From Cryptosporangium minutisporangium (lineage in GTDB: Bacteria; Actinomycetota; Actinomycetes; Mycobacteriales; Cryptosporangiaceae), in the NCBI RefSeq assembly GCF_039536245.1, contig NZ_BAAAYN010000029.1:116879-174193 (forward strand): a stretch of DNA of 57,315 bases, in the 5' to 3' direction. The notes beneath the pieces are model-generated. The model was not told the origin of the DNA. It was given only the letters and a program-made list of their open reading frames with translations, and searched no databases. This document shows positions 1 to 57,315 of the stretch, in pieces. Numbering within the stretch: the first letter of the stretch is position 1; every line of letters begins with the position of its first letter. The translations under genes were made by a program, and so were the position numbers.

Positions 1-1
1 T

Positions 2-49
2 CCCGACCCCGACGCCGCGGCCTGGCGCGCGGCCCAGGGCGTCCGCTGA
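2..49 (+). CDS. C-terminal end of an unidentified protein (partial)
   Basis: Frame 2 reads fifteen codons, ending AAWRAAQGVR, before a TGA at 47-49. The codons have actinobacterial third-position GC. The stop lies 8 bp from the stop of the convergent amylase gene, a spacing expected of a real gene end. The rest of the gene is outside the window, so no function can be given. It could also be chance reading of GC-rich sequence. Confidence 0.4.
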   Translation, partial: PDPDAAAWRAAQGVR

Positions 50-57
50 GCGGGCGC

Positions 58-1398
58 CTATGTCCCCGGGGCCAGGACGGCGAAGCCGTGCGGTGGGACG
101 GTGACACCGGCTGACGGCGTCTCGGGCGACGACGTACCGGCCGCGACCTGGTATCCGGGAGCGTCGACGGTCAGCGGGTCGTCGCCGATGTTGAGGGCGA
201 CCAGCAGATGGGCGTCGTCGGGCCCGTCGACCCGGTAGGTCAGCGTGGTGTTCGTGATCGTGCCGATCGTCGGGACGCCTCGAACCAGCCACGCGTGCCG
301 CCGACGCAGCCCGAGCAGCTCCTGGTGGAGCCGGTAGACCGGCCACCCGTACGGAGCCAGCTCGTCCGGGAGCGCCGGGAACGCCGGACGGACCGCGTCG
401 TCCCCGCCGGCCCGGTTCTCCTTCCGCCCCCGGAACGCCTGCTCGTCGCCCGCGTAGACGCTCGGGATGCCGGGCATCGTGGCGAGCACCGCGATCGCGT
501 GGCCGAGGTGGCGGTCGTCGCCCACCTGGTCGGCCAGCCGGGTGACGTCGTGGTTGCCGAGGAACGTCTGCGGCGGGAAAACGGCCGCGAACTCGAGATG
601 GCGATCGATCGCCCAGGCCAGCTCGAAGAAGTTCCGGTCGGCCAGCGCGCTCCAGGTGGCCTTCCACAGCTCGTACTGCGTGACCGAGTCCAGACCGCCA
701 GCCGTGACGTAACCGGTGTAGTCCCCGTGGATCATCTCCCCGACGAACCAGGCATCCGGATACTCGCTGCGCACCGGCTCGACGGTCGCTCGCCAGAACT
801 CCGGCGGCACCGCGTACGCCGCGTCCAGGCGCCAGCCCGCGGCTCCGGCGTCCAGCCAGTGCCGCAGCACGCCGCGCACCAGCTCGGCGACGGCCGGCTC
901 CCGGTGGTTCAACGCGACCAGGTGTGCGTGCCCCTCGAACGTCTCGTAACCGAAACCGTCCGGCCCCTCGGCGTCCCAGTCGATCCGGAACCACGAGGCG
1001 TAGGGCGAGCGGCGTCCGTGCGCGAGCACGTCCTGGAACGCCGCGTGGTCGCGGCCGACGTGGTTGAACACACCGTCCAGGAGCACGTGGACGCCGCGCT
1101 GCCGACAGGCGTCGAACAGCCAGCGCAGATCGTCGGTGGTGCCCAGGCGCGGGTCGACCGCGTAGTAGTCCACGGTGTCGTAGCCGTGCGACGCCGACCG
1201 GAACACCGGCCCCAGTGCCAGCCCGTTGCAGCCGAGGTCACGCAGGTAGTCCAGCCACGGCTCGAGCCGACGCAGGCGCGACGGCGGCACGGCCCCGTCC
1301 GGCCCGCTCGCCCCGTCCGGCAGCGCGGTCCGCTCGGCGCCGAGGAAGCCGAGCGGGTAGACGTGCCACCAGATCACGTGCTCGGTCCAGGACTCCAC
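58..1398 (-). CDS. GH13 alpha-amylase family glycosidase
   Basis: Predicted cytoplasmic alpha-glucan hydrolase or transglycosidase of 446 aa; no signal peptide is visible. The four GH13 signatures are present: LLDGVFNHVG (about residues 106-115), GWRLDAA with nucleophile Asp192, WFVGEM with acid/base Glu221, and FLGNHD with the stabilising Asp284. The N-terminus (WWHVYPLGFLGAE) is typical of actinobacterial amylases of the cyclomaltodextrinase/neopullulanase-like kind. A small C-terminal beta domain follows the barrel. The GTG start at 1398 is preferred because GGGGAG lies 8-10 nt upstream and the conserved block begins there; the frame stays open much further upstream but without family-like sequence. 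Exact substrate (starch, maltodextrin, cyclodextrin) cannot be decided. It is convergent with the partial gene at the window edge. Confidence 0.85.
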   Translation of the reverse strand: MESWTEHVIWWHVYPLGFLGAERTALPDGASGPDGAVPPSRLRRLEPWLDYLRDLGCNGLALGPVFRSASHGYDTVDYYAVDPRLGTTDDLRWLFDACRQRGVHVLLDGVFNHVGRDHAAFQDVLAHGRRSPYASWFRIDWDAEGPDGFGYETFEGHAHLVALNHREPAVAELVRGVLRHWLDAGAAGWRLDAAYAVPPEFWRATVEPVRSEYPDAWFVGEMIHGDYTGYVTAGGLDSVTQYELWKATWSALADRNFFELAWAIDRHLEFAAVFPPQTFLGNHDVTRLADQVGDDRHLGHAIAVLATMPGIPSVYAGDEQAFRGRKENRAGGDDAVRPAFPALPDELAPYGWPVYRLHQELLGLRRRHAWLVRGVPTIGTITNTTLTYRVDGPDDAHLLVALNIGDDPLTVDAPGYQVAAGTSSPETPSAGVTVPPHGFAVLAPGT

Positions 1399-1765
1399 CG
1401 GTTCCGCTCCCCTCGCCGTCCCTACTCGTCGCCGAACAGTCCATAGCTTCACCGGCACGTCGGACCGGCCCTCCAGCGGGCCCCGCGCTGCGAGGCCTCG
1501 GCGCGCCGCGCGGTCGTCTGATCGCTGACCGTAACGGCGCGGGGCGATGTGACCAGAGCTACTGAACAGTACGTATGCGCGCCCTTGCGTTTTCCGTATA
1601 TTCCACTGTGGTGGATGGCACGGTCGGTGCCGACGCCGCGCGTCCCAGCTCCACGAGCATGCCCCGCTACACGCGTGCCCGCCCTCTGACCGTCGCGACC
1701 TCGAAGGGGCAGATTGAGTCGACGACGTCCGTCGCTGCGTGCCCTGCGGAAGCGGGGCGCGGGCG
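1399..1765. promoter_or_regulatory. Divergent intergenic region, amylase / HTH-conservon operon
   Basis: This 367-bp gap separates two divergent genes and should hold both promoters. An AT-rich island around 1590-1603 contains TATATT (1597-1602), a possible -10 element. It abuts an inverted repeat TCCAC-tgtg-GTGGA (1602-1615), a possible operator for the HTH protein downstream. ACTGAACAGT at 1561-1570 is an imperfect palindrome. No convincing -35 element or ORF was found. The element calls are by eye only. Confidence 0.35.
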
Positions 1766-3259
1766 ATGGCTGAGCGCACCCTGCTCCGAGCTGTGCTGGA
1801 ACAGCGCGGCTGGGCGAGCTGGCCGGTGTTCGAGATGCAGTTCTCCGATGCCGCCCGGCGGGTCGCCGAGCGGACGGCTGCGGTCCCGATGAGCATCTCC
1901 CAGGCGACGTTCAAGCGCTGGCTGTCCGGTGAGCGTGACCCACGCAGCCTGGCCGGCGTCGTCCTGGAGGAGATGCTCGGCGTCGAGACCGAGCTGCTGT
2001 TCCGCCCGGCGCCCAGCCACGACGTCGTCCTGCCGAGGCCGCTCGGCCTGGCGACCAGGGCGGCGGCGCTGGCGCTGGACGCCCGCTGGGGGAACTCGCT
2101 GCTCAGCCCGGCGTGCCCGGCGGCCGGCGTGGACGGGTCGTGGCGGATGGAGGGGCTCGGCCTCTTCGACGGCACGTCGGTCGCGGCGCAGGCCTACGAA
2201 GCGACCGCGCTGCCGGACGACCTGGTCGGCATCGGGCCCGACGACTACCCGCACCTCCGGACGTTCGTGCGGCCGCTGCGCCGGGCGCTCGTGCTCGCGT
2301 CGCTCGGCGCGGGCCACGGCACCGGGCTGTTCGTGCGGGACGCCGCCCACGTGCGGCGCCATCTCGAGGCCGAGCGTCCGGTCGACGTCCTGCCGATCCC
2401 GGCCGCGTACCGGCTGGACGATCTCACCTACGGGCTGATCTGGGCGCTCACCAACCTCGACGACGGGCTGTCGGCCGACGACGCCGCGCTGCGGACCGGA
2501 GCGGCCGATCTGGACACCCAGCTCGTGCGCCCGCTGTCGGCGATCGCCAGGGCGGCCTTTCCCGGTCTCTCCGCCGTGGGGGCTGCCTGGCTCGGCTCGC
2601 GGCACTGTGCCCGGCACACGATTCACCGGCTCCCGGAGATGGTCGACACGCTCGCGCTCTGGAACCGGGACTGCCGTGGCGAGGAGGCCGCGGCCTGGCT
2701 GTTCTTCCGCCACCAGCACGACGTCGTCGGCGCCGCGCGCGGTCGGCTGGCGGACTCCCGGGCGTCCGTCGGTAGTGCGTTCTGCGTGCCGGCCGCCGCG
2801 GTCAAGGACAGTCCGGTGTTCGAGCGGCTGCTGCTGTTCCTCGCGATCGCCTGGCTGGAGTCGTGCGCCGTGCCGACCTGGGTGTGCGCCGAGCCGGAGT
2901 ACGCCCAGGTGGACGGGTTCGTGCTGGTGCCGGGCCGGCGGGCGGTCGTCACCAACTGGCTGCGGACGCCGGACGTCTGCCACGTGGACGTCACCGATCG
3001 CAAGGCGCAGCTGCGCGAGTACGCGGACGCCGTCGGGCACGCCCGCGCCCATACCGTCGCGGCCGGCGCGACGCCCGCGGCCCGCCTGCGGTCGCTCGCC
3101 GACTACCTGGAACTCGACTGGTCCTGGGTGACCCGGCGCTGCCGGGAGCTGAGTGAGTACGGACTCGTCGACATGCTGCGCCCGCGCAGCCGCCTCCTGA
3201 CGCTGAGCCAGGTCGACTTCGTCCTGGCCTTCCTCGGAAAGCTGGACGCCGATGTTTGA
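1766..3259 (+). CDS. Helix-turn-helix regulator coupled to the conservon
   Basis: 497 aa, no enzyme motif seen. The N-terminal 70 residues look like a DNA-binding helix-turn-helix (SISQATFKRWLSGERD, then a GVVLEEMLGV helix), as in actinobacterial XRE-like regulators. A long alpha-rich middle follows. The last 60 residues (LADYLELDWSWVTRRCRELSEYGLVDML) resemble a winged-helix domain. The ATG at 1766 is preferred over the earlier in-frame start at 1739 because a GGGGCGCGGGCG purine run precedes it and it begins the conserved fold. Its stop overlaps the start of the sensor ATPase gene by 8 bp, so the two are almost certainly cotranscribed and translationally coupled. That suggests a DNA-binding output or regulator for the conservon. 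The specific family is not recognised. Confidence 0.7.
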   Translation: MAERTLLRAVLEQRGWASWPVFEMQFSDAARRVAERTAAVPMSISQATFKRWLSGERDPRSLAGVVLEEMLGVETELLFRPAPSHDVVLPRPLGLATRAAALALDARWGNSLLSPACPAAGVDGSWRMEGLGLFDGTSVAAQAYEATALPDDLVGIGPDDYPHLRTFVRPLRRALVLASLGAGHGTGLFVRDAAHVRRHLEAERPVDVLPIPAAYRLDDLTYGLIWALTNLDDGLSADDAALRTGAADLDTQLVRPLSAIARAAFPGLSAVGAAWLGSRHCARHTIHRLPEMVDTLALWNRDCRGEEAAAWLFFRHQHDVVGAARGRLADSRASVGSAFCVPAAAVKDSPVFERLLLFLAIAWLESCAVPTWVCAEPEYAQVDGFVLVPGRRAVVTNWLRTPDVCHVDVTDRKAQLREYADAVGHARAHTVAAGATPAARLRSLADYLELDWSWVTRRCRELSEYGLVDMLRPRSRLLTLSQVDFVLAFLGKLDADV

Positions 3260-5069
3260 CCCCTCTCCGGCGAACCCCGTCTCGGCCCATCCCGTCTCGG
3301 CGAGTCCGGTCTCCGTGGGCCCTCTCCCGGCGGGCACCGATCCGGGCCCGCTGCCGAGTGCGCCACCGAGTGCGCCACCGAGCATCCGGCCCCGGCTGCT
3401 GCTCGTCGTCGTCACCGCGTTGGTCCTGGCCGCGGCCATCGGCGTCGCGGTCGCGGTCACCACCGCGTTCGTCGGCCCGTCGATCTGGACGGCGGTCGGT
3501 GCGGCGGCCGGCTGGCTGGCGGTACTGCTGGGCGCGGTGCTCGCCGTGAACGCCGCGGTCCGCGAGGTCGGCGTGCAACTCACCACCGAGCGCGCGGCCA
3601 GAACGAACGCCGAGCGCGCCGCCCACCAGGCACAGTGGCGGGACAACGCGGTCCGGGCGGCGCTGGACGAGCACCAGCGCGCGACGGCGATCGCGGTCGC
3701 GCAGGTCAACGCCGCGCTCGCCGCGTCGGTCCAGGAGCTGACCCGGGTCGCCGACGAGATCCGCGGCGGCGACAGCCCGGAACCGCAGCCGCCCGCGCTC
3801 TCCGCCGACGGCTGGCCGGCGCCGCTGACCGAGCTGCGGGACGGCGTCCAGCAGCTGATCCGGACGTCGTTCGGGGTGGCGTCGCTGACCGCGTCCCATC
3901 AGCCGGTCGGTGTGCTGATCACGCTCGCGCGGCGTCTGCAGCCGCTCATCCACCGGGCGATCAAGGAACTCGACGCGCTGGAGAGCCAGGTCGAGGACCC
4001 GGACCTGCTCAACGCGCTGTTCCAGCTCGACCACCTGGTGACCCGCGCTCGGCGCCAAGCCGAGAGCATCGCGGTGCTCGGCGGCGCGACCGCACGGCAG
4101 ATCCGCAGGCCGGTGCCGGTCTACACGGTGCTCCGTCAGGCGATCGCCGAGATCGAGCACTACGGCCGGGTGAAGGTGCTGCGGCCGGTGCAGGGCACGA
4201 TCGTCGGGCACGCGGTCACCGAGGTCATCCACCTGATCGCCGAGCTGGTGGAGAACGCGACCGTGTTCTCGCCGCCGGACTCGAAGGTCCAGATCCAGGT
4301 CGACCTGGTGCCCGACGGGCTGTCGATCGAGATCGACGACCTCGGCCTGGTGATGTCCGCGGAGCTGCGCCAGCGCATGAACCAGCTGCTCACGGCGCCC
4401 GAGCGGCTGGACGTGGGGGAGCAGCTCAAGGACGGCCGGATCGGGCTGATCGTGGTCGCGGCGATCGCTCGTCGCTACGCGATCCGGGTCCGGCTGGAAC
4501 GCAACGAGCGTGGCGGGAACCGCGCGTTGGTGGTCCTCCCGGCGAAGCTGCTCAGCGAGGAGCCGCTGCGTCGCACGGACTTGGGCCCGTCGGCACTGCC
4601 GCCGGCACCCATCGCGGTGGCCGCCGTGGCGGCGGCCACGGAGACCTCGCTCGCCGTGGAGACCCCACTCGCCGTCGAGACCCACGCGCGTCCGCCCAGC
4701 ACGTCCAATCTCTCCCCGCAGGACCGGCAGCGGCTGGCCGAGCTCAGCCGCGCTGCGATGACCGAGGCGGGACGCGACCGGCCGTCGCCGGCCCGCGGCC
4801 CGGCGACGGCGGGCGGTGCGCCGGTCGGCGAGCCTCCCGTCGTCGACCGTCCGGCCGACCCGGCGCGGCCGCCGCTGCCCCGGCGGGACGGTCAGCACAT
4901 GGCGCCCGAACTCCGGAACTCCGAACTCCGGAATCCCGATTTCCGAGACCCCAGCCGGGCCGACGGTCCCGAGCCGGGCGCGCACAACCCCGGCCTGTTC
5001 GCCTCCTACCAGCGCGGACGCGAACGAGCCGACGCACAAGAGCCCCCGGCGCCGCCGCCTCCCACCTGA
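3252..5069 (+). CDS. cvnA: CvnA-type membrane sensor histidine kinase-like ATPase
   Basis: 605 aa, first core component of an actinobacterial conservon. A Pro-rich N-terminus is followed by two adjacent membrane segments (about 45-70 and 77-97), an extended alpha region with conserved L/H-rich helices, and a GHKL ATPase domain (N-box LIAELVENATVFSPP near residue 335; GLIVVAAIARRYAIRV as a G2-like box). The usual DxGxG of G1 is altered to DDLGLVM, as in many CvnA proteins, so classical kinase activity is uncertain. The C-terminal 150 residues are low-complexity Pro/Ala/Arg. In known conservons CvnA is a membrane scaffold contacting CvnB and CvnC. The ATG overlaps the preceding HTH gene by 8 bp. 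Confidence 0.85.
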   Translation: MFDPSPANPVSAHPVSASPVSVGPLPAGTDPGPLPSAPPSAPPSIRPRLLLVVVTALVLAAAIGVAVAVTTAFVGPSIWTAVGAAAGWLAVLLGAVLAVNAAVREVGVQLTTERAARTNAERAAHQAQWRDNAVRAALDEHQRATAIAVAQVNAALAASVQELTRVADEIRGGDSPEPQPPALSADGWPAPLTELRDGVQQLIRTSFGVASLTASHQPVGVLITLARRLQPLIHRAIKELDALESQVEDPDLLNALFQLDHLVTRARRQAESIAVLGGATARQIRRPVPVYTVLRQAIAEIEHYGRVKVLRPVQGTIVGHAVTEVIHLIAELVENATVFSPPDSKVQIQVDLVPDGLSIEIDDLGLVMSAELRQRMNQLLTAPERLDVGEQLKDGRIGLIVVAAIARRYAIRVRLERNERGGNRALVVLPAKLLSEEPLRRTDLGPSALPPAPIAVAAVAAATETSLAVETPLAVETHARPPSTSNLSPQDRQRLAELSRAAMTEAGRDRPSPARGPATAGGAPVGEPPVVDRPADPARPPLPRRDGQHMAPELRNSELRNPDFRDPSRADGPEPGAHNPGLFASYQRGRERADAQEPPAPPPPT

Positions 5070-5107
5070 CCGGCGCCGCCTGTTCGTCCAGAGAGAGTTA
5101 ACCGGCG

Positions 5108-5542
5108 ATGAGCGACATGTATCCGACCCCCGCGACGCCCAACCTGACCTGGGTGCTCGACGAGTTCAAACGCGACACCCCCGACGTCCACACGGTGATC
5201 GCCGTCAGCATCGACGGCATCTCCACCTTCTCCAACAGCGGTCTCCCGATCGCGGACAACGAGCGGCTGGCGGCGATCACCTCCGGCTTCCACAGCTTGG
5301 CCCTCGGCGTCGGTGCTCACTTCGCCGGCGGCGTGGTGCGGCAGGTGGTGGCGGAACTGGACAACCTCCTGTTCTTCGTCGCCGCGGCCGGACGCAACAC
5401 GCTGCTGGCGGTGCTGGCCGCACCGCAGGCCGACGCCGGCATCGTCGGGTACGAGATGACGCTGCTCGCGCGCCGGGTGGGGGACTACTTCGCCACCGCC
5501 AGCCGCGTGGGCAGCCACCGCATCGATGACTTCGCGGGCTGA
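5108..5542 (+). CDS. cvnB: CvnB-type roadblock/LC7 domain protein
   Basis: 144 aa, single roadblock/LC7 fold. Family hallmarks are the N-terminal LTWVLDEFKRDTPDV helix, VIAVSIDGI, and the conserved DNLLFFVAAAG strand-turn. Roadblock proteins act as GTPase-associated scaffolds or GAP-like partners; in conservons CvnB pairs with the Ras-like CvnD. It follows cvnA by 38 bp, and its end overlaps the next gene by 17 bp. Confidence 0.87.
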   Translation: MSDMYPTPATPNLTWVLDEFKRDTPDVHTVIAVSIDGISTFSNSGLPIADNERLAAITSGFHSLALGVGAHFAGGVVRQVVAELDNLLFFVAAAGRNTLLAVLAAPQADAGIVGYEMTLLARRVGDYFATASRVGSHRIDDFAG

Positions 5543-5942
5543 CCACGGCGCGGGACCGACTGGTCCGGGCGGCGGTCCGTGGCCCGGGAACAGAGCGTGG
5601 GTCGACGACGACACGGAGGCGGTGCGTCCGTACGCGGTGACCGGCGGGCGGACCGCGCCGAGTGTCCCGGTCGACTTGATGGCGCTCGTCCGTTCCACCG
5701 GCAGGGTGCCGGACCACCACCTGGAGCCCGAGCAGCTGCACGCGGTGCACGCGTGCGCGGCCGAACCGCGCACGGTCGCGGAGATCGCGGCGGCGCTGCG
5801 CCGGCCGGTCCAGGTGACGAAGATCCTGATCTCCGACCTCATCGGGCTGGGCGCCGTGCGGATGCGGACCCCCGCCGTCGCGGACGGACCGACCCGCGAA
5901 CGCCTCTTGGAGAAGCTGCTCGATGGACTCGAGAACCTCTGA
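5526..5942 (+). CDS. cvnC: CvnC-type DUF742 protein
   Basis: 138 aa, matching the conservon DUF742 family: a variable N-terminus, then VRPYAVTGGRT, a central LEPEQLHAVHACAAEPRTV segment, and a C-terminal helix-turn-helix-like part (TVAEIAAALRRPVQVTKILISDLIGLGAV). The predicted winged-helix shape has led others to suggest a protein-interaction or DNA-binding role, not proven here. It overlaps cvnB by 17 bp and cvnD by 20 bp, consistent with a tightly coupled operon. Confidence 0.87.
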   Translation: MTSRADHGAGPTGPGGGPWPGNRAWVDDDTEAVRPYAVTGGRTAPSVPVDLMALVRSTGRVPDHHLEPEQLHAVHACAAEPRTVAEIAAALRRPVQVTKILISDLIGLGAVRMRTPAVADGPTRERLLEKLLDGLENL

Positions 5943-6540
5943 CCACGCCAGTGACCCCGACCCGTTCCCGTTCGTCCCGCTCAAGATCCTGGTGGCCGGT
6001 GGGTTCGGCGTCGGCAAGACGACGCTGGTGCGCGCGGTCAGCGAGATCACGCCGGTGACCACCGAGGCGCTGATCACCACGGCCAGCGCCCGCCTCGACC
6101 GGCTGGAGGGCGTCGAGGCGAAGGCGACCACCACGGTCGCGATGGACTTCGGCCGGATCTCGTTCCCCGCCCACAAGCTCAAGCTGTACCTCTGGGGAAC
6201 GCCCGGCCAGGACCGGTTCTGGTTCATGTGGGACGAGTTGTCGCTGGGCGCGGTCGGTGCGGTGGTCCTGATCGACACCCGCCGGCTCACCGACAGCTTC
6301 CCGGCCGTCGAGTACTTCCTCGACCGCGACCTGCCGTTCGTCGTCGCGGTCAACGAGTTCGACGGCGCCTACCGCTACACCGCCGCGGAGATCGCCGAAG
6401 CGCTGGCGCTCCGTCCGGACGTCCCGATCGTGCACTGCGACGCACGGCTGGCGCGCTCGGTGACCGACGTCCTGGTCGCGGTCGTGCGGCACTCGCTGAG
6501 CCTCGCCACCACCTCCGCCCCGACCCCCAACGGGAGTTGA
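5923..6540 (+). CDS. cvnD: CvnD-type Ras-like GTP/ATP-binding protein
   Basis: 205 aa small GTPase of the MglA/Rab-like group found in conservons. Visible motifs are the P-loop GGFGVGKTTL (about residues 26-35), the switch region MDFGRI, WGTPGQDRF (G3, DxxGQ replaced by TPGQ) and VAVNEFDG as a G4-like element where the usual NKxD has become NEFD. These deviations are typical of CvnD proteins. It probably cycles nucleotide with CvnB as a partner at the CvnA membrane scaffold. It starts inside the end of cvnC and is followed after one base by the GAF gene. Confidence 0.88.
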   Translation: MDSRTSDHASDPDPFPFVPLKILVAGGFGVGKTTLVRAVSEITPVTTEALITTASARLDRLEGVEAKATTTVAMDFGRISFPAHKLKLYLWGTPGQDRFWFMWDELSLGAVGAVVLIDTRRLTDSFPAVEYFLDRDLPFVVAVNEFDGAYRYTAAEIAEALALRPDVPIVHCDARLARSVTDVLVAVVRHSLSLATTSAPTPNGS

Positions 6541-6541
6541 C

Positions 6542-7108
6542 ATGCCTTTCGACGACGAGACCGGGCTGGATCTGCCCCGCCCCGATCTGCAGGCGCCGCA
6601 GCGCGTCGCCCGGCTCCGCGAGCTCGGGCTCTACGACACCCCGGACGCCGCGTTCGACGCGCTCGCCGCCCAGCTGGCGCGGGACGGCGCCAGCCTGGCC
6701 GGGATCGAGTACGCGCCGTACGCGATGGTGAACTTCCGGACCGATCGGCACCAGTTCTTCGCCGGGCTGCACGTGCCGGCCGAGGCGCAGCCCAGCGCGG
6801 ACAGCGACGGGGTGTCCCGGGTGATGGATCTGCAGCACGGCTACTGCCCGGAGGTCGTCGGGCGGGGCCGGGCGCTGGTGCTCGACGACGTCTGCGCGCA
6901 CCCGCGGTTCGAGAGCAACGAGGTCGTCGATCTGATCGGGATCCGCAGCTACCTCGGGGACGTCGTGCACGACCCGCGCACCGGCATCGTGCTGGGGACG
7001 GCGTGCATCGTCGACACCGAGCGGCGGTCCTGGGGACGGGCGGGCCTGAAGCTGATCAAGGACACCGTGGCGCAGATCGAGCAACAGATCGGTGCGCTCG
7101 ATCGCTGA
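6542..7108 (+). CDS. GAF domain protein, last gene of the conservon operon
   Basis: 188 aa, essentially one GAF sensory domain (about residues 30-185), with the family pattern RVARLRELGLYDTPDAAFD, a central strand-turn with GYCPEVV, and SYLGDVVHDPRTGIVLGTACIVD. Such stand-alone GAF proteins often bind small ligands, heme or cofactors; the ligand here is unknown. It begins one base after the cvnD stop, so it belongs to the operon and replaces the cytochrome P450 genes that terminate some Streptomyces conservons. This points to a ligand-sensing input rather than a metabolic output. Confidence 0.75.
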   Translation: MPFDDETGLDLPRPDLQAPQRVARLRELGLYDTPDAAFDALAAQLARDGASLAGIEYAPYAMVNFRTDRHQFFAGLHVPAEAQPSADSDGVSRVMDLQHGYCPEVVGRGRALVLDDVCAHPRFESNEVVDLIGIRSYLGDVVHDPRTGIVLGTACIVDTERRSWGRAGLKLIKDTVAQIEQQIGALDR

Positions 7109-7116
7109 GCACGGTC

Positions 7117-7142
7117 GCGGCGGCGGCGCGACACGCCGCCGC
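7117..7142. terminator. GC hairpin between convergent genes
   Basis: Perfect 9-bp inverted repeat GCGGCGGCG (7117-7125) / CGCCGCCGC (7134-7142) with an 8-nt loop, placed just after the GAF stop and reaching to within 6 bp of the acyl-CoA dehydrogenase stop. There is no T-tract, as is usual in high-GC actinobacteria. It is likely a bidirectional transcription stop. Confidence 0.5.
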
Positions 7143-7147
7143 CCACG

Positions 7148-8398
7148 TCAGACCGCTTCGGCCTTCGCGAAAGCCTCCGGGCGGGGTGTCGGGAGCGGGA
7201 CGAGCTCCGCGGGCTCCGGGGCCTGGGCGAACCGGGTGGACCAGGGCGCGCCCTTCACCGTGCCGAGCGCGGTCTCGGCCAGGCGCAGCCGCTGCACCGC
7301 CGACGTGCCAGCCGGCGGAAGGATGTGGAACGCGTCGCGCTGGTAGCGGGTGATCGGCGATTCCTCCGGAAACAGACCGTGGGCGCCGTGGATCTCCAGC
7401 GCGAGTCGGGCCGAGTCGAGCGCGTACTCCGCGTTGATCAGCTTGGCGTTCTGCAACTCGGCGTCGCAGGGTTGGCCCTCGTCGAGCAGGTGCGCAGCGT
7501 GGTAGGCCGCGAGCCGGGCGGTCATCAGCGCCGACTGCATGCGCCCGATCTGGTCCCGGACGGTCGGGAGTTCGGCGACCGGCTGCCCGTACCGCCGCTG
7601 CCAGGTCGCGAAGCGCACGGTCTCGGCGACGATCGCCTCGTGGATGCCGAGCGACACCGCGGTCAGGTTCGGCCGGCCGACCAGAATGCTGGACGAGTAC
7701 GCGACGTCCAGCCCGTCGCCCTCCGCTCCGAGGAGGTTCGCCGCGGGCACCCGGCAGTCGTCGAAGATCAGCTCCCCGAAGCTGAACCCGGGCAGCCCCA
7801 TCGCCGGGCGGTGCGGCGCGAGCGAGAAGCCGGGGCGATCGGCCTCGACCAGGAACGCCGAGAGCCCGCGGCTGCCGCTGCCGGTCCGCGCGACGACGCC
7901 GTGCAGGTCACCGACGTGGCTGTTGCCGACGAACGCCTTGCGTCCGTTCAGCACGTAGGAGTCGCCGTCGCGCCGGGCGGTGGTCGACATCCCGAGGACG
8001 TGGCTGCCGGACGTCTTCTCGGTGACCGCGATCGTCGGCAGGCAGTCTCCGGCCGCGATCGCCGGCAGCCACCGTCTCTTCTGCGCTTCGGTGCCGAAGT
8101 GGAGGATCTTCGCGGTGCCGAGCTGCGACGCCTGCACCATCGCGCCCATCGCCCCGCTGACCCGGGACAGTTCCTCGATGAGGATCGTCTTCGCGACGTG
8201 ACCGGCGTCCATACCGCCGTACTCGGCGCCGATCGTGGCGCCGATCCAGCCCTGGCGGGCGATGAGTCTGGACAGCTCGTGGGCGACGCCGCGGTCGTCC
8301 TCCATCTCCGGGACGCGGGGGCGGACCTCCTGCTCGGCGAACGTCCGCACCTCCTGCCGGATCCGGTCGTGGCGCTCGGTGGTGAAATAGCCGTCCAT
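7148..8398 (-). CDS. Acyl-CoA dehydrogenase
   Basis: 416 aa FAD-dependent acyl-CoA dehydrogenase; full family length. N-terminal helical domain begins DGYFTTERHDRIRQEVRTFAEQEVRP. The middle beta domain has AVTEKTSGSHVLGMSTTA (flavin/substrate contact). The C-terminal helical domain has ITRYQRDAFHILPPAGTSAVQRL. The usual catalytic glutamate region in the C-terminal domain is not obvious, so chain length and even acyl-CoA specificity are open. The start at 8398 (MDGYFTT) is chosen because the longer ORF to 8500 only adds Pro/Arg-rich sequence without family similarity. No adjoining fatty-acid genes are present. It is convergent with the conservon operon. Confidence 0.85.
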   Translation of the reverse strand: MDGYFTTERHDRIRQEVRTFAEQEVRPRVPEMEDDRGVAHELSRLIARQGWIGATIGAEYGGMDAGHVAKTILIEELSRVSGAMGAMVQASQLGTAKILHFGTEAQKRRWLPAIAAGDCLPTIAVTEKTSGSHVLGMSTTARRDGDSYVLNGRKAFVGNSHVGDLHGVVARTGSGSRGLSAFLVEADRPGFSLAPHRPAMGLPGFSFGELIFDDCRVPAANLLGAEGDGLDVAYSSSILVGRPNLTAVSLGIHEAIVAETVRFATWQRRYGQPVAELPTVRDQIGRMQSALMTARLAAYHAAHLLDEGQPCDAELQNAKLINAEYALDSARLALEIHGAHGLFPEESPITRYQRDAFHILPPAGTSAVQRLRLAETALGTVKGAPWSTRFAQAPEPAELVPLPTPRPEAFAKAEAV

Positions 8399-8931
8399 AC
8401 GCAGCCTCCGTCGCGAGTCGTCGGGCGGCCGGTCACCCGCTGCTGGCGGGGTGCGGCGGGCCGACGACGATGGTGCATCTGGTCCTGGGGGCGGGGTCAT
8501 GAGGTGGCGGAAACGCCAGTCGGCAACAGCTCCGTCCTGAGTGGCGCTGAGGTAACCCTGGCGCCTACCCGAGACCGACGCATCGGTCGCGGGGGGTCAT
8601 TCGAGGGTCACTTCTGGTATTCCCAGGACCGGGCCGTCCGCGGCGGTTCCCCACCAGAACGGTGGAGAAGGTGCGGATGCGGCAGCCGGGGGAGCCGGCG
8701 CGTGCCCCCGAAGTGAGCCGAGCGGCTCCCTCCGGGGTGTCCGCTACGTACCGTAGCGCCGGTTCGATGCCGAGACGCGATACTTCCGGGTCGGATGAGG
8801 GCTGACGTGACTTCTGTTGACGACGGGTCGGGTGCGGCCCATTGGTCGCTTCGCGTCTCTCGACCCAGGCGTTACTTCGCATATTATTCAAAGCGTCGTA
8901 AAATGGACTAGTGGTGCAACGGGGGACGAGC
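8399..8931. promoter_or_regulatory. Divergent intergenic region with palindrome and promoter
   Basis: 533 bp without a credible gene, between divergent acyl-CoA dehydrogenase and EAL-HDOD genes. A perfect palindrome with 7-bp arms, CGCTACG-tac-CGTAGCG, lies at 8742-8758. The last 50 bp turn AT-rich. The open frame on the minus strand at 8565-8972 shows no family-like sequence and overlaps this promoter, so it is not annotated. Nothing else could be read. Confidence 0.5.
8876..8904 (+). promoter_or_regulatory. Candidate sigma-70-like promoter of the EAL-HDOD gene
   Basis: TTCGCA (8876-8881), a 17-bp spacer, then TAAAAT (8899-8904). That is 4/6 and 5/6 matches to the housekeeping consensus. 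Transcription would start near 8911, giving a short leader with a GGGGGACGAG ribosome-binding site (8921-8930) before the ATG at 8932. Confidence 0.45.
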
Positions 8932-10161
8932 ATGCTCAAGCCGTTCCCGGACGGCTCTGCCCCGCCGCTCATCCACGTCGGGCGTCGCCCCGTCCACGAT
9001 CGGGCCGGTGCCGTCGTCGCCTACCGGTTGCTGTTCCGCGACACCGCGGTGGGGGCCGTCGCGACGCCGGCCCGCACCGCGGCGCTCACCCAGACGATCG
9101 TGGCCGCGTTCACCGAGTTCGGCATCGAGGAGCTGGTCGGGCCGGTGACCTGCCTGGTCGCCGTGAACCGCGACTTCCTCGCCGGCGTGGTGCCGCTGCC
9201 GTTCGCGCCGGGCCGCACCGTGCTCGCCGTCGACGACCCGTTCCCGCTGGACGACGTCGCCGTCGCCGGTGCGGCCGGGCTGGCCGGCCGGGGGTTTCCG
9301 CTCGCGGTGGACGCGTACACCTGGGGAACGCCGCAGGAGCGCCTGCTCCCGCTCGCCGACTACGTGACGCTCGACCTCCGCGGCGCCGACCGGGCCACGG
9401 CCGACGCGGCCCGCCACCGGTTCTCCGCCTATCCGCGGGCCCGCCTGATCGCGGGCCACCTGGAGACCGCGGAACAGTTCGAGCACGCGTTCGAGCTGGG
9501 CTTCCGGCTGTTCGAAGGGCCGGCGGTCGGGCGGGTGGCGGTCGCGTCCCGTCCCGGGCTCTCCACCACCGCGACCGCTCGGCTGCGCCTGATCGCGGTG
9601 CTCAGCCGGGAGGACGTGTCGATCGACGACGTCACCACCGCGGTGACGCAGGATCCCGCGGTCAGCTACCGCCTGCTGCGCGCGGCCGGTGCCGCGGCGT
9701 CCGGGCAGACCAGCAAGGTGACGTCGCTCCGGGAGGCGGTCGTCCTGCTCGGCCTCGACCGGATCCGCGGGTGGGTGGCGCTGATGCTGCTCAGTGACTC
9801 CGCGACGTTCGACCGGCACCGGGCCTCGGTCGTGCTCAGCCGGGCCCGCTTCTGCCGTGACCTCGCCGCGCTCCACGACGCGCCGCCGGACGCCGCGTTC
9901 ACCGTCGGCCTGCTCTCCGGCCTCGCCGAGATCCTGGGCCTGCCCACCGACCGGCTGGTCGCCGCCCTCCCGCTCGCGGACGCGCTGATCGCCGCCCTGG
10001 TCGACGGGGCCGGTCCGCTCGGCGCCGTCCTGCGCACCGCCGTCCGCTACAGCGACGGGGTGGTCGAGCGGCTGCCGGGGGTGGTGGATCCGCGCCGGCT
10101 CGTCGAGGCGCAGCTCGGCGCCTTCCGATGGACGAACCGCCTGCTCGCGACCGCGGTGTGA
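8932..10161 (+). CDS. EAL-HDOD signalling protein (YuxH/CdgJ type)
   Basis: 409 aa. The N-terminal half is a degenerate EAL domain: it opens IHVGRRPVHDRAGAVVAYRLLFRD, where the signature is YxLLFR rather than E-x-L, and the metal-binding acidic residues of active c-di-GMP phosphodiesterases are not recognisable. The C-terminal half is an HDOD domain (LIAVLSREDVSIDDVTTAVT, then SYRLLRAAG and SLREAVVLLGLDRIRGWVAL). Proteins of this architecture are generally inactive towards c-di-GMP and act as regulatory scaffolds. The ATG at 8932 is chosen over GTG 8911 because of the strong purine-rich RBS at 8921-8930. It precedes terC by 91 bp on the same strand. Confidence 0.8.
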   Translation: MLKPFPDGSAPPLIHVGRRPVHDRAGAVVAYRLLFRDTAVGAVATPARTAALTQTIVAAFTEFGIEELVGPVTCLVAVNRDFLAGVVPLPFAPGRTVLAVDDPFPLDDVAVAGAAGLAGRGFPLAVDAYTWGTPQERLLPLADYVTLDLRGADRATADAARHRFSAYPRARLIAGHLETAEQFEHAFELGFRLFEGPAVGRVAVASRPGLSTTATARLRLIAVLSREDVSIDDVTTAVTQDPAVSYRLLRAAGAAASGQTSKVTSLREAVVLLGLDRIRGWVALMLLSDSATFDRHRASVVLSRARFCRDLAALHDAPPDAAFTVGLLSGLAEILGLPTDRLVAALPLADALIAALVDGAGPLGAVLRTAVRYSDGVVERLPGVVDPRRLVEAQLGAFRWTNRLLATAV

Positions 10162-10252
10162 CGGGCGGGCGTCGCCAGACCGGATCGTGTCGTTGGGCGG
10201 TGAGGGATGTTCTGGGGGGTTATCGTGTATTTCGGCATATCGGGAGGTCGAC

Positions 10253-11290
10253 GTGGGCGTCACGGCCACGGGGTGGGCGCTGACCATCGGCGTGATCCTC
10301 GCGCTGCTCGCGCTGGACCTGGTGCTCGGCACCGTCCGCCCGCACGCGGTCGGGTTCCGTGAGGCCACCGCCTGGTCGGTGTTCTACATCCTGGTCGCGG
10401 TGGTGTTCGGCGTCGTCCTCGCCGGACAGTACGGCTGGGGCTACGGCGCCGAGTACTTCGCCGGCTACATCGTCGAGAAGAGCCTCTCGGTCGACAACCT
10501 GTTCGTCTTCGTCATCATCATGTCCACGTTCGCTGTGCCCCGCGAGCACCAGCACAAGGTGCTGACGTTCGGGATCATCGCCGCACTGGTGCTGCGGGCG
10601 ATCTTCATCGCGGTCGGGGCGGCCCTGCTCCAGCTGTTCTCGTTCATGTTCCTGATCTTCGGGCTGATCCTGCTGTGGACCGCCGTCCAACTGTTCCGGC
10701 ACCGGGCCGAGGACCCGGACATCGAGAACAACGCCCTGGTGCGGAACGCGCGCCGGATACTCCCGGTCACCGACGACTACATCGACGGACGCCTGCTGGC
10801 CCGCGTCGACGGGCGTCGAGTCGTGACCCCGCTGTTCCTGGTACTGATCGCGATCGGCGGCACCGACATCCTGTTCGCCCTGGACTCGATCCCCGCCGTC
10901 TTCGGCGTCACCGACGAGGCGTACCTGGTCTTCGTCGCGAACGCGTTCGCGCTGCTCGGTCTGCGGGCGCTGTTCTTCTTGGTCACCGGCTTGCTCGACC
11001 GCCTGGTGTACTTGTCGGCCGGGTTGGCGCTGATCCTGGCGTTCATCGGCGTCAAGCTGGTGCTGCACTGGGCGCACGGGCTGAGCGACGCGGTGCCCGA
11101 GATCCCGACGCCGCTCTCGCTCGTCGTCATTCTCGGGATCCTGGCGATCACCACCGTGGCGAGCCTGCTCAAGACCCGGCGGGATCCGGCGGCGAAGGCA
11201 CACGCCGGCGTCGTCCTGGGCTCCCCGTCGCACGGCGCCTCGCCCCCCGCGGGCGACGAGCGGCCACGCGGCCGCCACCGCAGCAGCTGA
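10253..11290 (+). CDS. terC: TerC/Alx-family integral membrane protein
   Basis: 345 aa, about nine membrane helices. Signature TerC segments are GYIVEKSLSVDNLFVFVIIM and GGTDILFALDSIPAVFGVT, each with the conserved acidic residue in a membrane helix. Members are implicated in Mn2+ export, metalation of secreted enzymes or tellurite resistance; substrate here is unknown but divalent metal is the best guess. The GTG at 10253 is chosen because GGGAGG (10242-10247) precedes it. No yybP-ykoY-type manganese riboswitch was recognised in the 91-bp leader. The next gene is an exported metal-dependent phytase, a possible but unproven link. Confidence 0.85.
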   Translation: MGVTATGWALTIGVILALLALDLVLGTVRPHAVGFREATAWSVFYILVAVVFGVVLAGQYGWGYGAEYFAGYIVEKSLSVDNLFVFVIIMSTFAVPREHQHKVLTFGIIAALVLRAIFIAVGAALLQLFSFMFLIFGLILLWTAVQLFRHRAEDPDIENNALVRNARRILPVTDDYIDGRLLARVDGRRVVTPLFLVLIAIGGTDILFALDSIPAVFGVTDEAYLVFVANAFALLGLRALFFLVTGLLDRLVYLSAGLALILAFIGVKLVLHWAHGLSDAVPEIPTPLSLVVILGILAITTVASLLKTRRDPAAKAHAGVVLGSPSHGASPPAGDERPRGRHRSS

Positions 11291-11413
11291 GGCGCGCCGC
11301 AGGGTCCATCGGCGCGGCGCGGGGCGGCGCGCGAACGGCGGCGGCGTACGCGTGCGGTGCTCATCCGGCGTGCGGTCACCCGCCGTTGCGCAGAGCGACG
11401 ATACGGTGACGCG

Positions 11414-12433
11414 ATGCGTCTTCTCGCCGCCCTGGTCATGCTGGCCACGGCCCTCACCCCGGACGCCGCCACCGCACCGGCGACCCGCCCCGGGGCCGTC
11501 CCCACCGCCGCGGCCGCGGTGGAGACCGAGCCGGTGGCCCACTCCGCCGCCGCCGCGCTCGACGTCGGGCTCTGGCGGGATCCCGCGCGGCGCCGCCGGT
11601 CGATGCTGGTGGGTACCGACCAGAAGGGCCCGCTGGAGACGTACGACCTGTCCGGTCGCCGGCTGCAGCGGATCAACAACGTCTACCCGACCGGCGTCGA
11701 CGTCCGGGGCAACGTCGTGGTCGCCACCTCGGGGCGGACGCTGCGCGTCTACACGGTGGACCCCGGCACCCGTCGGCTGACCCAGCGTGCGGTGGTGCCG
11801 ACCGGAGTGACGCCGTACGGGCTCTGCCTCTACCGCTCCGCACGCACCGAGCGGCTGCACGCGTTCGCCACCTCGGTCGGCGGGCGGGTCGAGCAGTGGC
11901 AGCTCACCGTTCGTGGCCGCCGGGTGGCCGCGAAGTCGCTGCGCACCTGGAAGATCGGGACCCGGCTGGACGCCTGCGTCGCCGACGACTCGAACGGCGC
12001 CTTGTACGTCAGCGAGCAGCGGTACGCGGTCTGGCGGTATCGGGCAGAGCCGGACGCCGGCCTGGGACGGACCCGGGTGGATTGGGCGAAGACGCGGTGG
12101 AGCGGCGCCGACGGCAAGGTGACGGCGAACGCCGAGGGCCTGGCGATCGCCGGCGACCGGCTCTACGTGTCGTCCCAGGGCAGCAGCGACTTCGCGGTCT
12201 ACCACCGGGTGAGCAACGCCTACCTGGGCCGGTTCCGGGTCGCGAACAGCACCGGCGACTCCGGGGTGGACGGCTGCCAGGACAGCGTCGGGATCGAGGC
12301 GACCAGCCGCCCGCTGGGCCCGCGGTTCCCGAACGGCCTGTTCGTCTGCCACGACGGGTACAACGTCGACGACACGACCGTGCACCGGGAGAACTTCAAG
12401 CTGGTACCGATGACCCGCGCGATGCGTCCGTGA
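11414..12433 (+). CDS. Secreted beta-propeller phytase
   Basis: 339 aa. A signal peptide (MRLLAALVMLATALTPDAATA) is followed by a six-bladed beta-propeller phytase domain. Family marks are TDQKGPLETYDLSGRRLQ, NNVYPTGVD, TPYGLCLYRS, DACVADDSNGALYVSEQ for Ca2+ binding, and FPNGLFVCHDGYN near the end. These enzymes are extracellular, Ca2+-dependent, and release phosphate from inositol hexakisphosphate. The ATG at 11414 is chosen because it begins the signal peptide; the frame opens at 11357 with an unlikely Arg-rich leader. No Pho-box was searched systematically. It is convergent with ridA. Confidence 0.82.
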   Translation: MRLLAALVMLATALTPDAATAPATRPGAVPTAAAAVETEPVAHSAAAALDVGLWRDPARRRRSMLVGTDQKGPLETYDLSGRRLQRINNVYPTGVDVRGNVVVATSGRTLRVYTVDPGTRRLTQRAVVPTGVTPYGLCLYRSARTERLHAFATSVGGRVEQWQLTVRGRRVAAKSLRTWKIGTRLDACVADDSNGALYVSEQRYAVWRYRAEPDAGLGRTRVDWAKTRWSGADGKVTANAEGLAIAGDRLYVSSQGSSDFAVYHRVSNAYLGRFRVANSTGDSGVDGCQDSVGIEATSRPLGPRFPNGLFVCHDGYNVDDTTVHRENFKLVPMTRAMRP

Positions 12434-12446
12434 TCAGCACGGTGCG

Positions 12447-12481
12447 TCGCCGTCGGTCCCGCGCCTCGCCGTCGGCCCCGC
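12447..12481. repeat. 16-bp direct repeat between convergent genes
   Basis: TCGCCGTCGGTCCCGC (12447-12462) recurs as TCGCCGTCGGCCCCGC (12466-12481) with one mismatch. It lies in the 52-bp gap between the phytase stop and the RidA stop. No hairpin with a convincing stem was seen; function unknown. Confidence 0.4.
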
Positions 12482-12485
12482 CGCG

Positions 12486-12890
12486 TTAGTCCAGCGCGGC
12501 GAGCGCGTCGATCTCGACGAGCATCTCCTCCCGGGGCAGCCCGGTCATCACCGTCGTGCGCGCGGGCAGCACCCCGGACGCGACCCGCGCCGAGACGAAC
12601 GCCCCGTACGCCTCGTTCATGATCGGGAAGTGGGCCCGGTCGGTGAGGTAGACCCGCAGCATCAGCACGTCGTCGAAGGTCGCGCCGCCCGCCCGCAGGA
12701 TCGCCTCGACGTTGCGCAGCGTCTGTTCGGTCTGCTTGGCGACGTCGCCCGGGTACAGGTACTCGTTCGTCGCCGGGTCCACCGGGCCCTGCCCGGACAC
12801 CTGGAGCAGACCGCCCTTGCGGACCCCCTGGGAGAACGTGTGAGCGGGCGTCGGGGCCTGATCGCTGACGATCGCGGTACGGGTGTTCAC
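12486..12890 (-). CDS. ridA: RidA-family (YjgF/YER057c/UK114) imine/enamine deaminase
   Basis: 134 aa, full length for a RidA trimer subunit. Family signatures are HTFSQGVRKGGLLQVSGQGPVDP, TEQTLRNVEAILRAGG, VLMLRVYLTD, and a C-terminal PARTTVMTGLPREEMLVEIDALA, where the Arg and Glu contact the ketoacid-like ligand. RidA hydrolyses the reactive enamine/imine released by PLP dehydratases. Its placement beside a DSD1-like dehydratase, across the divergent promoter, fits that role exactly. The GTG start overlaps the IclR stop in a GTGA (12887-12890), so the two are translationally coupled. Confidence 0.88.
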   Translation of the reverse strand: MNTRTAIVSDQAPTPAHTFSQGVRKGGLLQVSGQGPVDPATNEYLYPGDVAKQTEQTLRNVEAILRAGGATFDDVLMLRVYLTDRAHFPIMNEAYGAFVSARVASGVLPARTTVMTGLPREEMLVEIDALAALD

Positions 12891-13651
12891 GGGGTGTCTT
12901 CTCCTCCGGTTCGGTACCCGCAGTCGCGGGAGACGTCGGCGGCCGCCGCCACCAGGGACGGGACGAGCTCCAGCACGCCGTCGTAGGGGAGCAGGACGTC
13001 CGGGACGGACACCGATACGGCGGCCAGCGTCCGCCCGTCGGCGCCGTGGATCGGGGCGCCGACGCAGTTGATGAACGTCTCGTTCTCGGCGTGGTCGGTG
13101 GCCCAGCCACGGTCGGCCACCCGCGCCACCTCGGCCAGCAACTCGTCCGGGCTGCCGGGGGTCCGCTCGGTGAAGCGCGGGTAGTCCAGCACGGCGGCGA
13201 GCTCGGCGCGCTCGGCCGGGTCGAGCCCGGCGAGCAGTACCTTGCCGACCGCGGTGCTGTGCAGCGCCGCGGACTTGCCGATCCGGGACGCCATCCGCAC
13301 CGGGGCCTGGCGGGGCTCGAGCTTGTCCACGTAGGTCGCGACCGTGCCGTCGAGCACCGCGAGGTGGATCGTCTGGCCGATCTCGTCCCGGAGGCGCCGG
13401 AGCCGCGGCGCGGCCACGACCCGCACCTCGAACGAGTCCAGCGCCTGCTGCGCGAGCCGGAACAGGTGCGGGCCGAGGACGTACCGGTGCTCGCCGTCGG
13501 AGTGCACGAAGCCTTCGGACTCCAGGACGCGCAGCAGCCGCAGCACCGTGCTCTTGTGGACACCCTCGGCCTCGGCCAGCGCGCCGAGCGTGCCGACGCC
13601 GTTCGCCACCCGATCCAGCAGCGAGAGCGCCCGGGCCACCGACTGGCTCAT
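12887..13651 (-). CDS. IclR-family transcriptional regulator
   Basis: 254 aa. An N-terminal winged helix-turn-helix (SVARALSLLDRVANGVGTLGALAE and HKSTVLRLLRVLES) precedes an effector-binding domain with IGQTIHLAVLDG, LHSTAVGKVLLAG and FINCVGAPIHGADG. IclR proteins typically repress a neighbouring catabolic operon until a sugar acid or aromatic acid binds. This one sits between kinase and ridA genes; it overlaps the kinase by 4 bp and is the obvious candidate to control the divergent promoter at 14623-14710. The likely effector is a pathway intermediate such as KDG or glucosaminate (inference). Confidence 0.88.
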   Translation of the reverse strand: MSQSVARALSLLDRVANGVGTLGALAEAEGVHKSTVLRLLRVLESEGFVHSDGEHRYVLGPHLFRLAQQALDSFEVRVVAAPRLRRLRDEIGQTIHLAVLDGTVATYVDKLEPRQAPVRMASRIGKSAALHSTAVGKVLLAGLDPAERAELAAVLDYPRFTERTPGSPDELLAEVARVADRGWATDHAENETFINCVGAPIHGADGRTLAAVSVSVPDVLLPYDGVLELVPSLVAAAADVSRDCGYRTGGEDTP

Positions 13652-14622
13652 CCGGCGAGACCCTCCCACGCCGGCAGCGTGACCGGCCGGTCTTCCCGGA
13701 CCGTGAGCGCCGCGGCGGCGCAGCGGTGCCCGAGCCGCACCGCGTCGACGACGTCCAGGCCGTGCCACTGCCCGGCCAGGTAGCCGGCGGCGAACGCGTC
13801 GCCGGCTCCGACCGGCTCCACGACGTCCACCGGCAGCGCGGGGACGTGCCGGACCGGAGCGCCCGGTTCGAGCACCAGAACGCCGTGCTCCTCCCGCTTG
13901 AGCAGGATCCGGGCCGCGCGGGGCAGCGCACGGAGCAGCGCGTCCGGGTCGGCGGTGCCGAACACGGCCGTGGCCTCGTCGGCGCCGAGCTGCACCTCGT
14001 CGGCCCGGGACAGCAGACGCCGCAACGGCGCGTCGTCGCGGTCGCGCCAGAGCGCGGGCCGGTAGTTCAGGTCGACCGACAACCTGGCGTTCCCGGGGAG
14101 CGCGTCGCAGAAGGCCGCCGCGCTGTCGGAGAGCCCGGCGGTGATGCCGCTGACGTGGACGACACCGGCCCGGCCCAGCAGCGCGGCGACCTCGGGGCGC
14201 TCCAGGTACGCGGGGGAGAGCGCGGAGGCGGCCGAGCCGGCGCGGTAGTAGAGCATCGCCGAGCGCCGCGACCCGTCCGGCGCGGTGCCCGGCGTCTTGA
14301 CGTAGAGGCCGGTCGGGCGGGTGCGGTCGAACTCCACCGCGGACACGTCGACGCCGGCGGCCCGGGCGACCGCGGCGACGTGCTGACCGAACCCGTCGTC
14401 GCCGAGGCGGGACAGCCAAGCGGTCGGGACACCGAGCCGGGCCAGGGTCAGCGCGACGTTGAGTTCGGCTCCGCCGATCGTGCGGACGAACGTGGACGCG
14501 TCGGCGAGCGGGACGTCGTCGGCCGGCGTGAGCACGGCCATCGCCTCGCCGACGCAGACGACGGTGCCGGCCGTGCCGACGGCGCTGAGGGGGCCCACGG
14601 ACGTGACCTTTGACCCGGGCAT
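13648..14622 (-). CDS. kdgK: PfkB-family sugar kinase, probably 2-keto-3-deoxygluconate kinase
   Basis: 324 aa ribokinase/PfkB fold. The N-terminal substrate pocket has GEAMAVLTP and GGAELNVALTLARLG, the middle has FDRTRPTGLYVKTPG (KDG-kinase-like) and LSVDLNYRPALW. The C-terminal signature is VEPVGAGDAFAAGYLAG with the catalytic Asp. KDG kinase (2-keto-3-deoxygluconate to KDPG) is the most specific reading because a KDPG aldolase gene lies in the divergent arm of the same cluster. Other sugar-acid or ketose kinases cannot be excluded by motif alone. It is the first gene of the minus-strand arm, starting at the divergent promoter. Confidence 0.8.
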   Translation of the reverse strand: MPGSKVTSVGPLSAVGTAGTVVCVGEAMAVLTPADDVPLADASTFVRTIGGAELNVALTLARLGVPTAWLSRLGDDGFGQHVAAVARAAGVDVSAVEFDRTRPTGLYVKTPGTAPDGSRRSAMLYYRAGSAASALSPAYLERPEVAALLGRAGVVHVSGITAGLSDSAAAFCDALPGNARLSVDLNYRPALWRDRDDAPLRRLLSRADEVQLGADEATAVFGTADPDALLRALPRAARILLKREEHGVLVLEPGAPVRHVPALPVDVVEPVGAGDAFAAGYLAGQWHGLDVVDAVRLGHRCAAAALTVREDRPVTLPAWEGLAG

Positions 14623-14646
14623 GCGGCGATGCTAGAACCGACGGGA

Positions 14647-14680
14647 GCAACTCTGCAACAGCCATTGCGCAGGATGCAAC
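14647..14680. promoter_or_regulatory. Candidate IclR operator in the divergent promoter
   Basis: GCAAC occurs three times on the plus strand (14647, 14655, 14676), and TTGC at 14665-14668 pairs with GCAA at 14676-14679 to form the quasi-palindrome TTGC-N7-GCAA. IclR-family sites are often quasi-palindromes of this size. The site sits midway between the kinase start (14622) and the dehydratase start (14711). Confidence 0.4.
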
Positions 14681-14710
14681 GGCGATCGGGTCCCACGCCG
14701 GAGGTGGTTC

Positions 14711-16000
14711 GTGCGTTACGACGCGGAGACGGTCGGCCCACTCGGGCCCGACCGGAAGGCGGTCCCGGTCACGGCCTGGGGCCGCACGGCCGCGGAGTTC
14801 GTCGCGGGCGCGCCCGGCCTCGCCGACCTGCCGACGCCGGTGGTGACGCTCGACGACGGCGCGGTCACCGACAACGTCGCGGTGATGGCCGGCTGGGCCC
14901 GGGCGGCCGGAGTGGACCTGGCGCCGCACGGCAAGACGACGATGGCCCCCGCGCTCTGGCGCGCACAGCTCGACGCCGGGGCGTGGGGCCTGACCGTCGC
15001 GACGCCGTGGCAGCTGGCGGTCGCGCTCACCGAGGGAGTGCCGCGTGTCCTCGCCGCCTACTCGGTGCTCGATCCGGGTGTCCTCGCGCTGGTGTCCCGT
15101 CCGCGGACGGCTCGGGTGCTGGTCTGGGCGGACGGCGTGGACGTCGTCGCGGCGATGGCGCCGCACGTCGCCGGTGCGGTGGAGCCGGTCGACGTGCTGG
15201 TCGACCTCGGGGCGCCCGGCGGCCGCACCGGTGCCCGCTCGCTGGAGGCCGCGGTCGCGGTCGGCCGTGCGGTGGTCACGACTCCGGGACTCCGCCTCGC
15301 CGGGGTCGCCGGGTACGAGGGCGCGCTGGCCCACGACGCGTCGCCGGAGAGCCTGGACCGGATCCGTACCTACCTGACGCAGCTGGCCGCAGTGCACACC
15401 GCACTCCGGGACCTCTACGACCCGGCGACCGAACTCGTCGTCACCGCGGGCGGCAGCGCCTACTTCGACCTGGTCGCCGAGGCCCTCGCGCCGCTGCACG
15501 ACCCGGACGGGCGGCGCGGCCAGGCCACCCGCGTGGTCGTCCGGGCCGGGGCGTACCTCGCCCACGACGACGGTTTCTACCGGGGCATCTCGCCCTTCGC
15601 CCGGGTACCCGGCAGCCGGAACGGCGGCGGGGGCTTACGCGCCGCGCTGCACGGCTGGGTCCGAATCATCTCGCGCCCCGAGCCCGGATTGGCGCTGGCC
15701 GACGGCGGCAAGCGCGACCTGCCCTTCGACGAGGGACTGCCGGAGGTGCAGGCGATCCGCCAGGGCGGGACCGCCGCCACCGAACCGCTGGCCGGCGCCG
15801 AGGTCACCGCGCTCGCCGACCAGCACACGTTCCTCCGGCTCTCCGGCGACGCCGAGCGGCTCGCGGTCGGCGACGTGGTGCGGCTCGGCCTGTCCCACCC
15901 GTGCACGACGTTCGACAAGTGGAGCCTGCTGCCGGTGCTCGACGACGCCCACGCGCCGCAGCCGGTCGTGGTCGACGTGGTCCGGACCGTGTTCGGATGA
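14711..16000 (+). CDS. DSD1-like PLP-dependent D-amino-acid dehydratase (fold III)
   Basis: 429 aa, alanine-racemase-like fold type III. The PLP lysine is in APHGKTTMAP (Lys75). The C-terminal beta domain carries the metal pair of D-serine dehydratases as His-Pro-Cys (His396, Cys398) in LSHPCTTFDKW. These enzymes need PLP and Zn2+ and eliminate ammonia from D-configured beta-hydroxy amino acids. D-glucosaminate (2-amino-2-deoxy-D-gluconate) is such a substrate and would yield KDG, which the neighbouring kinase and aldolase would use. D-serine or D-threo-hydroxy amino acids are the alternatives. The GTG start has GGAGGTGG (14699-14706) upstream; its stop overlaps the next ATG by 4 bp. Confidence 0.82.
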   Translation: MRYDAETVGPLGPDRKAVPVTAWGRTAAEFVAGAPGLADLPTPVVTLDDGAVTDNVAVMAGWARAAGVDLAPHGKTTMAPALWRAQLDAGAWGLTVATPWQLAVALTEGVPRVLAAYSVLDPGVLALVSRPRTARVLVWADGVDVVAAMAPHVAGAVEPVDVLVDLGAPGGRTGARSLEAAVAVGRAVVTTPGLRLAGVAGYEGALAHDASPESLDRIRTYLTQLAAVHTALRDLYDPATELVVTAGGSAYFDLVAEALAPLHDPDGRRGQATRVVVRAGAYLAHDDGFYRGISPFARVPGSRNGGGGLRAALHGWVRIISRPEPGLALADGGKRDLPFDEGLPEVQAIRQGGTAATEPLAGAEVTALADQHTFLRLSGDAERLAVGDVVRLGLSHPCTTFDKWSLLPVLDDAHAPQPVVVDVVRTVFG

Positions 16001-17592
16001 ACACCGTCCGGACCGCGATCCGCGGCGCCACGATCGTCGACGGCACGGGTGCCCCCGCCTACCGCGGTGACGCGCTCTTCGCCGACGGGCGGATCGCGGC
16101 GCTGGGGCGGGTGGATCCGGTCGCCGGTGCACGGGAACTCGACGCAGACGGCCTCGTGCTCGCGCCCGGTTTCATCGACATGCACGCCCACTCCGACCTG
16201 GCCGTGCTCACCGACCCCCAGCACCTGGCGAAAACCACCCAGGGCGTCACCACCGAGGTCGTGGGCCAGGACGGGCTGAGTTACGCCCCGGTCGACGACG
16301 TCACGCTGCCGATCCTCTCCGCGCAGCTGGCCGGGTGGAACGGCGTCCCCGCGGACGTGGGATGGCGCAGCGTCGGCGAGTACCTCGACCGGGTGGACGC
16401 CGGGGCGGCGGTCAACGTCTGTTACCTCGTGCCGCAGGGCAGCGTCCGGATGATGGTCGTCGGCACCGACGGCCGGCCGGCGACGCCGGCCGAGCTCGAC
16501 CGGATGGCCGAGCTGGTGCGGGACGGCCTCGCCGACGGCGCGGTCGGGATGTCCAGCGGCCTGACGTACGTGCCGGGCATGTTCGCCGACACCGACGAAC
16601 TGGTCGCGCTGTGCCGGGTGGTCGCCGCGGCGGGTGGGTTCTACGCGCCGCACCAGCGGTCCTACGGCCGGGGCGCGCTGGCCGCGTACGCCGAGATGGT
16701 CGACGTCGCCCGTCGCAGCGGCGTCGCGCTGCACCTCACCCACGCGACGATGAACTTCGAGGTCAACCGCGGCCGCGCGGGGGAGCTGCTGGCACTGGTG
16801 GACGCCGCACTCGCCGACGGCGTCGACGTGACGCTGGACAGCTACCCCTACCTGCCGGCCTCGACGACGCTCGCCGCGCTGCTGCCCAGCTGGTCGGCGA
16901 CGGGCGGCCCGGAGGCGACGCTGTCCCGGCTCGCCGACCCCGCCGCCGTGGCCAGGGTCCGGGAGGCGCTGGAGGTCACCGGCTCCGACGGCAACCACGG
17001 CGTCGTCGTCGACTGGGACACGGTGCAGATCGCCGGCGTGCGGAACCCCGCGCTGTCCGGCTGCGTCGGCGCGACGATCGCCGAGATCGCGGCCGGTACC
17101 GCCCGGCAGCCGTTCGAGGCCTTCGTCGACGTGCTCCGCCGCGACCGGCTCGGCACCACGATCCTGCTGCACGTCGGCCACGAGGCGGCGGTCCGGGAGA
17201 TCATGCGGCACCCGAGGCACTGTGTCGGCAGCGACGGCCTGCTGATCGGCGCCCGCCCGCATCCCCGCGCGTGGGGCACGTTCCCCCGCTACCTCGGCCA
17301 CTACGTGCGCGAGGAGGCGGTGCTCGGCCTCGAGGAGTGCGTCGCCCGGATGACCTCGCGGCCGGCGGCCCGGCTCGGGCTGACCGACCATGGCGTGCTC
17401 CGGGTCGGTGCGGTCGCCGACGCGGTGCTGTTCGACCCGGCGACGGTCGCGGCCGGGGCCACGTTCGACGCTCCGCGGCGGCCGGCGGTCGGCATTCCGC
17501 ACGTCTGGGTCGCCGGGGTGCCGGTGATCGACGACGGCCGCCGCACCGACGCCCTGCCCGGCCGTGCGCTGCGCCGGGAGCGTGCCGCGTGA
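15997..17592 (+). CDS. N-acyl-D-amino-acid deacylase (amidohydrolase)
   Basis: 531 aa, D-aminoacylase/dihydroorotase-like amidohydrolase. Features are the N-terminal beta sandwich, APGFIDMHAHSD with metal ligands His63 and His65, LTHATMN (His248), LLHVGHEA (His391, His394), and catalytic-type Asp412 in HCVGSDG. In characterised D-aminoacylases a cysteine in the GVTT-xxVGNCG loop bridges zinc; here the loop reads GVTTEVVGQDG, so that position is Asp92. This suggests a distinct subfamily. Its likely substrate is N-acetyl-D-glucosaminate, itself an N-acyl-D-amino acid (inference from neighbours). No signal peptide is visible, so it is cytoplasmic. ATGA overlap with the dehydratase gene and GTGA overlap with the aldolase gene. 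Confidence 0.83.
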   Translation: MNTVRTAIRGATIVDGTGAPAYRGDALFADGRIAALGRVDPVAGARELDADGLVLAPGFIDMHAHSDLAVLTDPQHLAKTTQGVTTEVVGQDGLSYAPVDDVTLPILSAQLAGWNGVPADVGWRSVGEYLDRVDAGAAVNVCYLVPQGSVRMMVVGTDGRPATPAELDRMAELVRDGLADGAVGMSSGLTYVPGMFADTDELVALCRVVAAAGGFYAPHQRSYGRGALAAYAEMVDVARRSGVALHLTHATMNFEVNRGRAGELLALVDAALADGVDVTLDSYPYLPASTTLAALLPSWSATGGPEATLSRLADPAAVARVREALEVTGSDGNHGVVVDWDTVQIAGVRNPALSGCVGATIAEIAAGTARQPFEAFVDVLRRDRLGTTILLHVGHEAAVREIMRHPRHCVGSDGLLIGARPHPRAWGTFPRYLGHYVREEAVLGLEECVARMTSRPAARLGLTDHGVLRVGAVADAVLFDPATVAAGATFDAPRRPAVGIPHVWVAGVPVIDDGRRTDALPGRALRRERAA

Positions 17593-18224
17593 GCGCGCTG
17601 GAGGTGATGTTCGCCGATCGGGTGGTGTGCGTCGTCCGTGCTCCCGTCCTGCCGGATGCGCCCGCACTCTGCCGCGCGCTCGCCGACGGGGGCATCCGCA
17701 GCGTCGAGCTGACGTTCACGACGCCGGACGTGTGCGCCCACCTCACCGCGGCCGCGGCGGTGCCGGGCGTCGTGGTCGGCGTGGGCACCGTGCTCACCGC
17801 GTCGGACGCCGAGGCCGCGGTGGAGGCCGGAGCGCGATTCCTGGTGACGCCGGGGGTGCTGCCCGCGGTGGCCGCCGTGGCGCGGGACGCGGGTGTGCCG
17901 TTCCTGATGGGGGCGCTGACCCCGACCGAGGTACTGGCGGCGGCGTCGCTCGGGGCGGCGGCGGTCAAGGTGTTCCCGGCCTCCGCGTTCGGGCCGCGCT
18001 ACCTCCGCGAACTGCACGGTCCCTACCCGGACCTGCGGCTGGTGCCCTCCGGCGGGATCACGGCGTCCAACGCGCCCGAGTACCTGGCCGCCGGAGCGGC
18101 CGCCGTCACCGCCGGGACCGGCGTGGTCCCGCCCGACGTCGTGCGCGCCGCCGACTGGCCCACGATCACCCGGCACGCGCGCGAGTTCGTCGCGTCGACG
18201 CGTGTGCAGTCGCACGAGTCATAG
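17589..18224 (+). CDS. eda: 2-keto-3-deoxy-6-phosphogluconate (KDPG) aldolase
   Basis: 211 aa class I aldolase of the KDPG/KHG family. The catalytic glutamate is in SVELTFTTP (Glu40), the Schiff-base lysine in AVKVFPASAFGP (Lys127), and the phosphate loop in PSGGITASN. It cleaves KDPG to pyruvate and glyceraldehyde-3-phosphate and completes the catabolic route encoded here. The GTG start overlaps the deacylase stop in a GTGA, so this is the third coupled gene of the plus-strand arm. There is a 97-bp gap before the next gene, so the operon probably ends here. Confidence 0.87.
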   Translation: MSALEVMFADRVVCVVRAPVLPDAPALCRALADGGIRSVELTFTTPDVCAHLTAAAAVPGVVVGVGTVLTASDAEAAVEAGARFLVTPGVLPAVAAVARDAGVPFLMGALTPTEVLAAASLGAAAVKVFPASAFGPRYLRELHGPYPDLRLVPSGGITASNAPEYLAAGAAAVTAGTGVVPPDVVRAADWPTITRHAREFVASTRVQSHES

Positions 18225-18321
18225 GCCACGAGAACGCACACACGCCCCCGCCGCGCGAGGGAGAGCCTGGATCGCTCCGGCGGGTGAGGCGGGTCCGGGC
18301 GCCGCGCGGCAGACTGAGCGG

Positions 18322-19425
18322 GTGCGCGCCCGGACGATCGACCTGCTGGTGGCGGCCGCCGTTGCGGTTCCGGTCGCCGGGCAGATCGTCAGCGCGGGCC
18401 CCGGCAACGTGGACGCGCTCGGCATCGCGTTCAACACCGGCACGGTCGTCCCGCTGATCTGGCGCCGCACCGCGCCGTTCGCGATCGCGCTGATCGTGAT
18501 GTCGATGGGCCTGCTCACCTCGGCCTACGAGCAGCCCGGCCAGCAACTGCAGTACGGGGCGCTGGTCGCCACCTACACGGTGGCCGACCTCGCTCCCCGG
18601 CCCTGGCAACGGTGGAGCGTGCTGCTCGGGCAGTGCGTGCTGATCCCGCCCGGCGCGATCTGGATCAAGCACAACACGCTGCCCGAGTTCCTGTTCACGC
18701 TGCTGCTGCCGATCGCCGCCTGGATGCTCGGCACGGTGGCCCGCCTGCACCGGGAGCGGGCCGACGCGCTGGCCGCCCGGGCGGCCGAGCTGGAGCGCCA
18801 GCGCAGCGCCGACGCCGCCCGCGCGGCCGCCGAGGAGCGCGCCCGGATCGCCAGGGACATGCACGACGTGCTGGCCCACGCGGTCAGCGTGATGGTGGTG
18901 CAGGCCGAGGCCGGCCCGCTGGTGGTGCGGTCGGACCCGGACCGGGCCGAGCGGGTCTTCGACGCGATCGCGGCCTCCGGACGCGACGCGATGGCGCAGC
19001 TGCGGCGATCGCTCGGCGTCCTCCGTACGGCGGGCGACACGCCCGCGCTCGCGCCGCAGCCGACGGTCGCCGCGATCCCGGCCCTGGCCGACCGGGTCCG
19101 GGACACCGGCCTGCGCGTGGTGGTCGACGTCGTCGGCGAGCCGGGGCCGTTGCCCGCGGACGCCGAGCTCGCGGCGTACCGCATCGTCCAGGAAGGACTG
19201 ACGAACACCGTGAAGCACGCCGCCGCGACGTCGGCGGCGGTCACGCTGACCTGGCGGGAGGACGGGCTGGCCGTCGCGGTCCGGGACGACGGCCGGGGCG
19301 GGCCGCCCAGCTCCGGCGGGCAGGGGCTGATCAACATCGCCGAGCGGGCCGCGGCGTGCGGTGGTTCCGCGTCCGCCGGTCCGGTCGAGGGCGGGTTCCT
19401 GGTAACGGCGTGGCTGCCCCGATGA
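18322..19425 (+). CDS. Sensor histidine kinase (HisKA_3 type)
   Basis: 367 aa. About four membrane helices in the first 140 residues with almost no extracellular domain, so an intramembrane-sensing kinase. A linker coiled coil (ADALAARAAELERQRSADAA) leads to HisKA_3 with ARDMHDVLAHAVSVM (His181) and a HATPase domain (YRIVQEGLTNTVKHA, DDGRGG). The GTG at 18322 fits the start of the first membrane helix. The next gene overlaps by 4 bp (ATGA) and encodes the cognate regulator. Kinases of this form beside ABC exporters often respond to cell-envelope-active compounds; that is inference. Confidence 0.87.
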   Translation: MRARTIDLLVAAAVAVPVAGQIVSAGPGNVDALGIAFNTGTVVPLIWRRTAPFAIALIVMSMGLLTSAYEQPGQQLQYGALVATYTVADLAPRPWQRWSVLLGQCVLIPPGAIWIKHNTLPEFLFTLLLPIAAWMLGTVARLHRERADALAARAAELERQRSADAARAAAEERARIARDMHDVLAHAVSVMVVQAEAGPLVVRSDPDRAERVFDAIAASGRDAMAQLRRSLGVLRTAGDTPALAPQPTVAAIPALADRVRDTGLRVVVDVVGEPGPLPADAELAAYRIVQEGLTNTVKHAAATSAAVTLTWREDGLAVAVRDDGRGGPPSSGGQGLINIAERAAACGGSASAGPVEGGFLVTAWLPR

Positions 19426-20078
19426 CGATTCGCATCGTGGTCGCGGACGACCAGGAGCTCGTACGCAGCGGGTTCACGATGATCCTGGACGCGCAGCCCG
19501 ACTTCACGGTGGTGGCCGAGGCGGGGGACGGCGAGGCCGCGGTCGCCGCCGCGTACGAACACGCGCCCGACGTCGTCCTGCTCGACGTGCGGATGCCGGG
19601 GCTGGACGGGCTGGGCGCCGCGCGCCGGATCTGCGCCGGGACCACCGCCAAGGTCATCATGCTGACCACGTTCGACCAGGACGACTACGTCTACGACGCG
19701 CTCGCCGCCGGAGCGAGCGGGTTCCTGCTCAAGGACCTGCGCCGGGACGACCTGGTGCACGCGGTGCGGGTGGTCGCCGCCGGAGAGGCGCTGCTCGCGC
19801 CCACCGTCACCCGCCGACTGATCGCCGAGCTCACCCGAGTACGGGCTCGGGGCCACGTGACGCCGTCCCGGCTGGCCGTGTTGACGCCGCGCGAGCAGGA
19901 GACGCTCGCGCTGCTCGGCCGGGGGCTGTCGAACGGCGAGATCGCGGCGGCGCTGGTGGTCAGCGAGCACACGGTGAAGACGCACGTCAGCAACGTCCTG
20001 GCCAAGCTCGGGCTCCGCGACCGCATCCAAGCAGTGATCGCCGCCTACGAGACGGGCCTGGTCGTCCCGGGCGCGTGA
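19422..20078 (+). CDS. NarL/LuxR-family response regulator
   Basis: 218 aa. Receiver domain with VVADDQELVRSG, phospho-acceptor Asp55 in VVLLDVRMPG, threonine in MLTTFDQDDY and lysine in FLLKDLRRDD. The C-terminal LuxR-type HTH carries LTPREQETLALLGRGLSNGEIAAAL and EHTVKTHVSNVLAKLG. It is translationally coupled to the kinase. Probable targets are the ABC transporter genes beginning at 20753. Confidence 0.9.
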   Translation: MTIRIVVADDQELVRSGFTMILDAQPDFTVVAEAGDGEAAVAAAYEHAPDVVLLDVRMPGLDGLGAARRICAGTTAKVIMLTTFDQDDYVYDALAAGASGFLLKDLRRDDLVHAVRVVAAGEALLAPTVTRRLIAELTRVRARGHVTPSRLAVLTPREQETLALLGRGLSNGEIAAALVVSEHTVKTHVSNVLAKLGLRDRIQAVIAAYETGLVVPGA

Positions 20079-20155
20079 TCCCGCGCCGGGCCGATCCGCG
20101 ACATCGCTCGGGTCGGCGATGCGCGGGGGGCACCGGCGCGGCGACGCTCGGACGC

Positions 20156-20725
20156 ATGACTCGTTACCTGCTCGCCCCGGTTCTGATGCTCGGTTACGGC
20201 CTCGTCCGCCTGCTCGACGGGCTCGACGGCAGTCACGGCCCCGGTCCGGCCTGGACGATCGGCCACCTGCTGTTCCTCGCCGCGCTGGTCTACTTCGGGC
20301 TGGTCGCGCTCGATCTACGACGACGGGCGCCCGGCCGGATCGCGACGGCCGCACTCGTCGCGACGCTCCTCGGGCTGGTCGCGTTCGTCCGGGTCGTGAT
20401 CGTGGACCTGATCGTCGGGTTCGGCGCCGCCGACCGGGCGGAGATGAACGTCCGCTACGACGAGTACGAGACGGTCGCCGACACCGTCCTCGATCCGCTG
20501 GCGCCGCTCTTCCCGCTCGGGCTGCTCGTCCTGCTGATCCTGCTCGCGGTGGCGCGCCAGGCGCCCTGGTGGAGCCCGGTGCTCACGCTGGGCGGCTTCG
20601 CCGCGATCACGGCCGAGCTCGACCTGCTGCCGGTCGGCGCGTTGCTGCTGCTGGGCGCCTTGTACCCGGCCTCCCGGCGGCGCGAACCCCGCATCTCGCC
20701 GGTGAGCGCGGGTAGGGCAGGCTGA
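20156..20725 (+). CDS. Small integral membrane protein, unknown function
   Basis: 189 aa, five probable membrane helices starting directly at the N-terminus (RYLLAPVLMLGYGLVRLL), one extracytoplasmic-like loop with GFGAADRAEMNVRYDEYE, and a basic C-terminal tail (ASRRREPR). No family recognised. The ATG at 20156 is chosen because it begins the first hydrophobic helix and lies 78 bp after the response regulator. It sits between the two-component genes and the ABC exporter on the same strand, so it may be an accessory membrane component of that module. Confidence 0.6.
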   Translation: MTRYLLAPVLMLGYGLVRLLDGLDGSHGPGPAWTIGHLLFLAALVYFGLVALDLRRRAPGRIATAALVATLLGLVAFVRVVIVDLIVGFGAADRAEMNVRYDEYETVADTVLDPLAPLFPLGLLVLLILLAVARQAPWWSPVLTLGGFAAITAELDLLPVGALLLLGALYPASRRREPRISPVSAGRAG

Positions 20726-20752
20726 GGCGCAGCGGCACGACGGAAGGGCGCG

Positions 20753-21655
20753 ATGACCGACAGCACGCTGCAGTTCGACGGCACGACGAAACGCTACGGC
20801 GAGGTCCTCGCGCTCGACGACCTCTCGTTCGAGGTCCGCCCCGGCGAGATCTTCGGATTCGTCGGCAGCAACGGCGCCGGGAAGACGACCGCGATGCGGA
20901 TCGCGCTCGGCGTGCTGTCGGCGGACGCCGGGACGGTCCGGTGGCGGGGCGAGCCGATCACGCTCGAGATGGCCCGCCGCATCGGCTACATGCCGGAGGA
21001 GCGCGGGCTCTACCCGAAGATGAGCGTCGCCGACCAGCTGGAGTACCTCGCCCGCCTGCACGGGATGAGCCGCGCCGACGCCCGCGCGGCCACCGTCGAG
21101 TGGACCGACCGGCTCGGGCTCACCGAGCGTCGGCGCAGCGAGGTCGGGGCACTGAGCCTGGGCAACCAGCAGCGCGTGCAGCTGGCCGCGGCGCTGCTGC
21201 ACGGCCCGGAACTGCTCGTCCTCGACGAACCGTTCTCCGGCCTCGACCCGGTCGCGGTCGACGTGATGAGCAGCGTGCTCGCCGAGCGCGCCGCGGCGGG
21301 CGTCCCGGTGCTGTTCTCCAGCCACCAGCTCGACCTGGTGCAGCGGCTCTGCGACCGGGTCGGCATCATCCGCTCCGGCCGGCTGGTCGCGTGCGACACC
21401 GTGGACGCGCTGCGCAGCACCGAGCGCCAGCTCACCGTCGACGTCCGCGGACCGTGGGACCCGGCGCTGCCCGGCGTCCGGGTCGTGCACAGCGAGGGCA
21501 CCCGGCACGTGCTCGAACTCGCCGACGACGTCGACGACCAGGACGTCCTCCGCGCGGCGCTCGCCGCCGGCCCGGTCACGGAGTTCCGCCCGAACCGGCC
21601 GACGCTCACCGAGCTGTTCCGCACGGTCGTCACCGACGAGGGAGCCACCAGTTGA
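20753..21655 (+). CDS. ABC transporter ATP-binding protein (exporter type)
   Basis: 300 aa. Walker A is GSNGAGKTTAM, the Q-loop lies near YMPEERGLYPKMSV, the signature is LSLGNQQRVQLAAALL (LSxGNQQ as in Na+/drug exporters of the NatA/YhaQ group), Walker B is LLVLDEPFSGLDPV, and the H-loop is FSSHQLDLV. A C-terminal DUF4162-like domain (residues 225-300) is typical of this exporter subfamily. It couples ATP hydrolysis to the permease encoded next, whose TTG start overlaps this stop. Confidence 0.9.
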   Translation: MTDSTLQFDGTTKRYGEVLALDDLSFEVRPGEIFGFVGSNGAGKTTAMRIALGVLSADAGTVRWRGEPITLEMARRIGYMPEERGLYPKMSVADQLEYLARLHGMSRADARAATVEWTDRLGLTERRRSEVGALSLGNQQRVQLAAALLHGPELLVLDEPFSGLDPVAVDVMSSVLAERAAAGVPVLFSSHQLDLVQRLCDRVGIIRSGRLVACDTVDALRSTERQLTVDVRGPWDPALPGVRVVHSEGTRHVLELADDVDDQDVLRAALAAGPVTEFRPNRPTLTELFRTVVTDEGATS

Positions 21656-22830
21656 ACACCGCGTCCGTCGTCTGGCTGATCGCCGCCCGGGAGCTGCGGA
21701 CCCGGCTGAAGGCCAAGTCGTTCGTGATCGGCACGCTCGCCCTGCTGGCCGCGATCACCGGGTACCTCGCGCTGAGCGCCTGGCTGGCCAGCTCGTCCGG
21801 CCCGGTGATCGGGCTCTCCGGCTCGGCCGCGCAGCTTCGCCCGGCGATCGAGGCCGTCGCCGAGAGTCTCGACGAGGACCTCGAGGTCCGGATCGTCGAC
21901 GACGCGAACGACGGTCGCCGGGAGGTCCGGGACGGTGACCTCGACGCGCTGATCGTCGGCTCGGCGTCCGCCCCGACCGCGGTGGTGGACGAGGATCTCG
22001 ACGACACCGCCCGTGGCATCCTCACCGCCGTCCTCCAGCAGCGCGCGCTCCAAACCGAGCTGCAGCGCGCCGGGGCCGACCCGGACGCCGTCGTCCGGGC
22101 GGTCGCCGCGGCCGAGATCCGAATCGACGCACTGAGCGAATCCGATCCGCTGGAGGGCGAGCGGCTGGTCCTCGCCGGGGTCGCGATGACGCTGCTCTAC
22201 ATCGCGCTGATCACCTACGGCAGCGGCGTGGCGCAGGGCGTCGTCGAGGAGAAGACCAGCCGGGTGGTGGAGTTGCTGCTGGCCACGGTCCGCCCCTGGC
22301 ACCTGCTGCTGGGCAAGATCCTCGGCATCGGACTGGTGGGGCTGGTCCAGCTGGTGATTCTCGGCGGGGTCGGCCTGATCGGGGCGTCGGTCGCGGGCCA
22401 GCTCACGCTGCCGGCCGCCGGGGTCGGGACGTTCGTGTCGCTGCTCGGCTGGTACCTGCTCGGGTTCTTCCTGTTCGCGTCGCTGTTCGCGGCGGCCGGT
22501 GCGCTGGTGTCCCGGTTCGAGGACATGCAGAGCGTCATCTCGCCGCTGATCATGCTGCTGGCGATCGTCTTCGTGGTCGGGCTGAACCTGCTGATCCGGG
22601 ATCCGCGCAGCGAGATCGTCGAGGTGCTCTCGATGATTCCGCCGTTCACCACGATCCTCATGCCCGCCCGCGGCGCGCTCGGCGTCGCCCCGGTCTGGCA
22701 GACCGTGGTCGCGATCGTCCTGACGCTGATCGCGCTGGCGGTGACGGTCCGGCTCGCCGGTGCGGTGTACGAGCGCGGGGTGCTGCACACCGGGTCCCGC
22801 CTGTCGCTGCGGGCGGCCCTCCGCCGGTGA
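21652..22830 (+). CDS. ABC-2 type permease (NatB/YhaP-like)
   Basis: 392 aa. One N-terminal membrane helix (KSFVIGTLALLAAITGYLAL), a large soluble loop of about 150 residues, then five helices starting at LVLAGVAMTLLYIALITYGSGVAQGVVEEKTSRVVELLLATVRP, the ABC2_membrane_3 hallmark. The TTG at 21652 is chosen: it overlaps the ATPase stop and GAGGGAG lies at 21638-21644. It forms the membrane part of an exporter for an unknown substrate (Na+, peptide or drug). Confidence 0.87.
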   Translation: MNTASVVWLIAARELRTRLKAKSFVIGTLALLAAITGYLALSAWLASSSGPVIGLSGSAAQLRPAIEAVAESLDEDLEVRIVDDANDGRREVRDGDLDALIVGSASAPTAVVDEDLDDTARGILTAVLQQRALQTELQRAGADPDAVVRAVAAAEIRIDALSESDPLEGERLVLAGVAMTLLYIALITYGSGVAQGVVEEKTSRVVELLLATVRPWHLLLGKILGIGLVGLVQLVILGGVGLIGASVAGQLTLPAAGVGTFVSLLGWYLLGFFLFASLFAAAGALVSRFEDMQSVISPLIMLLAIVFVVGLNLLIRDPRSEIVEVLSMIPPFTTILMPARGALGVAPVWQTVVAIVLTLIALAVTVRLAGAVYERGVLHTGSRLSLRAALRR

Positions 22831-22834
22831 CTTG

Positions 22835-22879
22835 TCGGGAAGGCCACCCTCAGCGACGCGCGAGAGGTGGCCTTCCCGA
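22835..22879. terminator. Strong bidirectional hairpin terminator
   Basis: Perfect 14-bp inverted repeat: TCGGGAAGGCCACC (22835-22848) and GGTGGCCTTCCCGA (22866-22879), with a 17-nt loop. It follows the ABC permease stop by 4 bp and overlaps the last codons and stop of the convergent DUF2834 gene, so one hairpin appears to serve both transcripts. Confidence 0.75.
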
Positions 22880-23233
22880 AACAGCACCCGTCGGTGTGCG
22901 GTGGGCTCGTTCTCGGAGCAGGAGGTACAGGGGCAGGCCTACGGAGGCGCCGGCCAGGGAGCCCGCGGCGACCAGCGCGCGGTCGCGCCTCCGGAGCCGC
23001 TCGTCCACGGCGGCGACGGTCAGCAGCAGCGCGGCGGTCACCAGGACGTCGAGGGCGAAGAAGCTGCTGATCGGCGTGGCGAACAGCTCCAGGGCGAACC
23101 GGGGGACGTCCGGTCCGTGGTCGGCCAGCCACGGCACCGCGTGCCGGTAGGGGAGCACCAGCCCGGCGACCAGGAACGCGGCGTAGAGGGTCTGCCGCCG
23201 CCGGGAGGCTCGGGTGAACTCGACCGGGCACAC
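22850..23233 (-). CDS. DUF2834-like small membrane protein
   Basis: 127 aa, three membrane helices: LYAAFLVAGLVLPYRHAVPWL, a helix containing SSFFALDVLVTAALLLTVAAVD, and LVAAGSLAGASVGLPLYLLL. The pattern with a periplasmic loop of about 20 residues after the first helix matches DUF2834 proteins; function unknown. The GTG at 23233 is favoured because GGGAGG lies just upstream; GTG 23245 is an alternative. It is divergent from the TetR gene, with the 34-bp palindrome between them, and is the likely repressed target. Confidence 0.7.
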   Translation of the reverse strand: MCPVEFTRASRRRQTLYAAFLVAGLVLPYRHAVPWLADHGPDVPRFALELFATPISSFFALDVLVTAALLLTVAAVDERLRRRDRALVAAGSLAGASVGLPLYLLLRERAHRTPTGAVSGRPPLARR

Positions 23234-23249
23234 GTCGCCTCCCACTCGG

Positions 23250-23283
23250 TCAGATGACTTGGTCGAATGACCAATTCATCTGA
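23250..23283. promoter_or_regulatory. 34-bp palindromic TetR operator
   Basis: Arms of 15 bp with one mismatch: TCAGATGACTTGGTC (23250-23264) and GACCAATTCATCTGA (23269-23283), around a 4-bp centre. It lies between the divergent DUF2834 gene and the TetR gene. This is the size and symmetry expected for a TetR-family dimer-of-dimers site, so it probably controls both genes. Confidence 0.75.
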
Positions 23284-23329
23284 CAGAGTAACCTCGGTGC
23301 AGACGGCGGACAACAGGGAACGGACGGCG

Positions 23330-23908
23330 ATGGCACGGGTCAGCAGCGACGATCGGCGGCAGCAACTGGTCGCGGCGGCGCTCGCGGTGCTCGCCGAGGA
23401 CGGCCCGGCAGCGGTCACGACGAGACGCGTGGCGGAGCGGGCCGGTGCTCCGCTGGCGACCGTCCACTATGCGTTCCGGAACAAGGACGAGCTGCTCCAG
23501 GCCACTGTCGACGCAGTGATGACGTCGTTCGCCACGGCACTGCGCGAGAGCGTCCGTCCCGAGCGTGGGTTGCGGGACGCCGTCGCCGACTGCCTGCGCG
23601 GATACTGGGGCTGGGTCCGGGACCACGAGGATCTCGCGCTGGCGTCGATCGAGATCCTCGCCGGCGGACTCCGAGCGGGTGGGACCGCCACTGCCGCACT
23701 CGCCGCCGCGGGTGACCTACTGGTCGGCTGGTTCTCCGAGGCGGTGGGGCACGACCCGGCGCCGCCGCGCGTCCCGGTCGCGGACCTCGCGCGGCTCACC
23801 CTGGTGGCCGCCGAAGGGCTGACGCTGATCTACCTCGCCCACCGGGATGCGGTCGCCGCGGAAGCCGACCTTGCCCGGATCATCGCCGCGCTCCAGGCGC
23901 AGCTCTGA
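23330..23908 (+). CDS. TetR-family transcriptional regulator
   Basis: 192 aa. The N-terminal HTH reads DRRQQLVAAALAVLAEDGPAAVTTRRVAERAGAP then LATVHYAFRNKDELLQ; the ligand-binding domain is helical and family-variable. The ATG at 23330 is chosen: the upstream in-frame start at 23267 lies inside the operator palindrome and has no RBS, while GGGAACGGA precedes 23330. It likely represses itself and the divergent DUF2834 gene; ligand unknown. Confidence 0.87.
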   Translation: MARVSSDDRRQQLVAAALAVLAEDGPAAVTTRRVAERAGAPLATVHYAFRNKDELLQATVDAVMTSFATALRESVRPERGLRDAVADCLRGYWGWVRDHEDLALASIEILAGGLRAGGTATAALAAAGDLLVGWFSEAVGHDPAPPRVPVADLARLTLVAAEGLTLIYLAHRDAVAAEADLARIIAALQAQL

Positions 23909-23943
23909 CGATTTTGTCGTACCTGTGTGCGATCGTCGTTGGT

Positions 23944-25431
23944 ATGAGCGATCGCGGGGGGTTGGCGCGGCTGGAGGCGTTGCCGCCGGGGCCGGAGCTG
24001 TTCGCGGGGCTGGTCGCGTTGGGACCGGTGGCGCGGCGGACGGCCGATGACGCGGGGGTGCGGGAGGTCCTGCCCGACTCCACTGACCAGGTGCTGGTCG
24101 CGCGGTTGTGGCAGAAGCTCCAGGGCTGGGTCGATCTGCGGCTCGACGAGGCGGTGCTGCAGATCGCCGGATCCCGGATCGGGCCGGACGAGGAGGACTG
24201 GGGCCGCGAAGAGGTTGCTGCGGGTCTGCGCTGGTCGAACTTCGCCGCGGCGGACCGAATCGAGGTCGCGCGCGCCCTGAACGGTCGGTGTTTCCTGACC
24301 CGCCGTGCGCTGGAGCAGGGCCGGATCACCTACCGGCACGCGGTCGAACTCGTGCACGCCTTGGAGCCGTTGGACGACGAGGCGGCCGCCACGGTGGAGG
24401 CTGCTCTGTTGGACACAGCGGGCTCGAAGACCCCGGGGCAGCTGGCGCGGAAGGCCCGCAGAGAGGTCGCCAAAGCGGATCCGGGAGGCGCGGACGAACG
24501 ACACCGGAAGGCCCGCAAGGGACGGCGCGTGGACTTCACGCCGTTGCCCGACGGCATGGCTGAGCTCCACGCGATCTTGCCCGCCGATCAGGCTGCGCGG
24601 GCTCGCGCCGCGATCGACCAGTTCTCCGGCCGCGTCCGGTGCGGCGGTGACGATCGCACCCTCGACCAGCGCCGCGCCGACGCGCTCGTCGCTCTGATCG
24701 ACATCGGCGCCCACACCGCAACCCGCGCGACCGGCCGGGCCCCGGACGCGGCCGGCGCCGCGAGCCAGACCCCGGGCGCGGCCGGCGCCGCCGGTGGGAT
24801 GTCGGACGAGCAGACCGCAACGCTGGTCCGCACGGTGCTGGCCGGCCGACGCGCCACGCCGCCGCGGATCGCTCTGACCGCGCCCCTCTCCACGGTGCTG
24901 GGCGCCACCGACCTGCCCGGAGACCTCCCCGGCTACGGCCCCGTCCCCGCCTCGGTCGTGCGGGAACTGGCCGCCGACAGCCGCTGGGAGAAATGGATCA
25001 CCGATCCCGGCGGCGTGGTCACCGACCTCGGCCACACGACCTACCGGCCCACCGCGCGGCTCGCCGCTCTCGTCCGGGCTGCCTACCCCACCTGCATGTT
25101 CCCTGGCTGCTCCCAGCCGTCCTACCGATGCGATCTGGACCACAACGTCCGCCACATCGACGGTGGCCCCACCAGCGCGACCAATCTCGTGCCGCTCTGC
25201 CGACGCCATCACCGCGCGCAGGACGAAGCCGGCTGGGACCTCGTCCACCACCCCGACACCGGCGCCTGCACCTGGACGAGCCCGGCCGGCCACACCTACA
25301 CCGTGGCGCCTCCGGATCAGGGCGAGCCGGAAACCGCCGTGATTCCGGACGCCTGGACCGAGCCGCTCCGTCCGGAGCCGGCCTTGGTGGGTGGGCGCGC
25401 CCCGGCCGACGAGGACGCACCACCCTTCTGA
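23944..25431 (+). CDS. DUF222 / HNH endonuclease domain protein (13E12 family)
   Basis: 495 aa. An N-terminal DUF222 helical domain of about 300 residues (typical LxxALxxGRITYRHAVELV) contains an Ala/Gly-rich repeat insert. The C-terminal HNH domain has CMFPGC, the histidine-aspartate-histidine core CDLDHNVRHIDGGPTSATNL, and VPLCRRHH. This family is multicopy in actinobacteria and is associated with 13E12 repeats; its cellular role is unclear. The ATG at 23944 is chosen; no SD is apparent and the AT-rich TTTTGTCG at 23912-23919 may be part of a promoter giving a very short or absent leader. It follows the TetR gene by 35 bp on the same strand. Confidence 0.85.
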   Translation: MSDRGGLARLEALPPGPELFAGLVALGPVARRTADDAGVREVLPDSTDQVLVARLWQKLQGWVDLRLDEAVLQIAGSRIGPDEEDWGREEVAAGLRWSNFAAADRIEVARALNGRCFLTRRALEQGRITYRHAVELVHALEPLDDEAAATVEAALLDTAGSKTPGQLARKARREVAKADPGGADERHRKARKGRRVDFTPLPDGMAELHAILPADQAARARAAIDQFSGRVRCGGDDRTLDQRRADALVALIDIGAHTATRATGRAPDAAGAASQTPGAAGAAGGMSDEQTATLVRTVLAGRRATPPRIALTAPLSTVLGATDLPGDLPGYGPVPASVVRELAADSRWEKWITDPGGVVTDLGHTTYRPTARLAALVRAAYPTCMFPGCSQPSYRCDLDHNVRHIDGGPTSATNLVPLCRRHHRAQDEAGWDLVHHPDTGACTWTSPAGHTYTVAPPDQGEPETAVIPDAWTEPLRPEPALVGGRAPADEDAPPF

Positions 25432-25533
25432 CCGCAGCACCCCTCGCGCACCGGGCCCGCCACCAGGCAGGCCCGGCACCGACGCGTACGCCACGGCACG
25501 CTTGCCCGAGTCGGCGTGGGGCATGCTCGGGGC

Positions 25534-26625
25534 ATGGGTGTGACGCCACGCGACCGAGCGGTCGGGGCACTCGTGGGCCTGGCGCTGGGCGACGCGCTCG
25601 GGATGCCGACCCAGAACCTGCCCCGGGACGTCGTCCGCGACCGCTACGGCGAGGTGCTCGCCGACCTGCACCCCGGGCCGGACGACAACCCGATCAGCCG
25701 CGGCCTGCCCGCCGGGCGGGTCACCGACGACACCGACCAGGCGGTGATCCTCGGCGAACTCTTCGTCGCGGGCCGCGGCCAGGTCGATCCGCTGGCGTTC
25801 GCCGACCGCCTGCTGCGGTGGGAAGAGCGGATGCGGGCGAGCGGCTCGGCGGATCTGCTCGGCCCGTCGACCCGCCGGGCCCTGACGCTGATCGGCGAGG
25901 GCGTGTCCCCGGACGAGACCGGGCGCTGGGGTGACACGAACGGCGCCGCGATGCGGATCGCGCCGATCGGCGTCGGTGTGCCGGTCGAGCCGCTGTCCCG
26001 CCTGGTGGATGCCGTCGAGCAGGCCGGGCGGGTCACCCACCACACCGGCGTCGCGATCGCGGGCGCCGCGGCGGTCGCGGCGGGGGTCAGCGCGGGGATC
26101 GATGGGCATCCGCTGACCGAGTCGCTGCGGCGGGCGATCGACGCCGCCCGGCTCGGTGCGGACCGCGGCTCCTACGTCGCGGGTGCGGACGTCGCGGCCC
26201 GGATCGCCTGGGCGTTGGAGCTGGTCGCCGGGCGGTCACCGGCGGACGCGCTGGAGGTCGTCCACCGGCTGGTCGGCACCGGCCTCGCCACCCAGGAGGC
26301 GGTCCCGGCGGCGCTGGCCGTCGCCGCGCTCTTCCCCGACGACCTGTGGGACGCCTGCCGCCACGCCGCGAGCCTGGGCGGCGACTGCGACACGGTGGCG
26401 GCGATGACCGGCGCGGTGGTCGGCGCCCACACCGGCGCCGGCGGGGTACCGGTGCTCGACCAGCTCTCCGCGGCCAACCCCGAACTGGAGCTGTCCGCCC
26501 TCGCCGATCGCCTGCTCGCGGTTCGCGGCGCGGCAGACCGACCGGCCGAGCGGACCGATTGGCCTAGGGAAACCGACCGGCCCAGCGATTCGGCCGGCCT
26601 AGCGGACCGGTCGTCGGGGTATTAA
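25534..26625 (+). CDS. ADP-ribosylglycohydrolase family protein
   Basis: 363 aa, all-helical DraG/ARH fold. Metal-binding motifs are VTDDTDQA near residue 63 (two Mg2+/Mn2+ site) and SLGGDCDTVAAMTGA near residue 285. GALVGLALGDALG is the family N-terminus. Members remove ADP-ribose from arginine or other residues, or hydrolyse related ADP-ribosyl compounds. The last 35 residues form a charged tail with TDWP/TDRP-like near-repeats, unlike the core. The ATG at 25534 is chosen; GTG 25516 is in frame but gives an unlikely leader. No cognate ADP-ribosyltransferase is in the window. Confidence 0.87.
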   Translation: MGVTPRDRAVGALVGLALGDALGMPTQNLPRDVVRDRYGEVLADLHPGPDDNPISRGLPAGRVTDDTDQAVILGELFVAGRGQVDPLAFADRLLRWEERMRASGSADLLGPSTRRALTLIGEGVSPDETGRWGDTNGAAMRIAPIGVGVPVEPLSRLVDAVEQAGRVTHHTGVAIAGAAAVAAGVSAGIDGHPLTESLRRAIDAARLGADRGSYVAGADVAARIAWALELVAGRSPADALEVVHRLVGTGLATQEAVPAALAVAALFPDDLWDACRHAASLGGDCDTVAAMTGAVVGAHTGAGGVPVLDQLSAANPELELSALADRLLAVRGAADRPAERTDWPRETDRPSDSAGLADRSSGY

Positions 26626-26631
26626 CCGCTC

Positions 26632-27384
26632 ATGCCGGACTATCCCTCGGGTGTGGTGACGACCGTCCACGACGGGCCGTGGGGACGGCTGCGCTGCCGC
26701 TCGCTCGGCGCCCCGCGGCCGGGCACCCCGCACGTCGTACTGGTGCAGGGCCTCTCGGTCGCCGACTACCTCCTGCCCGGGCTCGCGGGCTTCACCAGCT
26801 GGACCCGCGCCCACCTGCTCGAACTGCCCGGCTACGAGGGCAGGGGAGGGAGGCTCCCGGTGCCCGGGTTCGGCCGCGCCGTCGCCGAGTGGCTCGACGC
26901 GCAGCAGCTCGGCACCGTCGTCCTCGGCGGACACTCCAGCGGAACGCAGGTCGCCGCAGCGGCTGCCGTCGGACGCACCGACGTGGCGTACGCGCTGCTG
27001 GTAAGCCCGATCGTCGAACCGGGTGCCCGCAGCGTGCTGCGCCTCGGCGCGCGGTGGCTGCGGGACGGCAGGCAGGAGACGTCCGGCCTGCTCTCCTGGC
27101 AGGCCCCCGAGTGGTGGCGGGCCGGCCCGCGGCGGCTCGCCCACCTCATCCGCGTGCACCTGCGCTACCGGATCGAGAACCCGCTGGCCCGGCTCGACGT
27201 CCCGGCGCTGGTGCTCCGCGGCAGCGACGACCGGCTCTGCTCGCCCGGCTGGTGCCGTCGGCTCGCCGCACTGACCCCGGGCGGCGAGTACGTCGAGGTT
27301 CCGGGCGCCCACTCGTTCTTCTGGGACGACCCGGACGCGTGGTCGGAGCCGGTACGCCGGGCCGCGCTGAGCGTCAGAAAATAA
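26632..27384 (+). CDS. Alpha/beta hydrolase
   Basis: 250 aa. The catalytic triad can be read: nucleophile Ser102 in GHSSG, acid in RGSDDRL (about residue 205), and His in VPGAHSFFW (about residue 229). The oxyanion strand is VVLVQGLSV. No signal peptide. Substrate unknown: esterase, lactonase or haloperoxidase-like enzymes share this fold. It begins 6 bp after the ADP-ribosylglycohydrolase stop, so the two are probably cotranscribed, and the PPOX gene follows after 11 bp. Confidence 0.82.
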   Translation: MPDYPSGVVTTVHDGPWGRLRCRSLGAPRPGTPHVVLVQGLSVADYLLPGLAGFTSWTRAHLLELPGYEGRGGRLPVPGFGRAVAEWLDAQQLGTVVLGGHSSGTQVAAAAAVGRTDVAYALLVSPIVEPGARSVLRLGARWLRDGRQETSGLLSWQAPEWWRAGPRRLAHLIRVHLRYRIENPLARLDVPALVLRGSDDRLCSPGWCRRLAALTPGGEYVEVPGAHSFFWDDPDAWSEPVRRAALSVRK

Positions 27385-27395
27385 CAAGCCCAGAC

Positions 27396-27809
27396 ATGCA
27401 ACTCTCCGAAAGCGAGGCCCGCCGTCGGCTGACCGACGCGCGGGTGGTCCGGCTGGCCACGGCGGACGCCGACGGGGTGCCCCATCTCGTCCCGGCGACG
27501 TTCGCGGTGCACGCCGACTCGATCGTGATCGCGGTCGACGCCAAACCCAAGCGGCACCAGCGCCTGAAGCGGCTGGAGAACGTGGCGGTGAACCCCCGGG
27601 TCTGTGTGCTCGCCGACCGGTACGACGACGATTGGGCGCAGCTGTGGTGGGTCCGCGCGGACGGCGTCGCCCGGATCTTCACCGGCGCGGCCGGACGCGA
27701 ACCGATCGACCGACTCGTCGCCAAGTACCCGCAGTACCAGGCGCAGCGCCCGGACGGTCCGGTGATCGACGTGCAGGTCACCCGCTGGAGCGGCTGGTCG
27801 TTCCAGTAA
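27396..27809 (+). CDS. PPOX-class flavin/F420-dependent protein (Rv0121-like)
   Basis: 137 aa split-barrel protein. VVRLATADADGVPHLVPATFAV, VDAKPKRHQRLKRLENVAVNPRVCVLADRYDDDWAQLWWVRADG and the ending QVTRWSGWSF match the mycobacterial Rv0121-type group assigned to coenzyme F420. The function is probable F420- or flavin-dependent reduction; substrate unknown. The start at 27396 has no strong RBS, so translation may be coupled to the hydrolase ending 12 bp earlier. It is convergent with secA2. Confidence 0.8.
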   Translation: MQLSESEARRRLTDARVVRLATADADGVPHLVPATFAVHADSIVIAVDAKPKRHQRLKRLENVAVNPRVCVLADRYDDDWAQLWWVRADGVARIFTGAAGREPIDRLVAKYPQYQAQRPDGPVIDVQVTRWSGWSFQ

Positions 27810-27833
27810 GCAGGCCGCCCGATGACCCCGCAG

Positions 27834-30173
27834 TCAGCGGCGGACGAGCGCGGCGAAGAAGCCGTCCTCCGCGTCCTGGAACGGCGTGTCGGCGATCAGG
27901 TAGGTCCAGGTCGACGTCGGCCGCCGCAGCCCGGCGTCCGCGAGGTCGACGCCCTCCGTGGTGAGCTTCGCCGTCGTCAGCGTCTCCGCGGCCGCCTCGC
28001 GGATGTGCACCCGTAGCGATCCGAACGCCTTGACGGAGACCGCGTTGAACTGGTCCAGCGGGGTTTCCCGGCCCAGGATACGTAGGTGGATTCCCTCGCG
28101 GAGACCCGCGAGCGTGGCGAGGTGTTCGGCCCAGGCCTGGTCGAGGTGGAACAGCAGCACGGGAGCCGCGACCGCGTGCGCGGCACCGTGTTCGGTCTCG
28201 TACTCGTCGAGGCGCTCGCGGGCCTCGGGGGTGAGCCACTCGGCCAGGTCGTCGAGCGTGGTGGCCTCGAGGATGTCGTCCCGCCACTGCAGGGTCGCCG
28301 TGCGTTGGTTCTCGACGATCTCGTTGTACCGGACGGTCTTGCGATGGATCTGGTCGAGCTTCCCGGCCGCGACGCGCTGGGCGTGCTCGACGTTCCGGAG
28401 CACCGCCCGGTCGAGGACCAGGCCGTCGGCGTCGAGCGTGCGGACCGCCGGCCCGCCGGGCGCGTGCTCGGTGACGACCTCGTCCTCCAAGCTGGTGAAG
28501 AACACCGACCGGCCGGGGTCGCCCTGCCGTCCGGAGCGGCCGCGGAGCTGACGGTCGAGGCGCGCCGAGTCGTACCGCTCGATGCCGACGACGCACAGCC
28601 CGCCGAGCTCCCGGACCTCGTCGGCGAGCTCCGGGCGGGTGTCGGCCTGGGTGCCGCCGAGGCGGATGTCGACGCCGCGCCCGGCCATCTGGGTGGAGAG
28701 CGTCACCGCGCCGCGGCGGCCGGCGTCGGCGATGATCTGGGCCTCGGCGTGGTCGTTGCGGGCGTTGAGGACGACGTGGTCGATCCCGGCGGCCTCCAGC
28801 CGGGCGCTCCACGCCTCGGAGGTGGCGACGTCCCGCGTGCCGATCAGCAGCGGCTGGCCGGTGCCGTGCACCTCGGCGAGGAATCCGAGCAGGGCGTCGT
28901 CCCGGTAGGCGGCGTCGGCGTAGAGCCGGTCGGGTTCGTCGACGCGGACGCAGGGCGTCGCCGGGGGGACGACGCCGATCTGCAGGTCGTAGAACTCGGC
29001 CATCTGGGCGGCGGCCTCGCGGGCGCTGCCGCTCATCCCGGTGACGGTGGGGTAGCCGGTGACCAGCGCCCGGATCAGTATCTGGTCGCGGACCTCGCCG
29101 GCCGGCGAGATGTCCAGGTCCTCTTTCACCTCGACCGCGGTCTGCAGCCCGTCCGGCCAGCGCTGGCGGTCGACGGTGCGGCCGCGCGAGGTGCTGATGA
29201 TCTCGACGCGGCCGTCGCGCACCAGGTAGTCGACGTCGCGCTCGACGAGTACCTCGGCGTGGAGCGCGAGGTTCGCCGTGGTGAGCAGGGCGACGTGTTC
29301 GGGCCGGAACAGGTTGTCCACCCCGAGGTGGTCCTCGACGCTGGCCAGCCCGGCGTCGGTGAACGTGGCGTTGCGCCGGTCATCGTCCACCTCGTAGTGG
29401 CGGTCGGGGCGCAGACGGCGCACGTGGCGGGCGAGCTCCCGGGAGACGTCGATCGTGCCGGCGTCGCCGGCCAGCACCAGCGGAACCAGGGCTTCGTCGA
29501 GGAGGACCGCGTCGATCTCGTCGATGATCGCGACGTCCCTGGCGCCCAGTCCCTGCTCGCTCAGCACCCGCTCGGCGGGCGCGGTGCGCTGGCGGTCGCG
29601 CAGCAGGTCGAAGCCGACCTCGTGCACCGGCGCGTAGACCACGTCGGCCTGGTAGGCGATGCGGCGCTCGTCGTCGGTGAGCTCGGACGTCACGTCGCTG
29701 ACGGTCAGCCCGAACCAGTCGAAGAACTCCTGCGACCAGCGGGCGTCCCGGCGGGCGAGGTAGTCGTTGACCGACAGGAGGTGGACCCGGCGCCCGCCGC
29801 ATCCGAACGCGGCGGCGACCAGGACACCGACGAGGGTCTTGCCCTCGCCGGTGGCCATGTCGACGACCCGGCCGCGCAGCATGTTCACGACCGCGAGCAG
29901 CTGGGTGTCGAACGCGTCCAGGTCCCAGACCCGGCGGCCGACCTCCCGGGCGACCGCGCAGAACTCCGCCAGCGCCGCGTCGTCGAGCTCCGTGCCGGTA
30001 CGTAGCTCGGTCGCGGCGGCGCGCAGCTCGTCGTCGTCGAGTGCGGCGATCTCGTCGCGGCGCGCGGTCGCGGCGGTGACCAACGGCTGGAGCCGGGTCA
30101 GGTCGGTGGTGCCCGGTTCGTTCCGGAGGCGGGCCACGGCGCCGCTCAGCCAGCCGCGCCATCCGGACGTCAT
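27834..30173 (-). CDS. secA2: Accessory preprotein translocase ATPase SecA2
   Basis: 779 aa, shorter than housekeeping SecA (about 900+) and lacking the C-terminal linker and zinc tail; it ends just after the helical scaffold. Motifs: Walker A MATGEGKTLVGV (about 106-117), DEID Walker B variant (about 218-221), preprotein cross-linking domain, TGYPTVTGMSGSA, and the second RecA domain ending GRSGRQGDPGRS. SecA2 exports a limited set of proteins, some lacking classical signals. The ATG at 30173 is chosen; GTG 30188 (VSTTGM) is an equally possible start with AAGG upstream. It follows the MFS gene by 25 bp on the same strand and may share its promoter. Confidence 0.88.
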   Translation of the reverse strand: MTSGWRGWLSGAVARLRNEPGTTDLTRLQPLVTAATARRDEIAALDDDELRAAATELRTGTELDDAALAEFCAVAREVGRRVWDLDAFDTQLLAVVNMLRGRVVDMATGEGKTLVGVLVAAAFGCGGRRVHLLSVNDYLARRDARWSQEFFDWFGLTVSDVTSELTDDERRIAYQADVVYAPVHEVGFDLLRDRQRTAPAERVLSEQGLGARDVAIIDEIDAVLLDEALVPLVLAGDAGTIDVSRELARHVRRLRPDRHYEVDDDRRNATFTDAGLASVEDHLGVDNLFRPEHVALLTTANLALHAEVLVERDVDYLVRDGRVEIISTSRGRTVDRQRWPDGLQTAVEVKEDLDISPAGEVRDQILIRALVTGYPTVTGMSGSAREAAAQMAEFYDLQIGVVPPATPCVRVDEPDRLYADAAYRDDALLGFLAEVHGTGQPLLIGTRDVATSEAWSARLEAAGIDHVVLNARNDHAEAQIIADAGRRGAVTLSTQMAGRGVDIRLGGTQADTRPELADEVRELGGLCVVGIERYDSARLDRQLRGRSGRQGDPGRSVFFTSLEDEVVTEHAPGGPAVRTLDADGLVLDRAVLRNVEHAQRVAAGKLDQIHRKTVRYNEIVENQRTATLQWRDDILEATTLDDLAEWLTPEARERLDEYETEHGAAHAVAAPVLLFHLDQAWAEHLATLAGLREGIHLRILGRETPLDQFNAVSVKAFGSLRVHIREAAAETLTTAKLTTEGVDLADAGLRRPTSTWTYLIADTPFQDAEDGFFAALVRR

Positions 30174-30198
30174 CCCTGTCGTGCTCACGTGCCGAACC

Positions 30199-31590
30199 TT
30201 ATGTCGCCGGTTCACGTTCTGGCGGCGAGACCGTCTCGGCGGCCCGGGTCGGCCGGGCCGCGAACGCGACGAGCGTGGCGAGGAGGGACGCGATCGTGGC
30301 GACGAGGTAGGTGGCCGAGCCCGCGTCGCCGGAGGTGGCGAGCGCCAGACCAGCCGTGGTGAGCGCCGCGAGCCCGATCGCGGCCCCGAGCTCCTGCACG
30401 GTGGTGACCAGCCCGGACGCGGCCCCTTGGAGCCGGTCGTCGACGCTGGTGGCCAGCGCGAACATCGGCGCGTACCCGAGTCCGCTGCCGAGCGCCACGA
30501 GCGCGAGGCCAGGCAGCACACCGGCGAGGTAGCCGTGCTCGGCGAACGCGGTCAGCAGCGCGACCCCGGCGGTCGTCGTGACGCCGGCGCCGATCAGCAG
30601 CGGCCGGGCCCCGACCGTCGCCACCGCGGCACCGGCCTTGGGGCTCACCAGCAACACGATCGCGGTGATCGGGGCGAACGCCAGCCCGGTCTGCAGCGCG
30701 CTGAACCCCAGCTCGTTCTGCAGTACCAGCGAGGTCACGTAGAGGGCGGTGGTGACCGTGGCGACGTTGAGCGCGAGCACGGTGTTGCCGACCACGACGC
30801 CCCGCTGGCGCAGCACACCCGGCTCCAGCAGCGGCCGCCGGCTGCGGACTTCGGCCATCCCGAGCGCGGCGGCGAGCAGGACCAGGACGACGACCGCCGC
30901 GGTGAGCCCGCCGGTCCACCCGCCGTTGGCGCGCGCGAGCACCAGGCTGCCACCGCCGACGACGGTGACCAGCAGCAGCGCGTTCGGCACCGCGGGGCGT
31001 TCGGCGCCGGAGCCGGGCAGGGCCGGCAGCGCTTTGCGCAGCACGAGCAGCGCGACGATCCCGAGCGGAACGTTGATCAGGAAGATCGAGCGCCAGCCGG
31101 CGAGGTCGGTGAGCACGCCGCCGAGCAACTGCCCGGCGATCGCGCCGGCCGACGCCACCGACGCCCAGAGGCCGAGTGCCCGGCCGCGTCCTTTCTCGTC
31201 GTCGAACACGCGGAGGAGCGCGGTGAGCGCGTTGGGGGAGACCAGCGCGGCGCCGACGCCCTGCAGCGCCCGGGCGGCGAACAGCTGCCACGGTTCGGCG
31301 GACACCCCGCAAAGCAGCGACGCGGCGACGAACAGGGCGAGCCCGACGACGATCACCCGCCGGTGGCCGACGAGGTCGCCGACGCGTCCGGCGACGATCA
31401 GCAGCGCTCCGAACGGGACCGTGTAAGCGACCGACGTGAGCGGCAGGTAGCCGGTCGGCACAGCCAGGTCGGCCTGGATCGTCGGCAGTGCCACGGTGAC
31501 GACGACGACGTCCACGATCAGCAGTAATTGGGCCAGACACAGCGCCACGAGCGCGCCGGTCCGCTTGCCTCCGAGTTTCCGTATCACCAT
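30199..31590 (-). CDS. MFS transporter, DHA2-type drug efflux
   Basis: 463 aa with about 14 membrane helices. LLLIVDVVVVTVALPTIQADL is the DHA2 first-helix motif D1; motif A is GALLIVAGRVGDLVGHRRVI; motif C-like sequence is SAGAIAGQLLGGVLTDLAGWRSIFLINVP. Proton-driven multidrug export is the family role. The ATG at 31590 lies inside the inverted repeat 31574-31599, so a bound TetR would block it. It is divergent from the TetR gene and upstream of secA2. Confidence 0.87.
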   Translation of the reverse strand: MVIRKLGGKRTGALVALCLAQLLLIVDVVVVTVALPTIQADLAVPTGYLPLTSVAYTVPFGALLIVAGRVGDLVGHRRVIVVGLALFVAASLLCGVSAEPWQLFAARALQGVGAALVSPNALTALLRVFDDEKGRGRALGLWASVASAGAIAGQLLGGVLTDLAGWRSIFLINVPLGIVALLVLRKALPALPGSGAERPAVPNALLLVTVVGGGSLVLARANGGWTGGLTAAVVVLVLLAAALGMAEVRSRRPLLEPGVLRQRGVVVGNTVLALNVATVTTALYVTSLVLQNELGFSALQTGLAFAPITAIVLLVSPKAGAAVATVGARPLLIGAGVTTTAGVALLTAFAEHGYLAGVLPGLALVALGSGLGYAPMFALATSVDDRLQGAASGLVTTVQELGAAIGLAALTTAGLALATSGDAGSATYLVATIASLLATLVAFAARPTRAAETVSPPEREPAT

Positions 31591-31676
31591 TCGGAAACTA
31601 CGTCGTTCGTGGCGGACCGGCAAGGTTTCCGGTCTGTGGTTCGATAATTGGGTGGCCCGGCCCCGCAAGGTTTCCG
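31574..31676. promoter_or_regulatory. TetR operator cluster, MFS / TetR divergent promoter
   Basis: Inverted repeat AGTTTCCG (31574-31581) / CGGAAACT (31592-31599), with a 10-bp spacer, spans the MFS start codon. The same half-site recurs in the exact 11-mer CAAGGTTTCCG at 31621-31631 and 31666-31676, the latter inside the first codons of tetR. GATAAT (31643-31648), just upstream of GTG 31652, may be a -10 for a leaderless tetR message. Confidence 0.6.
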
Positions 31677-32227
31677 ACGACGAGCTGCTGCAAGCCACGG
31701 CGCGTGCGATCGGCCGGTACGGGCCACAGTTCACGCTCGCCCACGTCGCCGCCGAGGCAGTCGTCGCCACCGGCACCGCGGCAGCCCGCATCGGCTCCAA
31801 GCGCGACCTGCTGCGCTGGATGGCGTCGACGGCGGCGGCGGGGATGCTCGCCGAGGTGGCCGCGGCCGCGGAGGCGGCCGCCGACCCCACCGACGCGGTC
31901 CGGGCGGCCACCGTCAGCGGCATCGAGGGGATCGACGACCCGGGCACGGCGATGAACCACCTGGCCCAGCTCGGGTCCGAGCTGGCGGACCCCGAACTCC
32001 GCGCCGAGATCGCCGCGATGTGGAACGCCTACCGGCTCGCGCTGGAGGACCTGATCGCGAAGGCCGACCTGCCCGGCGCGCCGCCGCCCGCCGAGGCCGC
32101 ACGCCTGCTGGCCGCCCTCGTGCACGGCACCCAGGTGCTGTGGGCGGTCGAGCCGCGCGGTGCGCTACGCGACGAGTTGCTGGCCCACGTCGACACGGTG
32201 CTGGGGACCTGGCGGGCGCCGCGGTGA
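31652..32227 (+). CDS. TetR-family transcriptional regulator
   Basis: 191 aa. The HTH (DDELLQATARAIGRYGPQFTLAHVAAEAVV then GTAAARIGSKRDLLRWM) is a recognisable but divergent TetR N-terminus. It probably represses the divergent MFS-secA2 unit through the GTTTCCG half-sites. GTG 31652 is chosen; a possible -10 sits only 4 bp upstream, so the mRNA may be leaderless. Its TGA overlaps the GTG of the parallel beta-helix gene (GTGA, 32224-32227). Confidence 0.82.
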   Translation: MARPRKVSDDELLQATARAIGRYGPQFTLAHVAAEAVVATGTAAARIGSKRDLLRWMASTAAAGMLAEVAAAAEAAADPTDAVRAATVSGIEGIDDPGTAMNHLAQLGSELADPELRAEIAAMWNAYRLALEDLIAKADLPGAPPPAEAARLLAALVHGTQVLWAVEPRGALRDELLAHVDTVLGTWRAPR

Positions 32228-33636
32228 CGGCCCGCCACCGCCGTCCGTCGCCCTGGCGGCGTGCCCGCGCCGGACGTCAGGCGCCTGCCGCCGTGCTGGC
32301 CGTGTTGCTCGTGTCCGGCCTGGTCGCCACGCTGCCCGACGGACCCGCCCCACGGTCCCGGCCGGCGCCCGGTCCGGCGGAGAATCCGCTGATGGCGGAG
32401 GGGCCGCCGGTGCTGCCCGAGCCCGGCAGCGGGCGCTCCCCGGCACCGAGCCGCGCCGACGGGCCGCCCTGCCCGACCGGGCAGCGGGTTGCTGCGTCTC
32501 CGGTCCGGGCGCCGCTGACCGTCGGCCCCCGCGGGCGGTTCCGGACGATCCAGGCCGCGGTCGACGCAGCCACCGCCGGCGACACGATCGAGATAGCCGG
32601 CGGCACCTACCGCGAGGTCGTGACGATCCGGCGGAGCGGCCGCCCCGGCGCCCCGCTCACCGTGCGCGCCCGAGCCGGGGAGCGGGTCACGCTCGACGGC
32701 CGGGGTGCGCTCCCCGCGACGTCCGGCTCGGCGCGTGGCCTGATCACGCTCGACGGGCGGCAGTACGTCCGGCTCTCCGGCCTCACCGTCACCAACTCCC
32801 GCCGGCACGGCATCTACGCGGGCTTCGCGAGCCACGTCGTCGTCGAGAACAGCGAGGTGTCGTACGCCGCCGACGGCGGCATCCTGATCGGGGACGGCTC
32901 CGACGTGGTGCTCACCTGCAACCGCGTCCACCACAACAACGCCGCCGCCCGAACCGGGAACATCGGCGCCGCCGCGAACGAGGGCATCACGCTCTTCAAC
33001 GTCCGGGACTTCACGATCGCGTACAACCGGGTCTACGCGAACGACGAGGAGGGCATCGACGTCAAGAACGGCACCCGGGGCGGGGCGATCCACCACAACG
33101 ACGTGTACGGCAACAACGGGCCGAACGTCTACGTCGACGGGGCGAGCGACGTCCGGATCCACAGCAATCGGATCTACGGCGCCCGCGGGCCCACCAAGGC
33201 CGGTATCGGGCTCGCGGTCGAGTCCGGCGGCACCGCCCGCGGCGTCGACATCTACAACAACGTCATCTACGGCAACCCCGGCGGCGGCGTCGACTTCTGG
33301 ATCGGCCACTACGCGGACGTCCAGGTGTTCCACAACACGATCTACCGCAACGGGCGGGCGGCGATCCGGGCGATCGGCGGCGCGGCCAGCGACTCGGCGG
33401 CCCGCGGCAACATCGCTTACGGCAACCCGCTGCCCCGCGTCCCGGGTTTCGTTCTGGAGAGCAATCTCACGGCCGACCCGAAGTTCGTCGACCTGACCCG
33501 CGGTGACGTCCGGCTGCGGCGCGGGTCGGCAGCGATCGACGCGGGGTCGCGGAAGACCGCGCCCGCCACCGACATCACCGGCGCCGCGCGCCCGGCCGGA
33601 GTCGCACCGGACCTCGGGGCCTACGAATTCCGCTGA
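32224..33636 (+). CDS. Exported right-handed parallel beta-helix protein
   Basis: 470 aa. An N-terminal Arg-rich stretch plus hydrophobic helix (AAVLAVLLVSGLVATLPDG) looks like a signal sequence or anchor, then a Pro-rich linker of about 60 residues. The beta-helix begins FRTIQAAVDAATAGDTIEIAGGTYREVVTI and runs through about nine coils (NSRRHGIYAG, NRVYANDEEGIDVKN, NDVYGNNGPNVYVDGASDVRIHSNRIYG, NNVIYGNPGGG), ending in the choice-of-anchor-like tail DITGAARPAGVAPDLGAYEF. This is the pectate-lyase / DUF1565 superfamily; polysaccharide lyase or hydrolase activity is possible but no catalytic residues are certain. It is translationally coupled to tetR. Confidence 0.8.
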   Translation: MTARHRRPSPWRRARAGRQAPAAVLAVLLVSGLVATLPDGPAPRSRPAPGPAENPLMAEGPPVLPEPGSGRSPAPSRADGPPCPTGQRVAASPVRAPLTVGPRGRFRTIQAAVDAATAGDTIEIAGGTYREVVTIRRSGRPGAPLTVRARAGERVTLDGRGALPATSGSARGLITLDGRQYVRLSGLTVTNSRRHGIYAGFASHVVVENSEVSYAADGGILIGDGSDVVLTCNRVHHNNAAARTGNIGAAANEGITLFNVRDFTIAYNRVYANDEEGIDVKNGTRGGAIHHNDVYGNNGPNVYVDGASDVRIHSNRIYGARGPTKAGIGLAVESGGTARGVDIYNNVIYGNPGGGVDFWIGHYADVQVFHNTIYRNGRAAIRAIGGAASDSAARGNIAYGNPLPRVPGFVLESNLTADPKFVDLTRGDVRLRRGSAAIDAGSRKTAPATDITGAARPAGVAPDLGAYEFR

Positions 33637-33651
33637 CCTACTGTCGTCCTT

Positions 33652-33668
33652 CCGGTAAGAATTACCGG
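33652..33668. promoter_or_regulatory. Palindrome between beta-helix and ligase genes
   Basis: CCGGTAA (33652-33658) and TTACCGG (33662-33668), arms of 7 bp with a GAA centre, 32 bp upstream of the ligase ATG. It could be an operator for the ligase gene or a short terminator for the beta-helix gene; there is no T-run. Confidence 0.4.
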
Positions 33669-33700
33669 GACGCGTACGCCGACGTCGACGGAGGCAGCGG

Positions 33701-35161
33701 ATGGACACGGTGGTCGGCTTCGCCCGTCGGATCCGGCAACTCGCCCAGGAGTGCCCGGACGACGTGGTCGTGCGCCACATCGGACTCGACGGCTCCGAGA
33801 CCGCGTTCACCTGGCCCGAGCTGGACGCGCGCGCGAGCCGGCTCGCGGGCGCGCTGGCCGCCCGTGGCCTCGGCGTCGGCGACCGGCTCGGCCTCGGCTT
33901 CCGCAACTCGCCGCAGTTCACGCTCGCCGCGCTGGCGGCGTGGAAGCTCGGTGCCACGCCGGTACCGATGCGCTGGGACCTGCCGGAGTGGGAGCTGACC
34001 CGGGTGCGGGAGACGATCGCCGCGCCGGTGCACCTCGGCCCTGGCGACGTCGGGTGGGTCGACGCGACCGCCTCCGAGCCGCTGCCCGAGCTCTCCGACG
34101 ACGTGGTGTCGCCGATGGTGAACGGCATCTGCAGCAGCGGGTCCACCGGGACGCCGAAGGTGATCCTGAGCCGTCGCCCAGCGACCTACGACCCGGCCTC
34201 CGCGGTGCCGTTCATCGCGACCTGGAACCCGGTGCCGTTGCCGCAGACGATCCTGGTGCTCGCGCCGATGTACCACGCGAACGGCTTCTCGACGCTGTTC
34301 AGCCTGCTCGGCGGCGACCGGCTGGTGGTGATGGAGAAATTCGACGCCGCGCGGGTCGTCGACGTCATCGAGCGTCACCGCATCTCGACGTTCACCGCGA
34401 CACCGACGATGCTCCAGCGGATCGCCGACCTCCCGGACATCGGGCAGCGCGACCTGTCGGCTCTGCAGTGGATCCTGCAGGGCGCGGCGCCGATGCCGCC
34501 GTCGCTGGTCCACCGCTGGGGCGAGCTGATCGGCTACGAGCGGATCGTGATGGCGTACGGCATGACCGAGGGGCTCGGCCTGACGACGCTGCGCGGCGAC
34601 GAGTGGCTGACCCACCAGGGCAGCGTCGGCCGCGGGTTCCGGGAGACCGAAATCCGAATCTTGGACGACGACGGGCGGGACGTGCCGGTCGGCGAGATCG
34701 GGGAGATCTACCTCCGATCGCCGTCCTCCGGGGGATACGAGTACCTCGGCCAGGCCGCCCGGCTGCGCGGGACCGCCGACGGGTTCCAGACCGCGGGGGA
34801 CGCCGGGTACCTCGACGCCGACGGGTACCTCTACCTCGTCGACCGGCGCGCGGACCTGATCGTGACCGGCGGCGCGAACGTCTTCCCGGCGGAGGTGGAG
34901 GTCGCGCTGATCGACCATCCGAAGATCGCCGACGTCGTCGTCATCGGGCTGCGCGACCCGGAGTGGGGCCGCCGGGTGCACGCGGTCGTCGAACCGACGG
35001 ATCCGGCCGATCCGCCGACCACGGCGGAGGTCATCGCGTACGCGAAGAGCCGCCTGGCGCCGTACAAGGTCCCGAAGACCGTCGAGCTGGTGGACGCGAT
35101 GCCGCGCAGCGCCGCGACGAAGATCAACCGCCGCACCCTGGTCGAGTCGCGCGGCGGGTGA
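33701..35161 (+). CDS. AMP-binding acyl-CoA synthetase
   Basis: 486 aa ANL-superfamily adenylating enzyme. The P-loop-like motif is ICSSGSTGTPKVILS (about 142-156); A5 is VMAYGMTEGLG; A7-A8 are FQTAGDAGYLDADGYLYLVDRRADLIVTGGANVFP; the A10 lysine is in RSAATKINRRTL. Fatty or aromatic carboxylic acid to acyl-CoA via acyl-AMP is the expected reaction. No dedicated partner gene lies next to it; the upstream gene is unrelated and the downstream flavoprotein starts after 122 bp. Substrate not predictable from sequence alone. Confidence 0.85.
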   Translation: MDTVVGFARRIRQLAQECPDDVVVRHIGLDGSETAFTWPELDARASRLAGALAARGLGVGDRLGLGFRNSPQFTLAALAAWKLGATPVPMRWDLPEWELTRVRETIAAPVHLGPGDVGWVDATASEPLPELSDDVVSPMVNGICSSGSTGTPKVILSRRPATYDPASAVPFIATWNPVPLPQTILVLAPMYHANGFSTLFSLLGGDRLVVMEKFDAARVVDVIERHRISTFTATPTMLQRIADLPDIGQRDLSALQWILQGAAPMPPSLVHRWGELIGYERIVMAYGMTEGLGLTTLRGDEWLTHQGSVGRGFRETEIRILDDDGRDVPVGEIGEIYLRSPSSGGYEYLGQAARLRGTADGFQTAGDAGYLDADGYLYLVDRRADLIVTGGANVFPAEVEVALIDHPKIADVVVIGLRDPEWGRRVHAVVEPTDPADPPTTAEVIAYAKSRLAPYKVPKTVELVDAMPRSAATKINRRTLVESRGG

Positions 35162-35200
35162 GTGTTCGGCCCGAGGTGTGACCTGGGTCATGTCCGCAGG

Positions 35201-35238
35201 TGTCACGCCCGGGCCTGGTCGCTTGTCCCATAGGCGTC
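35201..35238 (+). promoter_or_regulatory. Candidate ECF41-type promoter
   Basis: TGTCACG at 35201-35207 is close to the TGTCACA -35 element reported for ECF41 sigma factors. TGTC follows after 16 bp (35224-35227), and an exact CGTC, the reported -10 element, sits at 35235-35238 but at a longer spacing. It precedes the flavoprotein that is paired with the ECF41 gene. Confidence 0.35.
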
Positions 35239-35283
35239 ACCGGCACCAAGACCTGGTGCCGTGGCCCGAGGGAGGAGTGCCCA

Positions 35284-36465
35284 ATGAGGAAGAACGAGCA
35301 CCGGGTCGTCGTGGTGGGTGCGGGGTACGCCGGGATGCTGGCGGCGGTGCGGCTGGCGCACCGGACCCGGCGCACCGGGGTGCGGATCACGGTGGTGAAC
35401 GCGTCGGCGCGCTTCACCGAGCGGCTACGGATGCACCAGGTCGCCGCCGGGCAGGAACTGGCCGACATCCGGATCCCGGACGTGCTGGCCGGCAGCGGCG
35501 TCACGTTCGTGCAGGGCACGGTCACCGGCATCGACCCGGACACGAACACGGTCACGGTCGAGGGCGCCCCGCCGCTGGGTTACGACACGCTGGTCTACGC
35601 GCTGGGCAGCTCGACTGATACCAGCCGGGTCCCCGGTGCGGAGGCGCACGCGTTCACGCTCAACGGCCCGCAGCTCGCCGCCCGGTTCGCGGCCCGGCTG
35701 CGGGAGGTCGCGGCGGCCGGCGGCGCCGTCACGGTCTGCGGCGGCGGGTTGACCGGCGTCGAGGCGGCCACCGAGATCGCCGAGAACCACCCCGGTCTGG
35801 CGGTCACGCTGCTCAGCCTGGACGAACCCGGCGGCATGATGGGGCCGAAGGCGCGTGCCTACCTGTACCGGACGATGGCCCGACTCGGCGTCACGGTGAA
35901 GGCAGGGAAGCCGGTCACCAAGGTCCTGCCCGATGCGGTGGAGCTGGCCGGTGGGGAACTCGTCGCCTCGGACCTGTGCCTGTGGACGACCGGGGTGCGG
36001 GTGTCGCCGCTCGCCGCGGACGCCGGGATCGCCGTCGACGAACGCGGCTTGATCGTCGTCGACGCGACCCTGCGGTCGGTGTCGCACCCGAACATCCACG
36101 CGATCGGTGACGCGGCCGCGATTCGGCTGGCGTGGGGGCAGATCCACGGCACCTGCCAGAGCGGGATGCCCACCGCCCAGTACACCGCCGACACGATCGC
36201 CCGGCTGCTGCGGGGCAAGCCGGTTCCGCCGTTCCGGTTCGGCTACTTCCACCAGCCGGTCAGCCTGGGCCGCAGGGACGCCGTCATCCAGTTCACCCGC
36301 GCCGACGACACGCCCCGCCGGGCCTACCTCAAGGGCCGCGCCGCGGTGATCTACAAAGAACTGGTCAGCAGCAGCCCGCCGAAGATGCACCGGCTCAGCA
36401 AGCGGATGAACGTCTCCGCCACGCTGTCCAAGGGCGGCCGCGTCACCCGGCAGCCGGCCGCCTGA
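35284..36465 (+). CDS. NDH-2-like FAD-dependent pyridine nucleotide oxidoreductase
   Basis: 393 aa two-dinucleotide-binding flavoprotein. The FAD Rossmann motif is VVVVGAGYAGMLAA; the second, NAD(P)H motif is VTVCGGGLTGVEAATEIAE; the C-terminal FAD contact is NIHAIGDAAA. It lacks the usual C-terminal amphipathic membrane anchor of respiratory NDH-2, ending in a basic tail. The likely role is NAD(P)H:acceptor reduction. It lies 12 bp upstream of the ECF41 sigma factor gene; oxidoreductases are one of the three partner types (COE) characteristic of ECF41, so it is the probable regulatory target and signalling partner. Confidence 0.83.
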   Translation: MRKNEHRVVVVGAGYAGMLAAVRLAHRTRRTGVRITVVNASARFTERLRMHQVAAGQELADIRIPDVLAGSGVTFVQGTVTGIDPDTNTVTVEGAPPLGYDTLVYALGSSTDTSRVPGAEAHAFTLNGPQLAARFAARLREVAAAGGAVTVCGGGLTGVEAATEIAENHPGLAVTLLSLDEPGGMMGPKARAYLYRTMARLGVTVKAGKPVTKVLPDAVELAGGELVASDLCLWTTGVRVSPLAADAGIAVDERGLIVVDATLRSVSHPNIHAIGDAAAIRLAWGQIHGTCQSGMPTAQYTADTIARLLRGKPVPPFRFGYFHQPVSLGRRDAVIQFTRADDTPRRAYLKGRAAVIYKELVSSSPPKMHRLSKRMNVSATLSKGGRVTRQPAA

Positions 36466-36477
36466 AAGCGTGATCAG

Positions 36478-37353
36478 ATGATCGACCCGATTCCGGATCC
36501 GTACCTCGCGCATCGGCGACTGCTGTTCGCCACCGCCTACCGCATGCTGGGCAGCGTCGCCGATGCCGAGGACGTACTCCAGGACGCCTGGCTGGCCTGG
36601 AGCGCGGTGGATCACGCCGCGGTCCGAGACCCCCGCGCGTATCTCGTCCGCACGGTCACCAACCTGTCGTTGAACCGGCTCACCTCCGCCCGGGCCACGC
36701 GCGAGGCGTACGTCGGGCCGTGGCTCCCCGAGCCGCTGCTCACCTCACCCGACGCTGCCACGGAGACCGAGATGGCCGACGCCGTGTCCACCGCGATGAT
36801 GGTGGTGCTGGAGGCACTCAGCCCCGTCGAACGCGCGGTGTTCGTCCTCCGTGAGGTCTTCGGGTACTCGCACGCCGAGATCGCCGGCACCCTGGACCGG
36901 CCCGAACCGACCATCCGCCAGATCGCCCACCGTGCCCGCGCGCACGTCCAGGCCCGGCGCCCCCGCTTCGACACCGACGAGCGTCAGCGCGAGCAGGTCA
37001 CCGCTCAGTTCATCGCCGCGTGCGGCGGTGGTGACCTGAACGCGGTCATGGAACTGCTCGCCCCGGACGTCACCGCCTGGTCGGACGGCGGCGGCAAGGT
37101 CACCGCCGCCCGCCGCCCCGTGCACGGGCCGGACCACGTCGCCCGCTGGTGGCTCGGCGTCCTGGCGAAGCCCCAGTCGGCCGGCGTCGCGCTGCGGCCC
37201 GCCACCATCAACGCCGAGACGGGCGTCCTCCTGTCCGTCGGCGACTACCCGGTGGGCGTACTCACCTACGACCTGGTCGACGGCCGCATCCGCAACCTGC
37301 GACTCCAGGTCAACCCCGACAAGCTCGACGGCCTGCGAACGGAATTTCGATGA
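36478..37353 (+). CDS. sigJ: ECF41-family sigma factor (SigJ-like) with SnoaL-like C-terminus
   Basis: 291 aa. Region sigma2 includes HRRLLFATAYRMLGSVADAEDVLQDAWLAW; region sigma4 includes LSPVERAVFVLREVFGYSHAEIA. A C-terminal SnoaL/NTF2-like domain of about 110 residues acts as a built-in regulator. All three ECF41 hallmarks are visible: the linker WLPEP (near residue 80), DGGGK (near 205), and the terminal NPDKL. In ECF41 the C-terminal extension has both activating and inhibitory roles and there is no classical anti-sigma factor; none is seen here. It is encoded directly after its likely partner flavoprotein. Confidence 0.88.
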   Translation: MIDPIPDPYLAHRRLLFATAYRMLGSVADAEDVLQDAWLAWSAVDHAAVRDPRAYLVRTVTNLSLNRLTSARATREAYVGPWLPEPLLTSPDAATETEMADAVSTAMMVVLEALSPVERAVFVLREVFGYSHAEIAGTLDRPEPTIRQIAHRARAHVQARRPRFDTDERQREQVTAQFIAACGGGDLNAVMELLAPDVTAWSDGGGKVTAARRPVHGPDHVARWWLGVLAKPQSAGVALRPATINAETGVLLSVGDYPVGVLTYDLVDGRIRNLRLQVNPDKLDGLRTEFR

Positions 37354-37414
37354 CTGCGTCGACTCCTACTACGGGGAAGACGCCGGCTCGGCCGCCGTGG
37401 AGTTCCTGGCTCAC

Positions 37415-39452
<2,038 letters not shown>

Positions 39453-39480
39453 CGGTGCCCTTTCGGAAGACGGTGAGGCG

Positions 39481-40317
39481 TCATGCCCGCCACGCTCCTG
39501 CCGCCGCGGTACGCAGAACGTAGTCCTCGAACGTCCGGGGGGCGCGCCCCAGCACGGTGGCGAGATCGTCGGTCGTCGCGGCGAACACCCCCCGCTCCAT
39601 CAGCACGAACATCTCGGCGACGTGGTGCGCGGCGTCCTCGGGCCAGCCCTCCTCAACCAGCGCGGCGACGTACTCGCCCGAGGAGATCTGCTTGTACGTG
39701 ATCGGCCGCCCGTCCGCCCGGGAGATCAGCTCGGCCGCCTCGGCGAAGGTCAGCGCGCGCGGTCCGGTCAGCTCGTAGATCCGCCCGGCGTGCCGGCCGG
39801 GCTCGGCCAGCACCGCGGCCGCCGCGTCGGCGATGTCCTCCAGGTCGACGAACGGCTCGGGCACCGCACCGGCCGGGAGCGCGAGCTCGCCGGCGACGAG
39901 CGGGGCGTGGAAGAGGTCCTCGTCGAAGTTCTGGTTGAAGTTCGACGCCCGCAGCACGGTCCACTCCAGCGCCGAGCCGCGCACGGCGTCCTCGGCCGAG
40001 CGCATGTCCAGCCCGAACGTGGAGTCGCCCCAGTCGTCGGCGCCGCGCCCGGAGAGCAGGACGAGGCGCTGCACCCCGGCGGCCTCGGCCCGCGCCACGA
40101 AGTCGTGCACCGGTCCGGGCACGGTCGGAGCGATCACGTAGGCGGCGGTGACGCCCTGCAGAGCCGCATCCCAGCCGTCGGGCTCGGACCAGTCGAAGCG
40201 GGTGGAGCTGGATCGGGAGGCGGTACGTACCGGTGTGCCGCGCAGCCGCAGCCGGGCAGCGACTCGTCGGCCGCTCTTGCCGGTGGCGCCGAGTACCAGC
40301 GTGGTGTTGTTGCTCAT
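39481..40317 (-). CDS. NmrA-like NAD(P)-binding oxidoreductase
   Basis: 278 aa atypical short-chain dehydrogenase. The Rossmann glycine motif is LVLGATGKSGRRVAARL; VTAAYVIAP and LVLLSGRGADDW follow, then WTVLRASNFNQNF, PFVDLEDIADAAAAVL and YELTGPRALTFAEAAEL. These are NmrA/QOR2-like proteins: NAD(P)H sensors or quinone reductases. No YxxxK catalytic pair is evident, which favours the sensor/NmrA type. Starts 77 bp from the divergent AraC gene. Confidence 0.82.
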   Translation of the reverse strand: MSNNTTLVLGATGKSGRRVAARLRLRGTPVRTASRSSSTRFDWSEPDGWDAALQGVTAAYVIAPTVPGPVHDFVARAEAAGVQRLVLLSGRGADDWGDSTFGLDMRSAEDAVRGSALEWTVLRASNFNQNFDEDLFHAPLVAGELALPAGAVPEPFVDLEDIADAAAAVLAEPGRHAGRIYELTGPRALTFAEAAELISRADGRPITYKQISSGEYVAALVEEGWPEDAAHHVAEMFVLMERGVFAATTDDLATVLGRAPRTFEDYVLRTAAAGAWRA

Positions 40318-40322
40318 GGTTG

Positions 40323-40343
40323 CGATTCAACGCCGTCGAATCG
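40323..40343. promoter_or_regulatory. Inverted repeat in NmrA / AraC divergent promoter
   Basis: CGATTC (40323-40328) and GAATCG (40338-40343) with a 9-bp spacer, 6 bp upstream of the NmrA start on the minus side. TCTAAC (40385-40390) before the AraC start may be its -10. A plausible AraC or other dimer site; weak on its own. Confidence 0.35.
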
Positions 40344-40393
40344 GACGACGACATGGGTGAGAAGCCGGATTGCCTGTGTGATCGTCTAACGTC

Positions 40394-41365
40394 GTGGGCG
40401 TGGATGCTTTCGGTGACCTCCTGCGGGGGATGCGGGCCCAAGGCTCGCTGTTCGGCAGCACGACGCTGAGCCCGCCCTGGGCGCTGCACTTCGTGGACGG
40501 CGCACCGCTGACGTTGTGCACGGTCCTCGGCGGGGGCGGCTGGATCGTGCCGGAGGGCCGCCCGCCGGAACAGCTCCGCGCCGGCGAGACGCTGATCGTG
40601 CGGGGCCCGGCCCCGTTCACCTTCGTCGACGAGATCGGCACCCGGGCCGAGCCGATCGCGTGCGGCGAGCACTGCGCCACGCCCGAACAGGGCGGCACCC
40701 GGTACCGGCGCGGCTGGAGCGACACCTGCGGCGGTGCCGGTGACGACGCGACGACGCTGATCGTCGGCGCCTATCCGGTGCGCGGGGAGATCAGCCGCCG
40801 GCTGCTGGACGCGCTGCCCGTCGTGCTGCGCGTGGGCTCCGGCGGCGGAACCCACGCCGCGCTGGACCACCTCGCCGCCGAGGCCGCCGCCGACACCCCG
40901 GGCCAGCAGGTGGTTCTGGACCGGCTGCTGGACTGGATGCTGGTCTGCGCCCTGCGCGAGTACTTCGAGCGGCCCGGCGGCGAGCCGCCTGCGTGGTACG
41001 CCGCTCAGCGGGATCCGGTGGTCGGCGACGCGCTGCGTCTGCTGCACGCCGAACCGGAAGCACCCTGGACCGTCTCCTCGCTGGCCGACCGGACCGGGGT
41101 GTCGCGCTCCACGCTCGCGAAGCGCTTCGCCGACCTGGTCGGCGAACCGCCGCTGACCTACCTCGCCCACTGGCGCATGACGCTCGCCGCGGACCTGCTG
41201 GTCGAGCGCGAGTCGGCGACCATCGCCGAGGTCGCCCGCGCCGTGGGCTACACCGACGCGTTCGCGTTCAGCGCCGCGTTCAAGCGGATCCGCGGCGTCA
41301 GCCCGAGCGAGTTCCGCCGCGCCGGTACGGCCCGTCCACTGCAGGCGGTCTCCGCGCAGGCGTAG
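40394..41365 (+). CDS. AraC-family transcriptional regulator with cupin domain
   Basis: 323 aa. The N-terminal cupin_6-type sensor domain (residues 1-200) contains WALHFVDGAPLTLCTVLGGGGWIVPEG and a RRLLDALPVVLRVG helix. The C-terminal AraC HTH pair has APWTVSSLADRTGVSRSTLAKRFADLVGEPPLTYLAHWRMTLAADLL and AEVARAVGYTDAFAFSAAFKR. GTG 40394 and GTG 40400 are both possible; the second fits a leaderless start from TCTAAC. Regulators of this type usually control an adjacent oxidoreductase; here the divergent NmrA-PPOX pair is the candidate. Confidence 0.87.
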   Translation: MGVDAFGDLLRGMRAQGSLFGSTTLSPPWALHFVDGAPLTLCTVLGGGGWIVPEGRPPEQLRAGETLIVRGPAPFTFVDEIGTRAEPIACGEHCATPEQGGTRYRRGWSDTCGGAGDDATTLIVGAYPVRGEISRRLLDALPVVLRVGSGGGTHAALDHLAAEAAADTPGQQVVLDRLLDWMLVCALREYFERPGGEPPAWYAAQRDPVVGDALRLLHAEPEAPWTVSSLADRTGVSRSTLAKRFADLVGEPPLTYLAHWRMTLAADLLVERESATIAEVARAVGYTDAFAFSAAFKRIRGVSPSEFRRAGTARPLQAVSAQA

Positions 41366-41374
41366 GCGGCCGGC

Positions 41375-42913
41375 TCACCACACCGTCAGCGTCACGCCGA
41401 TCACCAGCACGCTGCTCGCGATCGAGCCCGCGAACGCCGTCCAGCGCAGCGAGCGCGGGCCGCCGGCCAGCAGGGGCAGGTCCCGCCAGCGCAGCACGAC
41501 CAGCGCGGCGCCCGCGGCGGCGACCCCAGCTGTCAGCGCCCACAGCAGCGGCGGCACCGAGAGCCAGGTTCCGAGCCGGTGGGCGACCAGCAGCAGGGCG
41601 ACCGACGCGAGTGTCGTCGCGATCAGGCGGGCGCGGTCCGGCGCCGAGTTCCACCAGGCGGAGTGCCCGGCCCGCGCGAACGCGAGCAGCGGCAGCGCGA
41701 CGACTACGTACAACAGCAGCCCGAGCGTCATCCACACCAGCCACGGCGAGGCCGTGGTCGCCGACGGCTCCGCGGACGCCCCGAGCAGCCGGATCCCGAT
41801 CCACTCGACGCCCCGGTCGGTGTTCCCGAGGACGACCACCGCGCGGCCGGACGCCCGGTCGAACCCGACGTAGGAGCTGAACCCGCCGGTGGCGCCGTTG
41901 TGCCAGGTGATCTGCTGGTCGTCGTGCTGGTCGGTGAACCAGGCGTACCCGATCCGGCTGTCGTCGCCGGCGTCGAACCTCGGGATCGCGGCCGTCGCGC
42001 CGGGTGCGCGGCCGTCTCGCACCGCGGCGACGAGCTTCGCCAGGTCGGCGGCGGTGGAGCGGGGCCCGACCCCGGCCGGCGCGTACCCGACGCCGGACCA
42101 GGCCGCGACCGGACGGCCGGACGCGGTCGACCCCGCGGCCAGGCCGGGCGGCGGCGGGTCGTCGACGGTCAGCAGCGTGTCCGACATGCCGAGCGGCCGC
42201 AGGATCCGCTCGCTGACCAGCTCCGGGTAGGGCGTACCCGTCCGGGCGGCCAGCGCCTGCCCGAGCAGAGCCATGCCGAAGTTGGAGTAGTGCACCTCGC
42301 CGCGGCCGCTGCCGACGCGAGCGTCCGCGGCCTGCCGCCGCAGGTCGTCGACGTCCTCGCCGTACGGGTTCGCCCCGCGCAGGTTCGCCCAGGCCGATCG
42401 GAGCGCGGTCGAGGAGGTGGTCGCGAGCCGGGGCAGTCCGGAGCGGTGGCTGGCCAGCTCGGCCAGCGTGATGTCGCCGACCCGCTCGTCGGTGAACCGG
42501 ACGTCGGGCAACAGCGCACGCAGCGGTTCGTCCGGGCGGACCGTGCCGTCCTCGACCAGGTCGGCCAGGAGCATGCCGGTCAGCACCTTGGTCACCGAAC
42601 CGATCTCGAAGAGCGGCCCGCCGGCCGGATCGCCGACGGTCGCGGTCGTCGTCCCCGAGGGGTCGACCAGAGCCACCGAGAGGCCCCGGTAGCCGGTGCG
42701 CTCGTCGCCGACGATCGGCGCGACGCGGTCGGCGAGGGCCCGTTCGTCGGAGTCGGGGTCGCCGGAGCGGACGTCGCTCAGCCGGTGCGGCGAGGGCGCG
42801 ACGAGCAGGGCCAGCGCCGCGACGACCAGCCCGGCGGCGAGCGCGATGACCGCGGCCCGGCGTCCGCGGGCGGGTCGGGTCTCCGGCGTGCTTGCGATGG
42901 TGGTGGAGGTCAT
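41375..42913 (-). CDS. Membrane serine beta-lactamase-fold hydrolase
   Basis: 512 aa. An N-terminal membrane helix (AAVIALAAGLVVAALALLVAP) leads to an extracytoplasmic beta-lactamase/D-alanyl-D-alanine carboxypeptidase-like domain with SxxK as SVTK (Ser106, Lys109), YSN (about residue 207), and HNGATGG as the third motif. Four more membrane helices fill the C-terminal 130 residues. Role unknown: class C beta-lactamase-like esterase or peptidoglycan-related hydrolase. The ATG overlaps the stop of the upstream HTH gene in an ATGA (42910-42913), so the regulator and the enzyme are coupled. Confidence 0.82.
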   Translation of the reverse strand: MTSTTIASTPETRPARGRRAAVIALAAGLVVAALALLVAPSPHRLSDVRSGDPDSDERALADRVAPIVGDERTGYRGLSVALVDPSGTTTATVGDPAGGPLFEIGSVTKVLTGMLLADLVEDGTVRPDEPLRALLPDVRFTDERVGDITLAELASHRSGLPRLATTSSTALRSAWANLRGANPYGEDVDDLRRQAADARVGSGRGEVHYSNFGMALLGQALAARTGTPYPELVSERILRPLGMSDTLLTVDDPPPPGLAAGSTASGRPVAAWSGVGYAPAGVGPRSTAADLAKLVAAVRDGRAPGATAAIPRFDAGDDSRIGYAWFTDQHDDQQITWHNGATGGFSSYVGFDRASGRAVVVLGNTDRGVEWIGIRLLGASAEPSATTASPWLVWMTLGLLLYVVVALPLLAFARAGHSAWWNSAPDRARLIATTLASVALLLVAHRLGTWLSVPPLLWALTAGVAAAGAALVVLRWRDLPLLAGGPRSLRWTAFAGSIASSVLVIGVTLTVW

Positions 42914-43434
42914 GTCCGTACTCCCGAGAGGATCACGAGTAGCGGCACCACCCGCTCGCCCGGGACCGTGTACCGGCCGCGGGCCGCCGACTGCAGCCAG
43001 CCGGCGCTGACCAGGTGGCGGAGGTGGTGGTAGAGCTGCCCGGTCGTGCCGAGCTCCTCGTCGGCGGCGAGCTCCGCGGTGGTGCGGACGCCGCTGAGGA
43101 TCCGGTGGAGCAGGCGGAGGCGTACCGGGTGACCGAGCGCGGCGAGGCGATCCGCCCACGCCGACCAGTCCGCCTCGAGCAGCGCCTCGACCGGCGTCCC
43201 GTACTGCCAGTCGTAGCGCTCACCGGTGGGCAGCCCGACGGTGCCGGTGTAGAGCACGGCGCCCGGCTCGTCGGCGTCCACCCGTTGTTTGAGGCCCTCG
43301 AGCGCCCAGAACAGGTCGGCCGGTACCCCGGCCGACGGGTCCGGCGACGGGGTACGCACTGGCGGCATTGTCAGCGCGTCGAGCCGACGTTCGAGCTCGG
43401 CCACGCGTTCCGCGAGAGAGTCGTTCTCGGTCAC
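42910..43434 (-). CDS. ArsR-like winged-helix regulator
   Basis: 174 aa. An N-terminal coiled coil (SLAERVAELERRLDALT) precedes a C-terminal winged HTH, ADRLAALGHPVRLRLLHRILSGVRTTAELAA, ELGTTGQLYHHLRHLVSAGWL, with the ArsR LGHPxRLxLL signature. No Cys metal-site motif is seen, so a metal sensor is unlikely. GTG 43434 is chosen; GGAGAG abuts it, closer than ideal for an SD, so the start or leader is uncertain. It directly precedes and overlaps the beta-lactamase-fold gene it may control. Confidence 0.8.
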   Translation of the reverse strand: MTENDSLAERVAELERRLDALTMPPVRTPSPDPSAGVPADLFWALEGLKQRVDADEPGAVLYTGTVGLPTGERYDWQYGTPVEALLEADWSAWADRLAALGHPVRLRLLHRILSGVRTTAELAADEELGTTGQLYHHLRHLVSAGWLQSAARGRYTVPGERVVPLLVILSGVRT

Positions 43435-43444
43435 CTCTCCATTG

Positions 43445-43500
43445 TTACGTAATTCCGTAGTTCCGTCGAGTCGAAAGGGCGCCGGAGGGCGGTATAGGTT
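43445..43500. promoter_or_regulatory. Divergent promoter, ArsR-like / MetE-like
   Basis: TTACGTAA (43445-43452) is a perfect 8-bp palindrome, followed by TAATTCCG-TAGTTCCG, a tandem 8-mer. TCGAAA (43471-43476) and TAGGTT (43495-43500) with an 18-bp spacer could give the plus-strand gene a transcript beginning at its ATG (43507). GGAGGG at 43484-43489 is too far for translation initiation. Confidence 0.35.
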
Positions 43501-43506
43501 CGGCGC

Positions 43507-44529
43507 ATGCTCCTCGCGACGTCGGTGGTCGGCAGCCTCCCGCAGCCGGAGTGGCTGATCGACCGGTCGAAGCTCGCCGGCCGGATGCCCCCGCGGGTGC
43601 GGGCGAAGGAGCTCTGGCGGGTCGATCCGGACCACCTCGACGAGGCGCAGGACGACGCGACGCTGCTGGCGATCCGTGCGCAGGAGGAGGCTGGGCTCGA
43701 CGTCCTCACCGATGGGGAGATGCGCCGGGAGAGCTACTCGAACCACTTCGCGACCGCGCTGGACGGCGTCGACGTGGACAACCCGGGCACGACGATCAAC
43801 CGCAACGGCGAGCTGTACCCGGTGCCGCGGATCGTCGGTGCGATCCGCCGGTCGCGCCCGATCCAAGTCGACGACGTGCGGTTCCTGCGCGCACATACCG
43901 ACCGGGCGATCAAGATGACCGTGCCCGGACCGTTCACGATGTCCCAGCAGGCCCAGAACGACCACTACCCGGACGCCGAGGCCGCGGCGATGGGGTATGC
44001 CGCCGCGGTCAACGCCGAGATCCGGGACCTGCACGCGGCCGGGGCGGACGTCGTCCAGATCGACGAGCCGTGGCTGCAGGCCCGTCCGGACGCCGCTCGG
44101 GCGTACGGGGTCGCCGCGCTGAACGCCGCGCTCGACGGCGTCACCGGCACCACGGCGGTGCACCTGTGCTTCGGGTACGCCGCCCTGGTGCACGAGCGTC
44201 CCGCCGGCTACTCGTTCCTGCCCGAGTTGGCCGCCTGTACGGCCGACCAGATCTCGATCGAGACCGCGCAGTCGAACCTCGACCTCGGCGTGCTGTCCGA
44301 CCTCGCGGACAAGACGATCGTGCTCGGCGTGATCGACCTGTCGACTCCTGCGGTGGAGAGCGCGGAGACGGTGGCCGCGCGAACCCGGCGGGCATTCGAC
44401 CGGGTTCCGCCGGAGCGGATCGTGCTCGCCAGCGACTGCGGGATGAAGTACCTGACGCGCGCGGCGGCCGCCGGGAAGATGCGGGCGATGGCCGGCGCCG
44501 CCCGGCTCCTCCGCGCCGAACTCGCGTAG
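43507..44529 (+). CDS. MetE C-terminal-like (cobalamin-independent) methyltransferase core
   Basis: 340 aa, corresponding to only the C-terminal catalytic barrel of MetE (about 760 aa full length). Zinc-site residues are HLCFGY (His, Cys), the Glu near ISIETAQSNLDL, and Cys in ASDCGMKYL. VGSLPQPEWLID and DVLTDGEMRRESYSNHF are family marks. Stand-alone MetE-core proteins transfer a methyl group to homocysteine or related thiols using a non-folate or corrinoid-linked donor; the donor here is unknown. There is no vitamin B12 riboswitch in the short leader. Predicted to be transcribed from a possibly leaderless start. Confidence 0.83.
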   Translation: MLLATSVVGSLPQPEWLIDRSKLAGRMPPRVRAKELWRVDPDHLDEAQDDATLLAIRAQEEAGLDVLTDGEMRRESYSNHFATALDGVDVDNPGTTINRNGELYPVPRIVGAIRRSRPIQVDDVRFLRAHTDRAIKMTVPGPFTMSQQAQNDHYPDAEAAAMGYAAAVNAEIRDLHAAGADVVQIDEPWLQARPDAARAYGVAALNAALDGVTGTTAVHLCFGYAALVHERPAGYSFLPELAACTADQISIETAQSNLDLGVLSDLADKTIVLGVIDLSTPAVESAETVAARTRRAFDRVPPERIVLASDCGMKYLTRAAAAGKMRAMAGAARLLRAELA

Positions 44530-44541
44530 TGCACGACCGGG

Positions 44542-45168
44542 TCACTCCCCGGCGCCACTCAGCATTCGCTCGGCGAGTCGCTGCAGGGCCGCGGTGATCT
44601 GCGCGGTCGACTGCTTCCGCTCGAACCGCTGGTAGCGGTAGAGCTCGGGCGCGAGCGGTGCGAGGAGCGCGTCGACTTCCGCGTCCTCGAACGGCACCCC
44701 GGCGTCGACGAGCAGCGCGCGGACGTGCGTCCGCCAGAAGCCGTACGCGCCGGTGGCGAACCGGGCGCTCCCGGTCTCCGCGCCGAGCGCCAGCGGAAGG
44801 TGCTGCTCCAGCAGGGCGACCATCGCCTCGTAGAACGCCGCCAGCCGCTGAGCCGGCGGGGCGCCAGGCCCGAGCGGCGGCGGCCCGCCGAGCAGGCGTT
44901 CCTGCAGCGCGCGCTCGTGCTCGTCCAGCAGCGCCACCGCGATCGAGCCCGGATCCGGGTAGCGCCGGTAGAGGGTGGCCCGGCCCACGCCGGCCGCGCG
45001 GGCGACGTCCTCCATCGTGACGCTCGCGGGGTCGCGCTCGGCGAACAGTCGCTCGGCGGCGCGCAGAACCCGCTCCCGGTTGCGCGCGGCGTCGGCCCGC
45101 TCCCGTGGTGCGTCGGGCCCAGTCCGTGGGGCGTCAGGTCGAGCCCGTGGTGCGTCGGCTCGGGGAAT
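44542..45168 (-). CDS. TetR-family regulator with no canonical start codon
   Basis: About 208 aa from ATT 45168, or 157 aa from the first canonical start, ATG 45015. The HTH needs its first helix, and that helix (RNRERVLRAAERLFAERDPASVT) is encoded in frame upstream of 45015, but between 45015 and the in-frame stop at 45247 there is no ATG, GTG or TTG. ATT at 45168 has CCCTCC (GGAGGG on the sense strand) at 45178-45183, good SD spacing, so AUU initiation is the preferred reading. Between 45168 and the HTH are three near-repeats of DAPR. A truncated start or frameshift in the assembly are alternatives. It probably represses itself and the divergent DUF606 gene via the palindrome at 45227-45247. 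Confidence 0.7.
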   Translation of the reverse strand: MPRADAPRARPDAPRTGPDAPRERADAARNRERVLRAAERLFAERDPASVTMEDVARAAGVGRATLYRRYPDPGSIAVALLDEHERALQERLLGGPPPLGPGAPPAQRLAAFYEAMVALLEQHLPLALGAETGSARFATGAYGFWRTHVRALLVDAGVPFEDAEVDALLAPLAPELYRYQRFERKQSTAQITAALQRLAERMLSGAGE

Positions 45169-45226
45169 CGGAGTGGTCCCTCCGTGCGGAACGGTGCGGT
45201 CGACGCCGAGTGTAGGACAGGGAAAT

Positions 45227-45247
45227 AAGTGGACGCCATGTCCACTT
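45227..45247. promoter_or_regulatory. Perfect palindromic operator, TetR / DUF606
   Basis: AAGTGGAC (45227-45234) and GTCCACTT (45240-45247), perfect 8-bp arms with a 5-bp centre. It lies 10 bp upstream of the DUF606 ATG. TACACT (45214-45209 on the minus strand) nearby is a possible -10 for the TetR gene. A typical TetR-family operator size. Confidence 0.7.
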
Positions 45248-45256
45248 CAACGGGTC

Positions 45257-46183
45257 ATGGACTACTCGCTTCTCCTCCTCGCGCTCGTCGTCGGCTGCCT
45301 GCTGGCGGTGCAGACGTCGGCGAACCTGCAGCTGACGACCGCGGTCGGGACGCCCTACGGAGCGTCGACCGTGCAACTCGGACTCGCGCTCGTGCTCCTG
45401 GCGGCCGCGGCGCTCGCGCTGGGCGCCGCCGGTGCCCTCGGCGACTTGGACTCCGTGCCCGGCTGGCACCTGCTCGGCGGCCTGGCCAGCCCGCTCTACA
45501 TCACCAGCGGCATCCTGCTCTTCCCACGGCTGGGAGCCCTGGTCTCGGTCGGCCTCTTCGTCGCCGGGCAGATGTTCGCGTCGCTCGGCTTGGACCTGGC
45601 GGGAGCGCTCGGCGTTCCGCAGCGATCGGTGAGCGCGGGCATCGTCGTCGGTGCTCTGCTGGTCGTCGCGGGCATCGTGTTCGTCGTCCGGGCACAGCGC
45701 CGCGTCGCCGCCGGCGGCCCCTCGGTGTCCCGGGGCGGGTGGATCCTGCTCGGCTTGGTCGCGGGCGCGGTCCTGCCGGTGCAGGGTGCGGTCAACGCCC
45801 GGCTGCGGGCCGACCTGGACGAGCCGCTCGCGGTCGCGGCGATCAGCTTCGCGGTGGCCACGGCCACGATCGGGGTGGTGCTGGCGCTGTTGCTCGTGCT
45901 GCGCCGGACCCCGGTGCCGACCGCGACCCGACTGCCCGCGATGCCCTGGTGGGGGTGGCTGGGTGGCGTCTGCGCCGCGGCGTACGTCACCGCGACGTTC
46001 CTGCTCATCCCGGAGATCGGCGCGGCGACGACGGTCGCGCTGACCGTGACCGGACAGCAGCTGGCCTCGGCGGTGATCGACCAGCGCGGGCTGTTCCGCC
46101 TACCGCGGCGGCCGCTCGACGCCGGTCGGATCGCCGGGCTGGTGCTGCTCGTCGGCGGCTCGGCCGCGATCCAGCTCGGCTGA
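45257..46183 (+). CDS. Fused double DUF606 (YdcZ-type) DMT-superfamily transporter
   Basis: 308 aa with ten predicted helices, two tandem DUF606 halves of about 150 aa (LLLLALVVGCLLAVQTSANLQL and LGLVAGAVLPVQGAVNARLR share the QxxxNxxL motif). Each half alone equals a typical EmrE-like/YdcZ protein; the fusion gives an inverted-topology pseudodimer in one chain. The likely role is drug or metabolite export. The ATG is 10 bp from the palindromic operator and opposite the TetR gene. Its stop leads into the intergenic repeat array. Confidence 0.8.
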   Translation: MDYSLLLLALVVGCLLAVQTSANLQLTTAVGTPYGASTVQLGLALVLLAAAALALGAAGALGDLDSVPGWHLLGGLASPLYITSGILLFPRLGALVSVGLFVAGQMFASLGLDLAGALGVPQRSVSAGIVVGALLVVAGIVFVVRAQRRVAAGGPSVSRGGWILLGLVAGAVLPVQGAVNARLRADLDEPLAVAAISFAVATATIGVVLALLLVLRRTPVPTATRLPAMPWWGWLGGVCAAAYVTATFLLIPEIGAATTVALTVTGQQLASAVIDQRGLFRLPRRPLDAGRIAGLVLLVGGSAAIQLG

Positions 46184-46525
46184 GCGGGCGGGGCCCGCCG
46201 TGCTGACGTAGGGGCGCGAGTCCCGGCTGACACGCGGTCGGTGGGCCTGGTTGTCGCCGTTTCAGGGTGCCCGCCGAAATGGTTGTCGTGGATCGCGTGC
46301 CATGGTCCGGGATCCGCGACAACCATCGTGTACACCGCCCAGAAACCGCGACAACCGCCCCCGAGTCGCCCGGACAGCGCGACAACCACTCCGCCGCTCA
46401 CACCGAATGGGCGCCAACCATCAGCGGCGCGACCGGCGACTACCTCTGCCGAGCAAGCGGCCACCCCGTCGCCACAACCGTCTGTCGATGGGCCGCCGTG
46501 AGAGGCGGCTTTCCCGAAAATCGGC
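46184..46525. other. Convergent intergenic region (342 bp)
   Basis: Gap between the convergent DUF606 and PaaX genes. Several overlapping frames are open here, but they read through inverted repeats and have no family-like sequence, so I call no gene. It is dominated by the repeat array at 46249-46387; the remaining 140 bp up to 46525 show nothing recognisable. Confidence 0.6.
46249..46387. repeat. 108-bp imperfect inverted repeat with five GGTTGTCG units
   Basis: GGTTGTCG occurs at 46249 and 46281 on the plus strand and as CGACAACC at 46317, 46349 and 46380, at 31-36 bp intervals. The first four are symmetric about 46302/46303, where the centre is CCATGG, so 46249-46356 forms one imperfect palindrome; the arms also share GTTTC and GGATC blocks. 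The fifth unit (46380-46387) extends the right side. Lying between convergent gene ends, this could be a REP/BIME-like element, a bidirectional terminator, a MITE-like remnant, or a protein-binding array. Confidence 0.8.
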
Positions 46526-47461
46526 TCAGGCAGCCCAGGCGGCGACGGTGTGGTGGGCGACCAGCGGGGCGAGGTCGGTGTCGTGCTGGGCGACGATCTG
46601 TCGGAACCGGAGCGCCGCCAGCTCCCCGAGCCCGTCGTAGAGCTCGGTGAAGAGCGCATGGGCCGCGGGCCGGGGCCAGTCGGCCGGGAGCAGCTCGGCC
46701 GGCAGGTCCGGGTCCAGGCCCGGGAACACCCGCCAGGCCTCCAGCAGCCGCGTCCGGGCGGTCAGTGCCGACGCCGGGGTCACCGAGCCGGAGCGGACCC
46801 GCTCGAGCAGCGCGGCGTGGTCGGCGAGGAAGCCCTGGTAGGCGGATTGAATGCCGGTGAGGTCCCAGGCGGTGAGCGGGGAGCAGCCGACCGCGGTCTC
46901 CACCACCCGGAACGCGCTCAGGTTGTCGACGCCGACGGCTTGGAACACCTCGCGCAGTGCGTCCAGACCGGCGTGCGGGGAGATCCAGAGGCCGTCGAAC
47001 AGCGGTGCGAACCCCAGCCAGCGCAGGTAGCTGCGCAGCTGGTGCCGGAGCCGCCGCTGGTCCTCCGGAACGCTGAACGCGGCGAGCGTCCACCGGCCGT
47101 CCCAGGCGCGGGTGGCCGGACCGAAGCCGAGCACGGTGCCGGTCTTGTGCCGGATGTCCTGCCGTCCGGTGGCCGACAGGCGATAGTACGCGTGCCTGCC
47201 AACCCGGGAGGCGTCCAGAACACCGCGCTTGACCAGCCGGTTCGCGGTGGCGCGGGCGCTGGTCTCGCTGATCCCGAACTCGGCCATCAGATCAATGAGG
47301 ACGCCGAGCGGGAGGGCGGCGTCCGCGTCGAGCCAGTGCTCGCCGAGCAGGCTGGTCAACAGACGCTGAGGTGAGCCGCCGGTCTGGTGGCGGGGCAGCA
47401 CCGACCCTTCCAGGGCACGCCGCAGGACGAGCACCTCGGTGGGTGTCGGATCGGCGGCCAT
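46526..47461 (-). CDS. PaaX-family transcriptional regulator
   Basis: 311 aa. An N-terminal wHTH (LPLGVLIDLMAEFGISETSARATANRLVKRGVLDASRVGRHAYYRL) precedes the PaaX central domain (WDGRWTLAAFSVPEDQRRLRHQLRSYLRWLGFAPLFDGLWISPH). The archetype represses phenylacetate catabolism by binding phenylacetyl-CoA, but there are no paa genes here and many PaaX-like proteins control other pathways. It lies 9 bp downstream of the AAA ATPase gene, so it is the second gene of that unit. Confidence 0.85.
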   Translation of the reverse strand: MAADPTPTEVLVLRRALEGSVLPRHQTGGSPQRLLTSLLGEHWLDADAALPLGVLIDLMAEFGISETSARATANRLVKRGVLDASRVGRHAYYRLSATGRQDIRHKTGTVLGFGPATRAWDGRWTLAAFSVPEDQRRLRHQLRSYLRWLGFAPLFDGLWISPHAGLDALREVFQAVGVDNLSAFRVVETAVGCSPLTAWDLTGIQSAYQGFLADHAALLERVRSGSVTPASALTARTRLLEAWRVFPGLDPDLPAELLPADWPRPAAHALFTELYDGLGELAALRFRQIVAQHDTDLAPLVAHHTVAAWAA

Positions 47462-47470
47462 GGGACGAGC

Positions 47471-48952
47471 CTATCGGGGGCGGAACGGCCTGGGCCCGGG
47501 GAAGCCGTCCGGTTCCTCGTACCCGTCGACGGCGTCGAATTCCAGCTCGTCGGCCTCGTCCCAAGCCCCCGGGCCACCCGCGCCGAGCAGCGACCGGGTG
47601 ATCGCCTGGGACTCGGACAGCATCTCGTCCAGAGCCTGGGCCAGGTCGTCGTCGGTGGCGTCCCGGTCGTCCTCCGCGGCGATCAGCACCGCCCGGCGGA
47701 CCAGCTCCTTCGCGAACGAGGCCGTGGTGCCCTCGGCCCGCGCGGCGGCGTCGTCCAACGCGTCCGCGCTGAACGGGACGCTGCGCGCGTAGAGGGCGAT
47801 CAGCTGCCTGCGCGCCGACTCGTCCGGCAGCGGCACCTCGATCGCCAGGTCGATCCGTCCCGGACGCTGGGCGAGCGCCGGCTCGAGCACCGCGACCCGG
47901 TTCGTCGTCAGCAGGAACGCGACGTCGGCGTCGTCACTCAGGCCGTCCAGCGCCTCCAGCACCGCGAACAGCAGCGGCTGCTCCCCGGCGAAGTGGTCGC
48001 GGCTCTCGGCGACGAGGTCGCAGTCCTCCAGCACCACCAGCGCCGGTTCCAGCGCCCGAGCCATCTGGGCGGCCTCGGACACGTACGCGATCGACGGCCC
48101 CGCGAGCAGCACGACGGTCAGCTCCGGCAGCGCGCCGACGAGGAACCGGACGGTGTGCGTCTTGCCGGTGCCGGGCGGGCCGTGCAGGAGCAGGCCGCGC
48201 TTGAGATGCTGCCCGGCGGCGCGCAGCCGGTCACGGTGGTGCGCGACGCCGGCGATGTGCCGCCGCACCCGCTCCAGGACCCCGGCCGGGAGCACGATCT
48301 CGTCCGGCGTCAGCGTGGGACGGCGGTGGAACGTCACGCCGCCGACGCCGGCCTCGTACTCCGAGCCACCCAGCGAGAGCACCTGCCCGCGGAACACCGA
48401 GCGGCGGCGCATCTCCTCGCGCACCGCGACGATGAGCCGCGTCGCGACGTCGTCGCCCGGGGTCAGCACCTCGATCCGCGCGGTCGGATCGCCGTACCGC
48501 GGATCGGGGCCGCGCTGCAGCACGGCGACCGGCGTGCCGTCGAACGTGAACAGCCGCAGACCGAACGAGACCGCCTGGCGGGTGTCGTCCGGCCCGGTCG
48601 CCAGGTTGACGTAGTCCACGGGGCCGAGCGGGAACTGCCCGAACCGCCCGGCCGACTCCAGGATCTCACTGAGCGCGTTGTGCCGCCGCTGCTCACCGCC
48701 CCCGATGCCGACCAGCGTCCCGTCGCCGGACTGCTCCTGGATCGCGGCGAGCGCGAGGTCCACGTTGACGAAGACGTGTCCCGGCAGGTCCTCGGTGACG
48801 ACCGGGAGCGTGCGGGGATCCACGCCGAGGTGCTCCTGCAGCGTCGGCATCAGCGCCGGACCGTCCGCGGGCCGGGTGCCCCGTTCGGAGTGGACGACCT
48901 CCTCGAGGAACACGCGGAACGCGTCGACGAAACCGGCTGTGCGCTCGTCCAT
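47471..48952 (-). CDS. AAA+ ATPase of unknown function
   Basis: 493 aa. An N-terminal domain of about 200 residues without recognised motifs precedes one AAA+ module: Walker A HGPPGTGKTHT, Walker B VVLEDCDLV, sensor-1 FLLTTNR, arginine-finger-like LAQRPGRIDLAIEVP, and a C-terminal lid. The acidic C-terminus (EADELEFDAVDGYEEPDG) is low complexity. ATG 48952 is chosen (GGGGG spaced 5 nt upstream); GTG 48958 is in frame. It is cotranscribed with a PaaX-type regulator, an unusual pairing. Similar to proteasome- or BCS1-like single-AAA proteins in layout, but the role is unknown. Confidence 0.8.
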   Translation of the reverse strand: MDERTAGFVDAFRVFLEEVVHSERGTRPADGPALMPTLQEHLGVDPRTLPVVTEDLPGHVFVNVDLALAAIQEQSGDGTLVGIGGGEQRRHNALSEILESAGRFGQFPLGPVDYVNLATGPDDTRQAVSFGLRLFTFDGTPVAVLQRGPDPRYGDPTARIEVLTPGDDVATRLIVAVREEMRRRSVFRGQVLSLGGSEYEAGVGGVTFHRRPTLTPDEIVLPAGVLERVRRHIAGVAHHRDRLRAAGQHLKRGLLLHGPPGTGKTHTVRFLVGALPELTVVLLAGPSIAYVSEAAQMARALEPALVVLEDCDLVAESRDHFAGEQPLLFAVLEALDGLSDDADVAFLLTTNRVAVLEPALAQRPGRIDLAIEVPLPDESARRQLIALYARSVPFSADALDDAAARAEGTTASFAKELVRRAVLIAAEDDRDATDDDLAQALDEMLSESQAITRSLLGAGGPGAWDEADELEFDAVDGYEEPDGFPGPRPFRPR

Positions 48953-49047
48953 CCCCACCCCCGTGTGGCGTATGAATTACGGACAGTAGCGGACAATCGA
49001 CTGGTCGCGCGGGTGGTTTCTGGCCGAGTACCGACCGCAACAACGAA

Positions 49048-49749
49048 TCACGAGTCGGTGAGCGGCGCTCTGCCGTGCAGGGCGGCACGGCGGCCCCGGA
49101 TGACGGCCTGAGCTCGGTCGGCGATCTGGAGCTTGCGGAAGATGCTGGTGATGTGGTTGCCGACAGTGCGTTCGCTGATGAAGAGTCGGCTGGCGATGTC
49201 GTGGTTGCGCAATCCGCTGGCGATCAGGCCGAGCACTTCCTGCTCGCGTGGGGTGAGACGGGCGATCTCGGGGTCGCGGGCGTCCGATGCTTCGCGAGGA
49301 GCTGTGTCGGCGGCGAGGTGGTCGAGTACGCGTTGGGCGACGGCCTCGCCGAGTAGTGCCTCGCCGCGTGCGACTGCCCGGACGGCTCGCAGCAGGGAGC
49401 CCCGCTCGGCGCCCTTGACGACGTAGCCACGGGCACCCGCGCGGATCGCGGCAAGGACGGATTCGTCGTCGTCGAGCATCGTCAGGACGATGACCTTAGC
49501 GGGTGGATCCTCGGCAGTGAGCGAGCGCGTGGCGGTGATGCCGTCAAGCGCGGGCATATGCAGGTCCATCAGGATGATGTCAGGGCCGAGCTCGCGTGCG
49601 AGCCGGATCGCGTCATGGCCGGTCGCTCCTTGGCCGACGAGGTCGATGTCGTCGGTGTGGGAGACGAGGCTGGCCACTCCTTCGCGGAAGAGCGGGTGGT
49701 CGTCGATGACGACCAGCCGGATCGGGGTACCGGGTCGATCGTCCATCAT
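49048..49749 (-). CDS. NarL/LuxR-family response regulator
   Basis: 233 aa. Receiver: LVVIDDHPLFREGVASL, phospho-acceptor Asp62 in IILMDLHMPALDG, VLTMLDDDESV, YVVKGAERG. LuxR HTH: LTPREQEVLGLIASGLRNHDIASRLFISERTVGNHITSIFRKLQIADRAQ, with a spacer of about 30 residues. Start and stop overlap the histidine kinase gene (ATGA arrangement at 49746-49749). The target genes are not evident; the adjacent membrane protein gene is the nearest. Confidence 0.9.
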   Translation of the reverse strand: MMDDRPGTPIRLVVIDDHPLFREGVASLVSHTDDIDLVGQGATGHDAIRLARELGPDIILMDLHMPALDGITATRSLTAEDPPAKVIVLTMLDDDESVLAAIRAGARGYVVKGAERGSLLRAVRAVARGEALLGEAVAQRVLDHLAADTAPREASDARDPEIARLTPREQEVLGLIASGLRNHDIASRLFISERTVGNHITSIFRKLQIADRAQAVIRGRRAALHGRAPLTDS

Positions 49750-51917
49750 GGCTCCGGATTCGTCGGCACGGTCAAGCTGAGTCGGGTGCCACCACCCGGT
49801 CGACTGTCGAGGGTGACCGCTCCGCCGACCGACGCGGCCCGGTCGCGCATGCCGCGAAGCCCGGTGCCGTCGCCTGCGCCTTGCTTGAAGCCTGCTCCGT
49901 CGTCGTCGACCCTGAGGTGCAGTCGGGCGTCCTCGTTCCACATCGCCACGTCGACCGAGGTGGCGTGGGCGTGTTTGACGACGTTGGTCAACGCTTCCTG
50001 GGCGACCCGGAAGATCGTGATCTGCACGGCGGCCGAGGGAGAGCCGACGGCGGCGCCGGTGAACCGCGCGGCCACGCCGGTGTCGCGTCCGAACTGCAGC
50101 ACGTGTTGATTGAGGGCGGCCACCAGGCCCAGTTGGTCAAGCGTGGGTGGGCGCAGGCCGTACACCAAGCGCCGCACGTCGGAGCCCGCCTCACCGACGA
50201 GTTCGTCGATGCGGCCGAGTTCGTGCCGTAACCAGGCCGGCACCGGGGTGCCGGGGTCCAGGCAGGTCTCCAAGTGGAGCCGGATCGCGGCCAGCGTCGG
50301 GCCAAGCCCGTCGTGCAGGTCGCCCTGAATGCGCCGCCGTTCCTGCTCCTGCGTCGTGACCAGCCGCTGCTGCGAACGTCGCAGCTCCTCCAGGCTGCGA
50401 CGCAACGCGGTGGTGAGCCGGTCGGCGTGCACGACGGCGCCGGTGTGGCGGGCGAGTTGGGCCAGCGCGCGGCGGTCGGGATCCGACCAGCTTTCCCCTG
50501 CCCGCCGGGGAGCGGCACACAACACGCCGACGAGTTCCCCGGCGTGGCGGAGTGGGAAGGCGAGGGTCACGCCGGCGGTGTCCAGGGCCGTACCGAAGGT
50601 GCCCGCGGAGCGTAACTCCGGCAACTCGAGCGGCCTGGTCGCCCTACGGAACAGGTCTTCGGCCACCGCGTCGGCGACCTCGATCCCGGGGGAGGGAGCG
50701 AAGCGGCCGGCAGCCAGGCGCAGGACGTCGCCGTCGACCTGCCAAATCGACACGTGCGGCAGTCGGAGCGCCTGCGCCACGGTGTCGACGACGGTCGGCA
50801 GTACCGCGGCGGGTTCGGGCGTCGTGGCGAGCCGGTCCGCGAGCCGGGATACCACCTCGTGCGGTTCGTCCCGGTCGCCATAGAGGAGTCTGTTCACTGC
50901 GCGCTGCAACCGCTCCCGCAATGGATGGAACGCGACCGCGACGATCCCGGTTGCGACCAGGGCCACCGGCCACCGGGCACGCCCCTGCAAGATCGCGGAC
51001 AACGAGCCGACCACGGCGATGTATCCGATGACGACGGCGACGGTCAGTAGGCCGTAGACCAACGTCCGGTGAATGATGACGTCTATGTCGTACAGCCGGT
51101 GACGCAGGACGGCGACCCCGACCGCGGCACACATCGCGAGCATGGGAACCGTCAACAGAAGCGCGCCCCACACGCCTGGTGCCGTGATGTTCGCCAGGCC
51201 GAGGGTCGCGAACGGAATCCCCACCAATAGCGCCGCGAACGCCACCCACCGGATCTGCAGCCGCACCAGCGCCGATCCTGCCCGGTATCGCACCACGAGC
51301 GAGACGATCGAGGCCAGGACGGCCAGCAGTAGCACGAGCACCGAGACGGAGAGCAGCGGTGCCCCGATTCCGCTCAGCCGGCCGCCCAGCAGTGTCCACC
51401 GGTCGACCGGCGCGACGCTCGACGATCCCGGCATCAGCCCGACGGCGACGCAACTTCCGGCGCCGGCGCTCAGCACCACGGGGGTGAGTGCCCTCCACCG
51501 GGAAGAGGGCACTCTGCCGTCCGGGAACAGCAGCAGCACGAACGGCATCGACGCCACCGCGATGCACCACCCGAGGTCGCCCAGCGTTCCCACCACGGGC
51601 GCGGCCGGCCAAGCACCGCCCAGCGCCAGTCCGTAAGTGACATAGGAGCCGGCGAAGACCACCGCGCCCCAGCCCAATCCCGCCGCACCCCAGAGTGCGG
51701 CGTAGAACGGGTCCGCTCGGTGGGCGGTCAACAGCAGAGCGAGGACCGGGAAGCCGGCCAACCCGAGGAGCTGAATCACCGCCACGTCGGGCGACATCGC
51801 GCCGGCGGGCACCGGCAGGCGCCATCGCAACAGGGTGAACGCGATTGCCGTCGCCATCAGTGCCGCTGCCGCCGCGCACAGCAGCAGGCTCACTCGACGC
51901 CAGAAGGAACGGTCCAC
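49746..51917 (-). CDS. Multi-membrane-span sensor histidine kinase with GAF domain
   Basis: 723 aa. About nine membrane helices in the first 320 residues, a GAF-like domain (about 350-500, LRLPHVSIWQVDGDVLRLAA), a coiled coil (RRSLEELRRSQQRLVTTQEQERRRIQ), then HisKA_3 with QGDLHDGLGPTLAAIR (His about 535) and a HATPase domain (IFRVAQEALTNVVKHAHA, DDDGAGF). The GTG at 51917 is chosen. It lies 42 bp downstream of the DUF-type membrane gene, which is likely cotranscribed, and overlaps the response regulator gene. Confidence 0.88.
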   Translation of the reverse strand: MDRSFWRRVSLLLCAAAAALMATAIAFTLLRWRLPVPAGAMSPDVAVIQLLGLAGFPVLALLLTAHRADPFYAALWGAAGLGWGAVVFAGSYVTYGLALGGAWPAAPVVGTLGDLGWCIAVASMPFVLLLFPDGRVPSSRWRALTPVVLSAGAGSCVAVGLMPGSSSVAPVDRWTLLGGRLSGIGAPLLSVSVLVLLLAVLASIVSLVVRYRAGSALVRLQIRWVAFAALLVGIPFATLGLANITAPGVWGALLLTVPMLAMCAAVGVAVLRHRLYDIDVIIHRTLVYGLLTVAVVIGYIAVVGSLSAILQGRARWPVALVATGIVAVAFHPLRERLQRAVNRLLYGDRDEPHEVVSRLADRLATTPEPAAVLPTVVDTVAQALRLPHVSIWQVDGDVLRLAAGRFAPSPGIEVADAVAEDLFRRATRPLELPELRSAGTFGTALDTAGVTLAFPLRHAGELVGVLCAAPRRAGESWSDPDRRALAQLARHTGAVVHADRLTTALRRSLEELRRSQQRLVTTQEQERRRIQGDLHDGLGPTLAAIRLHLETCLDPGTPVPAWLRHELGRIDELVGEAGSDVRRLVYGLRPPTLDQLGLVAALNQHVLQFGRDTGVAARFTGAAVGSPSAAVQITIFRVAQEALTNVVKHAHATSVDVAMWNEDARLHLRVDDDGAGFKQGAGDGTGLRGMRDRAASVGGAVTLDSRPGGGTRLSLTVPTNPEP

Positions 51918-51959
51918 GTCGCCGCCCTATGCTTCGCTTCGTACCCAGGGTACGCCCCG

Positions 51960-52535
51960 TCAGCCGGTCACCGCGGAGGCAGCCACCGGCCGTTGCAGCC
52001 GCAGGCCGTCCACTGCCAGGACCGCGAGTCCGAGGTAGACCGGGATCTCGGCGATGGCCGCATGCACCGGGAACCAGTCGACCGCGCTCAACGCCACCAC
52101 GACGACGATCATCGGCAGACCGAGAGCCAGCAGCGCAGCTCCCAGGCGGCTGCAGTCGGTGCGGCGCCAAAGCCCGACACCGCCTACGAGGCCGGTGACG
52201 AACATGCCCAGGAAGCACACGCTACCGACCGCTCCGAGGACCGCCGCGTTCTCGGCCAGCCCAGGAATTGAGACCACGGCGAAGCCGGCCAGCAGACTCG
52301 CGAAGGTGAACAGCCCCACGCGTCCGGATGCGCTCAGCCGGGGCCGGTACCGGTCGGCGACGGCCAGTGCTCCGGCGAACATCAGCGCGAAGCCGACGGC
52401 GTGCAGCGCGTCAACGACTGTCTCGTGACGCTCCACCAGCTTCCCGCCCATCGCGTAGTCCACGCCCGCGACCACCGAGACCAGCAGGCCTCCCAGCCCT
52501 CCGGCGATCTCCGTCGCACGGTTGTCCAGTTCCAT
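51960..52535 (-). CDS. Integral membrane protein of unknown function
   Basis: 191 aa, about six predicted helices (LLVSVVAGVDYAM, VVDALHAVGFALMFAGALAVAD, FTFASLLAGFAVVSIPGL, VLGAVGSVCFLGMFVTGLVGGVGL, LGLPMIVVVVALSAVDWF, IPVYLGLAVLAVDGL). No family recognised. ATG 52535 is chosen because GGAGG lies just upstream; the ORF extends further to 52649 but begins poorly. First gene of the operon with the histidine kinase and response regulator, so possibly a sensor partner or target. Confidence 0.65.
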   Translation of the reverse strand: MELDNRATEIAGGLGGLLVSVVAGVDYAMGGKLVERHETVVDALHAVGFALMFAGALAVADRYRPRLSASGRVGLFTFASLLAGFAVVSIPGLAENAAVLGAVGSVCFLGMFVTGLVGGVGLWRRTDCSRLGAALLALGLPMIVVVVALSAVDWFPVHAAIAEIPVYLGLAVLAVDGLRLQRPVAASAVTG

Positions 52536-52661
52536 GGCGCGCCTCCTTCGGCCTCGCCGCGGGTCCGTCCCGCGGAGCCGACGCCAGTGCGCCACGTCCA
52601 CCGGCATCCCGTCATGAGTGCGTACCTGCATCTGCGCCCCCAAAAGCACTAGGGGTCGCGT

Positions 52662-52673
52662 CAGTGATCACTG
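52662..52673. promoter_or_regulatory. Perfect 12-bp palindrome CAGTGATCACTG
   Basis: Lies in the 174-bp gap between the divergent membrane-HK-RR operon and the gene at 52710. Sequence is fully self-complementary (CAGTGATCACTG). It may be an operator for either promoter. Confidence 0.4.
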
Positions 52674-52709
52674 CGGCACCTCTGGAATCCTGAGCCAGTC
52701 GGCCGGACA

Positions 52710-53222
52710 GTGGCACCCATGGATGTTCTCAGTGCGGTCATTGGTGTCTCAGGTGTCGTGGGTGCTCTCGGAGGCGTGTTCCTCGGCGGCCGGCTCTCCG
52801 AGCGCCGCGACCGGTTCCTGCTGCGCGCCACCCAGGAGCGGGAGGAGCGTCGCGAACGGTTGGACGCCTGCATCGAGTTCCTGGCGTCGTTCCGCCGGTA
52901 CCGGGCGATGCTCTTGACCGAGGACCCGGAGGTGGAGCTTCCGCCCGGGCGCCCGGCCGGCGCCGAGGTCGCGTTCATCAAGAACTCACGCGAGTACTCG
53001 GACGCCGCCCAGGGCGCCACCGCACGCCTCCTGCTCGTCGAGGGAGGGGAGTCGGCGGTGGTCCTCGCGGCGCAACGCGTCTCGGCGAGCCTCCACCAGT
53101 TGGCGGTCGCCCGGGGGCGGCAAGGGCCGGGGGCCTTACCGGACGACGTCGTCGAGCGGAGCCGGCACGCCGAGCAGGAGTTCGCCCGGGTGGTGCAGGC
53201 GGAGCTGCACGGCCGCCGCTGA
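52710..53222 (+). CDS. Small membrane-anchored coiled-coil protein, unknown
   Basis: 170 aa. A hydrophobic N-terminal helix (VLSAVIGVSGVVGALGGVFLGG) is followed by a charged helical region (ERRDRFLLRATQEREERRERLDACIEFLASFRRYRAML) and a second helical domain of about 100 residues. No family recognised. GTG 52710 or ATG 52719 may be the start; neither has a clear SD, but the helix is complete from 52719. It ends 5 bp from the convergent HTH-WD40 gene, without a visible terminator. Confidence 0.55.
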   Translation: MAPMDVLSAVIGVSGVVGALGGVFLGGRLSERRDRFLLRATQEREERRERLDACIEFLASFRRYRAMLLTEDPEVELPPGRPAGAEVAFIKNSREYSDAAQGATARLLLVEGGESAVVLAAQRVSASLHQLAVARGRQGPGALPDDVVERSRHAEQEFARVVQAELHGRR

Positions 53223-53227
53223 GCACC

Positions 53228-54718
53228 TCACTGCCAGTCCACGACCGGCCAGAGTCGAATGGCCCCGTCCCGGGCCGCGACCGCGAGCGTCCGGCCGTCG
53301 AGCGAGTACGCCAGCGACGTCACCGGTGAATTGCCGGTGATGACGTGTACGTCCCGGCCGGTGCTGACGTCGTGGATCGTGACGTCGCCCGCGCTGTCAC
53401 CGGACGCGATGCTGTTGCGCAGCAACGGGTTGAACGCCAGCGCGGTGAGGTCGGCCGGCCCGCTGAACTCGCGGACCAGCGAGCCGTTGCTGGAGTCCCA
53501 CACGCGCAGCGTCCCGCCCGGGTGGCCGGTCACCAGCGTCTTCGGGGTCAGCGGATCGAACGCGAGGGAGACGACGCGGCCGAGCTGGCCGCGCAGGGTC
53601 TGGACCGGCTTTCCGTTGCTGCTGTCCCAGATCGTGACGCGGCCGTCGCCGGTGCTGGTGGCGAGCGTGTTGCGGGTCAGCCCGTCGAACGCCATCGAGG
53701 TGACCAGCGACGTCGGCGGGCGGAACGTGCCGAGGCGGGCGCGGCTCACCACGTTCCACAGCGTCACGGCCCCGGACGAATCCGCCACGGCCAGGACGTG
53801 CCGGCTGTACGGGTCGAAGGCGAGCGCGGTCACGCGGCCGTTGCGCCGCGAACCGACGCTGGACGTCGGTCGACCCGTCGCGGTGTCGTAGATCCGGACC
53901 AGCCCGTCCGCCCCGCCCACCGCGACGGCGTCCGGATTGAGCGGGTCGAGCGCGGCGGCCGTCGTCGGTACCTGGGCCGACGTCAGGACGCGCGTCGCCC
54001 GCCGGGTAGTGGTGTTCCAGACCCGGACGCTTCCGGGGCCGGCCGCGAGCAGCGCGTCCGGCGTCAGACGCGCGAAACTCACCACGGTGACGCTGCCGGG
54101 CTCGCCGTCGAGGATCGGCACGCCGCCCGGGTCCGGCGAGCGCAGCGCCAGTGTCAGCGTGAGAGCGACCGCCAGCGCGACGGCGACGACGCCCGCGAGA
54201 AGCCAGCGGCGGCGACGCGGCCGTCCGGCTGAGCCGCCGCCGGGACCGCTGCCGGGACCGTCGCCGGGACCGTCGGACGGCGGTTCCTTCGTCGGGCCCG
54301 CTGCCGGCTGGACGTCCGGGTCCGCAGACCGCTCGGCCGCCGGGGCCCGAACGGCCGCCGAAGCGCGGACCGGCGCCGCGTCGGGCCCCGACGACCCGGA
54401 CGGCCCTGGTGACGCCGGGCCGCCCCGGGTCGTCCCGGTCGCTCGCGCCTCGGTGACTTCGTGCTGGGTCCGCTCCCACTGCAACCGCCAGAACGTGGGG
54501 TCGCCGCCGCACGCGCGGACGTAGGCCTCGACCGTCTCCCACCGCGGGAACTGGTCCCCGCCGGAGGCCTCGGACAGCGCCGTGCGGGAGCGGCCCGTGG
54601 CGCGCGCCATCGCGGCGAACGTGGGTCGGCCGGCCTCTTCGCGGAGCTTGCGGAGCCGGGCGGCGAACGCCTGGATCGGCCCGTCAGCGGGATCCACTGT
54701 GCGTTCCGATCGTCCCAC
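53228..54718 (-). CDS. HTH-TM-WD40 (seven-bladed) fusion protein
   Basis: 496 aa. An N-terminal XRE-type helix-turn-helix (residues 10-85: FAARLRKLREEAGRPTFAAMARATGRSRTALSEASGG) is followed by a Pro/Gly/Ala linker, a single membrane helix (LLAGVVAVALAVALTLTLAL), and a C-terminal beta propeller with seven repeats ending SVRVWN, LVRIYD, AVTLWN, RVTIWD, TLRVWD, DVTIHD and IRLWP. GTG 54718 is chosen because the family starts VGRSERTVDPADGPIQAF-like, and upstream starts (TTG 54754) do not extend the conserved block. The layout suggests a cytoplasmic DNA- or protein-binding domain tethered to an external propeller; ligand unknown. Confidence 0.83.
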   Translation of the reverse strand: MGRSERTVDPADGPIQAFAARLRKLREEAGRPTFAAMARATGRSRTALSEASGGDQFPRWETVEAYVRACGGDPTFWRLQWERTQHEVTEARATGTTRGGPASPGPSGSSGPDAAPVRASAAVRAPAAERSADPDVQPAAGPTKEPPSDGPGDGPGSGPGGGSAGRPRRRRWLLAGVVAVALAVALTLTLALRSPDPGGVPILDGEPGSVTVVSFARLTPDALLAAGPGSVRVWNTTTRRATRVLTSAQVPTTAAALDPLNPDAVAVGGADGLVRIYDTATGRPTSSVGSRRNGRVTALAFDPYSRHVLAVADSSGAVTLWNVVSRARLGTFRPPTSLVTSMAFDGLTRNTLATSTGDGRVTIWDSSNGKPVQTLRGQLGRVVSLAFDPLTPKTLVTGHPGGTLRVWDSSNGSLVREFSGPADLTALAFNPLLRNSIASGDSAGDVTIHDVSTGRDVHVITGNSPVTSLAYSLDGRTLAVAARDGAIRLWPVVDWQ

Positions 54719-54732
54719 GCCACTCAGCGTCG

Positions 54733-54764
54733 AATAAACCGTCGCGCTGTGCAATAGACCGTCG
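54733..54764. promoter_or_regulatory. Direct repeat at the HTH-WD40 promoter
   Basis: AATAAACCGTCG (54733-54744) and AATAGACCGTCG (54753-54764), 12-mers with one mismatch, 20 bp apart, about two helical turns. They lie just upstream of the GTG start, so they may be the binding sites for the XRE domain (inference), or part of the promoter. Confidence 0.45.
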
Positions 54765-54956
54765 TCGAGCCGACACCGCCGTTCGGTCCGGTACGACAGG
54801 GTTCAAGGAGCCCGGGCGCGGCTGCCGAGGAGGGGACGGCAGCCGCGCCCATCGTTGTCGGCGCTGCGGCCGCAGCGCCATTCCCTCCCAGGTAATCGAC
54901 GGGCCGCACGCGCGGCGGCACCCTCGTGGGTGGAACGACACCGACGCAGGGAGGCC

Positions 54957-55358
54957 ATGATGACCATTGCTACTCCGATCGCGACCGACCGCCTGCTCCG
55001 CCTGGCTCTCCGCATCGACGGGGTGGCGTCCGGCGCCCTCGGGGTGGGCCTGCTGGCGCTCGCCGGGGTGGCCGAGGACCGATTGGGAGCGTCGACGGCG
55101 CTGACCGTGTCCGTCGGGATCTTCCTGGTGCTTTTCGGCGCGGCGCTGGTCCTGCTCGCTGCTCGGCCGCGTATCCCTCCGGCCGCCGTGTGGGTGATCA
55201 TCATCGGCAACCTCGGCTGGGTGGCCGAGAGCGTGATCCTCGCGGTGAGCGACGACCTGACCGGTCTCGGGGTGGCGCTCACGCTGGCGCAGGCGGCGGC
55301 GGTTCTCGTCTTCGCCGACCTGGAGTACGCCGGCTTGCGCCGTGCGATGCGTCGGTAG
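54957..55358 (+). CDS. Small four-helix membrane protein, unknown
   Basis: 133 aa. Four predicted helices: GALGVGLLALAGVAE, VSVGIFLVLFGAALVLLAA, AVWVIIIGNLGWVAESVILAV, and LTLAQAAAVLVFADLEYAG. No family recognised; it resembles small DUF-type membrane proteins. ATG 54957 is chosen because GGGAGG precedes it by 4 nt; the frame before it has poor coding character. Not obviously linked to neighbouring regulators, which lie on the opposite strand. Confidence 0.7.
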   Translation: MMTIATPIATDRLLRLALRIDGVASGALGVGLLALAGVAEDRLGASTALTVSVGIFLVLFGAALVLLAARPRIPPAAVWVIIIGNLGWVAESVILAVSDDLTGLGVALTLAQAAAVLVFADLEYAGLRRAMRR

Positions 55359-55406
55359 CTGGGCGCGGCGCCGGGCGCCCTCGCGGGAAACCGCAGACCG
55401 CAGGGG

Positions 55407-55853
55407 TCAGGACCGGCCGACCGTCGGGAACGCACGATCGAACTCTTCGAGCTGCCCCAGCCACCCCGCCAGGTACGTCTGGTCGAACTGGCGCAGCTCG
55501 AAGATCAGCTGGTTGCCGCCAGCGGGGTCGTCGAGAACCTCCCCGGTGACCGTCAGCCGCCCGCTCGGCTCGCAGGTGACCGTCAGCTCGATCCAGTGCT
55601 CCAGCGTCCCGAGTACCGCGCTGCCGGAGAGCGTCTCGTCGAGGCGTCGCAGCTCCGCCGCGAAGCGCTGCAGGTCGTCGGTGCGGAGGTCCGCGTCGAG
55701 GTCCGCGGTGAAGCGTCCGACCCGGACCTGGATCCGGGTGTGGAGCCAGTTCCCGTCCCAGTAGTCCGACACATCTGGCCACACGCGGCCGGACACCAGG
55801 ATCGCGACGTGCTCGGCGTCGAGCGAGCCGATCACGAGGTTGCGCCCCACCAC
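55407..55853 (-). CDS. Uncharacterised small beta-rich protein
   Basis: 148 aa from GTG 55853. Features are WPDVSDYWDGNWLHTRIQVRVGRFTADLDADLRTDDLQRFAAEL, WIELTVTCEPSGRLTVTGEVLDDPAGGNQLIFELRQFDQTYLAGWLGQLEEFDRAFP: alternating beta strands and one helix. The pattern WxGNWLxTxIxVxxGxFxAxLxA, DLxxF, and FELxxxDQTYL is reminiscent of small immunity-like DUF families found in toxin-immunity loci, but I cannot name one with confidence. It lies 38 bp downstream of the HxlR stop. Confidence 0.6.
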   Translation of the reverse strand: MVGRNLVIGSLDAEHVAILVSGRVWPDVSDYWDGNWLHTRIQVRVGRFTADLDADLRTDDLQRFAAELRRLDETLSGSAVLGTLEHWIELTVTCEPSGRLTVTGEVLDDPAGGNQLIFELRQFDQTYLAGWLGQLEEFDRAFPTVGRS

Positions 55854-55891
55854 CTGATTCTCGCAGGTGGCGGGCTCCGGCCGACGACGGG

Positions 55892-56296
55892 CTAGCGCGG
55901 CACGCCGGTGTCGTACGCGTGCTGGGCTTCGGTGACCGACTCGATGTGGGTCTCGGCCCACTCCTTGATCGCCGCCATGAGCGGCAGCAGGCTCCGGCCG
56001 AGCGGTGTCAGCTCGTAGTCGACCCGCACCGGTACCGACGCCGTCACGGTCCGGGTCAGCAGCCCGTCGCGCTCCATCGTCCGCAGTGTCTGGGTCAGCA
56101 TCTTCTGGCTGACCCCGGCGATCAGACGGTTGAGGTCGCTGTACCGGCGCGGCCCGTCGGCCAGCCCGGTGAGGATCAGGCTCACCCACTTGTCGCTGAG
56201 CCGGTCGAGCAGCCGCCGGGCCGGGCACTCGGCGAGATAGGCGTCGTACGCCGCCTTCTCGTCGGTCCGTCGTTGGGCCTCGGTTCGAGTTGCCAT
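55892..56296 (-). CDS. HxlR-family transcriptional regulator
   Basis: 134 aa. Single winged-helix domain of MarR/HxlR type: CPARRLLDRLSDKWVSLILTGLADGPRRYSDLNRLIAGVSQKMLTQTLRTMERDGLLTRTVTASVPVRVDYELTPLGRSLLPLM. HxlR proteins respond to aldehydes, thiol stress or redox signals, often via a conserved cysteine; Cys25 in AECPARR lies at that position. It is divergent from a quinone-type oxidoreductase, which is the standard target arrangement. Confidence 0.88.
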   Translation of the reverse strand: MATRTEAQRRTDEKAAYDAYLAECPARRLLDRLSDKWVSLILTGLADGPRRYSDLNRLIAGVSQKMLTQTLRTMERDGLLTRTVTASVPVRVDYELTPLGRSLLPLMAAIKEWAETHIESVTEAQHAYDTGVPR

Positions 56297-56324
56297 GGCC
56301 TACTCCGTGGTGCGGTACCTACTC

Positions 56325-56340
56325 GGAAGTGCGTACTTCC
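56325..56340. promoter_or_regulatory. Inverted repeat GGAAGT-gcgt-ACTTCC in the HxlR promoter
   Basis: Perfect 6-bp arms at 56325-56330 and 56335-56340, within the 76-bp gap between the divergent HxlR and oxidoreductase genes. Flanking CTACTC and GAGTAG (56319-56324, 56348-56353) form an outer pair. A likely HxlR dimer site. Confidence 0.55.
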
Positions 56341-56372
56341 CGCTAGAGAGTAGCTCTCCATACGGTCGTCCT

Positions 56373-57296
56373 ATGAGAGCAGTCGTGGTGCACCGCTTCG
56401 GCGGACCTGAGGTCCTGCAACTCGTCGACGTACCGGATCCGGAGCCGGGGCCGGGGCAAGTTCGCATCGCCGTGGCCGCAGCCGCGGTCAACCCGGTCGA
56501 CGTCGCGACCCGGTCGGGCGCCCTCACCGACGCCGGTCTGATGCCGCCGCCACGCGGAGCGATGGGCATCGGCTGGGACGTCGCGGGCGTGATCGACGCG
56601 GTCGGCGCCCAGATCACGGGCTTCGCACCCGGCGACCGGGTGGTCGGCCTGTCCGACCGGCTGGCGCTGCCGGTCAAGGCACAGGCCGACTACGTCGTGT
56701 TGGACGCCGACGCGGTCGGTCACGTGCCGGACGGTACCGACCTCGTCGCGGCGGCGACCCTGCCGCTCAACAGCCTCACCGCCGCTCAGGCACTCGACCT
56801 CGCCGCGTTCCGGCCGGGATCGACGCTGCTGGTGACCGGTGCGGCCGGAGGCGTGGGAGGGTACGCGGTCGAGTTGGCCGCCCGGGCCGGCGTCCAGGTC
56901 GTCGCCGTCGCCAACGTGTCGGACGAGGAGGTGCTGCGTGACCTCGGCGCCGCGCACGTCGTCCCGCGCGACGCCGACCTGGCGTCGGTCGTCCGGGCGA
57001 TCGTGCCCGGCGGAGTCGACGCCGCGATCGACGCCGCGCACCTCGGTGTCACCGCACTCGACGCCGTCCGCGGTGGTGGATGCCTGGTGGCGGTCCTTGG
57101 CGGTGCCCCCGTGCCGCTGCGCGGGATCCGGGTCGCGAACGTCTGGATCCGCGCCGACGGGACGCGGCTGACGGCGCTTGCCGCGCAGCGCCTCCACCTG
57201 CGGGTCGCTGATGTCCTGCCGCTGGAGAGCGTCGCCGAGGCGCATCGACGGTTGGCCAAGGGCTCCCTACGCGGACGCCTGGTGCTCTGCCCCTAG
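56373..57296 (+). CDS. Quinone oxidoreductase (medium-chain dehydrogenase family)
   Basis: 307 aa zinc-independent QOR-type MDR. The Rossmann motif is LLVTGAAGGVGGYAVELAARAGVQVVAVAN; the N-terminal catalytic domain starts MRAVVVHRFGGPEVLQLVDVPDPEPGPGQVRI with QOR features and lacks the zinc ligands of alcohol dehydrogenases. NADPH-dependent reduction of quinones or alpha,beta-unsaturated carbonyls is expected. It is divergent from hxlR, whose product likely controls it. The window ends 19 bp after its stop. Confidence 0.85.
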   Translation: MRAVVVHRFGGPEVLQLVDVPDPEPGPGQVRIAVAAAAVNPVDVATRSGALTDAGLMPPPRGAMGIGWDVAGVIDAVGAQITGFAPGDRVVGLSDRLALPVKAQADYVVLDADAVGHVPDGTDLVAAATLPLNSLTAAQALDLAAFRPGSTLLVTGAAGGVGGYAVELAARAGVQVVAVANVSDEEVLRDLGAAHVVPRDADLASVVRAIVPGGVDAAIDAAHLGVTALDAVRGGGCLVAVLGGAPVPLRGIRVANVWIRADGTRLTALAAQRLHLRVADVLPLESVAEAHRRLAKGSLRGRLVLCP

Positions 57297-57315
57297 GCCT
57301 GGACTCCGCATCGCC

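Follow-up and report, generated by a model that had tools for sequence, protein, structure and literature searches.

Six genes of the actinobacterium Cryptosporangium minutisporangium probably make up a regulon for the catabolism of an N-acetylated 2-amino-2-deoxy-aldonate, with N-acetyl-D-glucosaminate (GlcNAc1A) as the likeliest substrate, to judge from gene content and its co-conservation, a recurrent operator sequence, the deacylase fold, catalytic residues and neighbouring genes. Within the window, the whole stretch of 57,315 nucleotides that was analysed, the cluster occupies positions 12486-18224 and is organised in two divergent arms: the minus strand carries RidA, IclR and PfkB, and the plus strand DSD1, the deacylase and the KDPG aldolase. 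The features of the region are as follows:

12486..12890, minus strand: RidA-family imine/enamine deaminase (Pfam PF01042, E 7.6e-29)
12887..13651, minus strand: IclR-family regulator (PF01614 and PF09339)
13648..14622, minus strand: PfkB sugar kinase, probable 2-keto-3-deoxygluconate (KDG) kinase (PF00294)
14610..14638, plus strand: predicted promoter-like element TTGACC-N17-TAGAAC of the DSD1 arm (by inspection)
14654..14680, plus strand: operator YGCAAY-N4-RTTGCR-N5-YGCAAY (TGCAACAGCCATTGCGCAGGATGCAAC; single genome copy, recurrent in relatives)
14711..16000, plus strand: DSD1-type (fold type III) PLP dehydratase, proposed D-glucosaminate dehydratase (PF14031, E 7.7e-20)
15997..17592, plus strand: Amidohydro_3 deacylase of D-aminoacylase/OngB fold, proposed N-acetyl-aldosaminate deacetylase (PF07969)
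17589..18224, plus strand: KDPG/KHG aldolase (PF01081; TIGR01182 eda)
20753-22830: ABC-2 type pair in the flank (Pfam)

All six families named in the original prediction are recovered by Pfam and NCBIfam, and the three genes that it described as linked on each strand are indeed joined by 4-bp overlaps, at four within-arm junctions, two per strand, with the IclR gene overlapping at both ends. The start of PfkB may lie further in, at GTG 14598 or ATG 14541. The window had also been described as free of transporters and LPMOs, which agrees with the ten flanking genes, where Pfam finds no LPMO and no sugar or sugar-acid importer, the ABC-2 type pair being present. Rfam and tRNA searches of the window returned no match.

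In the pathway that we infer, in every substrate as well as in the order of steps, the amidohydrolase would take acetate off the N-acetyl-aldosaminate, and the DSD1-type enzyme would dehydrate the resulting free amino acid of D configuration. RidA would then assist hydrolysis of the enamine/imine to KDG, which the PfkB kinase would phosphorylate to KDPG, leaving the aldolase to split KDPG into pyruvate and glyceraldehyde-3-phosphate. An N-acetyl-aldosaminate is the favoured substrate because the loci share an operator, GntP permeases and, in several lineages, amino-sugar genes lie nearby, and an M20-family gene replaces the deacylase in the same regulon; all of these observations support the pathway logic put forward earlier. 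For GlcNAc1A itself we count these observations together with the recurrence of the six families, the chemistry established in Pseudoalteromonas prydzensis and three AA10 genes in the host genome.

Control region and recurrent gene set

The operator consists of three half-sites located between the two arms, and a pattern search finds it as the sole copy at one mismatch or fewer in the 9.23 Mb genome; a second operator at this stringency, for example with a transporter, was sought genome-wide and not found. At two mismatches or fewer there are five rows genome-wide, one of them the same site on the other strand, versus twelve for a reversed control pattern. Among relatives, 82 of 102 loci carry the operator no more than 400 bp from the DSD1 start, and a single copy occurs elsewhere in those loci. 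The promoter-like element has its -35 hexamer adjoining the annotated PfkB start, which its spacer overlaps. The IclR protein, whose best NCBIfam models are BhcR and KdgR at scores far under the cut-off, is the probable repressor of both arms; it would bind the three-half-site operator and, through this single site, would control both arms, presumably in a negative sense.

The association of these genes exceeds chance and is no local oddity, because the same families recur together around relatives of the deacylase. In 80 named loci, the best 80 of 560 deacylase relatives, we scored genes within 8 kb of the deacylase at more than 50 bits and found DSD1 in 77, RidA in 73, IclR in 68, PfkB in 59, GntP in 43 and KDPG aldolase in 42. 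All six window families are present in 40 of these best 80 loci, spanning many actinobacterial families, and the combination is therefore not unusual in actinobacteria, contrary to what had been supposed. Loci without DSD1 (3/80), kinase (21/80) or aldolase (38/80) nearby are counted against the GlcNAc1A reading. A GntP-family permease is also found near the deacylase in two of three congeners. A Tsukamurella cluster (NZ_LR134451) matches those of L023 and L024, two congeners of C. minutisporangium, in all seven genes and in their arrangement; actinobacterial clusters of this type are annotated "alanine racemase / D-aminoacylase / sugar kinase / gluconate:H+ symporter", generic names that assign no pathway, with otherwise no difference of substance.

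Neighbouring genes and the host genome

Several relatives carry additional genes that bear on the substrate. In L032, an M20-family gene sits between aldolase and DSD1 at the place of the amidohydrolase, under the same operator and followed by an MFS transporter. L162 features a DSD1-RidA-SDR-deacylase run, with an ABC importer and NagA-, NagK- and NagB-II-like genes that score under their NCBIfam cut-offs, and L043 has weak matches to NagK and to a GlmS/NagB-like SIS gene. The order DSD1-SDR-deacylase-lactonase is seen in L025 and L029, whose deacylases fall outside the window branch (40-41%). In L081, the deacylase, a lactonase and an ABC solute-binding protein precede a GH20 gene, while the nearest named relative (L035, 77%) has lactonase, AnmK, MurQ and NagA genes over their cut-offs, plus a NagB-II-like gene. 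Amino-sugar neighbours occur in 4 of 117 deacylase loci, or 7 when weak matches are included, a raw count whose queries were taken from these same loci; other families would consequently be missed. We count this low number against GlcNAc1A, along with an amino-acid permease near the L174 cluster and the context of L054, where the deacylase is accompanied by LacI, GntR and PALP-family genes instead. A search with three LPMO queries revealed no LPMO beside the cluster.

Actinobacteria are major degraders of chitin in soil and make chitin-active LPMOs. The three AA10 genes of this genome all lie outside the window, and the genome also has one GH20 and a single, weak GH18 match (49 bits); a GH19 search gave no match, with its controls silent as well. 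Its only GntP, likewise outside the window, is 39% identical to the cluster GntP, which rules it out as the orthologue and leaves the genome with no cluster-type permease. Both the single GH18 and this missing permease are counted against GlcNAc1A. In the class-wide deacylase search, in which at most three candidates were scored per genome, AA10 co-occurs with the deacylase branch in 65 of 81 genomes versus 65 of 312, the branch being defined by a best deacylase hit of 490 bits or more in the genome, a cut placed post hoc in a gap between 494 and 365 bits. By genus, counted by hand, the figures are 10/21 versus 30/102 (one-sided p 0.09), or p 0.02 without four small-genome genera, an exclusion chosen after seeing the data. 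Because the association is carried by a few large genera, we do not accept LPMO co-occurrence as decisive evidence, and its weakness by genus is a further point against.

The same chemistry could alternatively act on a stereoisomer or a related compound, either N-acetyl-D-galactosaminate (via KDGal, then KDPGal) or an acid that arises in the salvage of N-acetylmuramate or anhydro-MurNAc. The best NCBIfam model for the kinase is indeed a bifunctional KDG/KDGal kinase (157.9 bits versus a cut-off of 400), and the AnmK and MurQ genes of L035, as well as the poor GH18 complement, are consistent with such a source. Nevertheless, the GH20, NagA-, NagB-II- and NagK-like neighbours suit GlcNAc at least equally and no observation here favours galactosamine, so that we consider this substrate choice unlikely.

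Enzymes compared with known systems

In cluster relatives, window included, residues counted as invariant (98% or more) are R111 of RidA (90 rows), D275 of PfkB (58 rows), E40 and K127 of the aldolase (51 rows) and K75, H396 and C398 of DSD1 (93 rows). We take these, among them the Schiff-base lysine of the aldolase (K127) and the PLP lysine and HxC motif of DSD1, to be the residues expected for activity. The aldolase scores 178.5 bits with TIGR01182 eda, over the cut-off of 156.05, and the best solved relative of PfkB by sequence is the 2-keto-3-deoxygluconate kinase 1v19. DSD1 belongs to the fold III PLP family by its PF14031 domain, HxC and PLP lysine.

The AlphaFold model of the deacylase (pLDDT 94.5) predicts a (beta/alpha)8 barrel with a small beta domain, a D-aminoacylase-like fold, and a fold search places it nearest to 3gip, 1m7j, 9g5m and PpOngB (9kb1), a GlcNAc1A deacetylase (PMC12017989). 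Superposition on PpOngB gives a TM score of 0.84 by query length and an rmsd of 2.3 at 30% identity, with a longer insertion in the window protein. The equivalents of PpOngB His68, His70, His222, His252, Asp368, Arg379, Tyr194 and Tyr285 are kept, whereas Cys97 is replaced by Asp, Glu226 by Tyr, Lys254 by Thr, Ser290 by Ala and Ser292 by Thr. In an active-site survey of deacylase relatives (OngB numbering), position 226 is Tyr, 254 is Thr/His/Val and 290 is Gly/Ala in 103 of 103, 292 is Thr in 101 of 103, and position 298 (Gln in OngB) falls in a gapped stretch that leaves its residue unsure. The Cys metal ligand is Asp in all 103, and the Cys/His/His site of subtype V amidohydrolases is thus absent. 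D92 is invariant across the 31 rows of alignment A1. The replacement of E226, K254 and S292, which bind GlcNAc1A in OngB, counts against this substrate.

Alternatively, the cluster might degrade N-acyl-D-amino acids, with a D-aminoacylase, a DSD1 D-serine/D-threonine dehydratase, RidA clearing the imine, and the kinase and aldolase in other or accessory roles. The D-aminoacylases AfDam (1m7j) and BbDam (3gip), 33-35% identical to the window deacylase, share its fold, catalytic Asp and Thr at 292, but have the Cys ligand where it has Asp, and it lacks an equivalent of Lys254. The solved sequence closest to DSD1 (3gwq) is labelled "D-serine deaminase". Deacylase, DSD1 and RidA are the most constant part of the gene set, some loci dispensing with kinase and aldolase, and besides the permease near L174 there are oligopeptide-type ABC transporters adjoining some proteobacterial relatives. 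Sco4986 of Streptomyces coelicolor, which we presume may be an orthologue of the cluster deacylase, reportedly deacylates N-acetyl-D-Phe/Trp, and this too is counted against GlcNAc1A. Against an amino-acid substrate stand the frequencies of kinase, GntP and aldolase among the best 80 of 560 loci and the amino-sugar genes, lactonases and sugar dehydrogenases that adjoin variants of the cluster. Moreover, Lys254, strictly conserved in D-aminoacylase-like sequences (PMC12017989), is absent here. We regard N-acyl-D-amino acid degradation as improbable.

The likeness to the marine ong cluster, suggested in the original prediction, is one of function. The P. prydzensis pathway was demonstrated experimentally (PMC9537276), and its cluster likewise encodes a D-aminoacylase-fold deacylase, a DSD1-type fold III PLP enzyme, RidA (shared by window and relatives) and a PfkB kinase, with a putative KDPG aldolase in Vibrio, Klebsiella and Serratia (PMC9537276), for the same proposed reaction series. 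However, the regulator is IclR rather than MurR/RpiR (OngR), the relatives have GntP in place of the SSS transporter, and the ong GH20, TonB receptor and SSS transporter have no Pfam counterpart in the six cluster genes or the ten scanned beside them, a GH20 adjoining the cluster in one actinobacterial relative (L081). Quick trees with SH-aLRT support only place both key enzymes on other branches than OngB and OngC: the deacylase falls outside the OngB group, and the three DSD1 sequences treated as OngC, two from Pseudoalteromonas and one from Klebsiella, cluster together (99) next to proteobacterial sequences, while the deep branching that separates them from the actinobacterial sequences is weakly supported (70). 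Orthology with the marine genes is not borne out, the OngB specificity residues and metal ligand being missing as well. Acquisition of a true ong family member from gammaproteobacteria, although the enzyme types are the same, is accordingly rejected as very improbable on residues, trees, regulator and transporter, the proteins being 32% (deacylase), 32% (DSD1/OngC), 25% (kinase) and 26% (RidA) identical to their counterparts in L120, the cluster of P. shioyasakiensis.

Implications for amino-sugar catabolism

A published screen, which demanded more than 30% identity to strain ACAM 620 in four or more genes, located the complete downstream pathway in Gammaproteobacteria and one Betaproteobacterium only (PMC9537276). 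With two of four genes above 30% relative to the related cluster L120, a route of the kind proposed here would probably be missed by that screen, and our search of the open-licence literature found no description of one in actinobacteria. We tentatively suggest, as a possibility short of an even chance, that actinobacteria assembled, separately from marine bacteria, a non-phosphorylating oxidative amino-sugar route that would have an IclR operator of its own and whose carbohydrate deacetylases would constitute a new Asp/His/His branch. In certain lineages the supply to this route might come not from LPMOs but from within the cell, where a sugar 1-dehydrogenase (SDR) and a lactonase would convert GlcNAc or a relative of it, in parallel with the standard NagA/NagB/NagK route. 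If the GlcNAc1A pathway is confirmed, enzymes that currently carry the names "alanine racemase" or "D-aminoacylase" would gain a function, the deacetylase would show that one substrate has been met by a second solution of separate evolutionary origin, and what becomes of oxidised chitin ends in the soil could be tested in easy lab strains.

Gene cluster and operator

Gene calls on the window place the six genes where the original prediction had put them, Pfam and NCBIfam models return the families that it had named, and the 4-bp overlaps that it had described are present at all four within-arm junctions.

12486-12890, minus strand, RidA
12887-13651, minus strand, IclR regulator
13648-14622, minus strand, PfkB kinase
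14610-14638, plus arm, promoter-like TTGACC-N17-TAGAAC, crossing the annotated 5' end of the PfkB kinase gene
14654-14680, between the two arms, operator YGCAAY-N4-RTTGCR-N5-YGCAAY
14711-16000, plus strand, DSD1-type PLP enzyme
15997-17592, plus strand, Amidohydro_3 deacylase
17589-18224, plus strand, KDPG aldolase

Because the promoter-like sequence crosses its 5' end, the start of the kinase gene is unsure. By Pfam, the flanks are unrelated to the cluster, with phytase, TerC, and HDOD genes upstream and a sensor kinase/response regulator pair plus an ABC-2 type pair downstream. The histidine kinase and LuxR-type response regulator (18322-20078) lie directly 3' of the aldolase, in the position of GntP in two congeners (L023 and L024).

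The operator in the divergent promoter is found no more than 400 bp from the DSD1 start in 82 of the 102 DSD1-bearing loci (window counted), a recurrence that is partly by construction, since these loci also supplied the pattern, through inverted-repeat counts in 75 divergent regions together with nine sequences read by inspection. The sole copy elsewhere in those loci, before the aldolase of the variant locus L032, belongs to the same divergent promoter, rearranged. The window genome (9.23 Mb, 152 contigs) holds a single copy at up to one mismatch. This distribution of sequence matches supports joint control of both arms, and there only, with IclR as the putative repressor binding the operator.

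Distribution among actinobacteria

A search of genome contigs yielded at least 560 relatives of the deacylase, the best 80 of which were used to count neighbors (within 8 kb, above 50 bits): DSD1 in 77, RidA in 73, IclR in 68, PfkB in 59, GntP in 43, and KDPG aldolase in 42, with all six window families present in 40 of the 80. As these are the best-scoring loci, the rates are uninformative for distant relatives. The closest named relative among the matches listed is from Kineococcus (77% identity; family label in the tree, Kineosporiaceae). In the three congeners found via DSD1 (L021, L023, and L024), the cluster recurs with identities of 67-90%; no RidA was seen in L021, and GntP follows the cluster in L023 and L024 and is absent there in L021 and the window. 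Deacylases of the window type, hereafter the branch, occur in 81 of 393 genomes of the class.

Six loci of family f36 (L162-L167) come from genomes of just 1.3-2.2 Mb, with the deacylase at 48-53% identity; the hosts may, at a guess, be freshwater Nanopelagicales-like organisms. In L162, L164, L166, and L167, the deacylase stands in a DSD1-RidA-SDR-deacylase run with DSD1 at 32-34%, and a solute-binding protein of one kind lies nearby in L162 and L165-L167. Public annotation of L196 (Tsukamurella), L199, and further plasmid records often names DSD1 enzymes of this kind "alanine racemase," likely a misnaming.

Comparison with the ong pathway

Jiang et al. 2022 (PMC9537276) report deacetylation, deamination, phosphorylation, and the RidA requirement in Pseudoalteromonas prydzensis and place the complete ong pathway in Gammaproteobacteria and one Betaproteobacterium. 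Term searches of the main texts of that paper and of PMC12017989 gave no mention of Streptomyces, Actinobacteria, or actinomycete, and we found no description of the actinobacterial cluster in the open-licence literature searched. Elsewhere, a study of Aeromonas was unable to confirm the route there (PMC11653859), and a work on Natrarchaeobius proposes a different GlcNAc route, in which genes of the IclR and RutC families lie close to chitinases (PMC12343721).

The AlphaFold model of the deacylase (pLDDT 94.5) matches the folds of 3gip, 1m7j, 9g5m, and the N-acetyl-D-glucosaminate deacetylase PpOngB (9kb1), with TM 0.82-0.84 by query length. We surveyed residues in 103 deacylases sharing at least 48% identity, the one of the window among them, with PpOngB numbering mapped via the P. 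shioyasakiensis ong cluster (L120) and position 298, in a gapped stretch, left out. His68, His70, His222, His252, Asp368, Arg379, Tyr194, and Tyr285 are invariant. The metal-site ligand Cys97 is Asp and Glu226 is Tyr in all 103, Lys254 is Thr (87), His (10), or Val (6), and Ser292 is Thr in 101. According to PMC12017989, alanine substitution of PpOngB substrate-binding residues, including Lys254, abolished activity or reduced it significantly, and S292T lowered kcat/Km to 1.3%. The branch must therefore hold its substrate differently. The Asp ligand is also present in five haloarchaeal and one Cetobacterium relative, which keep Lys254 and have mixed neighborhoods. Haloarchaeal plasmid relatives L122-L126 (41-43%) carry both residues; in L123 and L126, histidine-degradation genes (urocanate hydratase) lie near, and their substrate may differ.

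In the deacylase tree, the branch is split (SH-aLRT 98) from the rows taken as OngB, two Pseudoalteromonas and one Klebsiella, assigned via residues and tree place. The window DSD1 shares 32% identity with OngC of L120. In the DSD1 tree, the rows assigned to OngC group apart, next to proteobacterial relatives, although support for the deep split is weak (70). The predicted likeness to the marine chitin-oxidation pathway holds for the mode of working; membership of ong does not, given the replaced OngB residues and separate tree groups.

Substrate of the regulon

OngC accepts D-Ser and D-Thr as further substrates for deamination (PMC9537276), so the DSD1 family name alone leaves the substrate unfixed. 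The window genome has three AA10 (LPMO family) genes but a single GH20 match and, for GH18, one weak match, which does not suggest vigorous chitin degradation; a GH19 search gave no match, its controls being equally silent. Cellulose is also a possible target of AA10 enzymes. AA10 is found in 65 of 81 branch carriers versus 65 of 312 other genomes and, by genus, in 10 of 21 with the branch versus 30 of 102 others (p 0.09).

GntP permeases transport gluconate and its relatives. The D-serine carrier DsdX belongs to the same family, and its model is among the model matches of this analysis; GntP alone is therefore not decisive. The sole GntP of the window genome (L172, G000:C52:32972-34450), one frame in two pieces, is 39% identical to the cluster-type GntP of L024, and no cluster-type operator was found on its contig at up to two mismatches.

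Variant loci are more telling. In L081, the deacylase is followed by a lactonase, an ABC solute-binding protein, two further genes, and GH20. The Kineococcus locus L035 has a lactonase upstream and, past MFS and peptidase genes and a few kilobases off DSD1-deacylase, AnmK, MurQ, a NagB-II-like gene, and NagA (12098-17392; MurQ and NagA above NCBIfam's cut-offs, AnmK above Pfam's), an arrangement that may connect the cluster with amino sugars of peptidoglycan. L162 has NagA-, NagK-, and NagB-II-like genes, every one below the NCBIfam cut-off, and an ABC importer; L043 has weak matches to a NagK-like gene and a GlmS/NagB-like SIS gene. These four are the amino-sugar cases among 117 deacylase loci, besides weak matches in L056, L166, and L168, in a survey that other families would escape, its query genes being taken from these same loci. 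L025 and L029, with deacylases outside the branch (40-41%), show a DSD1-SDR-deacylase-lactonase order; the L025 SDR scores 218.8 against a cut-off of 215 for "glucose 1-dehydrogenase," a broad family. L032 (7025-11526) keeps operator and arms, with an M20-family gene in the amidohydrolase position between aldolase and DSD1 and an MFS transporter after DSD1. N-deacylases occur among M20 enzymes, and such a replacement would be expected if N-deacylation is the required step. As counter-examples, L174 has an amino-acid permease nearby, and the L054 deacylase is accompanied by LacI, GntR, and PALP-family genes.

The deacylase of the Streptomyces locus L099 has HlyIII one gene away and PEPCK two genes away. 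PEPCK of S. coelicolor is SCO4979, and Sco4986 may therefore be the orthologue of this deacylase. Cummings et al. in 2009 reportedly assayed Sco4986 as an N-acetyl-D-Phe/Trp deacylase, which, if the orthology holds, is the strongest argument against a deacylase specific for N-acetyl-D-glucosaminate. The cluster is a real regulon, widely conserved in actinobacteria, with an N-acetyl-aldosaminate as its most likely substrate.
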